Assembly (NCBI GenBank): GCA_019454045.1
Contig: SKCR01010151.1
Span: 372,001 to 436,000 of the forward strand
DNA length: 64,000 nt
Reading direction: 5' to 3'
Origin: Zanthoxylum bungeanum
Lineage: Eukaryota; Streptophyta; Magnoliopsida; Sapindales; Rutaceae
The notes beneath the pieces are model-generated. The model had not been told where the DNA came from. It did not search any database and saw only the letters and a list, made by a program, of their open reading frames with translations. The first letter of the stretch is position 1. The number at the start of each line of letters is the position of its first letter. The translations under genes were made by a program, and so were the position numbers. Positions 1-64,000 of the stretch are shown here, in pieces.

Positions 1-278
1 ATTGACAATGAGTTGTCTACATGATGAATATACGTAGGCGAGAACGTGCCAAAGCTGTGAGCTGAAATATATTCATTGGATCCACCTTTCACTATTTGTA
101 TTTAATTTAATTATTAAATCTTTGTATTATGTTTGGGGATTACAGTATTGCATGATTTAGTGGGAGGGGCATTTTTAGATTAAAAATTCATGATCTAGTT
201 AATGCTTTTGGTACTATATGAAATGAAACTGCTTAATTTCTGCTAACCGTTTTTCGTAATCTATATGATAGATTTGCG

Positions 279-1100
279 ATGGAGGCACAATCGACTAATC
301 CGTTTGCGAGTATGTTGGATACGAACAAACTTAAAGGCGCTGAGAACTTCGCCGATTGGGATTTGTATTTAAGGATTGTCATTGATTCCGAAAAGTTGGG
401 ATATGTACTCGAGGGTCCGCTGTCCCTTATTGTGTCTGAGGACGCAACACCGGAGGAACACCAAGTTTTCCAAGCTTAGAATGATGATGATTTAAAAGTT
501 AAATCATAAATCTTAAGTTCACTGGCACCAGGACTCAAGAAACAATACTATGGCATGACAGATGCGTATAATATGATGATGCGATTAAGAGAATCATATA
601 TGAACCAAGAACAAATTGTTGTTCATAAAGTTGCGATGGAACTGTTCCATGCGCGACTGGACGAGGGGCAAGCTGTGAGCTCGCATGTTCTTCACTTGAT
701 CGATTTGATCGAACAACTGAGGCAACATAATCTCCATCTAAATGATATTCTCGATATGAGTGTCAGTCTTGGTTCGCTCCCAGCTTCATATCGCCAATTC
801 GTGATGTATTTCAACATGAATGAGATTATCTGTTCCTACCATGAACTGCATAGGATGCTGATCACGGCGGAAGAGGACCTAAGGAATGGAGTACCGACTC
901 GCCCTCCGAAACCTACTTCAGTCTCTGCTTCTTCCCAGGCCTGGCTAAACTGAAAGAAGATGAAAGTGAAGAAGAAGAAAGGTTTTGGTTCTCAACCACA
1001 AGGAAAGATAGCAAAGCCCAAGAGGGCTTCCGAAGACAAATGCCATCACTGCAGCAAAGTCAGGCACTGGAAAAGGAACTGTACTGACTACATTGCCTAG
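279..1100 (+). pseudogene. Copia V gag with zinc knuckle, several in-frame stops
   Basis: One reading frame runs through the whole stretch. It starts at ATG 279 (MEAQSTNPFASML) and shows the copia gag signature GAENFADWDLYLRIV near residues 22-36. A UBN2-like helical region spans about 555-870. A retroviral zinc knuckle C-X2-C-X4-H-X4-C lies at about 1041-1082 (CHHCSKVRHWKRNC). The frame is interrupted by point stops at 477-479, 507-509, 951-953 and just after the knuckle, with no obvious frameshift. Gag would package the RNA in the virus-like particle. It is decayed and surely non-functional. Confidence 0.85.
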
Positions 1101-2021
1101 ATAAGGAAGAAGTGAGCATCTACATCAGGTACATTTATTTTTTCAGTTATTGATATCTCACTGGCTTGTGAAGCTGTTACATCCAGCTCGATTTTCGATT
1201 CTGCTTGTCCTGTTCACATTTGCAATTCGTTGCAGGTGCTGAAGGAAGTAAGAAACTGAAGCCTAGAGAGATGCAGTTGTGTTTTGGGAGTGTAGACTCT
1301 CTAGATGCAGTTGCATTGGGAGTATGCGAGATCCCTTTGCAGAATGGGAACCTTTTGTTGTATGATTGCTATGTTGTACCAAGTTGTGTAGCAAATATTA
1401 TATCTATTTTTGTATTAGATACAAAAGGTTATCATCTTAATATTAAGAATTGTTCTTTGTATTTATATGATAAACGTAATATTTAGATCCTTTGTTGTCC
1501 AAATGAGCATGGTCATTACATATTGCATACTTCTAAAGATATTTTGAATACTGGGATTAATAAACGTAGTTTACTTGTTGTTAATGATATTGAACTTTGG
1601 CATATGAGACTAGGTCATATAGGCGTTAAATGCCTTACCCAATTGGTTAGGAATGGTTTGATACCAGATCTCACCATTGAACCCTATCCAACTTGTGAAT
1701 TGTGTAATCAGGGTAAGATGACCAAAGCCCTATTTTCTGGTGTTGGACACCGCGCCACTAATTTACTGGAACTTGTACATTCTGATGTATGTGGTCCACT
1801 AAGTCAGACTGCTCACAGTGGTTATTCATACTTTGTTACCTTTACCGATGATATGTCATGGTACAATTATGTCTATTTGATGCTACATAAATCGGAAACC
1901 TTTGAAAAGTTCAAAGAGTTCCGAAATGAAGTAGAAAAATAATCTGGTCAATATATTAAATGCCTTCGATCTGATCGAGGCGGCGAATATATGAGCAGTG
2001 AGTTCATGGATTATATGAAGG
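1101..2021 (+). pseudogene. Copia V protease / GAG-pre-integrase / integrase fragment
   Basis: The protease active-site region is readable at about 1192-1230 as IFDSACPVHIC, where the usual DSG triad has become DSA. A frameshift near 1235 moves the frame; residues of the protease C-terminal half follow to 1486. GAG-pre-integrase is clear at 1590-1740 (LWHMRLGHIGVKCL, then CELCNQGKM). The integrase core begins with LVHSDVCGPL at about 1770 and reaches the DRGGEY segment at about 1973-1993. The integrase is cut at 2021 by the W LTR. Stops and the DSA change show it is dead. Confidence 0.85.
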
Positions 2022-2481
2022 TGTTGGAAATTATCAAGTAACAACAAAAGTTGTTAAATAACAACAATTAGTAAAATGTTAAATGAGGACCATATGGTAC
2101 ACCAATGATGGTAATATTTTTGGAAGGGTTAGAGAAAGTCATTATGCATCCAAATACATGTGATTACATAGTAATCAATGCATGTGATTACATAGTAATC
2201 AAGGCTTACTTCCAAATACATGTGAGCTAATAGGAAGTAATGCATGTGAAGTTATATTGACTTGATTTCCCTCCTATAAATAAGAGCATTTGCTTATCGA
2301 GTTAAGCAATCAATTAAGTTTGATTAAGAACATCTCTACAAGAAAAAATGTATGCAATTATGGTGTGATTAACTTAGGTTTATTTCAATTATTTTGTAAA
2401 TAAATTAGGACTAGTAATACATGTTGGTTAGATCCTAAGATGACAAATATGTAAATATATTAGGGATTATGTTTCCTAACA
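2022..2481 (+). repeat. 5' LTR of Copia W (about 460 bp)
   Basis: The LTR opens TGTTGGAAAT and closes TTTCCTAACA, matching terminal inverted repeats with the canonical TG...CA. It is followed directly by a PBS. A partner copy of its first 185 bp lies at 31912-32097 in the same orientation. It interrupts the integrase of Copia V. The five bases before it are GAAGG; no matching TSD could be found because the 3' LTR is truncated. Confidence 0.88.
2275..2282 (+). promoter_or_regulatory. TATA box in W LTR
   Basis: TATAAATA lies in the second half of the LTR and is preceded by CCTCC. This position is usual for the U3/R promoter of a copia LTR. Confidence 0.55.
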
Positions 2482-2482
2482 T

Positions 2483-2494
2483 TGGTATCAGTAG
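2483..2494 (+). other. Primer-binding site of Copia W (initiator tRNA-Met)
   Basis: TTGGTATCAG follows the LTR end by one base. It matches the TGGTATCAGAGC complement of initiator Met-tRNA over its first nine or ten bases, then diverges. Confidence 0.75.
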
Positions 2495-2789
2495 CTTAAA
2501 TGCATGTATTCTAATTAGATTACACAAAATTGCATGAACATGCATGAAAGTTGTAGAAAATCCTTATGTTTTTTGTTTTTACAAAATTATTTTTCTTCCA
2601 ACTTTGGGCCGTAATAACTCTCTGTAGAAATTGATAATCACATGTTCAAATATGTTTTAAAAACTAGGACATGATATCTTCAATTTGGTATATCATTTGC
2701 TTAATTTGGATTAAAAATGAGAACGATATAGACCCTAGAAGTTGGCTAGACGAATCTATCTTTACCCAGAAAAACACTCCCAGAATAGA

Positions 2790-2985
2790 TGTACTACATG
2801 TCATCCGATATTTAGAAAATCAGACGACAAGTCATCCGATTTGTGTACGACAAGTCATACATTTAGAGGTGAAAGGGATGACATGTCGTCCAAAAAATAT
2901 TAACCAACAAGTCATTTGCCTTTGCATAATTAACCGACATGTCATACGGTTACAGAACTCACAGACGGCATGTCATCTATGCGTG
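2790..2985 (+). repeat. Spaced array of ACATGTCAT / ACAAGTCAT motifs
   Basis: Seven imperfect copies of (G)ACAWGTCAT occur at roughly 2797, 2826, 2848, 2879, 2908, 2937 and 2966, some 22-31 bp apart. GACATGTC is itself a palindrome. The copies are embedded in otherwise non-repetitive sequence. Confidence 0.6.
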
Positions 2986-3390
2986 TGACTTGGCCAACTT
3001 GGCCGGCGCGTGAGAGCGCTTGAGGGCGAGTGGGAGCCCGTGGCCGGCGTGTGGAGGCGCTTGAGCCACTACTGTGGCGCGTGTATGGCGCATGAAGATT
3101 TGTGTCGGCCAGTGTGGGTCATGTCTGTATCGATTTTCTTCGGTAATTCCGATCCATCGTGATTGAATGTCTAATCCTTTTTGCATATTCTTATAATCGG
3201 CTATGATAAATTTATTTTATCACATAAACTTTGTGTCTATACAATTTAATAAATATCTTTGTGATGTTTATTTTAGTCAATGTAACTTTGTGTGTTTCAT
3301 TGTGTTGATTTTTCTCTGTATTTATTGCAGAACATTCATGCCGATTATTCAAAAAAACTGCAAAAAAGGTTGTGACGTCCGCACAAAGTG

Positions 3391-3842
3391 AAAAATTAAA
3401 AGACATGTTTCTAGATATGGATAAGTATCGGATGAGTGAATACGATGATTTGATTTCGCATATCATCACTTTTAATAACATGTTACAAGAGTCAATATGG
3501 GAAGCTAATTGGATATGACAACCAAATAGACTCAGAATGCTACGAAATACTCTTCCTGAAATATGGCAAAAACGATTTACTGATATTTGGGAATTAATAA
3601 CTCATACAGAAGAACTACGTGTTCAGTATAACATAGCCATTGAGAGGTTGTCAATTGAGTATCTCAGACATAAGGCAAAAGATACGATTTTTCCTTTGAT
3701 GTCTCGACATCGTTGCAGAGATCCTAGATTTTCTAAGGATTCCTATGATTGTCCAAGATCAATTACAAGTTACCCAAAGAATTTAAGGATTCTTATCCTA
3801 AGACATTTATTCGTTGGAAATCTAGAACCGGAAAAGTTCTAA
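3391..3842 (+). pseudogene. Possible gag-like remnant, not confidently recognised
   Basis: A mostly open stretch encodes a basic, helix-rich polypeptide with one in-frame stop near 3518. The segment around residues ISHIITFNNML and RNTLPEIWQKRF vaguely resembles the UBN2 part of copia gag proteins. No zinc knuckle was seen. It lies between the W PBS and the better W gag at 4339, so it could belong to an older insertion inside the leader. I would not assign a function. Confidence 0.35.
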
Positions 3843-3896
3843 CTGTTAGATATTAGTTTCTTTTATGACAAAACTATGTTACGAAGTAACTGTGTG

Positions 3897-4085
3897 TAAT
3901 AATTTATTATTTCACGGCATGTAAATATTGTATTTATATGTATGATGTTCTATGTTGAATTTAATTTATGTAATTAAATCAATGACTGTCATGTGCGTAA
4001 TGATTTATTATTTCACGGCATGTAAATATTGTATTTATATGGATGTTTTATGTTGAATTTAATTTATGTAATTAAATCACTGAGT
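3897..4085 (+). repeat. Tandem duplication (about 104 bp unit)
   Basis: The block TTTATTATTTCACGGCATG onward through ATTAAATCA appears twice, at about 3900-3985 and 4003-4085. The two copies are almost identical, the second lacking a few bases. Both are non-coding. Confidence 0.75.
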
Positions 4086-4338
4086 GTCATGTACATTAAT
4101 TGTCACATGATTAAAATATTCTAAAAATTTATTTAATTTTTTAGAAAATAATTTTACATGATTGATTATGTTGATAATATTTTCACATTGGGTAATTGGA
4201 TGATGATTGGACAAATAATGACATTTTGACTCTAACCTCATTGAAATTTTTTATTAAACATAATTCGTTTCATGATAATAAGGCAATGATATTAACAATT
4301 GTGCATGAATGTCTGTAGAAACTTTGTGTTTTTTTGAT

Positions 4339-5867
4339 ATGGCTTCCGCAACAAAGAACATTATCGCTGAACTCAACAAGGGTGAGAAACTGAATGGCGA
4401 TAATTATGAAATTTGGAGCATGAAAATCCAATATGTCTTAGAAGAACAAGAGGTTCTTGAAACCTTGAAAATGAGCATGGATGAACCTGAACAAGGCACT
4501 ACGACCCAACACAGGCGAGACCGAGAGGCTTATGAGGCCTGGAAGAAAAAGAATTTCATTACCCGCATTACGTTGCTAAGCAGTATGGATAATGACCTAA
4601 TGAAAAAGTTCAGGAATATGACATGGCTAAGGACATGTGGTCCACACTAGCTGAAAAGTTTGGTAGTACATCAATAACCAAACTCAGGTCACTGACAATC
4701 AAGTTTGACACATACAAGAAACTCCATGAGTTCACTATGTCAAAACACTTGAGGCAAATGTCAAACATGATTAATGAACTGGCAGATGCTGGTCATGTTC
4801 TTACAGATGAACAACAAGTCCAAGCGGTCATTCATTCTCTTCTAAATAGCTGGGAGCATATGAAGATGCATTTGACCCACAATGAGAGCATTAAAACCTT
4901 TGATGATGTTAAACGTCACCTTGAATTAGAAAGCGACCGACTCGCGGCTGCTAAGTCAAATACTGAAGTGTATATGACAGAAACTAGCAAACCTGGGGGT
5001 TTCAAGAAAAAAAGAAAATTTCATGGTGGTGGGTTCCAGTTAAAAAAAGAACAAAATTCTCCCAAGTCAGAAAAGAAACAGAAAACTAATCAACACGAGA
5101 AAGGAAAACTTCCTACCAAAAAGAAAAACATGGCAAAGGTTAAATGCTATAACTTTGGTAAGAAAGGTCATTTTGCTCATGACTGCACTGAGCCAAAAAA
5201 GGTGAATACCATTCGTGCATATTTAAATGAAATATGTGTTTCAAGTTCAATCTTTCTAACTGAATCTAATCCTTTGTGGACTGTAGACTCAGGAGCCACA
5301 GACCATGTAGCGAAGGATAGAGATGCCTTCGTGGAATTTCGACGAATTTCATCTGGGGTGAAATGGATTTATGTTGGCAACAACTCACGGGTTGAATTCA
5401 AAGGAATAGGAACATGCAAGTTAGTGATGCATGGTGGAAAAACTTTACTACTACATGATATATTGTTTGCTCCACAAATTCGTCGAAATTTAGTTTTTGT
5501 GTTGGTTTTGGTTAATTTAGGTTTCAATTTGAACTTTCATAAATTTGGTGTTGATTTGTACTTAGGTACAATACACTATGGTTCTAGTTATTTTGTTGAT
5601 GGTTTTATTGTATTGAATGTTGAATGTTTCAATCACAATTCCAGTTTTTCGTTTATTACTTCATTTGCCAGTGATGATAGTGATGTAACTGTGTGGCATG
5701 CTAGACTTGGCCACATTGGCCAGCAAATAATGAACAGATTAGCCAAAGAAGGCTTTCTGGGAAACATTGAGAAGGTAGATTTGTCAACCTGTGAATATTG
5801 CCTGGCTGGAAAACTGCGAGAAAATCATTTGGAAAAGCGACTAGAGCAGAATTTCCATTACAATTAA
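4339..5867 (+). pseudogene. Copia W gag-protease-GAG-pre-integrase
   Basis: The start is taken at ATG 4339 (MASATKNIIAELNKGEKL) rather than the upstream ATG 4309, because copia gags usually begin near this DUF4219-type motif. Domains in order: DUF4219/UBN2 gag; a one-base frameshift near 4610; the rest of gag to about 5100; a zinc knuckle at about 5138-5187 whose second cysteine is phenylalanine (CYNFGKKGHFAHDC); aspartic protease with an intact DSGATDH at about 5284-5304; GAG-pre-integrase WHARLGHI at about 5693; and CEYCLAGK at about 5789. It ends at a stop at 5865. The frameshift and lost zinc ligand make it a pseudogene. Confidence 0.88.
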
Positions 5868-6983
5868 TCCATTAAGATATCTGTGGTCCAATGAATGTCA
5901 GAGCAAGGCATATAGCATCTTATTTCATCACATTCATAGTTGATTTTACACGCTTTATTTATGTATATTTGATTGCTCATAAATCCGAAGCATTAGAATG
6001 TTTTAAAAAATTTATGAATTTAACAAAAAATTAATTAGACAAGAAAATTAAAGCACTACGCACCCACCGTGGTCGTGAGTACTTATCTGATCAGTTCAGA
6101 GAATTATTAGTCGTCAGTTGACTACTCCTGCTACTCCTTAACAAATGGTGTTGCGGAAAGAAGAAATAGAACTCTTCTTGAAATGGTTAGGTCTATGATG
6201 GCACAAGCAAATTTGCCTATAACCTATTGGGGTGATGCATTATTAACTGCCACATATGTACTTAACCGAGTGCCATCAAAATCTGTGTCCACCACACCAT
6301 ATGAGTTATGGACAGGTCACAAACCAGATATTCACTTTCTGAAACCTTGGGGTTGTGCGGTCTATGTACATGTGTGTTCTCACGAACTTGGAAAGTTAGG
6401 CCCAAGAGGAAAAAAATGTATATTTATAAGATATTCTGAACAATCAAAAGGATATATTTGCATAAGTGAACATGAAAATGGAGGCGTGATAGAATTTGAA
6501 TCACGAGATATCACATTTTTAGAAAATGATTTTCTTAAGCAGGGAAAGATAGTTCATGATTTATCTATATATGAAACTCAGGATCACATGGATCACATGA
6601 TTGGTGAACACTCTGGTTTACCTAACTCAAGTGGGAGTGATGAGAGAAATTTGAGAAAATATGATGAATCTGTTTTACATGAATCTCATAATGATGAATT
6701 AGTTTCACGTAAGTCTCCTTTACGTGATCCGAGTGAGAGTGATGTACATAATCCAAGTGGGAGTAATGTACATGATCCAAATGGAAATAATATGGAAAGT
6801 GAGGAATCAGTTCCACCACTAGAATCCCAATTGCGACATAGTAATCGTATAGGCATTCCTCGACGTCATTTGGATATCGAAGGAGAAACCTTTATGATTC
6901 TACATCAAGAGGGTGAAGAACCTAGAAACATAAAAGAGGCTCTTCAGTGTTCCGCTAAGGAAAAATGGATGAAAGCAATGTAA
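5868..6983 (+). pseudogene. Copia W integrase and acidic linker
   Basis: The integrase core is frame-broken between 5868 and 6180, with readable scraps of the conserved catalytic region. The C-terminal part is open from about 6139 (GVAERRNRTLLEMVRSMM, then YWGDALLTATYVLNR). A serine/asparagine/aspartate-rich linker follows at about 6600-6800 with short imperfect repeats of the type DPSGSNVH. The frame ends at a stop at 6981, where the first RT residues (KEALQ...KWMKAM) already begin. Confidence 0.85.
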
Positions 6984-8480
6984 GACGAAATAGAGTCAAT
7001 GAGGTCCAACCAATTTTGGAAATTAGTTGATCTACCTAAAGGACACAAAGCTATCAAGAATAAATGGGTTCTTAAAATAAAGCGTAATGACGATGGCAAT
7101 ATCGAAAGATATAAAGCACGACTTGTAGCAAAAGGGTATATATAACAGAAAAGAATTGACTATGAAGAAATTTTCACCTGTTGTAAGGTTTACCTCAATT
7201 CGCTTGATTCTGGCTATAGTAGCAAGCATGGATCTAGAATTACATCAAATGGATGTAAAAACTGATTTTCTCAATGGAGAACTTGATGAAGTAATCTACA
7301 TAGAACAACCAATAGGTTTCATAAAAGAAAAGAAAAAAGAGAAAGTATGTAGACTTTTAAAATCTATATATGGTCTCAAGCAATCGTCTAGACAATAGTA
7401 TATACGATTCCATAATACAATCATTTCAAATGATTTCACAATGATAGATGAGGATCATTGTGTGTACACCAAGAGAGATAAAGATAAGTTCATTATCTTA
7501 TCTTTGTACATGGATGATATACTTATAGCTGAAAATGATAAGGAGTTTGTAAAACACATCAAAGAATAGTTATCATCTAACTTCGAGATGAAAAATATGG
7601 GTGAAACTCCAATATTCTTGGGGTTAAGATCTCAAGAAATTGTTCAAAGAATTTATTATCTCTTTCACATTAGTCATACATAAAGAAATTCTTGAACGCT
7701 TTTAAATGTATGCTTGCAAACCCATTGATACTCCTATCACAAAAACTGAAGCTTTGAGTCGTAGATTGTGTCCTGAAACTCCACAGGAAAAGGAAAAAAT
7801 GAAGGAAGTTCCTTATACAAATGCAATTGGAAGTTTAATGTACGCAATGTTATGTACAAGATCTGATATCTGTTTCGCTGTTGAAATGGTAAGTATATAC
7901 CAATCCAATCAAGGACTAGCACATTGGAAAGCAGTTAAAAGAATATTTAGGTATATGAGAGGGACAACTGATTACTCATTGTGTTATCAAGGAAATAATC
8001 TGCAATTGCGAGGCTATACTGATGCTGATTGGGGAGGAGATTTAGATGAAAGAAAATCTACCTCCGGTTTTATTTTCTTGCTAAACAATGGTGCCATTTC
8101 ATGGAGCAGTAAGAAAAAAATCTTGTATAGCCTTATCCACAATAGAGCCTGAATTTGTGGCATTTTCGTCGGCAGTACAAGAGGCTGTGTGGTTGAAAAG
8201 GTTCTTGAATCATTTGGGTATGTCAAATAAAGTTTCTGGTCCAGTATTAGTTAACTGTGATAGTGAAGCAGCGATAGCCTACAAAAAATACCCAAAATTC
8301 CATTGTAAAACGAAACATATAGATACCAAATATAACTTTGTGAAAAACATAGTTGCACGAGAAGAGGTAAACATGAAGTACATTTCTATGCAAGAAATGG
8401 TAGCAGATCCATTGACCAGGCCTGTTCCTAGAGATGTCTTTGTTAGACATGTAAAAACCCATGGATTGCGTAGATGTTAA
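6984..8480 (+). pseudogene. Copia W reverse transcriptase and RNase H
   Basis: RT motifs are readable in order: NKWVLKIKRN near 7061, ARLVAKGY near 7120, MDVKTDFLNGEL near 7250, SIYGLKQSSRQ near 7363, and the catalytic YMDD at 7507-7518. RNase H follows with TDADWGGD at about 8017 and DSEAAIAYKK at about 8258. Defects include in-frame stops near 7143, 7396 and 7567, a frameshift near 7166, and a frameshift in an A-run near 8115. It ends at a stop at 8478. All catalytic regions can be recognised, but the gene cannot be translated as a whole. Confidence 0.9.
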
Positions 8481-8873
8481 TGTGCTTACATATTATGATA
8501 TGTATTTTTCCCAAATAATGTTTACTAATGTTAATACTCATTGATGTTTGTATTCAATGCTTACATGTTAATATGTTGATACATATTTTAAACAAATATA
8601 CTATTAGTTAGTATGAGAAGTATGTCAGATAAGTGAATGATTGGCCTTCTCACACGGGCAATCACTCCATTACTTTATGTTAATGGGAGATGAGACAAAT
8701 TTTTAAGCTAATTATCTGAGTGGTAATTTAGAGAGCTCAAGCTTGAAAATTAAGTAAAGTCGTTATAAGGTCATTTTCTCTGTGATATGACTTAAGATGA
8801 ATAAATATGTTTCACCTTACATGTCTTAATGTCATATATGAGTTAGACATTGTGTATTGTCTGAACTATAATC
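8481..8873 (+). other. 3' untranslated part of Copia W before the Y1 insertion
   Basis: This is AT-rich, non-coding sequence. No LTR start was found here. The W element most likely resumes at 31270, after the inserted Y1. Confidence 0.5.
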
Positions 8874-10816
8874 TGTTAAGGATATGCCCTATACCCAACT
8901 TGTGGATGGGCTATATGTACATGTATTTGTAATATTTTCATTAATTAATAAAATGTCAATCTTTATTATACGTGTCTTACATAACTTATATGAATCATCA
9001 AACACTGTAATAAAGCCCTTGGAGTAATAAGATGATGGCTTCCACGCCTTTTGAGAATCATTACTCTTAAAGGTTCCTAGTCATAGTTTTGTGAATAATC
9101 TGAGCATTCACAAAGCGGAGAGACTAGCATGATGATATGATCCGCCCTTAAGTGGGGTAGCCGATCTCATAGGCTACTAACGGAGATCCATCCGCTTGGT
9201 GTATAACATGGATGCATGAGTTGCTCGTGTCCATCGAACTGACCGCTAAAAGTTTTCACATGGAGTGTTTATCCCATGTGTCTGTGAGAACTTTCATGTA
9301 TCGATTGTATGACTAGTCCTTAGACTTGAGGTCCTTAAATCTTATGTGTGGATCAAATAACTTTGACATTCTCCTTCCCCGGTTCAAAAGATCCGGTCAT
9401 AAGGGTATGATTGGGTCATTTGTTGAAACACATGAAGTTTGTAAAGATACAATAAAGAATCGCCACTCTCTCGGATAATATTTTCTTATAATAGTAGTAT
9501 TCCAGTTCGTGGGTTGATATGTGTGATCAGTGCTTGAGACTGTGGCCGCAACGGAAGAATCATGTGAGATTCTTGGGTTAGCACGATTCATGACACTATC
9601 AAAATCATACCTTTGACTATATGGGTGGGCACTTTCCATATCCTAGGTCAAACGGTGGGGATACAGTGAGGCGATGGATCGTATCATATGTAAATCGCAT
9701 ACAGAATGGGTATATATATATTTCCTTCTCATTTTGGGGCATTGTCATGTTGCTAGATGTCAACCTTGGTCATTGAAATCGAACGACCATCTGATCGGAG
9801 GATAATTTATGTTCGATTAAATTATCACGATTCATTTCATGTCCAACTTGAGGGGAACCCAAAAGGTCACACACAACAAAGTCGAAATCAATGGTTAACA
9901 GTGCACAATACAAATTTAACAGCATATATGATTGCTATAGGAATTGTTCATAAATGGTTCAATGTGTTTAATTATTGAACAGATCATTTATGAGGTTCCA
10001 TAGTGGCTTAGGGATTGATGAATGACGATAAGGGGCACTTTGGAAATTGGAATAAAAAAAAAATGTGAATAGTAACGTGAATAGTAATTTTTTTTGTTAT
10101 TTGTTTTGAATTCCAATTCGGCCCAAAATCTTATTAGGGTTTTATAATCTCATTAAACCACTAAATTAAGATCCAATGGCTAAGATTAAATTAGAATTTA
10201 TCCCACATCGGATTCTTAATTAATTTTGTTGTCTTTGGGCACCTATATAAACCCAAAGAATTCTTTATAAAATTTTGTACCAAACCTTTCATATATTGAG
10301 TTTATATAAGTGAGCAACTCTAAAGTTTAAGAGTAAGCCACTGATTTTTGAGCATCCTTAAGTCTAATTGACTAGAGCAACCTCGAGTTAAAAGTTTTGA
10401 GGTATTTGCCTAGGCTAGCACCAAGGGCAAAATACCCGTGCACTCAAGGCGTAGTCTTGCCGTTAAGTTTTGGCTTTAGTGTGTGCATCTTTGGAGGCCA
10501 CACACTTGGGTGGCTCTTTGGAACGTGGAAGAGCTTGCTGAGTTCGAGAAAAGCTTGTAGATTTGAGTGAGGACTGGAGGAGTCTTCGGTTCAAGTAAGT
10601 CTTTTATTTCTTTATTTTAATTAGAGTTCTTATGATAGTTAACATGTTTAGGTTTATGTTCTTTGCATGTTTTATGAGTTTTTATGCTTAGAATATATAG
10701 TGACATGCCTAGGCTTGTAGAATAATCAAAACAAATGGGTATTGGGTAAAGGTATAGCGGCATCATAATTTGATTTATTAATTTTTCCGCTGCGCACTCG
10801 CAGCCGCTTCCCAACA
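8874..10816 (+). repeat. 5' LTR of Copia Y1 (about 1.94 kb)
   Basis: It opens TGTTAAGGATATGCC and ends CTTCCCAACA, directly followed by GTGGTATCAG. Two further copies lie at 29321-31269 and 44123-46034. The protein-like stretch at 9757-9978 is conserved between copies only because the LTR is; I do not call it a gene. Confidence 0.9.
10244..10251 (+). promoter_or_regulatory. TATA box in Y 5' LTR
   Basis: TATATAAA is present at the same relative place in all three Y LTRs (30696-30703 and 45488-45495). It is followed by a leader that ends in the LTR terminus. Confidence 0.6.
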
Positions 10817-10817
10817 G

Positions 10818-10827
10818 TGGTATCAGC
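10818..10827 (+). other. Primer-binding site of Copia Y1 (initiator tRNA-Met)
   Basis: TGGTATCAGC lies one base after the LTR end and matches the initiator tRNA-Met complement. Confidence 0.8.
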
Positions 10828-11877
10828 GCGTCGTTTTTGTTTTGATTAGTTCTCTCTCATTTGAACTCGAAATTGGGTGTATAAAAGCTCAGTGCAAAGC
10901 TAACACCCTGAACGTAATTTTAGGTACAAGTTTTGCATGATTTGGTTAAGATTTGAATTGTGAAATTGCATTTAAAGTTCACGCATCTGTAAAAAAATAT
11001 GAATAGTAAATTTATTTGAATAAAATAAAATGTAATATCATAGTTAAATATTAATCAAAGTTATTTAATGCCTAAATAATTCCAACATATTAAAACTCAT
11101 ATGCTTGATGATTCTATGTATGATTAGAATTGGCATGATTATTTTAGGGTGCAGCATCTAGAGACTTTCTAAGGAAATAGAGAGTGTATTGCTTATCCCT
11201 TAGCTAAGTAATTATTCCGTGATGAACTTAGAGATTTATTACCTTTAAGGCTAATAAATATAAATCACTTGTTTATAATAAAAGACATTATAAAAGATAC
11301 AAGTGGGGTGAGACCAAGGTGTTAATAAAACTTTCCAAACTAAAGTTAATATAACCAAAGCTATTACTAGAGTTAGATAATGATTTGGTGTCTTCCTTCA
11401 CTCACTACCTTTTTACAGTCAAAAGGAAAAGGTGTGAAGACATCTAGATAATCATTTACTCAAAGCTTACCTTAAAGCATATTTAAAGTGTTGGATTAAT
11501 TTGGACGATCTATTGTTTATTCCTGTCACCAAGGCAATAAGAGCCTAAGAGGTAAGGGTATTTAAGAGAGTTCGCTCCACCCTCCCTCTGGGGAATTTTC
11601 AATGGAGGAATCCATTTGACAGTTATTCACTTAAACTTGCTAAAATCCTCAATAATAATTTAAGTATAAAATTTACCTCCCATTGTAAAATATAGACCCA
11701 AAGGGCTTAAACCGAATTGGCAGGACTAGGCTTTACCAGACTGACAAATACCAATTTGTCCCTAAATCATACTATTGACAATGGTTTGACTTTTCTGAGT
11801 CATAAGACGCAGCGACCCTTAAGCGTGGTCTTATAACTTAGTGGCAAAGATTGGGTGTCAACAAGGACTAGCATAAG
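10828..11877 (+). other. Y1 leader containing a segment shared with gypsy G1
   Basis: This is non-coding. At about 11375-11640 it is clearly similar to the reverse complement of 17530-17800, part of the leader of the minus-strand gypsy element G1. Shared strings include TTTGGTGTCTTCCTTCA and GTTCGCTCCACCCTCCCTC. No gag was found here. Confidence 0.6.
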
Positions 11878-12585
11878 TGTAGGACATAGAAATCGGCGAC
11901 GTTGTTCTAGGCTCGTGGCCTAGTCGGGAGTACAGAGTAGCCCACGGGAGACTAAACCGGAAAATAATGGAGTCGCCACCCATTGTGAACTGGGAAAATG
12001 ATTTAAGGCCGCACTCACCCCTCGCAAGGGAAGACCTCAAATCGTTGGGTTCGGAATGGTCTCTTACTTATGCCACTTGTAATGAATGGATTTGTGCAAT
12101 AATCTAACCAAGTCTACGCAACATACATACGCAAGAATAACCTATATCTAAGTTTGCATACAACCTAAATCTAAGTTTGCATGTATGAAAGTAAATCGAC
12201 ATGACGACAAGCACATAATTTCATGAACATATGTGTAGGACACAGAAATCGGCGACGCTGTTCCAGGCTCGCGGCCCGGTAGGGAGTACGGAGTAGCCCG
12301 CGGGGGACTAAACCGGAGAAATAAAATGGAGTCGCCACCCAGTGTGAACTGGGAAAATGATTTAAGGCTGCACTCACCCCTCGCAAGGGAAGACCTCAAA
12401 CCATTGGGTTTGGAATGGTCCCTTACTTATGCCACTTATAATGAAAAGATTTATGCGATAATATAACCGAGTCTATGCAACATACATATGCAAGAATAAC
12501 CTATATCTAAGTTTGCATACAACCTATATCTAAGTTTACATACATAGGAATAAAACTTATATCTAAGTTTGCATGCATAAAAGTA
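11878..12585 (-). repeat. Tandem duplication inside G1 LTR (about 354 bp unit)
   Basis: The block from TGTAGGACA through the ATCTAAGTTTGCAT repeats occurs twice in a row. A third copy forms the stub of the 5' LTR at 17890-18126. The second copy has an extra short ATCTAAGTTTGCAT-type expansion. Confidence 0.8.
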
Positions 12586-13282
12586 AATCGAATAAAAGCA
12601 AGCACGCAATCTCATGAACAAATTAAATTGATAAATGCGGAAATATAAATAAAGAATAAACGGAAATTAAATGCGAAATAATAAAAGACTAATAATGCGA
12701 AATAAATACGGAAAAATAAATATGTGACCAAAGAACTTGGCCGTTTTCAATGTAGGATTTCGCATACCCGGTTGGACGTATTCCACGTCCAACCGAGCAT
12801 GCCGTTTCCAGGACGACAAAATAAAATATAACAAAGGGTGCCCTCAGGTCTTACCTTTTAAGTCGCCTCTTGGAAGTGCGTTACGCGGCCGTCGGAAGGG
12901 TTAATGCTCTGCAATTTTTCCGGTTCACTGGTTCAATGTTTTCCTTCGTCGCCTCGTTGTTTGGGCTGTTTTTTCCTCTGTTTTGAGCTGTTGTTTTTGT
13001 CTCAATTTTGGCACTGTTTTCAGGGACTGTTTTGTGGTGTTTAGGGTGTGTGCGTGTGTTTGTCTTATGCGAAGGGGGGAGTTTAGAGGGTTGCTTTTGT
13101 TTGGTGGTCTTCGTGAGTGGGCTACGTGAGGTGAGGCAGTGTGTGAAGGGCTTGTTGCTGCCGAGTAGTGATGGGCATGAATTTGGGTGCTGGGTGCCTG
13201 AGTTTGAGGGCTGTGAGTGTTCTAGGGAGAGAGAGGAGGGACATGAATTAGCCAGGGGTTTTAAGGGTTTGGTTTGGGTGTC

Positions 13283-13290
13283 TTTTTATA
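13283..13290 (-). promoter_or_regulatory. TATA box in G1 LTR
   Basis: On the minus strand this reads CCTATAAAAAGACACC, a plausible U3 promoter about 650 bp into the LTR. Confidence 0.5.
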
Positions 13291-13945
13291 GGAGAGGGTT
13301 AGGGCTTTCCTTGTACGGGAAGGGAATGAATCATGTAATTATGGAGGATATCTTTTAATTAGTGTGCTATACGGAAATGATCTCTCTAATTTAGGGAGGT
13401 GATTTGTTTTAGTTAAGAAATGAATTTATTTGATTTATTTAATTTGAGCATTTGATTTAATTTAATTAGGAATGTGATTTATTTAATTTGGAATGTGATT
13501 TAATGGGATTTGATTTGATTTTATTTAGTTTAGGCATGTGATTTAATTTAATTAGGAAGGTGATTTATTGGATTTGATTTGATTTTATTTAGTTTAGGCA
13601 TGTGATTTAATTTAATTATGAGGGTGATTTGATTAGATTTCTTTAATTCGGGAAGATGATTTGTTTATATTTCAACATGTGTTTAATGTGTGGATTTATT
13701 ATTTTGGAAGGGATGGACGTGTGGTTTGATGTGTGGCTTGCGAAGGTTTTGGGCCAAGGATAAGTTTTAAAACAGAGATCCAACGAGCAAACTCGAAGCT
13801 AAGCAAACGAATTAAGTCCAACAAGGTATCAATTTCTGAATTTTCCCTTCCGACGTTTGTTTCTCGCGACTTCCGCAACTTAAAGGGTAGTGCCTCCGTA
13901 TCAGGCTCATCATCGGGACTTATATGCAAAAATACAGTGCCTACA

Positions 13946-13960
13946 GTCGCCCCCACTTTG
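13946..13960 (-). other. Polypurine tract of gypsy G1
   Basis: On the minus strand AAAGTGGGGGCGAC abuts the LTR start TGTAGGC. This is the expected plus-strand primer site and fixes the element's orientation. Confidence 0.75.
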
Positions 13961-14127
13961 ATGGGACTTGTACAGTGTGTGATAATGACAATCCTATCAA
14001 AGTTATGCAGTGCATTTTCACTTACCTGGTTTGCCAGCTGCCGCCTGACTTACATGTTGCTTCGAACTGAGTTGATCTGGTGGTGAAGTGCTGCGACCCC
14101 TGGAATTCATTCCCAATATGAGTTGAT

Positions 14128-15130
14128 GACGTGGGCCTCGACCCTGGTCTTTATTCCCGAACTATGCTGAATGTGTTGGCGAGGCGCTTTCGACCTCTGG
14201 GCTTTGTTCCCGAACCATCTGTGGTCCATTCTCGAACTGTTACTGTAAGGTGGTCCATTTCTGAACCGTTACTGGTGAGGTGTTCCATTTCTGAACCGTT
14301 ACTTATGAGGTGGTCCATTTCTGAACCGTACTGGTGAGGTGGTCCATTTCCGAACCGTTACTGATGAGGTGGTCCATTTTCAAACCGTTACTTGTGAGGT
14401 GGTCCATTTCTGAACCGTTACTGGTGAGGTGGTCTATTTCCAAACCGTTACTTGTGAGGTGGTCCATTTCCGAACCGTTACTGATGAGAGATGGTTCATT
14501 TTCGAACTGTTACTGATGTGGTGGTCCATTTCCGAACCGTTACTGATGAGGTGGTCTATTTCCGAACCGTTACTTGTGAGGTGGTCCATTTCCGAACCGT
14601 TACTGATGAGATGGTGGTCCATTTCTGAACTGTTACTGAGGAGATGGTGGTCCATTTTCGAACCGTTACTGACGAGATGGTGATCCATTTCTGAACCGTT
14701 ATTGATGAGATGGTCCATTTCCGAACTGTTACCGATGAGAGATGGTTCATTTCCGAACCGTTACTGATGTGATGGTCCATTTCTGAACCGTTACTGATGA
14801 GGTGGTCCATTTCTGAACCGTTACTTATGAGGTGGTCCATTTCCGAACCGTTACTGATGAGATGGTGGTCCATTTCTAAACCGTTACTGATGAGATGGTG
14901 GTCCATTTCCGAACCGTTATTGGTGAGGTGGTCCATTTCCGAATCGTTACTTGTGAGGTGGTCCATTTCCGAACCGTTACTGATGAAAGATGGTTCATTT
15001 CCGAACTGTTACTGATGTAATGGTCCATTTCCGAACCGTTACTGATGAGGTGGTCCATTTCCGAACCGTTACTGATGAGAGGTGGTCCATTTCTGAACCG
15101 TTACTGATGAGATGGTCCATTTTCGAACCG
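14128..15130 (+). repeat. Minisatellite array 1, about 30 bp unit, about 29 copies
   Basis: The unit is GGTGGTCCATTTCCGAACCG followed by TTACTGATGA, with small indels and C/T variation. The array proper is about 14230-15130, preceded by one unit of the second array type at 14128-14172. Long open frames through it on both strands (repeating WSISEPLL or MDHLISNG) are repeat artefacts, not genes. Confidence 0.95.
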
Positions 15131-15269
15131 TGTTCCATTTCTGGAGTGCCATTTTCGGCATGCTAAACCTCATTTCCGAGGCGTCGCTGATGTGATGGTC
15201 CATTTCCGAACCGTGCTCCATTTCCAGAGTACTATTCCCGGCTTGCTAATCCTCGTTCCCGAAGAGTTA
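15131..15269 (+). repeat. Transition zone between the two arrays
   Basis: Degenerate units mix features of both arrays, for example CATTTCCGAACCGTGCTCC and CGTTCCCGAAGAGTTACTG. Confidence 0.6.
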
Positions 15270-15915
15270 CTGATAATGTGGGCCTCGACCTTGGGATTCA
15301 TTCCCAAAGCTGCTGATAATGTGGGCCTCGACCCTGGGATTCATTCCCGAAACTACTGATAATATGGGCCTCAACCCTAGGATTCATTCCCGAAACGGCT
15401 GATAGTGTGGGCCTCGAACCTGAGATTCATTCGCGAAACTGCTGATAGTGTGGGCCTCGACCTTGGGATTCATTCCCGAAACTGCTTATAATGTGGGCCT
15501 CGACCCTGGGATTCATTCTCGAAGCTGTTGATAATGTGGGCCTCGACCCTGGGATTCATTCCCGAAACTACTGATAATATTGCCTCGACCCTGGGATTCA
15601 TTCCCGAAACTGCTGATAGTGTGGGCCTCGACCCTGGGATTCATTCCCGAAACTGCTGATAGTGTGGGCCTCGACCTTGGGATTCATTCCCGAAACTGCT
15701 GATAGTGTGGGCCTCGACCCTGGGATTCATTCTCGAAACTGCTGATAATGTGGGCCTCGACCCTGGGATTCATTCCCGAAACTGCTGATAATGTGGGCCT
15801 CGACCCTGGGATTCATTCCCGAAACTGCTGATAATGTGGGCCTCGACCCTGGGATTCATTCCCGAAACTTCTCATAAAGTGGGCCTCGACCCTGGGATTC
15901 ATTCCCGAAACTACT
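15270..15915 (+). repeat. Minisatellite array 2, about 43 bp unit, about 15 copies
   Basis: The unit is GTGGGCCTCGACCCTGGGAT followed by TCATTCCCGAAACTGCTGATAAT. Units are very homogeneous between 15600 and 15900. Four diverged units recur at 25196-25380 in gypsy G2. Confidence 0.95.
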
Positions 15916-17220
15916 TGTCTTTGCCGCCTTTTCTTTTTCTTCAAAACCTGCGAACAAAAACAAAACAAAAAATACGTGTATGTGACATGTATGTGTGTAT
16001 GCATGGATGTATTTCCTATTCCGATGGGTTAGGCCTTCCTTGTGCTCCTTGGTGCCTCTCGCCTACAAAAATCTTTAGTCGCCCCCTGGGCCTGCTTACA
16101 GTTTCTTTCTGTCAATTCTCTTCTAGTGATTTCTCAGTTTCCTTTGGTCCCATGACTCAAGATTCTGTTATGTTCCTGATTCGTGAGGTGGTTGACTGGT
16201 CGCCCCCAGTCTTGGTTTAGCTTTCTGCTCTCCGCTGTTTGCACTAGGTCAAGGTAAGCCACGTGATGTGGCATTCCATATCATCATACTATATTACAAG
16301 CTATAAAATAGTCCCAATAGTTATACATATCATTGTCCTCAAAGAATGCTCAGTAATGAAACCAGAGAACCTTCAAAACATTCAATGCAACTCAAATCCA
16401 AGTTTTTGAATAAATGATCTAAGCCAGACTCAAAGTGTGTGTGTGCTAAGGTTCTTTTACAGCTTGATCATTGGGTAAGCCAACTCAATGCTTTCGTCAA
16501 AAAATGGGATCGATGGGTCAAACCAACCTAGATGTCTCAATTATGCCTGCAGTTGCTTTTCTGTGCTCAATATGGTATGGTTTTCTTTCTCTTTTGTCTC
16601 TTTCTTTTTTCTTTTCATTTTGAACTTCTTCTTTTTTCTTTTTTTTTTCTTTCTTTCTCTTTTTTTCAACACACCTACCCTTTAAGGTAGCATTTCTCCT
16701 CATGGTGGTCCTAATACTCGCCCATGGGTAGCTTCACGCTTATCGGTTATAGGTGGTTCAATTCTTTTCTGTAGAGACTTTTCTTTCATTTTCAACCATA
16801 CCACACATCATAACATAAGTAAATCAAGATAGACATCTAAGCAAACGGTCATTCATCGACCTACAATTTCTTCAACTAGTCACCTTGCCAACTACTCAGG
16901 TTTTCACCGCTAAGAACCTATAGTGAAGTGCTTACGAGTCTAACATAGATCAATCACTCAAAGTATCAGATAAAAGCATATCAAGAGTTTATCGTTTCTA
17001 AGATTTCTCCCTAAAGCAAACGATTTCATCATTGGACTTATGCCAAACTATTAAGGACTAAAATCAAACAAATTTTTTTTTCTCTTTTTGTTTCTTTTTT
17101 TTTTTGCTGAAGGCCCCCAAATGGTCTTTTTATTCTTGCCGTAAGTTTTTCTGTTTCTCAGTTTCCTTTTCCCCGATATCCATGTTTGTTAAACTCTTCT
17201 TGACAAATCTTTCTTTCTTC
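15916..17220 (+). other. G1 internal remnant with integrase scrap and pyrimidine-rich region
   Basis: This parallels G2. A TTTGCCGC/GGGTTAGG block (15912-16040) matches 25395-25545. A short piece near 16260 (CGTGATGTGGCATTCCATAT) matches the G2 integrase region at 26245. The segment 16280-17220 matches 24407-25140. It contains C/T-rich microsatellite-like runs at 16570-16670 and 17075-17105. No open gene. Confidence 0.6.
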
Positions 17221-17866
17221 TCTAACCCAACGTATATCTATGATGGCTTTTAAGACACAGGGTTAACATGATGCGTGTATGCATGAGATGCATGAAATGC
17301 GTGCGATGCATGAGATATAATATGCATGTCTTTATCAAAATCATAAAGGGGCAACTTCTATGAGTTATATGACTATGGTTCATATGCGGGTTTATAGGAG
17401 TGTAGACAAAGGCTCTCGTCGGTGAAGGATTGCCCACAACTAGGTCTCCCCCTCAAGGGTTCGAGCGACCAAGTGAGCGCACATTTTTTATACCTTAAGG
17501 TACATGCCAACGAGTTATGGTGCATGGCTGACTGTCAAATGGATATCCTATTGAAGATTCCCCAGAGGGAGGGTGGAGCGAACTCTCTTAAATACCCAAG
17601 CCTCTTAGGCTCTTATCACATTGGTGACAGGAATAACCAATAGGTCCTCCAAATTAGTCCATCACGGTAAGCTTCGAGTAAATGATTATCTAGGTGTCTT
17701 CACAGCTTTTCCTTTCAGCTATATAAAGGTAGTGAATGAAGGAAGACACCAAACTATTACTTAGCTCTGATAATGACTTTGTTTAAACCCCTTCAACCCA
17801 CTGTAGACACGGTTAACTAAAGCACAAATCACAAACATTACAAGACATTATTTCAGGCCGATTTTC
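17221..17866 (-). other. G1 5' leader, non-coding
   Basis: This lies between the PBS and the pyrimidine-rich block. It shares about 260 bp with the Y1 leader in opposite orientation on the plus strand. No coding sequence was recognised. Confidence 0.5.
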
Positions 17867-17869
17867 TAT

Positions 17870-17886
17870 CCCTGGTGGAGTCGCCA
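17870..17886 (-). other. Primer-binding site of gypsy G1
   Basis: On the minus strand TGGCGACTCCACCAGGG lies three bases after the LTR end TCCTACA. The exact tRNA was not identified. Tat/Ogre elements often use tRNA-Arg, which needs checking. Confidence 0.65.
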
Positions 17887-17889
17887 GAC

Positions 17890-18126
17890 TGTAGGACACA
17901 TAAATCGGCGACGCTGTACCAAGCTCGCGGCCGGTCGGGAGTACGGAGTAGCCCGCGGGGGACTAAACCGGAGAAATAAAATGGAGTTGCCACCCAGTGT
18001 GAACTGGGAAATGATTTAAGGTCGCACTCACCCCCCGCAAGGGAAGACCTCAAACTGTTGGGTTCGGAATGGTCCCTTACTTATGCCACTTGTAATGAAC
18101 AAATTTATGCGATAATCTAACCGAGT
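17890..18126 (-). repeat. Truncated 5' LTR of gypsy G1
   Basis: This is about 237 bp of the LTR end, near-identical to 12232-12470. It is cut on its right by the X1 LTR, with a CTAGCACTT microhomology at the joint. Confidence 0.8.
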
Positions 18127-18386
18127 CTAGCACTTAAAAGAGTCATTCAAAGGTGATAGGGAAACCATCTCTTGAGCATGGAATCAACGCATAAAGCTTG
18201 GAGCTTGAAGATCAAAGCAAAGGGGCTTGGCCGAACCACACAAGGAGAAAAAGCTTGGAGCATAATTTTTTTTGTGTTCATCGCATTCAAAAGCCGATAA
18301 AAGTGAGTATTTCCGCTACTTTACTTTGTTGTATTCGCACATTTCATTGCTTAATTTGATCTTGGTTTGACCTAGAAAACCCAACA
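18127..18386 (+). repeat. Truncated 5' LTR of Copia X1 (last 260 bp)
   Basis: It is near-identical to the end of the 3' LTR (24145-24404) and terminates AAAACCCAACA. The first 1.7 kb of the LTR is missing. Confidence 0.85.
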
Positions 18387-18387
18387 A

Positions 18388-18399
18388 TTGTATCAGAGC
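18388..18399 (+). other. Primer-binding site of Copia X1
   Basis: TTGTATCAGAGC follows the LTR end by one base. It has one mismatch to the initiator tRNA-Met complement. Confidence 0.75.
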
Positions 18400-20689
18400 G
18401 GTTATTAAGCATGAAATTGAATTAGGGTAAAATTTGTGTAAATTTGATTTGAGCATGATTTGATAAAATTGATTGATTGAGTATGCTTGAATGATGATAA
18501 CTTGGAGTTATACATGATAAATTTGACGAAAATTGAATTGGATTAATTTCCCCCATTTTCTTTGGCTTGGCCGAGAGTTATAGATGCTCTAATGTCATGG
18601 TATTTTTGTTCTTTTGATCATTGGATGAGTTGAAAGACATGGGATAAATTGATTTAGGATTTAATTGGATTAAAATCGAAATCGGATTTATAAAACCCTA
18701 AAATGCCGTGAGCAATATAGCATGAATTGAGATGATTTTTTGATTCAATAATGTTGGACATGTGTTGATGATGATTAGCATGATTAATTATGTAAATTGA
18801 TATTTTGGAAATGTTAATTTGACTAATCAATTATGGCTAATGCACTTTAGTTAATTGAATTATGATATTTGGAATATTGGAATTTAATTAGTTGGGCTAA
18901 ATTTGGAATTGGCTAATAAAGTTGTATTTGGGCTTAATGGGCTTGGTTGGGCCAAGTTTGGTTTAGGTTAATTGGTTGGATCCAATTGGGCCTAAAACCA
19001 TTTCCATAAAGTCCAAATATGATTAAATGGACCTTTAAATTTTAATTGGGCCTAATGGGCCTAAATTGATTTTTGGCAAAGAGTGATTATTGGGCTTTGG
19101 TTGCCAAAGTCCATGCCTTATAAATTAATTGAAAGCCCATTGGACTTTAATTAAATTGACATTGGATGTTAATTGGGCTTTGAGACCCATAAAGATTAGA
19201 TTTAGAATCTAAGTCGCAAAGACTTATTAATAAAGTGTAATTATTTAATTTGGAATTAAATAAAGAATTAGTATTGAATACAAATTAAATTGGATTTAAT
19301 ATTGTAGTTTGATATAATTCAAGAATTCGTACTTTGAGTATTTATTCTTAAACGAGTTGGACTCGCGCAAATCAAATCGTTGTTTAAACATTGGATGGTC
19401 ATTAATTTCAGATTAATTAATTGGATTAGATTGATTGATAACATGTTTTATGTGAATACATGGATGTGATGTATGAATAATGTATATCGGATGGATATTA
19501 GATGGGTGAGGGCAATTTTGGAAATTGTTGTAATAAATTTAAAAAATTATTAAATTGGACCTGCGTGTCCAGCCTATTACCTCTTGATTCTTTGTATTTC
19601 TCTTCTCACCTATTCCCATCAATGTAAATGAGGTTTCTTTAGAAGTGTTATGTAATTGGGTAGAAGTAGATTTGTGCTAGCGGGAGAGAGAAAAGGGAGA
19701 GATTTTTCTAGGAACAAAATGTTTTAAATATCCATCTGCATATCATTATTAATTTATTTACCGTGCCTTATTATGCTTTTAGAATGCATGTTTAAGGGTG
19801 TATGATGAGACCTAATCAAAGATAATTAATTGGTTGCCAATTATGTGAAAAACCCTCAACAAATATTAAGCGCTTTCCTTCCATTGAATGATTCATTCTC
19901 AAGATCCAAGATTGGCACTGGTTTGTTGGCCAAAGTCAATACCTTTATCCATCGCGGATGTGTTTGAATCATGAAAGCTTTGTTCCATATCGCATGTCTT
20001 GTCCAAGTTGTGATTTGTTGGTCAAAGTCAAGATCACTTCTTGTCCATCGACATCGATTACGAAGCTTTCCAAGGTCAATGGGTCCCGCTTAACTGGAAT
20101 CATTAAGTTTGTTATGCCAAAGCCAAGGCTTAGTTGATTCAGAGGAAAAAGGTTAGGGAATATATTGGATATATGTTTCGGACTTGGATATCCACCTACT
20201 GGATCTATGAATTGGATGAGATCCAATTGATCTTAGAGATCTACCTAGTTAAGTTTCATACATCTTGTTGGCCAAAGTCAAGGTTGTGTGTTATTTAACG
20301 GGATCCTAGCCCACTAGGAAACAAGGTTTCCCGAATACTCCATAGAGGGTTAGAGGCTCGCCGAAAAATAGTGGGAGGCAAGTATTAAATTTACAATTTC
20401 GTTTAGATACTTGCCAATACACTCTCATTTCAAATTTTCGTCATTAAATTAATATATTAGTTGGACTAATATTTAAATGTTGTTTAATTAAACAGTTAGA
20501 CTGTATTCAAACTACTTCATTTATATTTGATTATATAATTGGATTATAGTAATCAATATATTTGAATTTAGCCAATCAAATTATAGTTGATTATATAGTT
20601 AAACTATAGTAATCGTTATATTCAATGTACCCGAAAGCGTTGATTGAATAGTTGGACTATTGGAATCAAGATAACTTAAAGATTAGCGT
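18400..20689 (+). other. Long non-coding leader of Copia X1
   Basis: About 2.3 kb of AT-rich sequence, collinear with 39190-41425 in X2. It carries recurring short motifs: GGGCCTAA-type strings at 18900-19190, and TTGTTGGCCAAAGTCAAG at about 19923, 20019 and 20265. No conserved reading frame was seen. Confidence 0.65.
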
Positions 20690-22425
20690 TTAGAACATAA
20701 TCCTGGGTGAACATGTCTTTAAGCGGCTTTAATTTTCAAATTGGGAATAAAACCTCAGGATAGTCCTGGGAATTGAGAAGTTATTCTATTTGATAGAGAA
20801 ACATCTCGGGCCTAAGTTAGGAGTTGAGCAAATAGTGGAGCATGAGTTTTGGAAGACTCATGGTGATGATAAATTTAGTGCTCAATCCTTTATGCTTACA
20901 GTAATGACTCTTTAATTCTGTCGTCAAAATTAAGGATTAGATCCTTGTACCATGATGATGAAATTAAAGATCTTCACAGATATATTCTTAGATCTTAGAA
21001 GTACGAATTGCAAAAGAAGCTCACTTCGCTTGCGTATGTCAGAGGGTACATCTGTCGAGCACTAGGTGTCGCAGATGATTGCTGACATCGATCAGCTAGG
21101 TTAGCTGGGCATTACCTACATGGCCGAGACTACTAAAGATTTGATCTTATAGTCTCTACCCGAAAGCTGGGGTAGGTTCATTATGAACCAAGAGAAAAGT
21201 CTTGGAGAGTTGATGGCTATGCTCTAGGAGGCAGTGCCATAGCTTCAAAAAGGGGCAAAGGCAAAATCATCACAGTCTTCTGGGAAGACAAAAGACATAT
21301 CCCAAGATGTCTGCCTAAACTGTGGCAAACGGGGTCACTGGAAGCGTGACTGCCATATGGACAAGGCAGATGTGAAGGAAGTGAAGACGGGCAAGGCTCC
21401 GACTTCAAGTATGTTTGTCATAAATATGTTCACTAATAGTTACAAAATTGGATTTTGATACTAGATGTGGTACATAAATATGTATTGATGTGCGAGATAT
21501 GCTGATAAGCAGGATACTGACTTCAGTTGAGATCAACCTACGAGTCGAAAATGGGACGAGAGTCGCTGTTTTAACCGTAGAATCCTAAGTTTAGGACTAC
21601 CCTTTGGGTATGTACTTAAATTAGGAAACTGTAATAATGTAACTAGTTTGACTAGAAACACTATCTCTATATCTAAGTTTAACCTGTTGCGAGTATACCT
21701 TTATATTCTAGAACACTAAGTGTTTTATTTTATAAAGATAATATTGAGATAAACACATTAGATGTAAATAACAGTATTTATATTTTGAATATAAATAAAT
21801 CTCATACATATGACATGACAAACAAATAGCTCAAACTGAATTAATCAGATGAGACTTATTTGTGGCATTGTTGTCTGGGACACATTAAACAAGACTCGTA
21901 TATCCACACTTTTGAAGAGTGGGTACTAGGACAGATTTGATTCAAGTCAAATGATGTCTACGAATCTAGTTTAATAGGCAAAGTGCCTAAAACATCTTTT
22001 ACTTGGTAAAAGTGCAAATGCCACCGATCTGTTAGCCCTCGTTCATAGTGACGTAAGTGGGCCCATGTCTAGCTAGGCTAGAGGTGGATATGAATACTTC
22101 AAAATCTTTACGGATGTGGCATCGCGTTATGGTTATGTGTTTCTTGTGAAACATAAATCGGAAACTTTTGATAAATTCAAAGAGTTTCGACACGAAGTAA
22201 AGAGACAGATCGGCTAAAGTATAAAACTATCACAGTTAGACCGTGATGGAAATAATTAAGCAATAAGCTTCTCAATTATTTGAAAGAGTATAGTATTCTT
22301 TCACAGTGGACTCCTCCCGGAACACCTCAATTGAGTGGTGTGTCCGAACAGAGTAACCGAATTTTGTTCGGACATAGTTCAGGTGTAGGACACTTGAGTG
22401 ATTGGCTATAGGCCAAGTGGGATAT
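20690..22425 (+). pseudogene. Copia X1 gag-protease-integrase remnant
   Basis: Heavily decayed, but parallel to X2. The gag region is about 20690-21240. An intact zinc knuckle CLNCGKRGHWKRDC lies at 21314-21355. The GAG-pre-integrase scrap (LWHCCLGHIKQ) is near 21860. Integrase starts with LVHSDVSGP near 22034 and stops after VCPNRV/SEQSNRI near 22350. From there the sequence passes straight to the PPT-like AAGTGGGATAT and the 3' LTR, so all of RT and RNase H is missing. Many stops and frameshifts. Confidence 0.75.
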
Positions 22426-24404
22426 TGTTGGACAATTATGACCCATAGCATCACTATTTGTACAGAACATGGTGTTGTTGTACAAATTAACTATGTGACA
22501 AAGGAAATTGCTCTTTTATCATTTGTAATTGGATTACCGGGATATATAAATAATAAAAGTCCATATGATTAGTTCCGATTTATAAGATATGAGACAGTAT
22601 TAATCCACTAAGGTTTAATCATTAAATATCTATAGTCGTAGTATTATCGAGACTGGACATCGATAATGCAGAATAGACTAGTATTGCACTTGTGCGCGTT
22701 GTGGGAGCATAACGACATAGTTCTCATATATTTAAGTATTAGATACTTATGCAAGTGTGATAGGAGGTTGTGTTTACCGATGGTACGGAAACATCTTCAC
22801 TCTAGATAGACCCCTCAGAATTCCATTGGTAGTATGACTATGTGTCTATGGAAGTCCGAATCAGGGTAGGTTTATTTGGTCTTAACCTGAGACTTACATC
22901 GCTAATACTTGCGACAATCAGTATACTTTGGTTTTGATCGTCCAGGGCTTTAACCGGTTCTATGTATGCCTCTTCTGGGTATATTGAGAATCGTAGTGTA
23001 TTGGGTGTGATGTCAAGATGGAAGTATCACTCCAGTCATATGGAGATGATGATCAACAGGATACGGAACTAGTACTCTTATGTACTGAAGTCATCGGGAT
23101 ATTATGACTAGGTCATGTTTATCCGATAATAGAGACTAGTTACCAGAGATCCGATATATGCTTCGTACGGGACAGAAACAATTCCAGCCCCAGGCCTAGC
23201 ATGTGACATCTGATATTGGATCGCAATACGCAATACTACGTATATTACGCATGACATAGATTATATATTCTTTTAAGAATATTTCCGGAGAATTGGGTAG
23301 GCACGGTGCTTTGCTAGTAGAAGCCAACCATGTCTTGTAAATCGGTAAAAACGTAGTACTTGGTACATACGTGTTCGGATAGTCCGACGATCAGATTTAC
23401 TGCAAACATATCCGGGGATCTCATGGGTCGCTTCCTGAAGATTCACCGATGACGTATGACTCGCACATAATTAATCTGGGATTAATTATAAGAGACAGAA
23501 AATTAATCTAGGATTTATTGCGGAGAAATTTTATCTGGGATAAAATACTATTTAAAGAGAGAGAACGATTAATTCAGAATAATCGATAAAAATAATATAT
23601 TCGATATATTATACGAAATTAGATTTCGACGCGGAATAAAATTAGATTTTAATTCGGGCGAACGAGTTAATTTAGAATTAATTCGCTAGCGACGTGAATA
23701 GTAATTTTTCTAGGCATAATTATTTAATTAAATTTGATTTAATTACGTCGCAACGGAAAATTTGTTAATTCAGAATTAGCGAACCCGAGCCCGGGAACGT
23801 TTGCGGGCCCACTCGGATTTTGAATCAAGTGGGGCCCACAAGTCATATCACGCATCACATCATTAGTCACTCAAGTGATAGAAGTCTTGTCACTTTTTGG
23901 TGATTGACATCTTGTCATTTTTTGATTGATGGGAGTTGTTGGAGGCATTTATGCCTTGTACCAATTTTTGGAAAATGGTAAATGGTGTTTGGTTTTGAAA
24001 AATCAAAACATACAACACATTCACTCTTTTTCTTCCCTCTCTCTATCCTCTCGGCTTTGAGCCATTTTTCCCTCTCCAAAATTGTTTACTTTGCCGTGAA
24101 CTACAAAGAAGAATAGGAATAATTTTGTTGCAAAATTCATCCATAGCTAGCACTTAAAAGAGTCATTCAAAGGTGATAGGGAACCAACTCTTGAGCATGG
24201 AATCAACGTATAAAGCTTGGAGCTTGAAGATCAAAGCAAGGGGGCTTGGCCGAACCACACAAGGAGAAAAGCTTGGAGCAGAATTTTTTTTGTGTTCATC
24301 GCATTCAAAAGCCGATCAAAGTGAGTATTTCCGCTACTTTACTTTGTTGTATTCGCACATTTCATTGCTTAATTTGATCTTTGTTTGACCTAGAAAACCA
24401 AACA
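22426..24404 (+). repeat. 3' LTR of Copia X1 (about 1.98 kb)
   Basis: It opens TGTTGGACAATTATG and ends GAAAACCAAACA, with one change from the usual CCCAACA. It is collinear with the X2 LTR 37271-39176 and the X4 LTR 62472-64000. It includes a GC-richer patch near 23785-23840 (CCCGAGCCCGGGAACG). Confidence 0.88.
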
Positions 24405-25195
24405 CATACTATATTGCCTCTTACGAGATAATCCCGATAGCTAAACATATTTTCGTCCTCTAAGGATGCTTCGTGTCGAAACCAGAGAACCTTCAAAGTA
24501 CTTGATACACTCAAATCCAACCGTCTGAATGAGTGATCTGAACTAGACTCCAAGTGTGTGTGTGCCAAGGTTCTTTCGCAGCTTAATCCTTAAGTAAGCC
24601 AACTCAATGATTTTGTCTAGGAGAATTGATCAGTGGGTCTAACCAACCTAGATCTCTGGATCATACTCTGTAATTACTTCTTTGTACTCAACATGATATG
24701 GTTTTCTTCTTCTTTTCTTTTGTCTCTTCATCTTTTTTCTTTTCATTTTGAACTTTTTTTTCTTTCAACACACCTATCCTTAAGGTAGCATTTCTCCTTA
24801 TGGTGGTCCTAATACTCGCCAATGGGTAGCTTCACGTTTATCGGTTATATGTGGTTTATTTTCCTCTTCAGAGACTTTTTCTCTTTTTCCAACCATATCA
24901 CGTATCGTAACACAAGTAAATCAGGATGGACATCTAAGCAAACGGTCATTCACCGATCCGCCATCTCTTTCACTAGTCATCTCGCCAACTACTCAGGCTT
25001 GTACTGCTAAGATCCCGTAATCAAGTGCTCACGAGTCTAGCCGAGATCAACCACTCAGAATACCGGATGAGAGCACATCTCGCACTTATTGTTTCTAAGG
25101 TTTCACTCTACAGCAAACAATGTCATCACCGGACATATGCCTAACCATCAAAGACTTTTCTCTTCTTTTTTTTCAATGGAATTCTTCCTCTCAAC

Positions 25196-25380
25196 TGCTG
25201 ATAATGCGGGCCTCGCCCCCTGGGATCCATTCCCGAAAACTGATATTGATGTGGGCCTCAACCTTGGGATTCATTCCCGACTGATACTGATATGGGCCTC
25301 AACCTGGGATTCATCCCCAAAACTGATACTGATGTGGGCCTCAAACCTGGGATTCATTCCCGAAACTGATACTGATGTTA
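25196..25380 (+). repeat. Four diverged 43 bp minisatellite units in G2
   Basis: Units contain GTGGGCCTCAACCTTGGGAT and ATTCCCGAAACTGATACTGA, the same repeat type as 15270-15915. Here they are few and diverged. Confidence 0.85.
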
Positions 25381-25582
25381 TGTTGCTGATTCTGGTTGGC
25401 TTACATTTGCCGCTTTCTCATTCTTTATTTTTTGAGACCTGCGTATACAAAACATAACAAAACACAAAAAGAATGCAAGTACGTTACTTGTATGCATGCA
25501 TGCATGAATGAATTTCCTATTCCGTTGGGTTAGGTCTTCCGCCAGTCCTCACGGTGATTTCTCGGTCTTCTCTTCCTCAGGC

Positions 25583-26985
25583 AAAATACTGCTTCAATTT
25601 GTCTACGTTGATCGGCTCGGTGAACTCATTCCCTTCCAAATCTGACAGTCTCACTGCCCCATTTCCCATGACTTTCTTGACTATGTAGGGTCATTCCCAG
25701 TTGGGTCTGAACTTTCCTCTCGGGTCTGTTGTTGACGGCTTTGACTTTTTAAGCACCAGATCACCCTTTCTGATCTTGGTAGGACGTACCTTCTTGTTGA
25801 ATGCTCGAGCCAACCTCTTCTGGTGTAACTGAATATGACATAAAGACTTCATTCTCTCTCATCGAGTAATTCCAACTGCTCAAATATCTATGAGGCCCAT
25901 TCTTGCTCAGGTAACTCTGCTTCTGCTAATACCCGCATGGACTGTATCTCAACTTCCACCGGCAGTACTGCTTCCATTCCACAGACCAGAGAGTAAGGTG
26001 TGGCTCCCGTTGCTGTTCTCACAGAAGTTCTGTACCCCCACAGGGCGTACGGCAGCTTGTCGGCCTAATCTTTCTAATTTTCCACCATTTTGGCTAATAT
26101 CTTCTTTATTGTCTTATTGGCTGCCTCGACTGCCTCATTCGCTTGTGGTCGGTAAGGTGACGACTTATGATGTCCTATCTCATACCTCTGTAGCATTTCC
26201 TTTATTTCTCCTTGAAATTGGACTCCGTTGTCTGTTACTACGTGATGCGGCATCTCATATCGACAAATGATGTTCCGGGCTATGAACTTTGCCATATATT
26301 TTGATGTGACGTTGCGAAATGACTCGGCTTCCATAAGGACCTGATTATACCCTGAGAACCCATCTGCGAATGAGTACATGGTAGATAATGCCGCACTATC
26401 AACCAGTACGTCTATATGGGGTAAAGGAAAATCATCCTTCGGGCAAGTTTTGTTAAGGTCTCTATAATCCACGCACATTCTGACTTTCCCATCTTTCTTC
26501 GGCACTGGCACAATGTTTGCCAACCACTCGGGGTACTTCACTACTTCCAGAAATCCCACATCTATCTGTTTCTTGACTTCCTCTCTAACCTTCTCGGCCC
26601 ACTCAGGTCTTATCCTTTGGAGCTTCTGCTTTACCGACTTCATGTTTGGATAAGTAAGTGTCGTGCGCTGGGCGATGCTTCTATATACTCCGGGCATGTC
26701 CTCATAGGACCAAGTGAATGCTTTGGCATATTTGACTAACATCTCCTCTAATTTCTTCCGCTCCTTCGAGGTAACCTCACTTGCATTTAAGACCTCCTTG
26801 GGGCTTTCAAGCGTACCAAGGTTAAATGCGTTTGTTTTGGTTGAGTTAATGTCAAATATACTCAAGTCGTGCAAGTTGAAAGGAAGAGACTCAGGCAAGT
26901 AAGCGAAATGAATGTCTTTATTATTAATGGATGCGAGATCACAATTGAATAAGATCAGGAAAACAAACGTCCCCATAATTTGCAA
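25583..26985 (-). pseudogene. Gypsy G2 truncated reverse transcriptase fused to integrase
   Basis: Reading the minus strand, a 303-residue open frame (26985-26074) begins upstream of RT. It shows the RT entry motifs KKDGKVRMCVDYRDLNK and HIDVLVDSAA. At SGYNQVLM it jumps, still in frame, to the integrase segment FRNVTSKYMAKFI. HHVVTDNGVQFQ and SSPYRPQANEAVEAANK follow. The RT YxDD catalytic motif, RNase H and the integrase N-terminus are missing. Beyond 26074 the integrase C-terminal half continues with stops (LPYALWGYRTS, then YSLVCGMEAVLPVEVE) to VDKLKQYFA near 25583. It cannot be catalytic. Confidence 0.88.
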
Positions 26986-27140
26986 CTTTGTCTTCTTCCG
27001 TCTTCTTGCTTTTTTCGGACATCAGATCCTCTAACTGTTGTAATTCTTTTTCCCATTTACTTTCCCATTTCTGCTCCGTTTCATTTTTACTATTGTTGTC
27101 CCATATTCCCATGCGGGAAGCTTGGTGGTCGTGAGTTTGG

Positions 27141-29260
27141 AGGACAGTGCTCCGAAAAGAGAAATCGGACATTATTAGATATGGTCCGATCAATTATGCC
27201 AGGTACGGATCTACCTCTTTCATTTTAGGGTCTTGCTTTAGAAACTGCAACACTATTACTAAACCAAGTTCATTCCAAGACTATTAGTCAAACACCATAT
27301 GAGTTATGGTTTGGGAAACGTCATAGTCTTAGTTATATAAGAGTTTGGGGATGTGACGCATATGTTAAGCTCACACAAACTTACAAATTGGATGATATGG
27401 CAATTAAATGTAAGTTTGGAGGATATGCCTTGAACTCAAGAGCATACGTGTTCTACGTCCCAAATGAACAAAGAACATTTATCTCACGAAATGCTAAATT
27501 TCTAGAGAATGAATTCCTTCTCAAGAAATATAGTGGGAGTAGACTTGACCTCGACGAGGTACGAGAAGAACAAACTAACATAGAACTAAACCCAAGGCCC
27601 CTCAAAAGGGCAGCGACGGAACAACCACAAGGTTATGAACTTAGAAGGTCTGGTAGGGAAAGATATGAGCCTGAAAGATATGGTTTCCATATTGATGAGG
27701 AACATAATCAGGTCATTGATAATGACGATCCCACTAGTTATGACGAAGCAATGCGTGACATTGATTCAGTCAAGTGGCTTAAGGCCATGAAATCTGAAAT
27801 AGACTCTATGTATCAGAATCAAGTCTGGGACTTGGTGGATGCACCTGAAGGGATAAAACTCATAGGCTGCAAGTGGATTTACAAGCGTAAAACTGATGCA
27901 GAAGGCAACATCCAAACCTATAAGTCTAGGTTGGTGGCGAAAGGTAATAGACAAATCCAAGGAATTGACTATGACGAAACCTTCTCGCCTGTTGCAATGA
28001 TAAAGTCCATTCGAATTTTACTGGCACTAGCTGCACACTTTGATTATGATATTTGGAAGATGGATGTCAAAACATCTTTCCTTAATTGGAACCTCGTAGA
28101 GGAAGTCTATATGACACAACCTGAGGGGTTTGCATCTAAGGATGATCATAATAAAGTATGCAAGCTTAAACGATCCATTTATGGACTCAAGCAAGCCTCC
28201 AGAAGTTGGAATATACGATTTGATGAGACAATCAAAGAATTTGACTTCATCAAAAATGTAGACGATCCTTGTGTTTACAGGAAAAGTAGTGGGAGTGCTG
28301 TTGTATTTCTTGTATTATATGTTGATGACATATTAATCATTGGGAATGATATTCCCGTGATGCAAGCCACCAAGTAATGGTTATCTCAGAATTTCTCCAT
28401 GAAAGATTTGGGAGAAGCAACCTACATCATTGGCATTAAGATCTACCGTAATAGATCTAAGAGGTTTTTAGGACTTTCTCAATCTACAAACATAGATAAA
28501 GTTTTGAAAAGATTCAAAATGGAAGATTCCAAAAGAGGTAATTTACCTACTTGTCATGGAATCAAATTATCTAAGGAGCAATGTCCACATACTCCTTCAG
28601 ATTGAGAACGTATGAGTAGGATCCATTATGCTTCAGCAATAGGATCGATCATGTACGCCATGCTATGTACAAGACCTGATGTCTCTTATGCTCTTAGCAT
28701 AACGAGCAGGTATCAGGCAAATCCTGGTGAGCAACACTGGGCAGCTGTCAAAACAATCCTCAAGTATCTAAGAAGAACTAAGGATGTGTTCTTGACATAT
28801 GGAGATTGTTCTGAGATGAAAGTCACTGGTTACTAAGATGCGAGCTTTCAAACCGATAGGGATGACAACAGATCGTAAATAGGATATCTGTTTACTCTGA
28901 ATGGCAGAGCTGTCAGTTGGAAAAGCTCAAAGCATTCAACTACAGCAGACTCCACCACTAAAGCCGAGTATATTGCAGCATCTGAGGTAGCTAAAGAACC
29001 AGTCTGGATAAAGAAGTTCATCACGGAGCTAGAAGTGCTTCCCACGATAAAGAATGGCGTCACGATGTACTGTGACAACGCGGACGCTATTGCTCAATCA
29101 AAGGAACCAAGGTCCCACCAGAAATCCAAGCATGTACTCAGGCGATTTCATCTCATCAAGGAGATTGTTGAGAGAAAATAAGTTATTATAGAGAAAATAC
29201 CTACAGAAGATAATCTTGCAGATTCTCGAACTAAAGGGTTGACTCAATAAAAGCATGATA
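27141..29260 (+). pseudogene. Copia Y1 integrase end, reverse transcriptase and RNase H
   Basis: The integrase C-terminal region starts abruptly at SEKRNRTLLDMVRSIM (27141) and has a stop near 27228. A 329-codon open stretch (27388-28377) covers the end of integrase, the linker and most of RT: WIYKRKTDAEGN, MDVKTSFLNW, SIYGLKQASRSW and YVDD at 28318-28329. Stops follow at 28375, 28603 and 28834. RNase H shows DASFQTD near 28840, STTKAEYIAASE and CDNADAIAQSKE. It ends close to the PPT. It is the best-preserved pol in the window but has at least six lesions. Confidence 0.9.
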
Positions 29261-29307
29261 GGCACCCCCGAGAGTATGGTTCCAGATTCATACTAGTTGG
29301 CTATAGT

Positions 29308-29320
29308 GCAAGTGGGAGAT
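29308..29320 (+). other. Polypurine tract of Copia Y1
   Basis: CAAGTGGGAGAT directly precedes the LTR start TGTTGGGGATATG, the usual copia arrangement. Confidence 0.75.
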
Positions 29321-31269
29321 TGTTGGGGATATGCCCTATACTTAACTTGTGGATGGGCTATATGTACATGTATTTGTAATATTTTCATTAATTAATAAAA
29401 TGGAAATCTTTATTATACGTGTCTTACATAACTTATTTGAATCATCAAACACTGTAATAAAGCCCTTGGAGTAATAAGATGATGGCTTCCATGCATTATG
29501 AGAATCATTACTCTTAAACATTCATGGTCATAGTTTTGTGAATAATTTGGGCGTTCACAAAGGGGAGAGACTAGCATGATGATATGATCCACCCTTAAGT
29601 GTGGTAGCCGATCTCATAGGCTACTAGCGAAGATACGTTCGCTTGGTGTATCACATGGATGCATGAGTTGCTCTTGTCCATCGAACTGACCGCCTAAAGT
29701 TTTCACACGGAGTGTTTATCCCATGTGTCTGTGAGAACTTTCATGTATCGATTGTATGATTAGTCCTTAGACTTGAGGTCTTTACAATCTTATATGTGGA
29801 TCAAATAACTTTGACATTCTCCTTCCCCGGTTCAAAAGATCCGGTCATAAGGGTATGATTGGGTCATTTGTTGAAACAGATGAAGTTTGTAAAGATACAA
29901 CAAAGAATCACCACTCTCTCGGATAACATTTTCTTATAAGAGTAGTATTCCAGTTCCCGGGTTGATATGTGTAATCAGTGTTTGAGACTGTGGCCGCAAC
30001 GAAAGAATCATGTGAGATTCTTGGGTTAGCACGATTCATGACACTATCAACATCATACCTTTGACTACATGGGTGGACACTTTCCATACCCTAGGTCAAA
30101 CGATGGGGATACACTGAGGCGAGGGACCGTATCATATGTAAATCGCATACATAATGGGTATATATATCTTTCCTTCTCATTTGGGGGCCTTGGCATGTTG
30201 CTAGATGTCAACCTTGGTCATTGATATCGAACGACCATCTAATCGGAGGATAATTTATGTTCGATTAAATTATCACGATTCATTTCATGTCCAACTTAAG
30301 GGGAACCCAAAAGGTCACACACAACAAAGTCGAAATCAATGGTTAACAGTGCACAATACAAATTTAACAGCATATATGATTGCTGTAGGAATTGTTCATA
30401 AATGGTTCAATGTGTTTAATTATTGAACAAATCATTTATGAGGTTCCATAGTGGCTTAGGGATTGGTGAATGACAATAGGGGCAATTTGGGAATTGGAAT
30501 AAATAAATAAAAACATGAATAGTAATGTTAATAATATTATTTTTTTGTTATTTGTTTTGAATTCCAATTCGGCCCAAACTCTTATTAGGGTTTTATAATA
30601 TCACTAAACCACTAAATTAAGATCCAATGGCTAAGATTAAATTAGCATTTATCCCACATCGGATTCTTAATTAATTTTGTTATCTTTGAAGCACCTATAT
30701 AAATCCAAAGAATTCTTTACAAATTTTTGCACCATACCTTTCATATCTTGGGTTTATATAAGTGAGCAACTCTAAAGTTTAAGAGTAAGCCATTGATTTT
30801 TGAGGATCCTTAAGTCTAAGTGACTAGAGGAACCTCGAGTTAAAAGTTTTGAGATATTTGCCTAGGCTAGCACCACGGGCAAAATACCCGTGCACTCAAT
30901 GCGTATTCTTGCCGTTGAGTTTTGGCTTTGGTGTGTTCATCTTTGGAGGCCACACACTTGGGTGGCTCTTTGGAACGTGGAAGAGCTTGCTGAGTTCGAG
31001 AAAAGCTTGTAGATTGGAGGGAGGTTTGGAGGAGTCTTCGGTTCAAGTAAGTCTTTTTCTTTCTTTATTTTAATTAGAGTTCTTATGATAGTTAGCATGT
31101 TTAGGTTTATGTTCTTTGCATGTTTTATGAGTTTTTATGCTTAGAATATATAGTAACTTGCTTAGGCTTGTAGAATAATCAAAACAAATGGGTATTGGGC
31201 AAATGAATAACATCATCATAATTTGATTTATTAAATTTTCCGATGCGCACTCGTGGCCACTTCCCAACA
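29321..31269 (+). repeat. 3' LTR of Copia Y1 (about 1.95 kb)
   Basis: It opens TGTTGGGGATATGCC and ends TTCCCAACA. It is collinear with 8874-10816, with a few percent difference by eye. TATATAAA is at 30696-30703. Confidence 0.9.
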
Positions 31270-31911
31270 TAATATGTACGGTATTTTATGAGACATACAC
31301 TCCATGGGAAAGAAGAGAATATTGTAGCACATGTTTTTCATATCATGTGTACATTTGGGACTATTAAGGGTAATACAAGTAAAGATCTCAGTCTTGATGT
31401 TGTGTGAGACCCTTGAGATTATTTCAATCTCACATTGTACCCTTTAGACTCTTGTCTGCTTCTCAAAACTTAGATTTGATGATCGCTATCTTCGAGTGTT
31501 GCTGAAGGATCATGAGAGATTTGATCCGAAAGGACATCTCTGGAAAAGTGAATTGAATCAAGGTTGAGAGATTCGAGAAAGAAGAAAGATCATTATATGA
31601 GTAATATCACATTAGCTTGTATTCACTAGTCGACCAATTATGTTGTTCTATGTGATTAAACATGATTTTGAATACAAAATAAATATTACAACCAAAAAGA
31701 GATCGAGAGAGATACAATGTGATAAATGATCGAGGATACTGCATACATAATCCACTATGGTGCTATCTATTTTTCGAGCAGCTATATATTCCTAACAGAT
31801 TTATAGCAAGTGAGCTCTTGAAGTATGCTGGTCGCACGACACAATTGCTAAGTATGAATTATTCTTGTAGAGACAATAAAAATTGTTGATCCCATCATGT
31901 GTGAATGAAAG
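31270..31911 (+). other. Remaining 3' untranslated region of Copia W
   Basis: Non-coding, AT-rich. It should be the continuation of 8481-8873 once Y1 is removed. It ends with a purine-rich GTGAATGAAAGAAG just before the W 3' LTR, a plausible weak PPT. Confidence 0.55.
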
Positions 31912-32097
31912 AAGTTGGAAATTATTAAGTAACAACAAAAGTTGTTAAATAACAATAATTAGTAAAATATTAAATGGGGAACATATGGTACACTCATGAT
32001 GGTAACATTTTTGGAAGGGTTAGAGAAAGTCATTATGCATCCAAATACATGTGATTACATAGTAATCAATGCATGTGATTACATAGTAATCAAGGCG
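31912..32097 (+). repeat. Truncated 3' LTR of Copia W (first 185 bp)
   Basis: It starts AGTTGGAAATTATTAAG and is otherwise near-identical to 2022-2208, including the doubled GTGATTACATAGTAATCAA. The identity stops at AATCAAGGCG, where other sequence begins, so 275 bp of the LTR is lost. Confidence 0.85.
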
Positions 32098-32415
32098 TCA
32101 TCATCTAGAGCTGTGCCTAACCCTCTTAAACATGACTTAGGTAAGAAGCCTGCTAAGTGTAGTAATGTGATTCCTCCTTTTGTTCCTCATCTTGTGTCCC
32201 AACCTCGATCTAGATGTGTTGTGGGTAAACCTCGCTCTCATCCGAGGTTTGTGTCAGTGTGCCATCACTGTGGCAAGACATGACATATTAGGCCTAAATG
32301 CTTCATGTTGCACAAACAAAAGAAGATGCCTAAGAATGTGTCACCTAGATTTAACTCTTCAAATCTAGTGTCTCAAGTTTCTGCACTAAGCAAACAAGCT
32401 AAATTCCTTAGCTAG
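32098..32415 (+). pseudogene. Retrotransposon gag fragment with zinc knuckle
   Basis: The open frame runs from about 32098 with a basic linker. It then has CHHCGKT, an in-frame stop at 32281-32283, and HIRPKC, which together outline a C-X2-C-X4-H-X4-C knuckle with the stop inside. It continues to another stop near 32415. The CHHCG...HIRPKC type is common in plant retrotransposon gags; the superfamily is not resolved. It belongs to neither W nor L and is truncated on both sides. Confidence 0.6.
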
Positions 32416-33316
32416 GAACTCTCAAGTGGAAGAGATTCCTAAGAAAGTTTGGGTGAGGAAGTAAGATATCTTCCCAACTACTTCTGAATGCCTTGTTAGG
32501 CATGATGAGAGTGCAGTTCGGTGTAACTCTTCATATAAGTTGCATTTGTTTTCCCATTGCATGTGTGAGCGCGTGTGTTTTATGTTGTTGCACGTTTATT
32601 TTCTTTTCACAGTATATGAGTGTGTGTGTTTTGTTTTTAGTATATGTTCCTTGGTATATAGGATGGAAACCCGGACATAAATTTCATAGCCGATTCCGAA
32701 TGGACGGTAGTATGATCTGTATTCGGGATAAAACTTCACATACTATTAGATATTGACAAGCCATGTTATGTCTTTATTTTTTTGTGCATGTTATAATTGA
32801 AAGATAATATATATATATAAATTGCAAAAGACCAAAAATATTTTTGTGGCTTGTTCGAGCATGAAAAACATGTGCATGTGATCATGGTATGTAGGATATA
32901 TGGTTATGCTTGTATAATATGCTTTTATTTTTCTTGATGATCTCTATGCATGAGTTTGTTTGATAAAAACTCTTGGTATATCTTGTGCTTGCACCTCACA
33001 TACACCGTTTTATTTTGTCAAGGTTTGGTTGCATGTATGAGTTTTTGGACTAGCAATCTAATTTATAACATACTTTGTTTACTGAATAGTGTGACATTTG
33101 ACTAGATGACCTTGTTATCCCCTTGTCAAAATAAAAAGAAATAAAATAAAAATTTTACATGAGACTGAAGTGCAAAAGAGCCAATGGGCCAAATTCAAAA
33201 GATAAGGGTAAAAATCCTTCACTCATAAGAGTATTTTTTTATGAGCTCATGATATTTATGGGAAAATAACATAGCATGCAATCGATGTTGCTTAATTTCA
33301 GGTCATAGTGCTGTGT
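32416..33316. other. Unassigned non-coding stretch
   Basis: AT-rich sequence with TG-rich and ATATAT runs (32800-32825). No LTR ends, no recognisable protein, no RNA gene seen. Confidence 0.5.
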
Positions 33317-36300
33317 TGTAACATCCCCGATCTGAGAGATGCTTCCGGTAAGGGAAGGACCGTTCCAACCCCATAAGCCTCTGACTCTGAGACTATAATC
33401 AATTACTAATACTCTTCTAAATTTTCTCTTATATATGAGACAGTGGCCCAAACTTAAATAACAATCAGACTCAACTACCATATATATAGCTGTATACACA
33501 GTAAGACTTGCTTTTATAAAGACTGTTCTCAAACAAAGACTAATACAAGATTTTTTTTTACTTATCACTGACTGGACTCTCTCTCTGACTCTGACTTTGG
33601 CTGATGGACTCCATACCCTAGTGACCACATCAGTATCCATCCTCCATAGCTCGTCCTCCGATAGTACCTACAAAACCAGGAAACTGAAAGTGGGGTTAGA
33701 TCGCTATACGATCTAAGTGAGTGGACGAAAACTAAAAACTGATGTAAAAATTTTTAGTTTCAAAACCATAGTTCCAAAGACATCTTTATATGAAAACTCT
33801 TTTCTGGAAACTTCCTTTGAAATCTCTTTATAAAACTTGTCTTTCTGAAAACTGATTTTGAAACTCTGGTTTCTGAAAAATATTTCTAAAAATCTGATTT
33901 CTAAAAACTGTGTACTGAAAATCTGAAACCTGTGAGCTGCTCTGTGTCTAAAAAACATTGACGTATGAGGGCGTTATGTATCGTCATCCCCTCATACGCC
34001 TAACTGTAGCCAGCAGTGCAAATCTATGACTTTGGGGCGTTACGTATCGCCGTCCCCCAAAACATGCCACTACTGTCTCTGAAACTGGTGGTCTTGGGGC
34101 GTTACATATCACCGTCTCCCAAGCCACAAAGTAGAACTAGGGGTGCGGATTTATGCTACCACCCAAGCTCTGAACTAGAGTGTAGGTACATGAACCTATG
34201 CCGTCATCCTGGCTCTGAAACTAATATCTATGGGCGTTACGTATCGCTGTCCCGCTAATCCTCTGTATGTGCACATGTCCTCTGTATCCGTCAATTCTAA
34301 CTATATCTCAAGTTACATACTGCGGTGAGTTTTTCCCTCATGCCTCGAAAAACCATAAACTCATGCTTTAAAACTTTTCTGTCTAAAACATAACTTAAAG
34401 CATAAGTTTCATGAAATAACAGTGATAAAAGAAATCTAACGCCCTAAAGCATAAAAAGATAAGTCTGTTATCAAAACAATAAAATGAAAATCAATTTAAA
34501 GAAAGAATGTCCACTCACTGTGCTTGGAAACTGGCTAGAACTATACTGCTTCGTCGAATGATATCGCAATTCCTGCAATGGTCTAAAGGTGATAGCTAGA
34601 TCAGAATAACAGTTACGAGATGAATTCTAGAACTAGGCTAAACTGTTAGTGTTCCTAGAACATGCCAATATCGTCTAAGAGTGATTCGTGTGTGAATTAA
34701 TCAAAGGGAGTTGCGGAAAAATCACCTTGATCGGTTGTAGGCTTTCAAAATCCTTTGGATGTAGTAACTCGGAGCTTGAAATCGAGTTCTGGTGAATCAA
34801 GGAATTTCACTCCTAGACTTTTCGTTATACTCTACTTACTCCAGCTCATCCCGCATAAGTTATCAGTTTGGAATAATTCTAGGTCTGTGGTTTATGTCCA
34901 CTCTTTTTATTTTTTGACTGTCAAAACTTCTTATATTAAGTAGATTGGGTTCTAGTAGCTTTGCTGGGAACTGAACTGTATGCTTACTTTTGCTTAAACA
35001 GCACTTCGTGCTATAAATAGGGACCTAGCGACTCGATTATGGCTATAGTCTATGTTCTTTTCATATCTTATGTTCATTGTTGCTACAAATCTAGTTATGG
35101 TGTTCTGTACTGATTTGCCTTCCATGTTATAGTAATGTTTAAAGGTCATCTGTCGAATACATGCGAACATCACATGTCTTAAGGATTCACTCCATATGCT
35201 AATTGCAACTCTGCAGTAACTTATCTCCTCGATTATCTACTATTCTGCACATCTACCAAACCACCCATACCCGTGGCTGAAGCCGTCCCAAACCCGTAGT
35301 GGTTTGGTCAACTTAGACTAGGGCTGGGTACTTATATAACTTATGTAAACTAACTCGTAATGGATCTTTAGTTGTATTCTGATACTATGAAACCTTGCTG
35401 TTATATACTTTATCTTTACTTACTAGGTATTCCTCTACTATCATTACTGTACCTCTACAGCTTTACTTCTAAACTTTTTCCTTTGCACTCTTCTTGCATT
35501 CTGCTTCGTCTTATGCTATACTAAGAACTCCCGCAGTTTATAAGTCTGACTCCTTATCTGAAGGTTATATTTTCCTTTACCTATACACTATTATGTCTAA
35601 CACTGGTTCCTTTGTATCTCAGTCATCACTTGACTGCTTCTTGTCTCTGTACCATTCCGTCTATACAACTTTTCTGATTCTTTAACTTGAGGCTATCTCA
35701 CACTTTTACTCTGGCCTTATACTAAGTCTGAAGATCTTCTTCCACTATACCTTGACTAATTTCTGGGAACATCTTGAGGCAATCATCAGGATCCACCTCT
35801 GCTGCTGTAGTCTATCGAGGGTTGGGAGGGTGGGACCTTGTTCTGTAACTTTTCTAATTATGGTGGCATAGTTGCACATTCGACTGAACTGTAAGCCTAG
35901 GACTCTCGTGTATATACATCTGGTATCATTTCCCACACTAGGGTACTACTGCTAAAACCGTCTGGTTGTCTCTTCCAACTTTTACTTCTGATCACATCCG
36001 ACTATCGAACTCACTGCCTCTGTTTAACTTATCAACTTGACTATCTAGCCATCTCGTGATTGATTTGATCTGGTCATTGCTGTTCTATACTGATTCTTTT
36101 CTTTACTAAATTGTAGGTTGAGGGGTGAGCATAAATGTATTCCATTGGGATCATGTGGTCTGCATTCTATTTGACATTTAGGCTCTGTGACGATCTGGTT
36201 AGTGTTTGCCTGCTTTCTATAATCGGTATTTCTAGAAGGGAGGGTTGTCATTGGTTTTGCGGGGACCTGGTCAACTACTCAATGTTTTAAGATTCATTAA

Positions 36301-36464
36301 TTTTTATTGATTTCTCTGAGGTTTACACTTATCTTACTGTCTCCAGACTTCTTTTCTTATTTCACTGTATGTACATAATCTTTTTGCCACATATGTTTCC
36401 TTCTTACTATCTTCATACCCTATTCTTGGCTCTAGACTATACTACTGAGGCTAGTGGTGGTTCA
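33317..36464 (-). mobile_element. Element L, minus-strand truncated copy (LTR plus part of internal region)
   Basis: On the minus strand it ends GGGATGTTACA at 33317, the same terminus as the plus-strand L LTR at 60604. From 33317 to roughly 35400 it is collinear with the reverse complement of the L LTR (50360-52331), including the minisatellite-like CGTTACGTATCG block. The part up to 36464 resembles the reverse complement of the L internal region; for example, GAGGGTTGGGAGGGTGG at 35816 matches 48190. It is cut at 36464 by an X LTR. The internal start and LTR start could not be placed exactly. Confidence 0.7.
33964..34252 (-). repeat. Palindromic minisatellite-like block in L LTR (minus copy)
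   Basis: At least four units of GGGCGTTACGTATCGCCGTC type are separated by variable spacers. They correspond to 51635-51850 in the plus copy. Confidence 0.75.
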
Positions 36465-37270
36465 TGTTGGACAATTATGACCCATAACATCACTATTTGT
36501 AAAAGACATTGTGGTTTTTGTACAAATTAACTATGTGACAAATGAAATTGCTATTTTTATCATTTTGTAATTAGATTACTTGAATATATAAATGATAAAG
36601 TCATAATGATTAGTTCCGGATTAATAAGATATGAGGCAGTATCAATCCACTAAATGTTTAATCATTAAATATCCCTAGTCGTAGTATTATCGAGACTGGA
36701 CATCGATAATGCGGAATAGGCTAGTATTACACTTGTGCGCGTTATGGAAGCGTAACAACATAGTTCTCATATATTTGGGTATTGGATACTCATGCAAGTG
36801 TAATAGGAGATTCTGTTTACCGATGGTACGGAAACAGCTTCGCTCTAGATAGACCCCTCGGAATCCCATTGGTAGTATGGCTATGTGTCTATGGGAATCC
36901 GAATCAAGGTAGGTGTATTTGGTCTTAACCTGAGACTTGCATCGCTAATACTTGCGACAATCAATACACTTTGGTTTTGGTCGTCCGGGCTTTAACAAGT
37001 TCTGTGTATACCTCTTCTGGGTTTATTGAGAATTATAGTGTATTGGGTGTGATATCAAGATGGAAGTGTCACTTCAGTCATATGGAGATGATGATCACGC
37101 AGAGATACAAAACTGGTACTCTATTATGTTGCAACTATCCGGATAATATGAGAAGTTCATGATTATCCGATTAAAGAGACTAGTCGCTAGTGATCCGATA
37201 TATGCTTTGTACGGGGCAGACACAATTCCAGCCCCAGGCCTAGCATGTGACATCCGATGTTGGATCGTAA
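36465..37270 (+). repeat. Truncated LTR of Copia X3 (first 806 bp)
   Basis: It opens TGTTGGACAATTATGACCC and is collinear with 37271-38050. It stops at GTTGGATCGTAA, where a full X LTR begins. This fits one X element inserted into the LTR of another. Confidence 0.85.
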
Positions 37271-39176
37271 TGTTGGACAATTATAACTATAGCGTCATTA
37301 TTTGTAAAATACATTGTGGTTTTTGTACAAATTAACTATGTGACAATGGAAATTGCTATTTTTATCATTTTGTAATTAGATTACTTGAATATATAAATGA
37401 TAAAAGTCCTTATGATTAGTTTCGGATTATAAGATATGAGACAGTATCAATCCACTAAGGTTTAATCATTAAATATCCTAGTCTTAGCATTATCGAGACT
37501 GGACATCGATAATGCGAAATAGACTAGTATTGCACTTGTGCGTGTTGTGGGAGCATAACAGCATAGTTCTCATATATTTAAGTATTGGATACTTATGCAA
37601 GTGTGATAGGAGGTTGTGTTTACCGATGGTACGGGAACAGCTCGCTCTGGATAGACCCCGCGGAATCCCATTGGTAGTATGACTATGTGTCTATGGGAAT
37701 CCGCATCAGGGTAGCTGTATTTGGTCTTAACCTGAGACTTGCATCGCTAATACTTGCAACAATCAATACGCTTTGGTTTTGGTCATCCGGGACTTTAACA
37801 GGTTCTGTGTACGCCTCTTCTGGGTTTATTGAGAATCGTAGTGTATTGGGTGTGACTTCAAGACGGAAGTATCACTTCAGTCATATGGAGATGATGATCA
37901 TGCAGGGATACAGAACTGGTTCTCTATTATATTGCAACTATCAGGATAATATGACAAGGTCATGATTATCCGATCATAGAGACTAGTTGCTTGTGATCCG
38001 ATATATGCTTCGTACGGGGCAGACACTATTCCAGCCCTAGGCCTTGCAAGTGACATCTGATACTGGATCACAATACGCAATACTACGTATACCACGCCTG
38101 ATAAAGATTATATATTCCTTAAAGAATATTTCTGGAGAATTGGGTAGGCACGGCGCTTTGCTAGAAGCCAACCATGTCTTGTAAATCGGTAAGAATGTGG
38201 TACCAGGTACGCACGTGTTCGGATAGTTCGAAGACAGGATTTACTGCCAACATATCCAGGGATCTTATGGGTCGCTTCCCGAAGATTCACCGATGACGTT
38301 TGACTCAAACATAATTAATCTGGATTAATTACGGCAAGAATTTATCTGGGATAAAATTCGATAAGAAGAGAGAGAGCGATTAATTTAGAATTAATCGATT
38401 AAATAATATATTCTATATATTAAATAAAATTAGATTTCGTAACGGAATTAAAATTGGATTTTAATTCTGGCGAATGAATTAATTTAGAATTAATTCGCGA
38501 GCGACTTTAATGGTAATTTAGCTAGGCATAATTATTTAATTAAATTTGATTTAATTAAGTCGCAACGAAAATTCGTTAATTCGAAATTAACGAACCCGAG
38601 CCTGGAATATTTGCGGGCCCACTCGGATTTTGAATCAAGTAGGGCCCACAAGTCACATCACTAGTCAACTTTGTTACTTTATGGTGATAGAAGTTGGTTG
38701 TTGCTTATCTTGCACTCTTTGTCATTTTGGAATGACTTTTTACCAACTTTGGATTTTGGTAATAGGAAATTGTTTTTGGAAAATCAATTACACAATTCAA
38801 AAAAACAAGAAAATCTCTCTCATTACTCTCTTCTTCTCTTTCAAGGTGAAATAGCTTCTCCCAATTGTTCACTTTGCCGTGAACTACAAAGATAAATAGA
38901 AAGTGATTTGTTGCAATTTTTCTTCCTAAGCTAGCACTTAAAGAGTCATTCAAAGGTGATAGGGAAACATCCCTTGAGTTTGGAATCTCATTCACCAAGC
39001 TTGGAGCTCAACACACAATTATCAAAGAGGAGCTTTGAGCACTTCAAAGGAGGCAAAGTTTTGTTGTCTACACATCCTACCTAACCGATCAATGTAAGTT
39101 ATTCCGCAAACTTCATTGAGTATTCACACATATTTTATGCTTAATGATCTTGGATTTGTTCTTAGAGAACCCAACA
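37271..39176 (+). repeat. 5' LTR of Copia X2 (about 1.91 kb)
   Basis: It opens TGTTGGACAATTATAAC and closes GAGAACCCAACA. It is followed by the PBS ATGGTATCAGAGCC. Confidence 0.9.
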
Positions 39177-39177
39177 A

Positions 39178-39189
39178 TGGTATCAGAGC
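39178..39189 (+). other. Primer-binding site of Copia X2 (initiator tRNA-Met)
   Basis: TGGTATCAGAGC is a full match to the initiator tRNA-Met complement, one base after the LTR. Confidence 0.88.
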
Positions 39190-41425
39190 CTATTTAAGCA
39201 TGAAATGAACTTAGGGTTTATATACTTTATTTTGGGGATTTTGTGATTTGAGCATGATATCTTCAAATTGATGGTTTGGTTAAGCTTGGATGATGTTAAA
39301 TTAGATTTAAGCAACTTAAAATTTGAGAAAATAAATTGGATTAATTTTCCCTAATTTTGCTTGCCATGGCCGAATGTAATGAACCCCAAGCTCATGGTGA
39401 TTTTAATTTTTTAAGACCATTGGATGTGTTTAAAAAACATGAGATATATTGATTTGTGATTTAATTGGATTGATATCAAAATTGGTTAATTTTATGCATG
39501 AAAACCGTGAGTTGAGGAACATGTTAATGACTTGATTTTGTTTCAATAATGTTGGACATGTATTGAAAATGATAAAGCATGATTAATTATGTAAATGGTA
39601 TTTTGGAAATGTTAATTTGAATAATAATAATTATGGCTATACACTTTAATTAAATAAATTATGATATTTGGAATATTAGAATTTAATTAATTAGGCTTAA
39701 TTTGGAATTGGGCTAAAATGTTATATTTGGGCCTAATGGGCTTGGTTGGGCCAAGTTGGTTTAGGACAATTGGATTGGATCCAAATTGGGCCTAAAACCA
39801 TTCCATTAAGTCCAAATATAATTAATGGTTTTTTTAAATTTAATTGGGCGTAATGGGCCGAAATTAATTTTATGGCAAATATGGTGATTCCTTAATTGGG
39901 CCTTGGCATTTGGGTTTGACACATATTGGCCAAAGCCCATGCCTTAAGAAATTAATTGAAAGCCCATTGGACTTTAATTAAATTGACATTGGATGTTAAT
40001 TGGGCTTTGAGACCCATTAAGATTAGATTTAGAATCTAAGTCGTAAAGGCACATTAAAAGTGTAATTATTTAATTTTGAATTAAATAAGAATTAGTATTG
40101 AATACAAATTAAATCGGATTTAAAATTGTAGTTCGATATAATTCGAGAATATGCTCTTTGAGTACTTATTCTTAAACGAGTTGGACTCGCGCAAATCAAA
40201 TCGTTGTTTGAACATTGGATGATCATTTAATTCAAAGATTAATTAATTGGATTAGATTGATTGAATAACATGCTTTGTGTGAATACATGGATGTATTGTA
40301 TGAATAATGTATATCATATGGATATTAGATGGGTGAGGGCAATTTTGAAAATTGTTGTAATAAATTTAGAATTTCTTAAATTGGACCTGCGTGTCCAGCC
40401 TTTATCTCTTGACTCTTTGTAATTCTCTTCTCACCAATTCCCCTCAATGTTAATGAGGTTTCTTTATTGTATTATGTAATTGGGTAGAAGTTAGAATAGT
40501 GCTAGCCAGAGAGAGGAAATTGAGTGATTTGTTCTAGGAACAATTTGTGAGATATCCATCTGCATATCATTATTATTTTATTTATCGCACCTTATTATGC
40601 TTTTAGAATGCATGCTTAAGGGTGTATGATGAGACCTAATCAAAGATTATAAATTGGTTGCCAATTTACGCGAAAAACCCTCAATCAAATATTAAGCATT
40701 TTCCTTCCATTGAATGGTTCTTTCTCAAGATCCAAGATTGTCATTGGTTTGTTGGCCAAAGTCAAGATCAATGTCCATCGCGGATGTGTTTGAACCATGA
40801 AAGCTTTATTCCATATCACATGTCTTGGGCAAATTGTGATTTGTTGGCCAAAGTCAAGGTCACTTTTTGTTCATCGACATAGATTACGAAGTTTTCCAAG
40901 GTCAATGGGTCCCGCTTAACTGGAATCATTAAGCTTGTTGAGCCAAAGCCAAGGCTTAGTTGATTCAGAGGAAAAGGTTAGGAAAATATATTGGATATAT
41001 TGGCATATATATTGTATATATGTTTCGGAGTTGGAGGTCCACCTACCAGATCTAGGAATTGGATGAGATCCAATTGATCTTAGAGATCTACCTATTTAAA
41101 TATCATATAACTTGTTGGCCAAAGTCAAGGTTGTGTGTTATTTAACGGGATCCTAGCCCACTAGGAAACTAGGTTTCCCGAGTACTCAAAAGAGGGTTAG
41201 AGGCTCGCCGAAAAATAGTGGGAGTCCAGTATTGAGTTTGCAATTTCGTTCAAATACTTGCCAATACGCTCTTTCAAATTATTTCGTCATTTTAAATATT
41301 TATTAGTTGGACTAATATTCTAATATTTTTCTTGTAACAGTTGGACTGTACCCAAAAATCGTTAATTGAATAGTTAGACTATTGCAATTAAGATAATTGG
41401 AAAGATCGGGGTTAGAGAAATTATA
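39190..41425 (+). other. Long non-coding leader of Copia X2
   Basis: Collinear with 18400-20689. The same dispersed TTGTTGGCCAAAGTCAAG motif recurs at about 40747, 40843 and 41113, with a variant GAGCCAAAGCCAAGGC near 40940. No coding frame. Confidence 0.65.
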
Positions 41426-41985
41426 ATGGGCGAAAATGTCTTTAATAGTGTGAACTTTCCTGTCTGGGATATGAACCTCAAGATTGTCCGGGGGGCTGAG
41501 AGGATGCTTTATACGATAGATAGAACTCTCGGGCCTAAGCCCAGAAATGAGCAGCCGCTTGAGCTTAAGCTTTGGAAGACTCATAGCGATGACAACTAAA
41601 CTGCTCAATCAGTCATGCTCGCTGCGATGACCCCTCAATTTCGTCGCCAGAACAAGGGATTTGATCCCTATAATATGATGGCAAAATTGAAGGACCTTCA
41701 TCGATCTAACCTTAGATCGCAAAGGTACGAATTGCAGAAGAAGCTTTTTCGCTCTCGAATGTCAAAGGGTACATCTATCGAGCACCATGTGTCACAGATG
41801 ATTACTGAGATTGAACAGCTGGGTCAGCTAGGCATAACATTTGAGGCTGAGACTTCTATATATTTGATCTTGTAGTCTCTTCCTGACAGCTGGAGCGGGT
41901 TCATCATGAACTACAATATGATGAACCAAGACCATACTCTTGGAGAGCTGATGGCAATGATGTGTGAAGCAGAAAAAAGCTATTG
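41426..41985 (+). pseudogene. Copia X2 gag
   Basis: The start is ATG 41426 (MGENVFNSVNFPVWDMNL), with the copia gag signature PVWDMNLKIV early. The same frame continues through a stop at about 41597 and the open part 41615-41875 (UBN2-like: SRMSKGTSIEHHVSQMI, then TEIEQLGQLGI). A stop lies at 41873-41875 and another follows near 41985, after which a frameshift leads to the lysine-rich basic region. Confidence 0.82.
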
Positions 41986-43187
41986 ATGGGCAAAAAACGC
42001 GAGGCGAACTTCGCTTCAACATCTCAGTCTCCCAAGGCTTGGCCGAAGGCTACTGGAGGTGTAAAAAAGAAGAAGAAGGGCAAGGCCAAATCGTCAAAGT
42101 CTTCTGGGAAGGCAAAGACAAATCCCAAGATGTATGCCTGCAGTGTGTCAAACGGGGTCACTGGAAGTGTGACTGCCGTGAGTACAAGGCGCACATGAAG
42201 GAAATCAAAGCGGCCAAGGCACTGGCTTCATGTATGTTTGTTATAGAAATAAACATGTCTACTTCTAGTTTTAAAAATTGGATTTTTGATTCTAGTTGTG
42301 GTACTTATATATGTACTGATGTGCAGGATCTGCATATTAGCAGGAGACTGGCCTCAGGGGAGATTGATCTACGAGTTGGAAACGGGACCAGAGTCGCTGT
42401 TTTGGCTGTAGGGACTTATATTTTGGAACTGCCCTCGGGGCATGTATTAAACTTATCAGACTGTTATTATGTACCAAGTTTGACTAGGAATATTATATCT
42501 GTATCTTTATTAGCCCAATGTGGGTATACTTTTGTATTTAGAAACACTGGGTGTTTTATGTATAAAAATGATATGGAGATATGCAATGCTGATGTGAATA
42601 ATGGTCTTTATATTTTGAATATATATCAATCTCAAACATATAATGTAACAAACAAAAGGCTTAAATTAAGTAACAAAGATGAAACTTATATGTGGCATTG
42701 TCGTCTGGGACATATTAACAAGACTCGCATATCCACACTTTCGAAGAGTGGGTACTTGGACGGATTTGATCCAAATTCAAATGACGTCCGTGAATCTTGT
42801 TTATTACGCAAAATGCCTAAAACACCTTTTAGCGGTAAAGGTGCACCTGCCACCGAACTGTTAGCCCTCGTTCATAGTGACGTATGTGGCCCATGTCTAT
42901 CCAGGCTAGAGGTGGATATGAATACTTCGTAACCTTTACGGATGATGCATCGCGTTATGGTTATGTGTATCTTATGAGACACAAGCCGGAAACCTCTGAG
43001 AAATTCAAAGAGTTTCGACACGAATTAGAAAAATAGACCGGAAAAAGTATGAAAATATTACGGTCGGACCGTGGTGGATAATACTTGAGCAATGAGTTTC
43101 TCGATTACTTGAAAGAGTATGGTATTCTTTCACAATGGACTCCTCCCGGAACACCGCAATTAAACGGTGTGTCCGAACAAATAAATC
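41986..43187 (+). pseudogene. Copia X2 nucleocapsid, protease and integrase part
   Basis: A lysine-rich stretch at 42000-42120 leads to the zinc knuckle CLQCVKRGHWKCDC at about 42136-42177. Protease shows FDSSCGTYICTD near 42285, with DSG changed to DSS. GAG-pre-integrase has WHCRLGHINKTRISTL near 42692. Integrase starts LVHSDVCGP near 42868 and is frame-broken at about 42900. It continues through RSDRGG (with a stop) to NGVSEQINRT at 43187, where X sequence ends. Confidence 0.82.
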
Positions 43188-44108
43188 GAACTTCTCCATG
43201 AAAGATTTAGGAGAAGCAGCCTACATCCTCGGCATTAAGATCTACCGTAATAGATCTAAGAGGTTGTTAGGACTTTCTCAATCACGTACATAGATAAAGT
43301 TTTGAAAAGATTCAAAATGGAAGATTCCAAAAGAGGGAATTTACCTACTTTTCATGGAATCAAATTATCTTAGGAGCAATGTCCACATACTCCTTCAGAT
43401 AGAGAGCGTATGAGTAGGATTCTTTATGCTTCAGCAATAGGATCGATCATGTATGCCAATGCTATGTACAAGACCTGATGTCTCTTATACTCTTAGCATA
43501 AGGAGCATGTATCAGGCAAATCTTGGTGAGCAACACTGGGCAACTGTCAAAACAATCCTCAAGTATCTAAGAAGAACTAAGGATGTGTTTTTGACATACG
43601 GAGATTGTTCTGAGATGAAAGTCATTGGTTACTATGATGCGAGCTTTCAGACCGATAGGGATGACAACAGATCACAAATAGGATATCTGTTTACTTTGAA
43701 TGGCGGAGCTGTTAGTTGAAAAAGCTCAAGGCAGTCAACTACAGCGGACTCCACCACTGAAGCCGAGTATATTGCAGCATCTGAGGCAGCTAAAGAATCA
43801 ATCTGGATAAAAAAAAGTTCATCAAGGATTTGGAAGTGCTTCCCGCGATAAAGAATGGCATCACGATGTACTGTGACAACACGGGCACCATTGCTCAATC
43901 AAAGGAACCAAGGTCCCACCAAAAATCCAAGCATGTACGAAGGCGATTTCATCTCATCAGGGAGATTGTTGAGAGAAAAGAAGTTATTATAGAGAAAATA
44001 CCCACAGAAGATAATCTTGCAGATTCTCGAACTAAAGGGTTGACTCAACAAAAGCATGATAGGCACACTCGAGAGTATGGTGTCCAGATTCATACTAGTT
44101 GGCTATAG
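43188..44108 (+). pseudogene. Copia Y2 RT end and RNase H, fused to X2
   Basis: It begins in the RT C-terminal part with NFSMKDLGEAAY, collinear with 28393 onward in Y1. It includes MPMLCTRPDVSYTLS at about 43453, and RNase H with YYDASFQTDRDD near 43630. STTEAEYIAASEAA and CDNTGTIAQSKEP follow. Lesions are a stop near 43371, a stop near 43718 and a frameshift in an A-run at about 43811. The frame ends with HTSWL at 44108. RT upstream of this point is absent. Confidence 0.85.
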
Positions 44109-44122
44109 TGCAAATGGGCGAT

Positions 44123-46034
44123 TGTTAGGGATATGCCATATACCTAACTTGTGGATAGGCTATATGTACATGTATTTTTAATATTTTCATTAATTAATAA
44201 AATGGAAATCTTTATTATATGTTTCTTAAATAAATTATATGAATCATCAAACAATGTAATAAAGCCCTTGGAGTAATAAGATGATGGCTTCCATGCCTTA
44301 TGAGAATCATTTTTCTCAAACGTTCATAGTCATAGTTTTGTGAAAAATCTGGGCGTTCACAAAGCGGAGAGACTAGCATGATGATATGATCCACCCTTAA
44401 GTGGGGTAGCCGATCTTATAGGCTACTAGCGGAGATCCATCCGCTTGGTGTATCACATGGATGCATGAGTTGCTCGTGTCCATTGAACTGACCGCCGAAA
44501 GTTTTCACATGGAGTGTTTATCCCATTTGTCTGTGAGAACTTTCATGTATCGATTGTATGACTAGTCCTTAGACTTGAGGTCCTTACAATCTTATGTGTG
44601 GTTTAAATAACTTTGACATTCTCCCTCCCCGGTTCAAAAGATACGGTCATAAGGGTATGATTGGGTCATTTGTTGAAACGCATGAAGTTTGTAAGGATAC
44701 AACAGAGAATCGCCACTCTCTCGGATAATATTTTCTTATAATAGTAGTATTCGAGTTCGTGGGTTGATATTTGTGATCAGTGCTTGAGACTGTGGCCGCA
44801 ACGGAAGAATCATGTGAGATTCTTGGGTTAGCACGATTCATGACACTATCAACATCATACCTTTGACTATATGGGTAGACATTTTCCATACCCTAGGTCA
44901 AACGGTATGGATACAGTGAGGAGAGGGACAGTAACATATGTAAATCGCATACAGAATGGGTATATATCTTTCCTTCTCATTTGGGGGCCTTGGCATGTTG
45001 CTAGATGTCAACCTTGGTCATTGAAATCGAATGACCATTTGATCAGAGGATAATTTATGTTCGATTAAATTATCATGATTCATTTCATGTCCAACTTGAG
45101 GGGAACCCAAAAGGTCATACACAACAAAGTCGAAATCAATGGTTAACAATGCACAATACAAATTTAATAGCATATATGATTGCTGTAGGAATTGTTCATA
45201 AATGGTTCAATGTGTTTAATTATTGAACAGATCATTTATGAGGTTCCAAAGTGACTTAGGGATTGGTGAATGACGATATGGGCACTTTGGGAATTTGAAA
45301 AATGAATAAGAAAAAAAAATCTGCGTTTTTTTTATTTTTTTATTTGTTTTGAATTCCAATTCGGCCCAAACTTTTATTAGGGTTTTATAATCTCATTAAA
45401 CCACTATATTAAGATCCAATGGTTAAGATTTAATTTGCATTTATCCCACATCGGATTCTTAATTAATTTGGTTGTCTTTGGAGCACTTATATAAACCCAA
45501 AGAATTCTTTACAAATTTGTACACCAAAACCTTTCATATATTGGGTTTATATAAGTGAGCAACTCTAAATTTTAAGAGTAAGCCACTGATTTTGAGGATC
45601 CTTAAGTCTAATTGACTAGAGGAATCTCAAGTTAAAAGTTTTGAGGTATTTGCCTAGGCTAGCACCAAGGGCAAAATACCCGTGCACTCAAGGCGTAGTC
45701 TTGCCGTTGAGTTTTGGCTTTGGTGTGTGCACCTTTGGAGGCCACAGACTTGGGTGGCTCTTTGGAATGTGGAAGAGCTTGCTGATTTCGAGAAAAGCTT
45801 GTAGATTGGAGGGAGGACTGGAGTCTTCGGTTCAAGTAAGTTTTTTTTTTAATTAGAGTTTTTATGATAGTTAGCATGTTTAAGTTTATGTTCTTTGCAT
45901 GTTTTATAAGTTTTTATGCTTAGAATATATAGTAACCTGCCTAGGCTTGTAGAATAAAAAAAAGGGTCTTGGGCAAAGGGATAGCGGCATCATAATTTTT
46001 TATTTTCCGCCGCACTCGCGGCCGCTTCCCAACA
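44123..46034 (+). repeat. 3' LTR of Copia Y2 (about 1.91 kb)
   Basis: It opens TGTTAGGGATATGCC and ends GCTTCCCAACA. It is the third member of the Y LTR set, preceded by a purine-rich CAAATGGGCGAT. TATATAAA is at 45488-45495. Confidence 0.9.
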
Positions 46035-49000
46035 ATTATGTCATTTATTCAAGATGAAAATCCTTCCATGAATATCTTGAATTATTACGGGAAGTCCAAG
46101 GCAAGTTATAAAGAATTGATAATAAGGTCTTGAGAATATTCACTCCAGGGAATATGAAGAGAAAACTATAAGAAAGTAAGGCAATAAGCACATATTCTTA
46201 AGCAATCAGAGGTGATAAGACAAAGATATAAAATCAGATAGATAAGAAAGTGCTAGAATCTATATTAGTAAAAGGAGAATAGAATAAGCCTGAGCAAGAA
46301 TAAAGAATGTTAGATAAGCTTAAGTCAGGATTCTCTCCTTCTAAGTAAGATTCCTTTCCTCCTTAGAAAATTATTTCAAACTGATCCAATAACCTTTGAA
46401 TATCCCATATAGATACCAAATTCCCCGAATGACGAGGATTAATCAGAAAAATAAGAGAAGTAAGAAATTTGAATTAGTCGTGAAAGTTTCCAATAGACAC
46501 GAGATACCAAAGAGAATGTAGAGATTCTAGAACCAAACCCAGGCTTGTAAGTAAGTGAATTAAAGGTCGTGAGGAAAAATGGTTAGTTTCCTTAACAAAG
46601 GAAACCGATATAGATTCGGCCCAAAAATTACCCAAAATTTGAACCTCCTAGTATTACCGGATAAGAAATTTATCCTGACAAAATCTAACTCATACCTATC
46701 TTACATAAGTAATAGACCATACCATGACATAGAAGATAAAAAAAAAGGACATCGACATCTGTTGACATGTAAATTATTGCCTCATTCTTTACCACCACAG
46801 ACAAAGATAACAATAAGGAAGCTCGACGAGAATTTATCTTAAGCAAGAAACAGAGAACATTGAAAGATAGACCACCCAGAGAAGAACTAACGAAGTTTCA
46901 AATGATAGAAAAGAAAGAACCCGAACCAAGTCAAAATGGATAAGTTTATAGTACGTAGAGAACTCTTAGATCAGAAAAATGCCAGTAGAAATATGTGTGA
47001 GCTTAAAGGAACAGACCCATGAGATTGGAGAGACTATGGAGTCAGTAAGAGTACCAGAATGAATAGTAAGATTAACTAGTATAACTGTAACCTATGGTAA
47101 AAATAAAGAGTAGAAGTCTAGAAGTAGTCCATTAGAAAGAATCGCTACTAGCTTCTGCAATATGACCTAGAGCCAAGGGATAAAATATGGAGATAATAAA
47201 GAAGGATACAGTTAGTAACAAGAAATTTTAGTTCGTAAAACATTAAGTAAATGTAGACCTCGGGATGATTGAAGCATATAAAAACCTAACTAGACCATCA
47301 CTGAGCTTAAGTAAATAACGTAAATGTGTACTCGCATATCTCTATGGAATACATATATTCACCCCTCCACTTAGATCCCAGTAAGGAGAAGAACCAACAA
47401 AGAAGCATATTTAACAGAATAGATAGATCACGAGACGGCTAGATAGCCGAACCAATAAGTTCAACGTGACATAGATAAAAATCATGAGATGGCAATGTTC
47501 TATATGAGATAGAGTAGTTTGAAGACGCAGTAAGTCCAGCCAAATCTAGAAGTCGTCGTTGAATTGGAAGCCTTTAAGAGAGTAAAGGCTCAAAAGAGCG
47601 AAGGGACGAGAGAGAGAGCGACTCTCAAGAATATAGTATATGACTTATAAAAAGTTTCATTGTATATTTAGATGGAAGAACTAGTTGGATAATAGCACCT
47701 GATCCAATAGATTTAGTAGAGATTTCACGAGCAATCGAAGTTGATGGAGTTCCCAGGGAAGTAAAGATGTAAGGAGTTCAAAGAACTGAGATAAGAAGGA
47801 ATTCTAAGTAATGGAGTAAACTTCGTAAGGAGGAATAACAACAGAAGTATAGTAGGACTCTGAGAGAGAGTAATGACTTTAGATGATTAATCCATATAGA
47901 CTAGAAGGAAAAAGTACAAAGGCATCATGATGGAGCTTTAGAGAGCATGACTCAATGGGAGGTTCACAATAGGAGGTAGTATGATCGATAGTTGGAAAAT
48001 GGTTCATGAGTGAAGTTGAAGTAGGAAATTCAAATCATACCTAGCAGAATTACCTTAGTGTGGGAACCAAAACCATGTATGTAAACATGTGAGTCCTAGA
48101 CTTATAGATGATCAGCACGTGCAACTATAGCACGGGTAGCTAGTACGATCATCATAACCAGAAAGGCTTAAAGACCAATTCCCACCCTCCCAACCCTCGT
48201 TTGTCAATAGCAGCAAAGAAGGATTTCGATATTCACCTCAAGAATAATCCCAGAAATAAGTGAATGCGTAAGTAGTAGGAGACCGAAACATAAGACCTTC
48301 AGATTTAGTACAAGAGCATAATAAAAAAGGAAAATAACTTTAAATAAAGGATTTGGGAGAGAAACTGTCTAGATGAAATGATGAAGAGAGAAAATAGTAG
48401 TTAAGCAATAACAGTATATAATAGAACCAGTGTTAGACATGGCAAGGGACATGTAAAAGATCATATCATTCCGATAAGAAGACAAAGACATAGACCACAA
48501 AGGTTTCAAATATAGAGCAGAGCAACATAGTAGATTGTGAAAGCATAGCAGAGAGCCTTTAGATTGTAGTATAAGACCAAAATTTTATTAAATATAGAGT
48601 GGAGGTAAGATAACAAGGACCAAGAAGTTGAGGCTTAAGGTCACTTGAGACAGATTCAATAAAGTATAGCGTAAAAGGGCTAAGGAGAATGAGTTACGAA
48701 TATTGTCGAGACCAGGACAATACCCAACGGAATCAAATCATGAGAATAAGTAAGAGTGGGACATCTTAGAGTATAATCAAGCAAAGAAACCGAATCAGAG
48801 AAAAAGAATGGTTAACTAGTATTAAACTAGCTACAAATTTGAAAAGTACGAATGAGTATGAATAGTACGTAGCAATGAACCATTAACATCCATGTTAATC
48901 GTAAGGAATACAGGTTGGGCACGAAGTATACAAATAATTGAACCTAATATAGGCATTTTGAATACTGACTATTTGAGGCATCAATAAATAATAACAGTAA

Positions 49001-49928
49001 GGTAGAAGTGCATAAACAGTTTGACCAGAATCCAATGAGCCTTAAGTCACGCAAATAAGCAGAGTTAAAAGAACTTGAAGGGCGAAGTTGATAAGCAATT
49101 GAATTTAGAAAAGAGGAAATAGAGAATTAAGTAGCTAATTTTATGGGAATTAACGTTAGAAGACTTAGATATCCTTAGAGAAATGGGAGCACTAGCTGCG
49201 AAGAATTCAGTTACACATTCAGTAAAGTCACATGACAACAGCGTGATTTTGTTATGAATGAATCGAATTGGTATAAATCCCTCATATAGATTAGATATTA
49301 TTATTAAAGATTAAGTATTCAACTGGAACAATTGTGTGTCCAATCATATTACAACAAATGCATCAATTCATTCAGGATCTTACAAGTTGAGTATACTTGT
49401 ATAGAAGAAAATATCAGGCGAACGGCTATTTGGGAAGTCTTAAAAAGTATTAAGTACTTAAAGAAAAAAAGGAAATAAAGTAAAAGGCAGTCATAGAGTA
49501 TCAGATAGAATGAAGTAATCAATTTGGACCCCCAGTTCGAGAAAAAACATAAGTTCAGACCCTAAGAGATGAAGTACCTCTAGTACATCTTGCCAGTAAG
49601 TCATGAAGCGTATAATAAAAGAGAGATAAGTTTTATGGATCGTAAGTTCTGTGAAGGAATACATCTATGTATAGATAACATGTATATTATACGGACTACG
49701 TTTGTATACAAGAAAAAAAGGGTTCCAAAAGGACTTTCAAGGGTTAAACTTTCATCTATAAGAATCGAATGGAGTATACCGAGATATAAGATTCCTAGAA
49801 GTCGTAATATTGAGTAAGTATAGAAGAAAATAAGTAAAGGAAGATAAGAGTAGCATAGACCAGATACCTCCAAACCAAGTCGGACCTAAAAAGTTCAGCA
49901 TCAGAAGGGATTCGAGGACGAATCCTAT
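46035..49928 (+). other. Internal region of element L, purine-rich, non-coding
   Basis: About 3.9 kb is rich in A and G on the plus strand and full of stops in all frames. Only short open frames occur (for example 46579-46842), without recognisable domains. The first 1.6 kb recurs at 60803-62470 with roughly 90 percent or higher similarity by eye. A large, conserved, protein-free internal region is the defining trait of LARD-type derivatives. Confidence 0.6.
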
Positions 49929-49944
49929 TTAAGGGGGGAGAATT
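49929..49944 (+). other. Polypurine tract of element L
   Basis: TTAAGGGGGGAGAATT lies immediately before the LTR start TATAACACTCC. The preceding GAGGACGAATCC is also typical of this position in gypsy elements. Confidence 0.75.
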
Positions 49945-50367
49945 TATAACACTCCGGTAATCCTGACAACTGTTACGTAACGGGACGTATGATATATGAT
50001 AAAAATAATGTTTGAACATGTATACATTCATGAAATGACTTTTTAAACATTCGACAAATTCTTCGTAGTTCTAATACGAAATGTATTTCAAAGTTAAATT
50101 TGGACAGCCCGTGATATTTGGGCTGCAACTTTTTCATACGAACTCCAATTATTATGAATTTTATATTGTCGGAAAGCTAAGACCAAGACATACAACTATT
50201 ACGTTGAATATTTTGCCATATTCGAACCAGAAGCTATTCAAAATAGTAACTCAAAAAATTCAGATGAATAGTACATGCAAACCTTTCTAGAGAATTCCAT
50301 ATTTCTCTCAAAAATTCTGATTTTTCTTCAAATCAAAATATTACAAATTAGCCAAATTAGTCCCTAT

Positions 50368-50375
50368 TATAAATA
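50368..50375 (+). promoter_or_regulatory. TATA box in L LTR
   Basis: TATAAATA within CCCTATTATAAATAAAGGG is a plausible LTR promoter. A related CTATTTATAG occurs in the minus copy near 35010. Confidence 0.5.
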
Positions 50376-51634
50376 AAGGGAACTATTCACTTATCCCCAA
50401 TATTTGAGAGAGAGAGAGAAACGTGAGAAGAAATGAAAAAGAAGAAGATAAGAAGATAAGAAGAAATAAGAAGGAAAAAAAAAGGGAAACAAATACGAAT
50501 CCTACCATGACAAGCTAAGAAGAAGTATAACAACCATGAGAGACTTGATGGATGAAGGAAATTACATGAAATAGGGTAAATCCAACTTACCCAAAACTTG
50601 GATTGTGAAATTTTAAGAGTATGATGCTATGTTAGGGTTATTGGCATGCTACGGAATACATTTTGGTGGTTTATAAACAAAGAAATTGATTGTATGATAA
50701 AATGTCAAAATATTTGGAAATTCCTAAGTGTTAAGCTAAGTTAAAAGGTTAGGAAATTAATAAGTTACTTTGATAATGGAATATTGCTTTAGCATGCATG
50801 AATATTGATGTTAAAAGAATTACTTGTATGAAGGTTGTAGTTTGGGGATGATGGAAGTGTATTTGGATAAGTTAGACAATGAGAAGCAAAAGTTTGGGCC
50901 TAAAAACAGGCTAGCGTTGCGATGCTAACCGGCTAACATCGCGATGCGTAATAGGATGATAGCCTCTGTTTCAGTTTTATCAGATGAATGTCGCGACGCC
51001 CAACTCCCAACCTCGCGACGCGAAAAAGAGGAAGTTCTTTGTCTCAGCCCTGCTCGTGTGAGCGTCACATTGAGAAATAGAGGAAGCTTTCTGCCTCAAC
51101 CCTACCCGTGTGGGCGTGGCGACATGCAACATTCGGCGTCGCGACACGTGGCCATTTCCCAGGATTAATTTTAGCCATTTCAATTTCATCCTAGAATGTT
51201 AGAGGCCACTCCAAGGGTTTCATAGCAACATACATGTAAGCCCTACCTTCATGACAATGATTAGCTTCTCCGTTTAATATACTAATCATACTTGAATACT
51301 GGACAGATTTATTTTCTGCAGAAATCCTTTCAGTTGCATCCAAGATCAAAAGTAACCCACTTACATTCAAGGTTAAGGTTAAAGTAGGTTGATTGGTGAG
51401 TGGACCTTTTCTCAACTGAATTCATTTAAGTTGTTTTCGATATAAGACTTACTTTTAAAAGCATATAGGGCGTTAGCCAAAGTGTTAATATAATTGTTTC
51501 ATGAATGATGATGTTTTGGAAAAAAAATGATTTTCAAAGTTTGAGTTTATGATTTTTGGTGGCATGAGGGAAAAATCCACCTCAGTATGTAACTTATGGA
51601 ATTGACGGATAACATTTTCATATGTAGAGGAGGA

Positions 51635-51850
51635 TTGGGGGGACAGTGATACGTAAAGCCCCCAGATCCTAGTTTCAAGGCTAGGGGGACGACAATACAT
51701 AACGCCTCTAGATCTTAGTTTGAGGGTAAGGTAGTAGAATGGATCAGCACTCCTGGCTCTAGTACAGTGGCTTGGGGGACGATGATACGTAACGCCCTAA
51801 GACCACTAGTTAGGCGTATGGGGGATGATGATACATAACGCCCCCATGCG
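51635..51850 (+). repeat. Palindromic minisatellite-like block in L LTR (plus copy)
   Basis: Four units of GGGGGACGATGATACGTAACG type start at about 51637, 51684, 51774 and 51821. They are separated by 25-65 bp spacers. Confidence 0.75.
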
Positions 51851-52957
51851 TAAAGTTTTCAGCAGACACTCAGATACATATTTTTCAGAAACAGATTTTC
51901 AGAAACGGACTTTCAGAGACAAACTTACATAAAAGATGGTTTCAAGAAATAGTTTTCATATGAAACCGTTTATGAGAATTTCAAAGATCTACAGACCAAA
52001 GATAGTTTTCAGAAAAGTTTTTCAGAAAGAAAATTATTTTTCAGATAATGAAAGAGATTTCAGAAGAGATGACTTGAGATGAATTTGGTTTTAGAACCAT
52101 GGATTTCCAAAAAGCATTTTAGTTTCTATTTTAAACTATACACTCACTAGGTCGTTCAAACGATCTAACCTTATACTCTCAATTTCCTTATTTTACAGGT
52201 TACCCAGAGGATGAGCTTGAAAGGATGGATACTAATGACAGTCACTAGGGTTTTGGTTCCACCAAGTCAAATCTGAGATAGAGTTCAGTCAAGTTCCAGA
52301 TATTTGTATATTAAAGTTGTGTCATATGTATTGATGAGCGGAAAATACATCAATATTTACCGCCCCTTTAACTTAATATTTTGTTTAGTTTCTCGGGTTT
52401 GATGAACGTTTTGATATGTTTTATTTTATTTTGCAGATAAAATAATATCGGGACTCAATGAAATCATTTAGGACGAAATGTGGATCAAATAAGGGCAATT
52501 ATTGGACTTGATATATTAATTTTGGAGATTGGAAACTTGAAATTGCGTTTTTGACGAAGTGCAGTTTTGGAAATTCCAGTTTTGCGCATCTGTCGTACTT
52601 TGGGCATAACTTTTTACTCAGATATCGGATTGAGCGGATTCAAGTGCCAGATTAAAGAAGACTCAAAGATCTACAACTTTGAAAGAGAAAATATTTTCGA
52701 ATTCTGAAGATTTCATGACCGAAATTGATGAACCATCCAGAAGTGTGTGGAGTGTAATTATTAAAAGTCATTATCAATCATTTTCAAAGCAAAATATTAA
52801 TTAATAAATAATTAATAAAAATTATCAAATCACCACCAAACAAGATAAGCAATTAGTGGAGCAATTATGGATTTGGTGGTGGAGTAATTAGTGGAGAAAT
52901 TAATAATGGATTTGGTGGAAAAATTGATTGATGATTTGATGGTGGCAAAATTTTGCC

Positions 52958-52965
52958 TATAAATA
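52958..52965 (+). promoter_or_regulatory. TATA box in 5' LTR of the LOG-carrying element
   Basis: TATAAATA in GCCTATAAATACC. A likely polyadenylation-type AATAAATAAG follows 55-60 bp downstream. The same signals are at 58943-58950 in the 3' LTR. Confidence 0.6.
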
Positions 52966-53279
52966 CCAAGCCATTTCATTTGTAAAATTCATACTTTCTT
53001 CTTTGAAATTCTTAATGAATAAATAAGAAGATTGTATCTAGTTTGTTTATTTTTAGTTTTCAGTAATTAATTTTCAGTTTCGCACTTTCTTTTCTTTACT
53101 TTTCAGTTTTTACTTTCCGCAATTTACTTTTACGCACAGTACTTTTCTTTCTTTAATTTTTAGTTTTTACTTTTTTTCAGTAATGAGGAGGTAATTTCCC
53201 CAGCTAGGGTGAAAGGTAATTCTTTTACTGTTACTATTTAGATTAATCTCCCTTAAAAATAATATATTCACTATTTAAA

Positions 53280-53490
53280 ATACTGATTAATAAAGGATAC
53301 CGCTATATTGGTCGGTTGGCAATTCAATTTAATCTGGTTTAAACCTGACTAATCAAGGATACCGCCAGATTGGTCGGTTGAAATTTATTTTGGTACCGCC
53401 TTTATGGCTGGATTATGGACAAATATTACCGCCTATATGGCTGGTTGGACTTAATTTGACTTAATCAGGATACCGCCAGATTGGTCGGTT
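53280..53490 (+). repeat. Short repeats GGATACCGCC(A)GATTGGTCGG in LTR
   Basis: Five imperfect units alternate 'ATTGGTCGGTTGG' and 'ATGGCTGG' versions within 210 bp. The same block lies at 59275-59480 in the 3' LTR. Confidence 0.75.
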
Positions 53491-54412
53491 GGTAAAATAA
53501 TATCACAAGTTTATATATTATTTTATGGAGATATCTAAATTAGTAGTAGTAAAAGTAATTCCTTTTACCTTAACATTTTATTTTATTTTACTTTTCAGTT
53601 TTTACTTTATGTCTTTTACTTTTCAGTATTTTTACTTTATGTCTTTTACTTTTAAGTTGTTACTAGCCCTAGTTATGTGTTAGTTATCTGGGGTTGTGAT
53701 GAATTCTAATATCACCGTTTTATAAGGGGTTATTTTATAGTTTGGGTAATTTAAAGGTTTACTTATTAAGTCTTAAGCTTAATGCTTCTTGTTGTCTGAT
53801 CACCAATAAGATTGATGTGGTAAATCTAAAATGAACTAGACATAGGGATTTTAGGTTTCAGCCTTAGACTTAATAGCCCACGATCTTCCTTGAGGATAGA
53901 TAACCCTTTAATAGATTTCCTTACAGGATAGGAATATACCTGTCGGGCGGGGGTAGCCATAATTGGAACTTAAACTTAATGAATCCAGATAATTTGGTTG
54001 ACATAGACATATGGTTCAATTGGGTTAAACTGGGTATTTGCGTCTGACCATCGACAGAGGCTTTTGCATAATTTAGTGTTCCAGGTTAGTAAACTGATTT
54101 ATTACACAAACATAAAATAACCACTTCATCTTTTAAATGATATTAGAATGATTCACGACCCTAGATCTTTGTGTCTTTTGTTATTTTCCTTAGTATTTTA
54201 TTTTGTCTTTTTATTTATTTATTTTTGTAAAACCACATTCAACCAATCAAACAATCATTCTCTTCTCCATTAAATAGATATTTGTAAATAAATAGATTCA
54301 ACAATTAATAACAACAATAGGAATTAAGTCCTCGTGGGATCGATATTTTTATACTACTTGAACGATACGTGCGCTTGCGTTATACGTGTGTGTTTACGCC
54401 GGTCAAGTTTTT

Positions 54413-54430
54413 TGGCGCCGTTGCCGGGGA
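54413..54430 (+). other. Primer-binding site (tRNA-Asp) of the LOG-carrying element
   Basis: TGGCGCCGTTGCCGGGGA lies seven bases after the 5' LTR end. This PBS, complementary to plant tRNA-Asp, is well known in Athila- and Tat-type gypsy elements. Confidence 0.88.
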
Positions 54431-54546
54431 TTTATATTTCTTGAGTTATTAATTTTGATGCTATCCAATTTACTTGTATCTAATTTTCTTATTTTTATCT
54501 GTAATTTTTATTTCTTTCTTTTGTTTTCAGGTGTTTGAAAAAAAAA

Positions 54547-55051
54547 ATGGAACACTACTGGGAGATTGAGAGATTACGAGCTTTACAAGAAGATACACCT
54601 CACATCTGGGAGCAACAGTCCGGTTTTCTGAGGCCTGTTGTCCAGCCCAACAATTATCACTGGATGCCAGAACCAAACAATCTACATTTGCTCAACAGAA
54701 CGAAATGGAAGATGTGTAATATGTGATGGTAACCACCCGAGCGATCAATGTATATACCGTTCAGAGTGGCAGAATTTCAGAATCATTCAAAATATGAAAA
54801 ACCATCACATTTTCCATCTTATCCAGCATCCATATGCGATTTTCATCAACAACCAGAACCATCAGAGGAAGATCAGTTGTTAAACATGCTCAAAGATATG
54901 TTCGAGAAACAAAAGTTGGATGAAATGCTTGAAACAAGCCAGAAACAATTTGAAAGTATTCAGAGACAATCATAATTCATTCAGAGGATGACAGATCAAA
55001 TGAGACAATTCACAGAAAACCAGGACTACATACCTCAAGAACCAGTTTCAA
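54547..55051 (+). pseudogene. gag-like remnant with zinc-finger-like motif
   Basis: The first ATG after the PBS is at 54547 (MEHYWEIERLRALQED). Its frame stops at 54724. An overlapping frame encodes CVICDGNHPSDQC (54713-54751), a C-X2-C-X3-H-X4-C motif like the gag knuckle of Athila/Tat elements. The first frame resumes from about 54748 with a glutamine-rich helical region (LLNMLKDMFEKQKLDEMLE) and stops at 54973. The main capsid part of gag is missing. Two frame changes in 250 bp show decay. Confidence 0.65.
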
Positions 55052-55603
55052 ATGACACTGATGAAGCCTTCAAATACCAATCATTTCACAATGACACTTC
55101 AACAGAGAAGAGGGAGAGCTGAGCAGTATCAACAACCAGAGGTATCAGTTCAGGAGCCCGAACCGAAAGCAAAGTCGCAATTTGACTTTTATTATACAGA
55201 TTCTGACGAGGATGAAGCTGATTTATTTGTACCAACTGCACCAACAACGGAGGATCAAACATTCAATCCTCAAAATGAAGATCTTGGAGCATGCTTTACC
55301 ATGATGTTTGAAGAAGATCTATCTGAACCATCCATTTCGGTCGTATTAGAGGATGAAGACTTAAAATCTGACATTTCTTTTCATCCTCAGGTTGACAATT
55401 TTGAAACATGTATTTCACAGATGACAGATAAAGAGCTGAATATGGAAATTTTAAAATACATCTGTGAAGAGAAGGTGGAACAAAAAGCAGAGCAAATGGA
55501 GGAGCAAATATCTAACCTTAATAAAGATCCAGAGCATTCAGGAGAAACATCGTTGTTTTGGGGAGTACAAATATACAAAATAAAGATATCACCAGAAGCT
55601 TGA
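55052..55603 (+). CDS. Acidic retrotransposon-encoded protein, unknown function (183 aa)
   Basis: An intact open frame starts at ATG 55052, the first of several in the frame. The product is strongly acidic: DSDEDEADLF near residue 51, a serine- and glutamate-rich middle, then a helical KVEQKAEQMEEQISNL segment near residue 143. No catalytic motif or known domain is recognised. It follows the gag remnant and may be the former gag/pol spacer, since Tat and Athila internal regions often hold such low-complexity acidic stretches. Whether it is expressed is unknown. Confidence 0.45.
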   Translation: MTLMKPSNTNHFTMTLQQRRGRAEQYQQPEVSVQEPEPKAKSQFDFYYTDSDEDEADLFVPTAPTTEDQTFNPQNEDLGACFTMMFEEDLSEPSISVVLEDEDLKSDISFHPQVDNFETCISQMTDKELNMEILKYICEEKVEQKAEQMEEQISNLNKDPEHSGETSLFWGVQIYKIKISPEA

Positions 55604-56335
55604 CAGAATGAATTTCCATTCCAAGTCAAGCATCATACGAGACCTCCTGATTTTCTTTCTTTCTTTGCAGGAACCACTGGAGTAACAAGGAGCAAAAAGG
55701 TGGCACAAGCACTAAATGGGACAAAACTCTTTTGCCACCTTACCGTTGGAAGAGACCCTTCAAAAGCAACGCTCACGAGATTGTTTTTGGTCGGACATCC
55801 AAAACGACATTGAAACCTCCTTAACAGATGAATTTCAGTCACGTCTGGCTGAAGACGAAAATTTAGCGCTAGCAGGGAGGCAACCCATGCAATTTGTTGA
55901 AATTTGTTTTTTTTTTTGTGTGAACTTTTTAATTTTGTGTGTTATTTTTGTAGGGAAAGGCACAAACGGAGCATTTTGAGACAGAAGGAATGGTGTTTAG
56001 CAAAAATAAAAGCTAATTCATTAGCGATGGCTGAGTAAGGAATGAAATATTGAGACACATCCTAATGAATTTATACTAAGCACGTGGCGTATTGCGTACA
56101 CAATTCTGTTGCCTTAATTATTGCTTTGATTCACTTTTCTATTGTAATTATCTTTATTTTCGTAGACAGGATCCAGACTTTTTGACCTTTCACGATTTCT
56201 TTTGTTGTTTAGCTAACAATCGTCCTCTGGAAGATATTAGTGCTATTATTACTCATCCTTTTTCAGGTACTATAAATTCAGCCCGTCATTGCACTTTTGA
56301 AGGCATCCTGATTTGAAAAAGAAATACATAAAAAA
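55604..56335 (+). other. Internal region between acidic ORF and LOG-like gene
   Basis: Short open frames only. GGGAGGCAACCCATG at 55875-55889 resembles a motif found near the 3' end of the coding region of Athila/Tat elements (from memory). TACTATAAATT at 56270-56280, some 60 bp before the LOG ATG, could be a TATA-like element or captured 5' sequence. Confidence 0.4.
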
Positions 56336-56988
56336 ATGGAAGCCACTTCAAGAAGACGAGTTGAAAACATCTGTGTGTTTTGCGGTAGTAGTGTTGGTAC
56401 TAAACCACAATACATAGAAGCAGCACATGAATTGGGTCGAGTCTTAGCTGCAAGGAATATTCACTTAATATATGGCGGAGGAAATCTTGGACTTATGGGG
56501 ATCGTTTCAAAGGCTGTACAGGAAGGAGGCAGTCATGTTTTGGAATCATCCCAAAACCTTTGGCAGAGGCAAATCTTATTGGTTCATCAAACGGAGAGGA
56601 ACTGATCGTGCCAGGTATGTCTGAACGACTGGTAGAAATGATTAACCGTGCTGATACTTTTATCGCTTTGCCAGGTGGCTTGGGCACATTGGAGGAAATT
56701 TTTATAGTTCTATCTTGGGCGAACCTGAACATACACCAGAAACCGCTTGGACTGCTCAACATTGATGGATTTTATGATTTTCTTTGTGTGTTTCTTGATG
56801 ATGCTCGGAGAAATGGGTTCGTGTCAAAACCTATGAAAGAACTCATCTTCACTGCCAGAACTGCTTCGGATCTAATAGACCAATTCATAGCCTATGAACC
56901 ACAAGTTGACCCTATCATTTCAAAGATAAAATGGTCCGATGATGATCGTGGTAAGAAGCGTCGAATAAATCTGGATCTTAACCTTTAA
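56336..56988 (+). pseudogene. LOG-like cytokinin riboside 5'-monophosphate phosphoribohydrolase, retrotransposon-captured, one frameshift
   Basis: LOG enzymes release active cytokinin bases from their nucleoside 5'-monophosphates in one step. The start is ATG 56336 in an A-rich context. The first part reads [15 protein letters not shown], then [10 protein letters not shown] at 56471-56500. The second part has the phosphoribohydrolase signature PGGLGTLEE at 56671-56697, then KPLGLLNIDGFYDF. A single missing base, about 56542-56546, separates the two frames; otherwise the gene would be about 217 residues, normal for plant LOG. The usual MHxRKxxM motif reads MSERLVEM, keeping Arg (56626) but not Lys. 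The C-terminus carries KKRR and LDLNL. Plant LOG genes normally contain several introns; none are seen here, which suggests capture from mRNA. The frameshift could be real or an assembly error. Confidence 0.9.
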
Positions 56989-57044
56989 TTTCCTGTAGAA
57001 TTTCAACTAACCAGGTACGATTTTCTAAACTCTTCTTCTACTGT

Positions 57045-57088
57045 TTAAGACATTGGGGACAATGTCTCATTTAGGTTTGGGGGTGAGG
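57045..57088 (+). other. Internal PPT-like sequence
   Basis: TTAGGTTTGGGGGTG at 57074-57088, preceded by ATTGGGGACAATGTCTC, repeats almost exactly the true PPT at 58305-58319. Confidence 0.6.
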
Positions 57089-57495
57089 TATAGCTAATAG
57101 TACTTGTTTGTATTGTTTTTTTATTTTTAGTCCAAAATTTTTCGAAAAATACAAAAAAATTTGGAAAATTTTCAAAAATTACAAAAATATTTTGTGTTTT
57201 TGTGTTTTTATTTTTGACTAAAAAGGTGAAATTGGTAAGAGATAGCTGAGTAAGGAGTTTCCACTCCTGAGACGTATCTCAAACCTAATTCGAAACAAGT
57301 TAATTTTATGTTTATTTCATTTTAAATTATTTAATTTGTGAATTCTCCTTAAAATGGACTAAAATGGATCTTCATATGCTCAGTTGACAGGTATTATCAA
57401 CATATATAGTAACATACGGACATGAGCTAAAATTGAAAAGTTTGTAATATTCAGTGCTCTAGTTTAATTGGAGGAAGCATCTCAAAAAGCAATGG

Positions 57496-57499
<4 letters not shown>

Positions 57500-57536
<37 letters not shown>
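57500..57536 (+). repeat. Poly(A) tract, about 37 bp
   Basis: An uninterrupted A-run follows GGAGT and is followed by CGTCTGAGATCC. It is the longest homopolymer in the window. Confidence 0.9.
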
Positions 57537-57537
<1 letters not shown>

Positions 57538-57780
57538 GTCTGAGATCCGGGTTATTAAGTCTGTAAGGGTGTTTTAACACCTAGTGCCCTAAAACCAACT
57601 GGTTTGGGAGTCACTGACCCAAAGCTCGCTACATGGATCGAAGATGCTGCAAAAATATATATATCTGAAGTCTGAGTAATTAAGTCCGTAGGGGTGTCTT
57701 AACACCTGGTGCCCTAAAGCCAACTGGTTTGGGAGCCACCGACCCAACACTCGTTACATAGATGGAAGATATTGTATATA
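57537..57780 (+). repeat. Tandem duplication, about 122 bp unit, two copies
   Basis: Units at about 57538-57652 and 57663-57775 share TCTGAGATCCGGGTTATTAAG-type starts and the string CCAACTGGTTTGGGAG. They lie in the 3' untranslated part of the element. Both contain a short TTAACACCT...CCTAAA core. Confidence 0.85.
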
Positions 57781-58304
57781 AATAAAAAATAAAAAAAAAA
57801 ATCAAAGAAAATCAGAAAAATGAGAAAAATTATTCCATTGCTACAAAAAGGTGTGAAATCTGATAGAACTTTAGGACAAAAATATTACTCTCTTATCAAC
57901 TGCACTTATGACTGTTGTGGGCAAAAATGAGTTAATATTTTGTTGGCTGTGTATATAGAGAATGGTAAAAACAATCGGAGAATTTACTTGTTCAGTAATT
58001 TAAAATAAAACAAAACAACTAGTAACTTAGAGTAGAAGTTTCACCTGATTAGTCACTAACATCTTTATTCTCTTTTCGTTTGTCTTTTTGCTTTTATGTG
58101 CATTAGTTTTATTATCTTTTTACTTTTGTAAAACGTTTGTGGGTATCGTTGCTGTAAGCCCTCACGAGAATATAACTCGTCCACTAGGGACACCTAGGGG
58201 TTTAAGGCTTGTTGCATATGCTAAATGCAACCGTGATCCCTACGAAAGTGGCTTAGTTTAATTTTAATTTTATTTTGTTGTTTTGCTCGAGGACTAGCAA
58301 AATG
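57781..58304 (+). other. 3' untranslated region of the LOG-carrying element
   Basis: AT-rich and non-coding, leading into the PPT. No gene. Confidence 0.5.
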
Positions 58305-58319
58305 TTAGGTTTGGGGGTG
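58305..58319 (+). other. Polypurine tract of the LOG-carrying element
   Basis: TTAGGTTTGGGGGTG abuts the 3' LTR start TGATGAGCGG. Confidence 0.75.
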
Positions 58320-60387
58320 TGATGAGCGGAAAATATATCAATATTTACCGCCCCTTTAACTTAATATTTTGTTTAGTTTCTCGGGTTTGATGAACGTTTT
58401 GATATGTTTTATTTTATTTTGCAGATAAAATAATATCGGGACTCAATGAAATCATTTAGGACGAAATGTGGATCAAATAAGGGCAATTATTGGACTTGAT
58501 ATATTAATTTTGGAGATTGGAAACTTGAAATTGCGTTTTTGACGAAGTGCAGTTTTGGAAATTCCAGTTTTGCGCATCTGTCGTACTTTGGGCATAACTT
58601 TTTACTCAGATATCGGATTGAGCGGATTCAAGTGCCAGATTAAAGAAGACTCAAAGATCTACAACTTTGAAAGAGAAAATATTTTCGAATTCTGAAGATT
58701 TCATGACCGAAATTGATGAACCATCCAGAGGTGTGTGGAGTGTAATTATTAAAAGTCATTATCAATCATTTTCAAAGCAAAATATTAATTAATAAATAAT
58801 TAATAAAAATTATCAAATCACCACCAAACAAGATAAGCAATTAGTGGAGCAATTATGGATTTGGTGGAGTAATTAGTGGAGAAATTAATAATGGATTTGG
58901 TGGAAAAATTGATTGATGATTTGATGGTGGCAAAATTTTGCCTATAAATACCAAGCCATTTCATTTGTAAAATTCATACTTTCTTCTTTGAAATTCTTAA
59001 TGAATAAATAAGAAGATTGTATCTAGTTTGTTTATTTTTAGTTTTCAGTAATTAATTTTCAGTTTCGCACTTTCTTTTCTTTACTTTTCAGTTTTTACTT
59101 TCCGCAATTTACTTTTACGCACAGTACTTTTCTTTATTTAATTTTTAGTTTTTATTTTTTTCAGTAATGAGGAGGTAATTTCCCCAGCTATGTGAAAGGT
59201 AATTCTTTTACTGTTACTATTTAGATTAATCTCCCTTAAAAATAATATATTCACTATTTAAAATACTGATTAATAAAGGATACCGCTATATTGGTCGGTT
59301 GGCAATTCAATTTAATCTGGTTTAAACCTGACTAATCAAGGATACCGCCAGATTGGTCGGTTGGTAAATTTATTTTGGTACCGCCTTTATGGCTGGATTA
59401 TGGACAAATATTACCGCCTATATGGCTGGTTGGACTTAATTTGACTTAATCAGGATACCGCCAGATTGGTCGGTTGGTAAAATAATATCACAAGTTTATA
59501 TATTATTTTATGGGAGATATCTAAATTAGTAGTAGTAAAAGTAATTCCTTTTACCTTAGCATTTTATTTTATTTTACTTTTCAGTTTTACTTTATGTCTT
59601 TTACTTTTCAGTATTTTTACTTTATGTCTTTTACTTTTAAGTTGTTACTAGCCCTAGTTATGTGTTAGTTATCTGGGGTTGTGATGAATTCTAATATCAC
59701 CGTTTTATAAGGGGTTATTTTATAGTTTGGGTAATTTAAAGGTTTACTTATTAAGTCTTAAGCTTAATGCTTCTTGTTGTCTGATCACCAATAAGATTGA
59801 TGTGGTAAATCTAAAATGAACTAGACATAGGGATTTTAGGTTTCAGCCTTAGACTTAATAGCCCACGATCTTCCTTGAGGATAGATAACCCTTTAATAGA
59901 TTTCCTTACAGGATAGGAATATACTGTCGGGCGGGGGTAGCCATAATTGGAACTTAAACTTAATGAATCCAGATAATTTGGTTGACATAGACATATGGTT
60001 CAATTGGGTTAAACTGGGTATTTGCGTCTGACCATCGACAGAGGCTTTTGCATAATTTAGTGTTCCAGGTTAGTAAACTGATTTATTACACAAACATAAA
60101 ATAACCACTTCATCTTTTAAATGATATTAGAATGATTCACGACCCTAGATCTTTGTGTCTTTTGTTATTTTCCTTAGTATTTTATTTTGTCTTTTTATAT
60201 TTATTTTGTAAAACCACATTCAACCAATCAAACAATCATTCTCTTCTCCATTTAAATAGATATTTGTAAATAAATAGATTCAACAATTAATAACAACAAT
60301 AGGAATTAAGTCCTCGTGGGATCGATATTTTTATACTACTTGAACGATACGTGCGCTTGCGTTATACGTGTGTGTTTACGCCGGTCA
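58320..60387 (+). repeat. 3' LTR of the LOG-carrying element (about 2.07 kb)
   Basis: Near-identical to 52332-54405. The differences seen are a three-base deletion in the GGTGGTGGAG region, several one-base indels in T or G runs, and a handful of substitutions. It is followed by the TSD copy TGTAT. Confidence 0.94.
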
Positions 60388-60604
60388 TGTATTCGTGTAT
60401 AGAGTTGTTAAGAAACGTGATATTGAGTATTCAATTGTGTGTTCTGTTTTGTATTCTATATCGTGAATTTGGGCAATGGTCCCATAAATGAGATTATGTT
60501 TGAGAAAAGAGTATTAGTGTTATTCATAGTTAGAAAGTCAAAGGCTCAGGAGGATAGTACGACCTATTCCCTACCGGTAGCATCTCCTGGAGATGGATGT
60601 TACA
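60388..60604 (+). repeat. LTR of element L, right part
   Basis: After the TSD copy TGTAT the LTR runs to TGGATGTTACA at 60604. The last 60 bp (ACCGGTAGCATCTCC) matches the minus copy at 33317-33360. The short open frame 60439-60753 crosses the LTR boundary and is not a gene. Confidence 0.75.
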
Positions 60605-60607
60605 AAG

Positions 60608-60620
60608 ATGATATCAGAGC
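60608..60620 (+). other. Primer-binding site of element L
   Basis: GATATCAGAGC lies a few bases after the LTR end, a near match to the initiator tRNA-Met complement. Confidence 0.65.
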
Positions 60621-62471
60621 ATGGTCTATGGAGTTAGTGATTGCAGTGGGTAGAGTATTGGGGTCTGTTATACGTAGTATGCCCATGATACTAGTATGCG
60701 AGACATTATCTGTCCAGTATCCGATCCTCAAGTATGTCCTCAACGTTCTGTAGAAAAGTTAGTAGGAATTTGTGAGCTATTTGAATATACTTCCTTATAA
60801 AGTAATTATGTCCTTTGTTCATGCTGAAAATCCTTCCATGAATTTCCTGAATTATTACCAGAAGTCCAAGGCAATTTATAAAGAATAGGTAGTAAGGTCA
60901 GGAGAATATTCACTCCAGGGAGTGGGAAGAGAAAACTATAAGAAAGTAAGCCAAGAAGCAAAGATGTTTAAGCAATCAGGGGCGATAAGAGATAGAGATA
61001 TGAAATCAGATAGATAAGAAAATGCTAGAATCCATAGTAGTAAAAGGAGAATAGAATAAGCCTGAGCAATAATAAAGAATGTTAGATTAACTTAACTTAG
61101 GATTCCCTCATTCCAAGAAAGATTCATTTCCTCTTTACAAAATTCTTTCAAACTGATCAAATTACCTTTGAATATCCCATATAGATACCAAAATCCCTGA
61201 ATGACGAGGAATAGTCAGAAAAATAAGAGAAGTAAGAAATCTAAATTAGTCATGAAAGTTTCCAATAGATACGAGATACCAAAGAGAATGTAGAGATTCT
61301 TGAACCAGACCCAGGTTTGTAAGTAAGTGAAATAAAGGTCGTGAGGAAAAATGGTCAGTTTCCTTAACAAAGGAACCTGATATAGATGCGGCCCAAATAT
61401 TACCCAGAATTTGAACCTCCCAGTATTACCGAATAAGGAAGTTATCCTGACAAAATCTATCTTATACCTATCTTACATAAGTAATAGACTCTACCAAAAG
61501 GTAAAAGATAAAAATAAGGACGTCGACATCCATTGAAATGTAAATTCTTGCCCTATTCTTTACCACCACAGACAAAGATAACAGTAAGGAAACTCGACGA
61601 GAATTTATCCTAAGCAAGAAACAGAGAACACTGAAAGATAGACCACCCAGAGAAGAACTAAGGAAGTTTCAAATGATAGAAAAGAAAGAACCTGACCCAA
61701 GTCATAATGGATAAGTTTACAGTATCGGAGAGAACCCTTAGATCAAACAAATGCCACTAGAAATTTGTATGAGCTTAAAGGAACAGATCCATGAGATTGG
61801 AGAGACTCGGAAGTCAGCAAGAGTACGTAAGTGAACAGTAAGATTAAATAGCATAATTGTAGCCTATGGTAAGAATAAAGAGTAGAAGTCTAGAAGTAGC
61901 CCATAAGAAAGAATCGCCATTAGCCTCGGTAGCATGACCTAGAGCCAAAGGATAAGCTATGGAAAAAATAATGAAGGATATAGTTAGTAACAATGAATTT
62001 CAGTCTGTATAGTGACATATATAACGTAGTTTAGAGAAAGTAAGTAAATATAGACCTCAGGATGATTGAAGCATATAAACACCTAACTAGACCATCATCG
62101 AGCTTAAGTAAATAACATAAATGTGTACTCACATATATCTATAGAATGCATATACTCACCCCTCCACTTAGAGCCCAGTAAGGAGAAGAACCAGCAAAGA
62201 AGCGTATTTGACAGAATAGACAGATCACAAGACGTCTAGATAGCCGAACCAATTAGTTCAACGGGACATAGATAAGAATTATGAGATGGCAATGCTCTAT
62301 ATGAGATAGAATAGATTGAAGACACAATAATTTGAGCCAAATCTAGAAGTCATCGTTGAATTGGAAGCCCTTAAGGGAGTAAAGGCTCAAAAGAGCGAAG
62401 GGACGAGAGAGAGCCACTCTGAGGAATATAGTATATTACATATAAAACGTTTCATTGTATTGAGATGGAAG
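60621..62471 (+). other. Second internal region of element L, truncated by X4
   Basis: Non-coding and purine-rich. It is collinear with 46035-47680 from 60803 onward and ends at 62471, where a Copia X LTR starts. Confidence 0.7.
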
Positions 62472-64000
62472 TGTTGGACAATTATGACCCATAATGTCAC
62501 TATTTGTACATATCATGGTGTTGTTGTACAAATTAACTATGTGACAAAGGAGATTGCACTCTTATCATTTGTGATTAGATCACCTAGATATATAAATGAT
62601 AGGAGGTCCCTGTGATTTGTTCCTGGATTGAGAATGATATGAGACAGTATCAATCCACGAATGATAAATCATTAAATATCCCTAGTCAGAGCATTATCGA
62701 GATTGGACATCGATGAATGCGTAAAAGACTAGTATTACAGTTGTGCGCGTTATGAGGGCACAACGACATAGTTCTCATATATTTGGGTATAGGATACTCA
62801 TGCAAGTGTAATAGGAGGTTGTGTTTTACCGATGGTACGGGAAACAGCTTCGCTCTGGATAGACCCCATCAGAATTCCATTGGTAGTATGACTATATGTC
62901 TATGGAAGTCCGAAATCAGGGTAGGTGTATTTGGTCTTAACCTGAGACTTGCACCGCTAATACTTGCGACAATCAATATACTTTGGTTGCGGTCGTCCAG
63001 GGCTTTAACCGGTTCTGTGTACGCCAATGCTGGGTATATTGAGAATCATAGTGTGTTGGGTGTGATGTCAAGACGGAAGTGTCACTCCAGTCATATGGAG
63101 ATGATGATCGCGCAGGGATACAGAACTGGTTCTCTAAAAAGGTTGCAACCGTCGGGATAATATGACTTGGTCATGATTATCCAATATTAAAGAGACTAGT
63201 TGCTCGTAATCCGATATATGCTTCATACGGGGCAGACACTGTACCAACCCCAGGCCTTGCATGTGATCATCCGATACTGGACAGAAATACGAAATACTAC
63301 GTATACTACGCCTGATATAGATCCTTTATTCCTGTAAGGATATTTCCGGAGAATTGGGTAGGCATGGCCCTTTGCTAGAAGCCAACTTTGTCTAGTAAAT
63401 CGGTATAAACGTAGTACTAGGTACTTAAGTGTTCGGATAGTCCGACGACCGAATTTACTGCCAACATATCCGGGGATTTCATGGGTCGCTTCCCAAAGAT
63501 TCACCGATGACGTATGACTCGCATTTTAATTAATCTGGGATTAATAAGATGAGAGAGAAAATTAATCTGGGATTAATTACGGAGATATTTTATCTAGGAT
63601 AAAATATCATTTAGAGAGAACGATTAATTTGGAATTAATCGATAAATTAATATATTCGATATAATAAACGAAATTAGATTTCGATGCGGAATTGAAATTA
63701 GATTTTAATTTGGGCGAACGAATTAATTTAGAATTAATTCGTTAGCGAGGTGAATAGTGATTTTGCTAGGCGTAATCATTTAATTACGACGCAACGGAAA
63801 ATTTATTAATTTGGAATTATCGAACCCGAGCCCGAGATTATTTGCGAGCGCATTCGCATTTCGAGTTCGAGTACGGCACGGAAGTCAAATCAAGCGTCAA
63901 ATCGCTAGTCGCATCTAGCGTCACATCAAGCGTCAAATCATGTCACTTTGAGTGATTTGAAAATTGATTGGATTGATTGATTGATGTGGTTGTTGTGGGC
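62472..64000 (+). repeat. LTR of Copia X4, runs off the window
   Basis: It opens TGTTGGACAATTATGACCC and is collinear with the X1 and X2 LTRs for about 1.5 kb to the window edge. Near its end a short CGTCAAATC-type expansion (63885-63940) is not seen in X1 or X2. It may be a solo LTR or the 5' LTR of another X element; the window does not show which. Confidence 0.88.

Follow-up and report, generated by a model that had tools for sequence, protein, structure and literature searches.

The element and its LOG-family gene

Has an LTR retrotransposon of Zanthoxylum bungeanum captured a host cytokinin-activation (LOG) gene, and does that gene still serve the hormone? The question arises at positions 52332-60387 of the window (the whole stretch of 64,000 nucleotides that was analysed), which hold a young LTR retrotransposon with an intronless, sense-strand LOG-family gene and without recognisable pol. 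Paired LTRs, target-site duplication, primer binding site and polypurine tract are all present, and all features given here lie on the + strand. The 5' LTR (52332-54405, 2074 bp, TGATGAGC...CCGGTCA) and the 3' LTR (58320-60387, 2068 bp) differ by 3 transitions and 5 transversions over 2064 aligned sites (K2P 0.0039), and the sequence reads TGTAT on both sides, at 52327-52331 on the left and 60388-60392 on the right. These observations bear out the young, structurally intact element of the preliminary description; its paired LTRs stand as well, with the end of the 5' LTR corrected to 54405.

The primer binding site motif TGGCGCCGTTGCCGGGGA is present at 54413-54430, and it presumably pairs with tRNA-Asp. 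A polypurine tract (58308-58319, read from the sequence) adjoins the 3' LTR, and a second, internal polypurine-tract-like stretch lies 3' of LOG (57073-57085, likewise from the sequence), presumably an Athila-like feature. Two tandem 125-bp units that are 80% alike (57526-57775) lie 3' of a poly-A run. By primer binding site type, internal polypurine tract and integrase C-terminus, the element appears to belong to an Athila-like family of Ty3/gypsy elements that is present in multiple copies. tRNA-Asp is named among the primers of non-chromovirus Ty3/gypsy elements in the available part of PMC6317226.

Pfam models of pol or gag had no match in the 8 internal ORFs scanned. In these ORFs the element has no reverse transcriptase, RNase H or integrase of its own, as an autonomous Ty3/gypsy element would have; it is pol-less and non-autonomous. 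LOG had been described as standing in the place of pol: pol is indeed unseen in the scanned ORFs, and the internal region also contains the remains of ORF1 as several broken frames (54484-55820). ORF1 is open in two other copies (445 codons in L013, 417 in L019), matched no Pfam family above the cut-off and returned 5 unnamed proteins in a single homologue search; a CxxC...H...C stretch suggests that it is a Gag remnant.

The LOG-family gene, of the lineage called A below, occupies 56336-56988, where two overlapping frames match Pfam Lysine_decarbox (E 9.6e-31) and LDcluster4 (E 3e-8) as well as solved Arabidopsis LOG chains. It is intronless, in contrast to host LOG genes, which are split into exons. 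The intronless sense-strand gene of the preliminary description is thus there, but not as a working LOG in the window copy, since its reading frame is broken and split over the two frames. In the intact copy L014, both the Lysine_decarbox domain and a LOG fold are present, the latter as a structure prediction (pLDDT 87.7) whose best PDB match is 2a33. No encoded relative was found in viral contigs.

LOG across the family

If the gene were a peculiarity of this copy, its relatives should lack it. When family copies were chosen by int3, a stretch outside LOG, the gene was found in 20/20 (9 A, 11 B, one partial), and it was found in 11 of 12 copies chosen by the PBS region (8 A, 3 B). Copies that hold LOG between conserved LTRs are numerous. 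Family copies without LOG had been named as an outcome that would speak against the original proposal; the counts run the other way. Other copies have LOG at the same place, and on that ground both a recent single capture and a nested insertion confined to this copy were rejected.

Among 20 loci chosen by LOG itself, both element ends were located in 14, with an exact 5-bp target-site duplication in 9 and 4 of 5 bases alike in 1. An ORF of at least 217 aa is kept in 5 of the 20 int3-chosen copies and in 4 of the 11 LOG-bearing PBS-chosen copies. No internal stop interrupts 139 of 150 scored LOG matches, a share that leans towards intact because these 150 are the best-scoring matches. The first-look candidate numbers (4076, 1130, 1825 and 63497) are loose and stand for no total copy count; 40 to 150 of them were scored. 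Both alleles may be present in the assembly: copies L071 and L072 agree to 99.4%.

The LOG genes fall into three lineages, A, B and C, separated by dS of 1.3-1.9, and in an 80-row tree a 100/100 branch sets the element-type clan apart from canonical LOGs. In lineage C, LOG lies 3' of RVT_1, RNase H and rve in a related element with an open pol, where its neighbour is an ORF that looks like a nucleic-acid-binding protein of plant viruses. Reverse transcriptase, RNase H and integrase were found only in this LOG-C element; the A and B family copies fetched in full show no pol. The depth of the lineages, their separation from canonical LOGs and the presence of LOG in a pol-bearing relative speak against a recent host-gene capture. 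The window copy itself is a mosaic: its LOG belongs to lineage A, while its int3 (57201-57490) is 99.7% identical to that of the LOG-B copy L030 and 93-97% identical to those of the ten A copies compared.

Constraint and a putative promoter

Between lineages, dN/dS of LOG is 0.117 (A-B), 0.093 (A-C) and 0.140 (B-C). Within lineages, shared variants are likewise short of replacements: N16:S38 in 17 A copies, with codon positions 9/4/41 (0.16 of neutral, p 4e-11), and N5:S14 in 13 B copies (0.13 of neutral, p 2e-5). Singletons stand at 0.46 (A) and 0.81 (B) of neutral, and those of A are too few in replacements as well (p 0.0014). ORF1, scored in 15 copies, has shared variants at N95:S39, or 0.77 of neutral; LOG in these same 15 copies gives shared N9:S11 only, and the comparison of ORF1 against LOG has p 0.04.

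LOG was also contrasted with its flank. Among LOG-chosen copies the contrast held in 190/190 pairs, but it was set aside because choosing copies by LOG biases it, and the stretch upstream of LOG is likewise low in divergence in such copies. In PBS- or int3-chosen copies, used instead, it held in 26/28, 32/36 and 38/45 pairs. Judged by these substitution patterns, LOG is the gene under constraint in this element, and ORF1 drifts. Pol-bearing donors may be where selection acts, its effect then being handed on through recombination.

The window copy has a putative TATA box, CTATAAATTC, at 56270-56279, with 65 nt from TATAAAT to the LOG ATG. TATAAAT stands no further than 100 nt from the ATG in 23/23 A/B copies, against 32/1040 background windows, and TATAAATTC lies 60 nt before the ATG in 4/4 LOG-C copies. 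A conserved putative TATA box, about 60 nt upstream, thus precedes LOG in all three lineages, and with this motif in place the LTR control originally proposed for the gene is not supported.

A changed hormone pocket and an added tail

Residues are given in CgLOG numbering, in which the prenyl pocket comprises M96, H97, K100, E125 and W129. Their roles are taken from the accessible portion of PMC4979012, where Lys100 is counted among the residues lining the adenine site too, and where replacing the crucial AMP-site residues by alanine nearly abolished CgLOG activity. The nucleotide-binding motif PGGxGTxxE is present in intact reference copies of A, B and C and in 104/120 listed relatives, which are relatives by sequence, the retrotransposon setting having been read for the copies in this genome. 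K100 and E125 are both changed in 110/120 listed relatives and in 0/120 canonical LOGs; all eight canonical residues are kept in 9/120 listed relatives. Lineages A, B and C all have the pocket H, K and E changed and so depart from the canonical pocket. The catalytic Arg is kept in 16/17 A copies and in 0/13 B copies, all 13 of which have Gln, and the catalytic Glu in 17/17 A and 12/13 B copies; lineage C keeps both. Since lineage A retains Arg and Glu, some hydrolase activity is possible. With its hormone pocket changed, however, the element LOG probably no longer makes cytokinin, and the cytokinin activation first ascribed to this gene is not supported by these residues or by the loss of the catalytic Arg from B. 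Nor is a bearing on nodules, which the preliminary description mentions for LOG, supported: placement of the plant by its host LOG exons showed no clear affinity.

A basic plus LxLxL C-terminal tail occurs in 88/120 listed relatives and in 0/120 canonical LOGs. The protein ends in LDLNL in 17/17 A copies and has LDIDL in 10/13 B copies, the end being gapped in the other 3; the full B end, LDIDLNR, is not a strict LxLxL. In host proteins, LxLxL (EAR-like) ends recruit TOPLESS co-repressors.

What the gene might do for the element

The reading that we favour, by a little more than an even judgement, is that LOG encodes a repurposed LOG-fold protein owned by the element ('retro-LOG') and is the resident third gene of a pol-less, Athila-like family. 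Its transcription would start at an internal promoter belonging to the gene while the element is active, and the product would be a dimer of LOG fold, still able to bind a nucleotide but releasing no cytokinin. The basic tail could take this protein into the nucleus, where the EAR-like end might tilt host transcription or silencing to the element's advantage. The window copy no longer encodes the full LOG protein; other copies would have to supply it, and a pol-bearing relative would have to provide reverse transcription. A wider account, which we offer tentatively and with less confidence, is a reverse domestication. In the distant past an LTR retrotransposon lineage would have taken a hormone enzyme from its host; the hormone pocket would then have been lost, an internal promoter and a tail for nuclear entry and co-repressor recruitment acquired, and the product retained by the element for regulating host transcription or silencing. 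In the pol-bearing form, LOG and the virus-like nucleic-acid-binding ORF would make up a two-gene host-interaction module.

Strong constraint between lineages would equally be expected if the element amplified an active, transduced enzyme and if more cytokinin in dividing cells favoured transposition, and this possibility gains from the catalytic Arg, Glu and PGGxGTxxE kept in A and C and from the 9 listed relatives with the canonical residues complete. We nevertheless think it unlikely, given the change of K100 and E125 in most relatives, the adenine-site role of Lys100 and the effect of AMP-site alanine changes on CgLOG (PMC4979012, as far as its available text goes); moreover, B has lost the catalytic Arg throughout and yet is constrained.

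The constraint could also have its seat in LOG elements that carry pol, or else in a host gene, with pol-less copies receiving LOG by recombination and drawing no benefit from it. Pol-bearing elements with LOG exist and the window copy is visibly mosaic, but the constraint is seen in variants common to the A copies and to the B copies, and the A/B copies fetched in full show no pol; we doubt this explanation about as much as the previous one. That LOG is a passive passenger, a recent host retrocopy carried without function, would suit its intronless form and its broken state in the window copy; it is very improbable in view of the dN/dS of 0.09-0.14 between lineages, the shared variants at 0.13-0.16 of neutral, the three lineages and the conserved TATA box and tail. 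At the level of the whole family it is refuted by the constraint, unless that constraint was imported from a host gene.

Relation to known systems

Plant Ty3/gypsy elements with LOG/YgdH extra ORFs were reportedly described by Steinbauerova et al. in 2011 (Genetica 139:1543), including two Athila-like elements with similarity to LOGL4. The element described here resembles these published cases in carrying a LOG-domain extra ORF within a Ty3/gypsy element. YgdH (LOG) domains in LTR retrotransposon consensuses of Citrus and poplar are also in print (PMC9289625, seen in part), so that LOG capture as such is not new. Compared with what the available text of PMC9289625 gives, the present case adds a pol-less, high-copy family with a pol-bearing relative, measured constraint, a putative TATA box, a changed pocket and a tail; of these, the constraint, the gene's own putative promoter and the pocket change look new.

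The same source presents orchid Ty3/gypsy elements with an ALKBH RNA-demethylase ORF, another extra ORF in which a Ty3/gypsy family keeps an enzyme of host type; that enzyme works in vitro, whereas retro-LOG has changed pocket residues. Host-type coding sequence is also found in maize Bs1 and in further LTR elements that capture genes, although Bs1, in the portion of PMC7264820 at hand, consists of fragments of several host genes and the element here has one whole, long-constrained gene. With type-I LOG phosphoribohydrolases (AtLOG3 2a33, AtLOG8 1ydh, CgLOG 5its) retro-LOG has the fold and PGGxGTxxE in common; it differs in H97, K100 and E125 and in the extra basic plus LxLxL tail.

Retention, under selection, of an enzyme that was once the host's and whose pocket has since changed can here be measured in a plant retrotransposon. 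Whether extra ORFs of plant Ty3/gypsy elements have any function is a question raised in the accessible part of PMC6317226, and their role becomes testable. Relatives annotated LOGL10 in poplar have the changed-pocket form, and an assay should come before any of them is classed as a cytokinin enzyme.

Element structure and gene content

The window element (52332-60387, + strand) has LTRs of 2074 and 2068 bp, a PBS (54413-54430), a PPT (58308-58319) and a TGTAT target duplication that is identical on both sides. Its LTRs differ at 8 of 2064 aligned sites (K2P 0.0039), which, at plant substitution rates of ~0.7-1.3e-8 per site per year, places the insertion some 0.15-0.3 million years ago. The internal region carries an intronless gene at 56336-56988 (+) that matches the Pfam models Lysine_decarbox (E 9.6e-31) and LDcluster4 (E 3e-8) as well as Arabidopsis LOG structures, and none of the eight internal ORFs scanned matched a pol or gag model. 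The preliminary description of a young LTR retrotransposon with a sense-strand LOG-like gene and without pol is thus borne out. The LOG of this copy is split across two overlapping frames, and the full protein is therefore not encoded by it. Also within the element, downstream of a poly-A run, lies a tandem pair of 125-bp units that are 80% alike (57526-57775). Elsewhere in the window, we noted by eye Ty1/copia polyprotein-like fragments (4596-8480, 27229-28377 and 41961-42932, +) and a gypsy-like reverse transcriptase piece joined to an integrase-like piece (26074-27021, -).

Plant Ty3/gypsy elements with a LOG-domain ORF have been described before: PMC9289625 reports YgdH domains in elements of Citrus and poplar, in agreement with Steinbauerova 2011. 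The searched text of PMC6317226 and PMC7264820 holds no words starting with LOG or cytokinin. Literature queries on LOG and retrotransposons, in which tail, promoter and pocket were outside the search terms and subscription literature was thinly covered, returned only PMC9289625 and a bermudagrass genome paper (title-level match).

LOG is a property of the element family

A search with 653 bp of LOG yielded 40 scored matches at 97-100% identity, out of 4076 first-look candidates. Both element ends could be placed in 14 of 20 loci drawn from these matches; the 5-bp duplications were exact in nine, agreed at 4/5 bases in one and were mismatched in four. LTR divergence ranged from 0.0010 to 0.0151 across 13 measured pairs, the window pair among them. 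Because these first loci had been picked by LOG, we added sampling based on the PBS region and on int3, a non-LOG internal stretch. LOG was present in 11 of the 12 copies fetched from 40 PBS-region matches and in all 20 fetched from 40 int3 matches. It is therefore a family property, and the alternative raised in the preliminary description, that other copies lack LOG and the window copy alone acquired it, does not hold. The sole PBS-chosen stretch (L035) that matched neither LOG nor the internal stretches int5 and int3 may have a different internal region, or may have undergone a deletion or taken up a nested insertion. In some LOG elements, among them L010 and L017, the PBS leader of a second element begins right after an LTR, as would be seen in tandem arrays that share LTRs.

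Three lineages and a pol-bearing relative

LOG-A and LOG-B share ~70-72% DNA identity, where int3 of the same copies is 89-97% identical. The window LOG belongs to lineage A, but over int3 (57201-57490) the window copy shares 99.7% identity with a B copy (L030) and 93-97% with the ten A copies compared; it is therefore a mosaic. A search with a distant relative recovered LOG-C (L071-L074), ~75% identical to A and B. Upstream of LOG-C, L071 holds a 778-codon ORF, still open where the fetched piece ends, with matches to RVT_1, RNase H, Integrase_H2C2 and rve; each of the four LOG-C loci keeps an open frame for the integrase C-terminus. A relative that bears pol thus has LOG on the 3' side of it, and, judged by this arrangement, the window element appears to be a derivative without pol. 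A 183-aa ORF (L071:660-1208) separates integrase from LOG-C; it is also found in L072 and L073 and is shortened in L074. Its Pfam match is Carla_C4, the family of carlavirus nucleic-acid-binding proteins (24.9 bits against a cut-off of 20.9; E 2e-5), with Viral_NABP scoring under its own cut-off; the ORF may be a second accessory gene, derived from a virus.

Selection on LOG

Between intact copies, dN/dS was 0.117 for A-B (dS 1.94, dN 0.226), 0.093 for A-C (dS 1.63, dN 0.151) and 0.140 for B-C (dS 1.26, dN 0.177). Within lineages we counted variants in PBS- and int3-chosen copies only, shared variants being those in at least two copies. Shared LOG-A variants (17 copies) were N16:S38, with codon positions 9/4/41, or 0.16 of neutral (p 4e-11); shared LOG-B variants (13 copies) were N5:S14, or 0.13 of neutral (p 2e-5). 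Singletons, which mostly postdate insertion, stood at N41:S33 plus 4 stops in LOG-A (0.46 of neutral) and N39:S17 plus 3 stops in LOG-B (0.81 of neutral). ORF1 of the same element served as internal control in 15 copies, all LOG-chosen except the window copy: its shared variants were N95:S39 (0.77 of neutral), whereas LOG in the same copies gave N9:S11, a weaker contrast (p 0.04). LOG diverged less than adjoining non-coding DNA in 26/28, 32/36 and 38/45 pairs; the stretch immediately upstream of LOG is also little diverged in LOG-chosen copies, so the codon-level counts bear the selection argument.

Pocket and tail

For CgLOG, PMC4979012 proposes Arg99 and Glu122 as catalytic residues and a prenyl pocket made up of Met96, His97, Lys100, Glu125 and Trp129. 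Eight scored residues were all canonical in the alignment in 120/120 canonical LOGs, a narrow set nearest AtLOG3, versus 9/120 listed relatives of the element's LOG (retro-LOG); AtLOG8, a distant plant LOG, also keeps the canonical letters. Of the listed relatives, 110/120 depart from the canonical letter at both K100 and E125, and 12/120 at R99. The scored residues read M-S-R-L-E-E-I-W in lineage A, M-P-Q-I-E-E-T-W in B and M-S-R-L-E-E-T-W in C, the catalytic Arg being Gln in 13/13 B copies. A model of an intact LOG-A adopts the LOG fold (pLDDT 87.7; best PDB match 2a33, 52% identity), with tail residues 204-217 below pLDDT 50.

A basic cluster plus LxLxL occurs within the last 25 residues of 88/120 relatives (17 of the 120 being <200 residues long) versus 0/120 canonical LOGs. 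In a tree of 80 rows, a branch with 100/100 support separates 21 canonical LOGs from the other 59. Since early-branching rows of the latter group (P0033, P0036, P0073, P0102, P0107) keep the canonical pocket and P0039 combines it with an LxLxL tail, tree and alignment together suggest that the tail arose before the pocket change.

Putative promoter and proposed function

TATAAAT occurs no more than 100 nt upstream of the LOG ATG in 23/23 copies (window, 12 other A, 10 B), against a background of 32/1040 windows of the internal region, even though the single A-B pair compared differs by 25% over the 215 bp upstream of LOG. The 4/4 LOG-C copies have TATAAATTC 60 nt upstream of the ATG, and a similar motif appears as translated read-through before the LOG start in three relatives from other sources (P0009, P0011 and P0102). 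The simplest reading is that this predicted TATA box drives a LOG transcript.

The internally driven mRNA would encode a retro-LOG that forms a LOG-fold dimer and binds nucleotide without activating cytokinin. The dimer would enter the nucleus, where its LxLxL end might recruit co-repressors, the weakest step, which draws on knowledge of the EAR motif. The model builds on the family-wide presence of LOG, its constraint, the TATA box, the pocket change and the tail. That lineage B is constrained though it lacks the catalytic Arg speaks more strongly against a cytokinin role than any other single observation.

The tail clan includes Xanthoceras sorbifolium proteins (P0008, P0015, P0031, P0102, P0107). 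Because some of these have tandem LOG domains and some clusters hold 35-39 member sequences, multi-copy elements are suggested in that species too.
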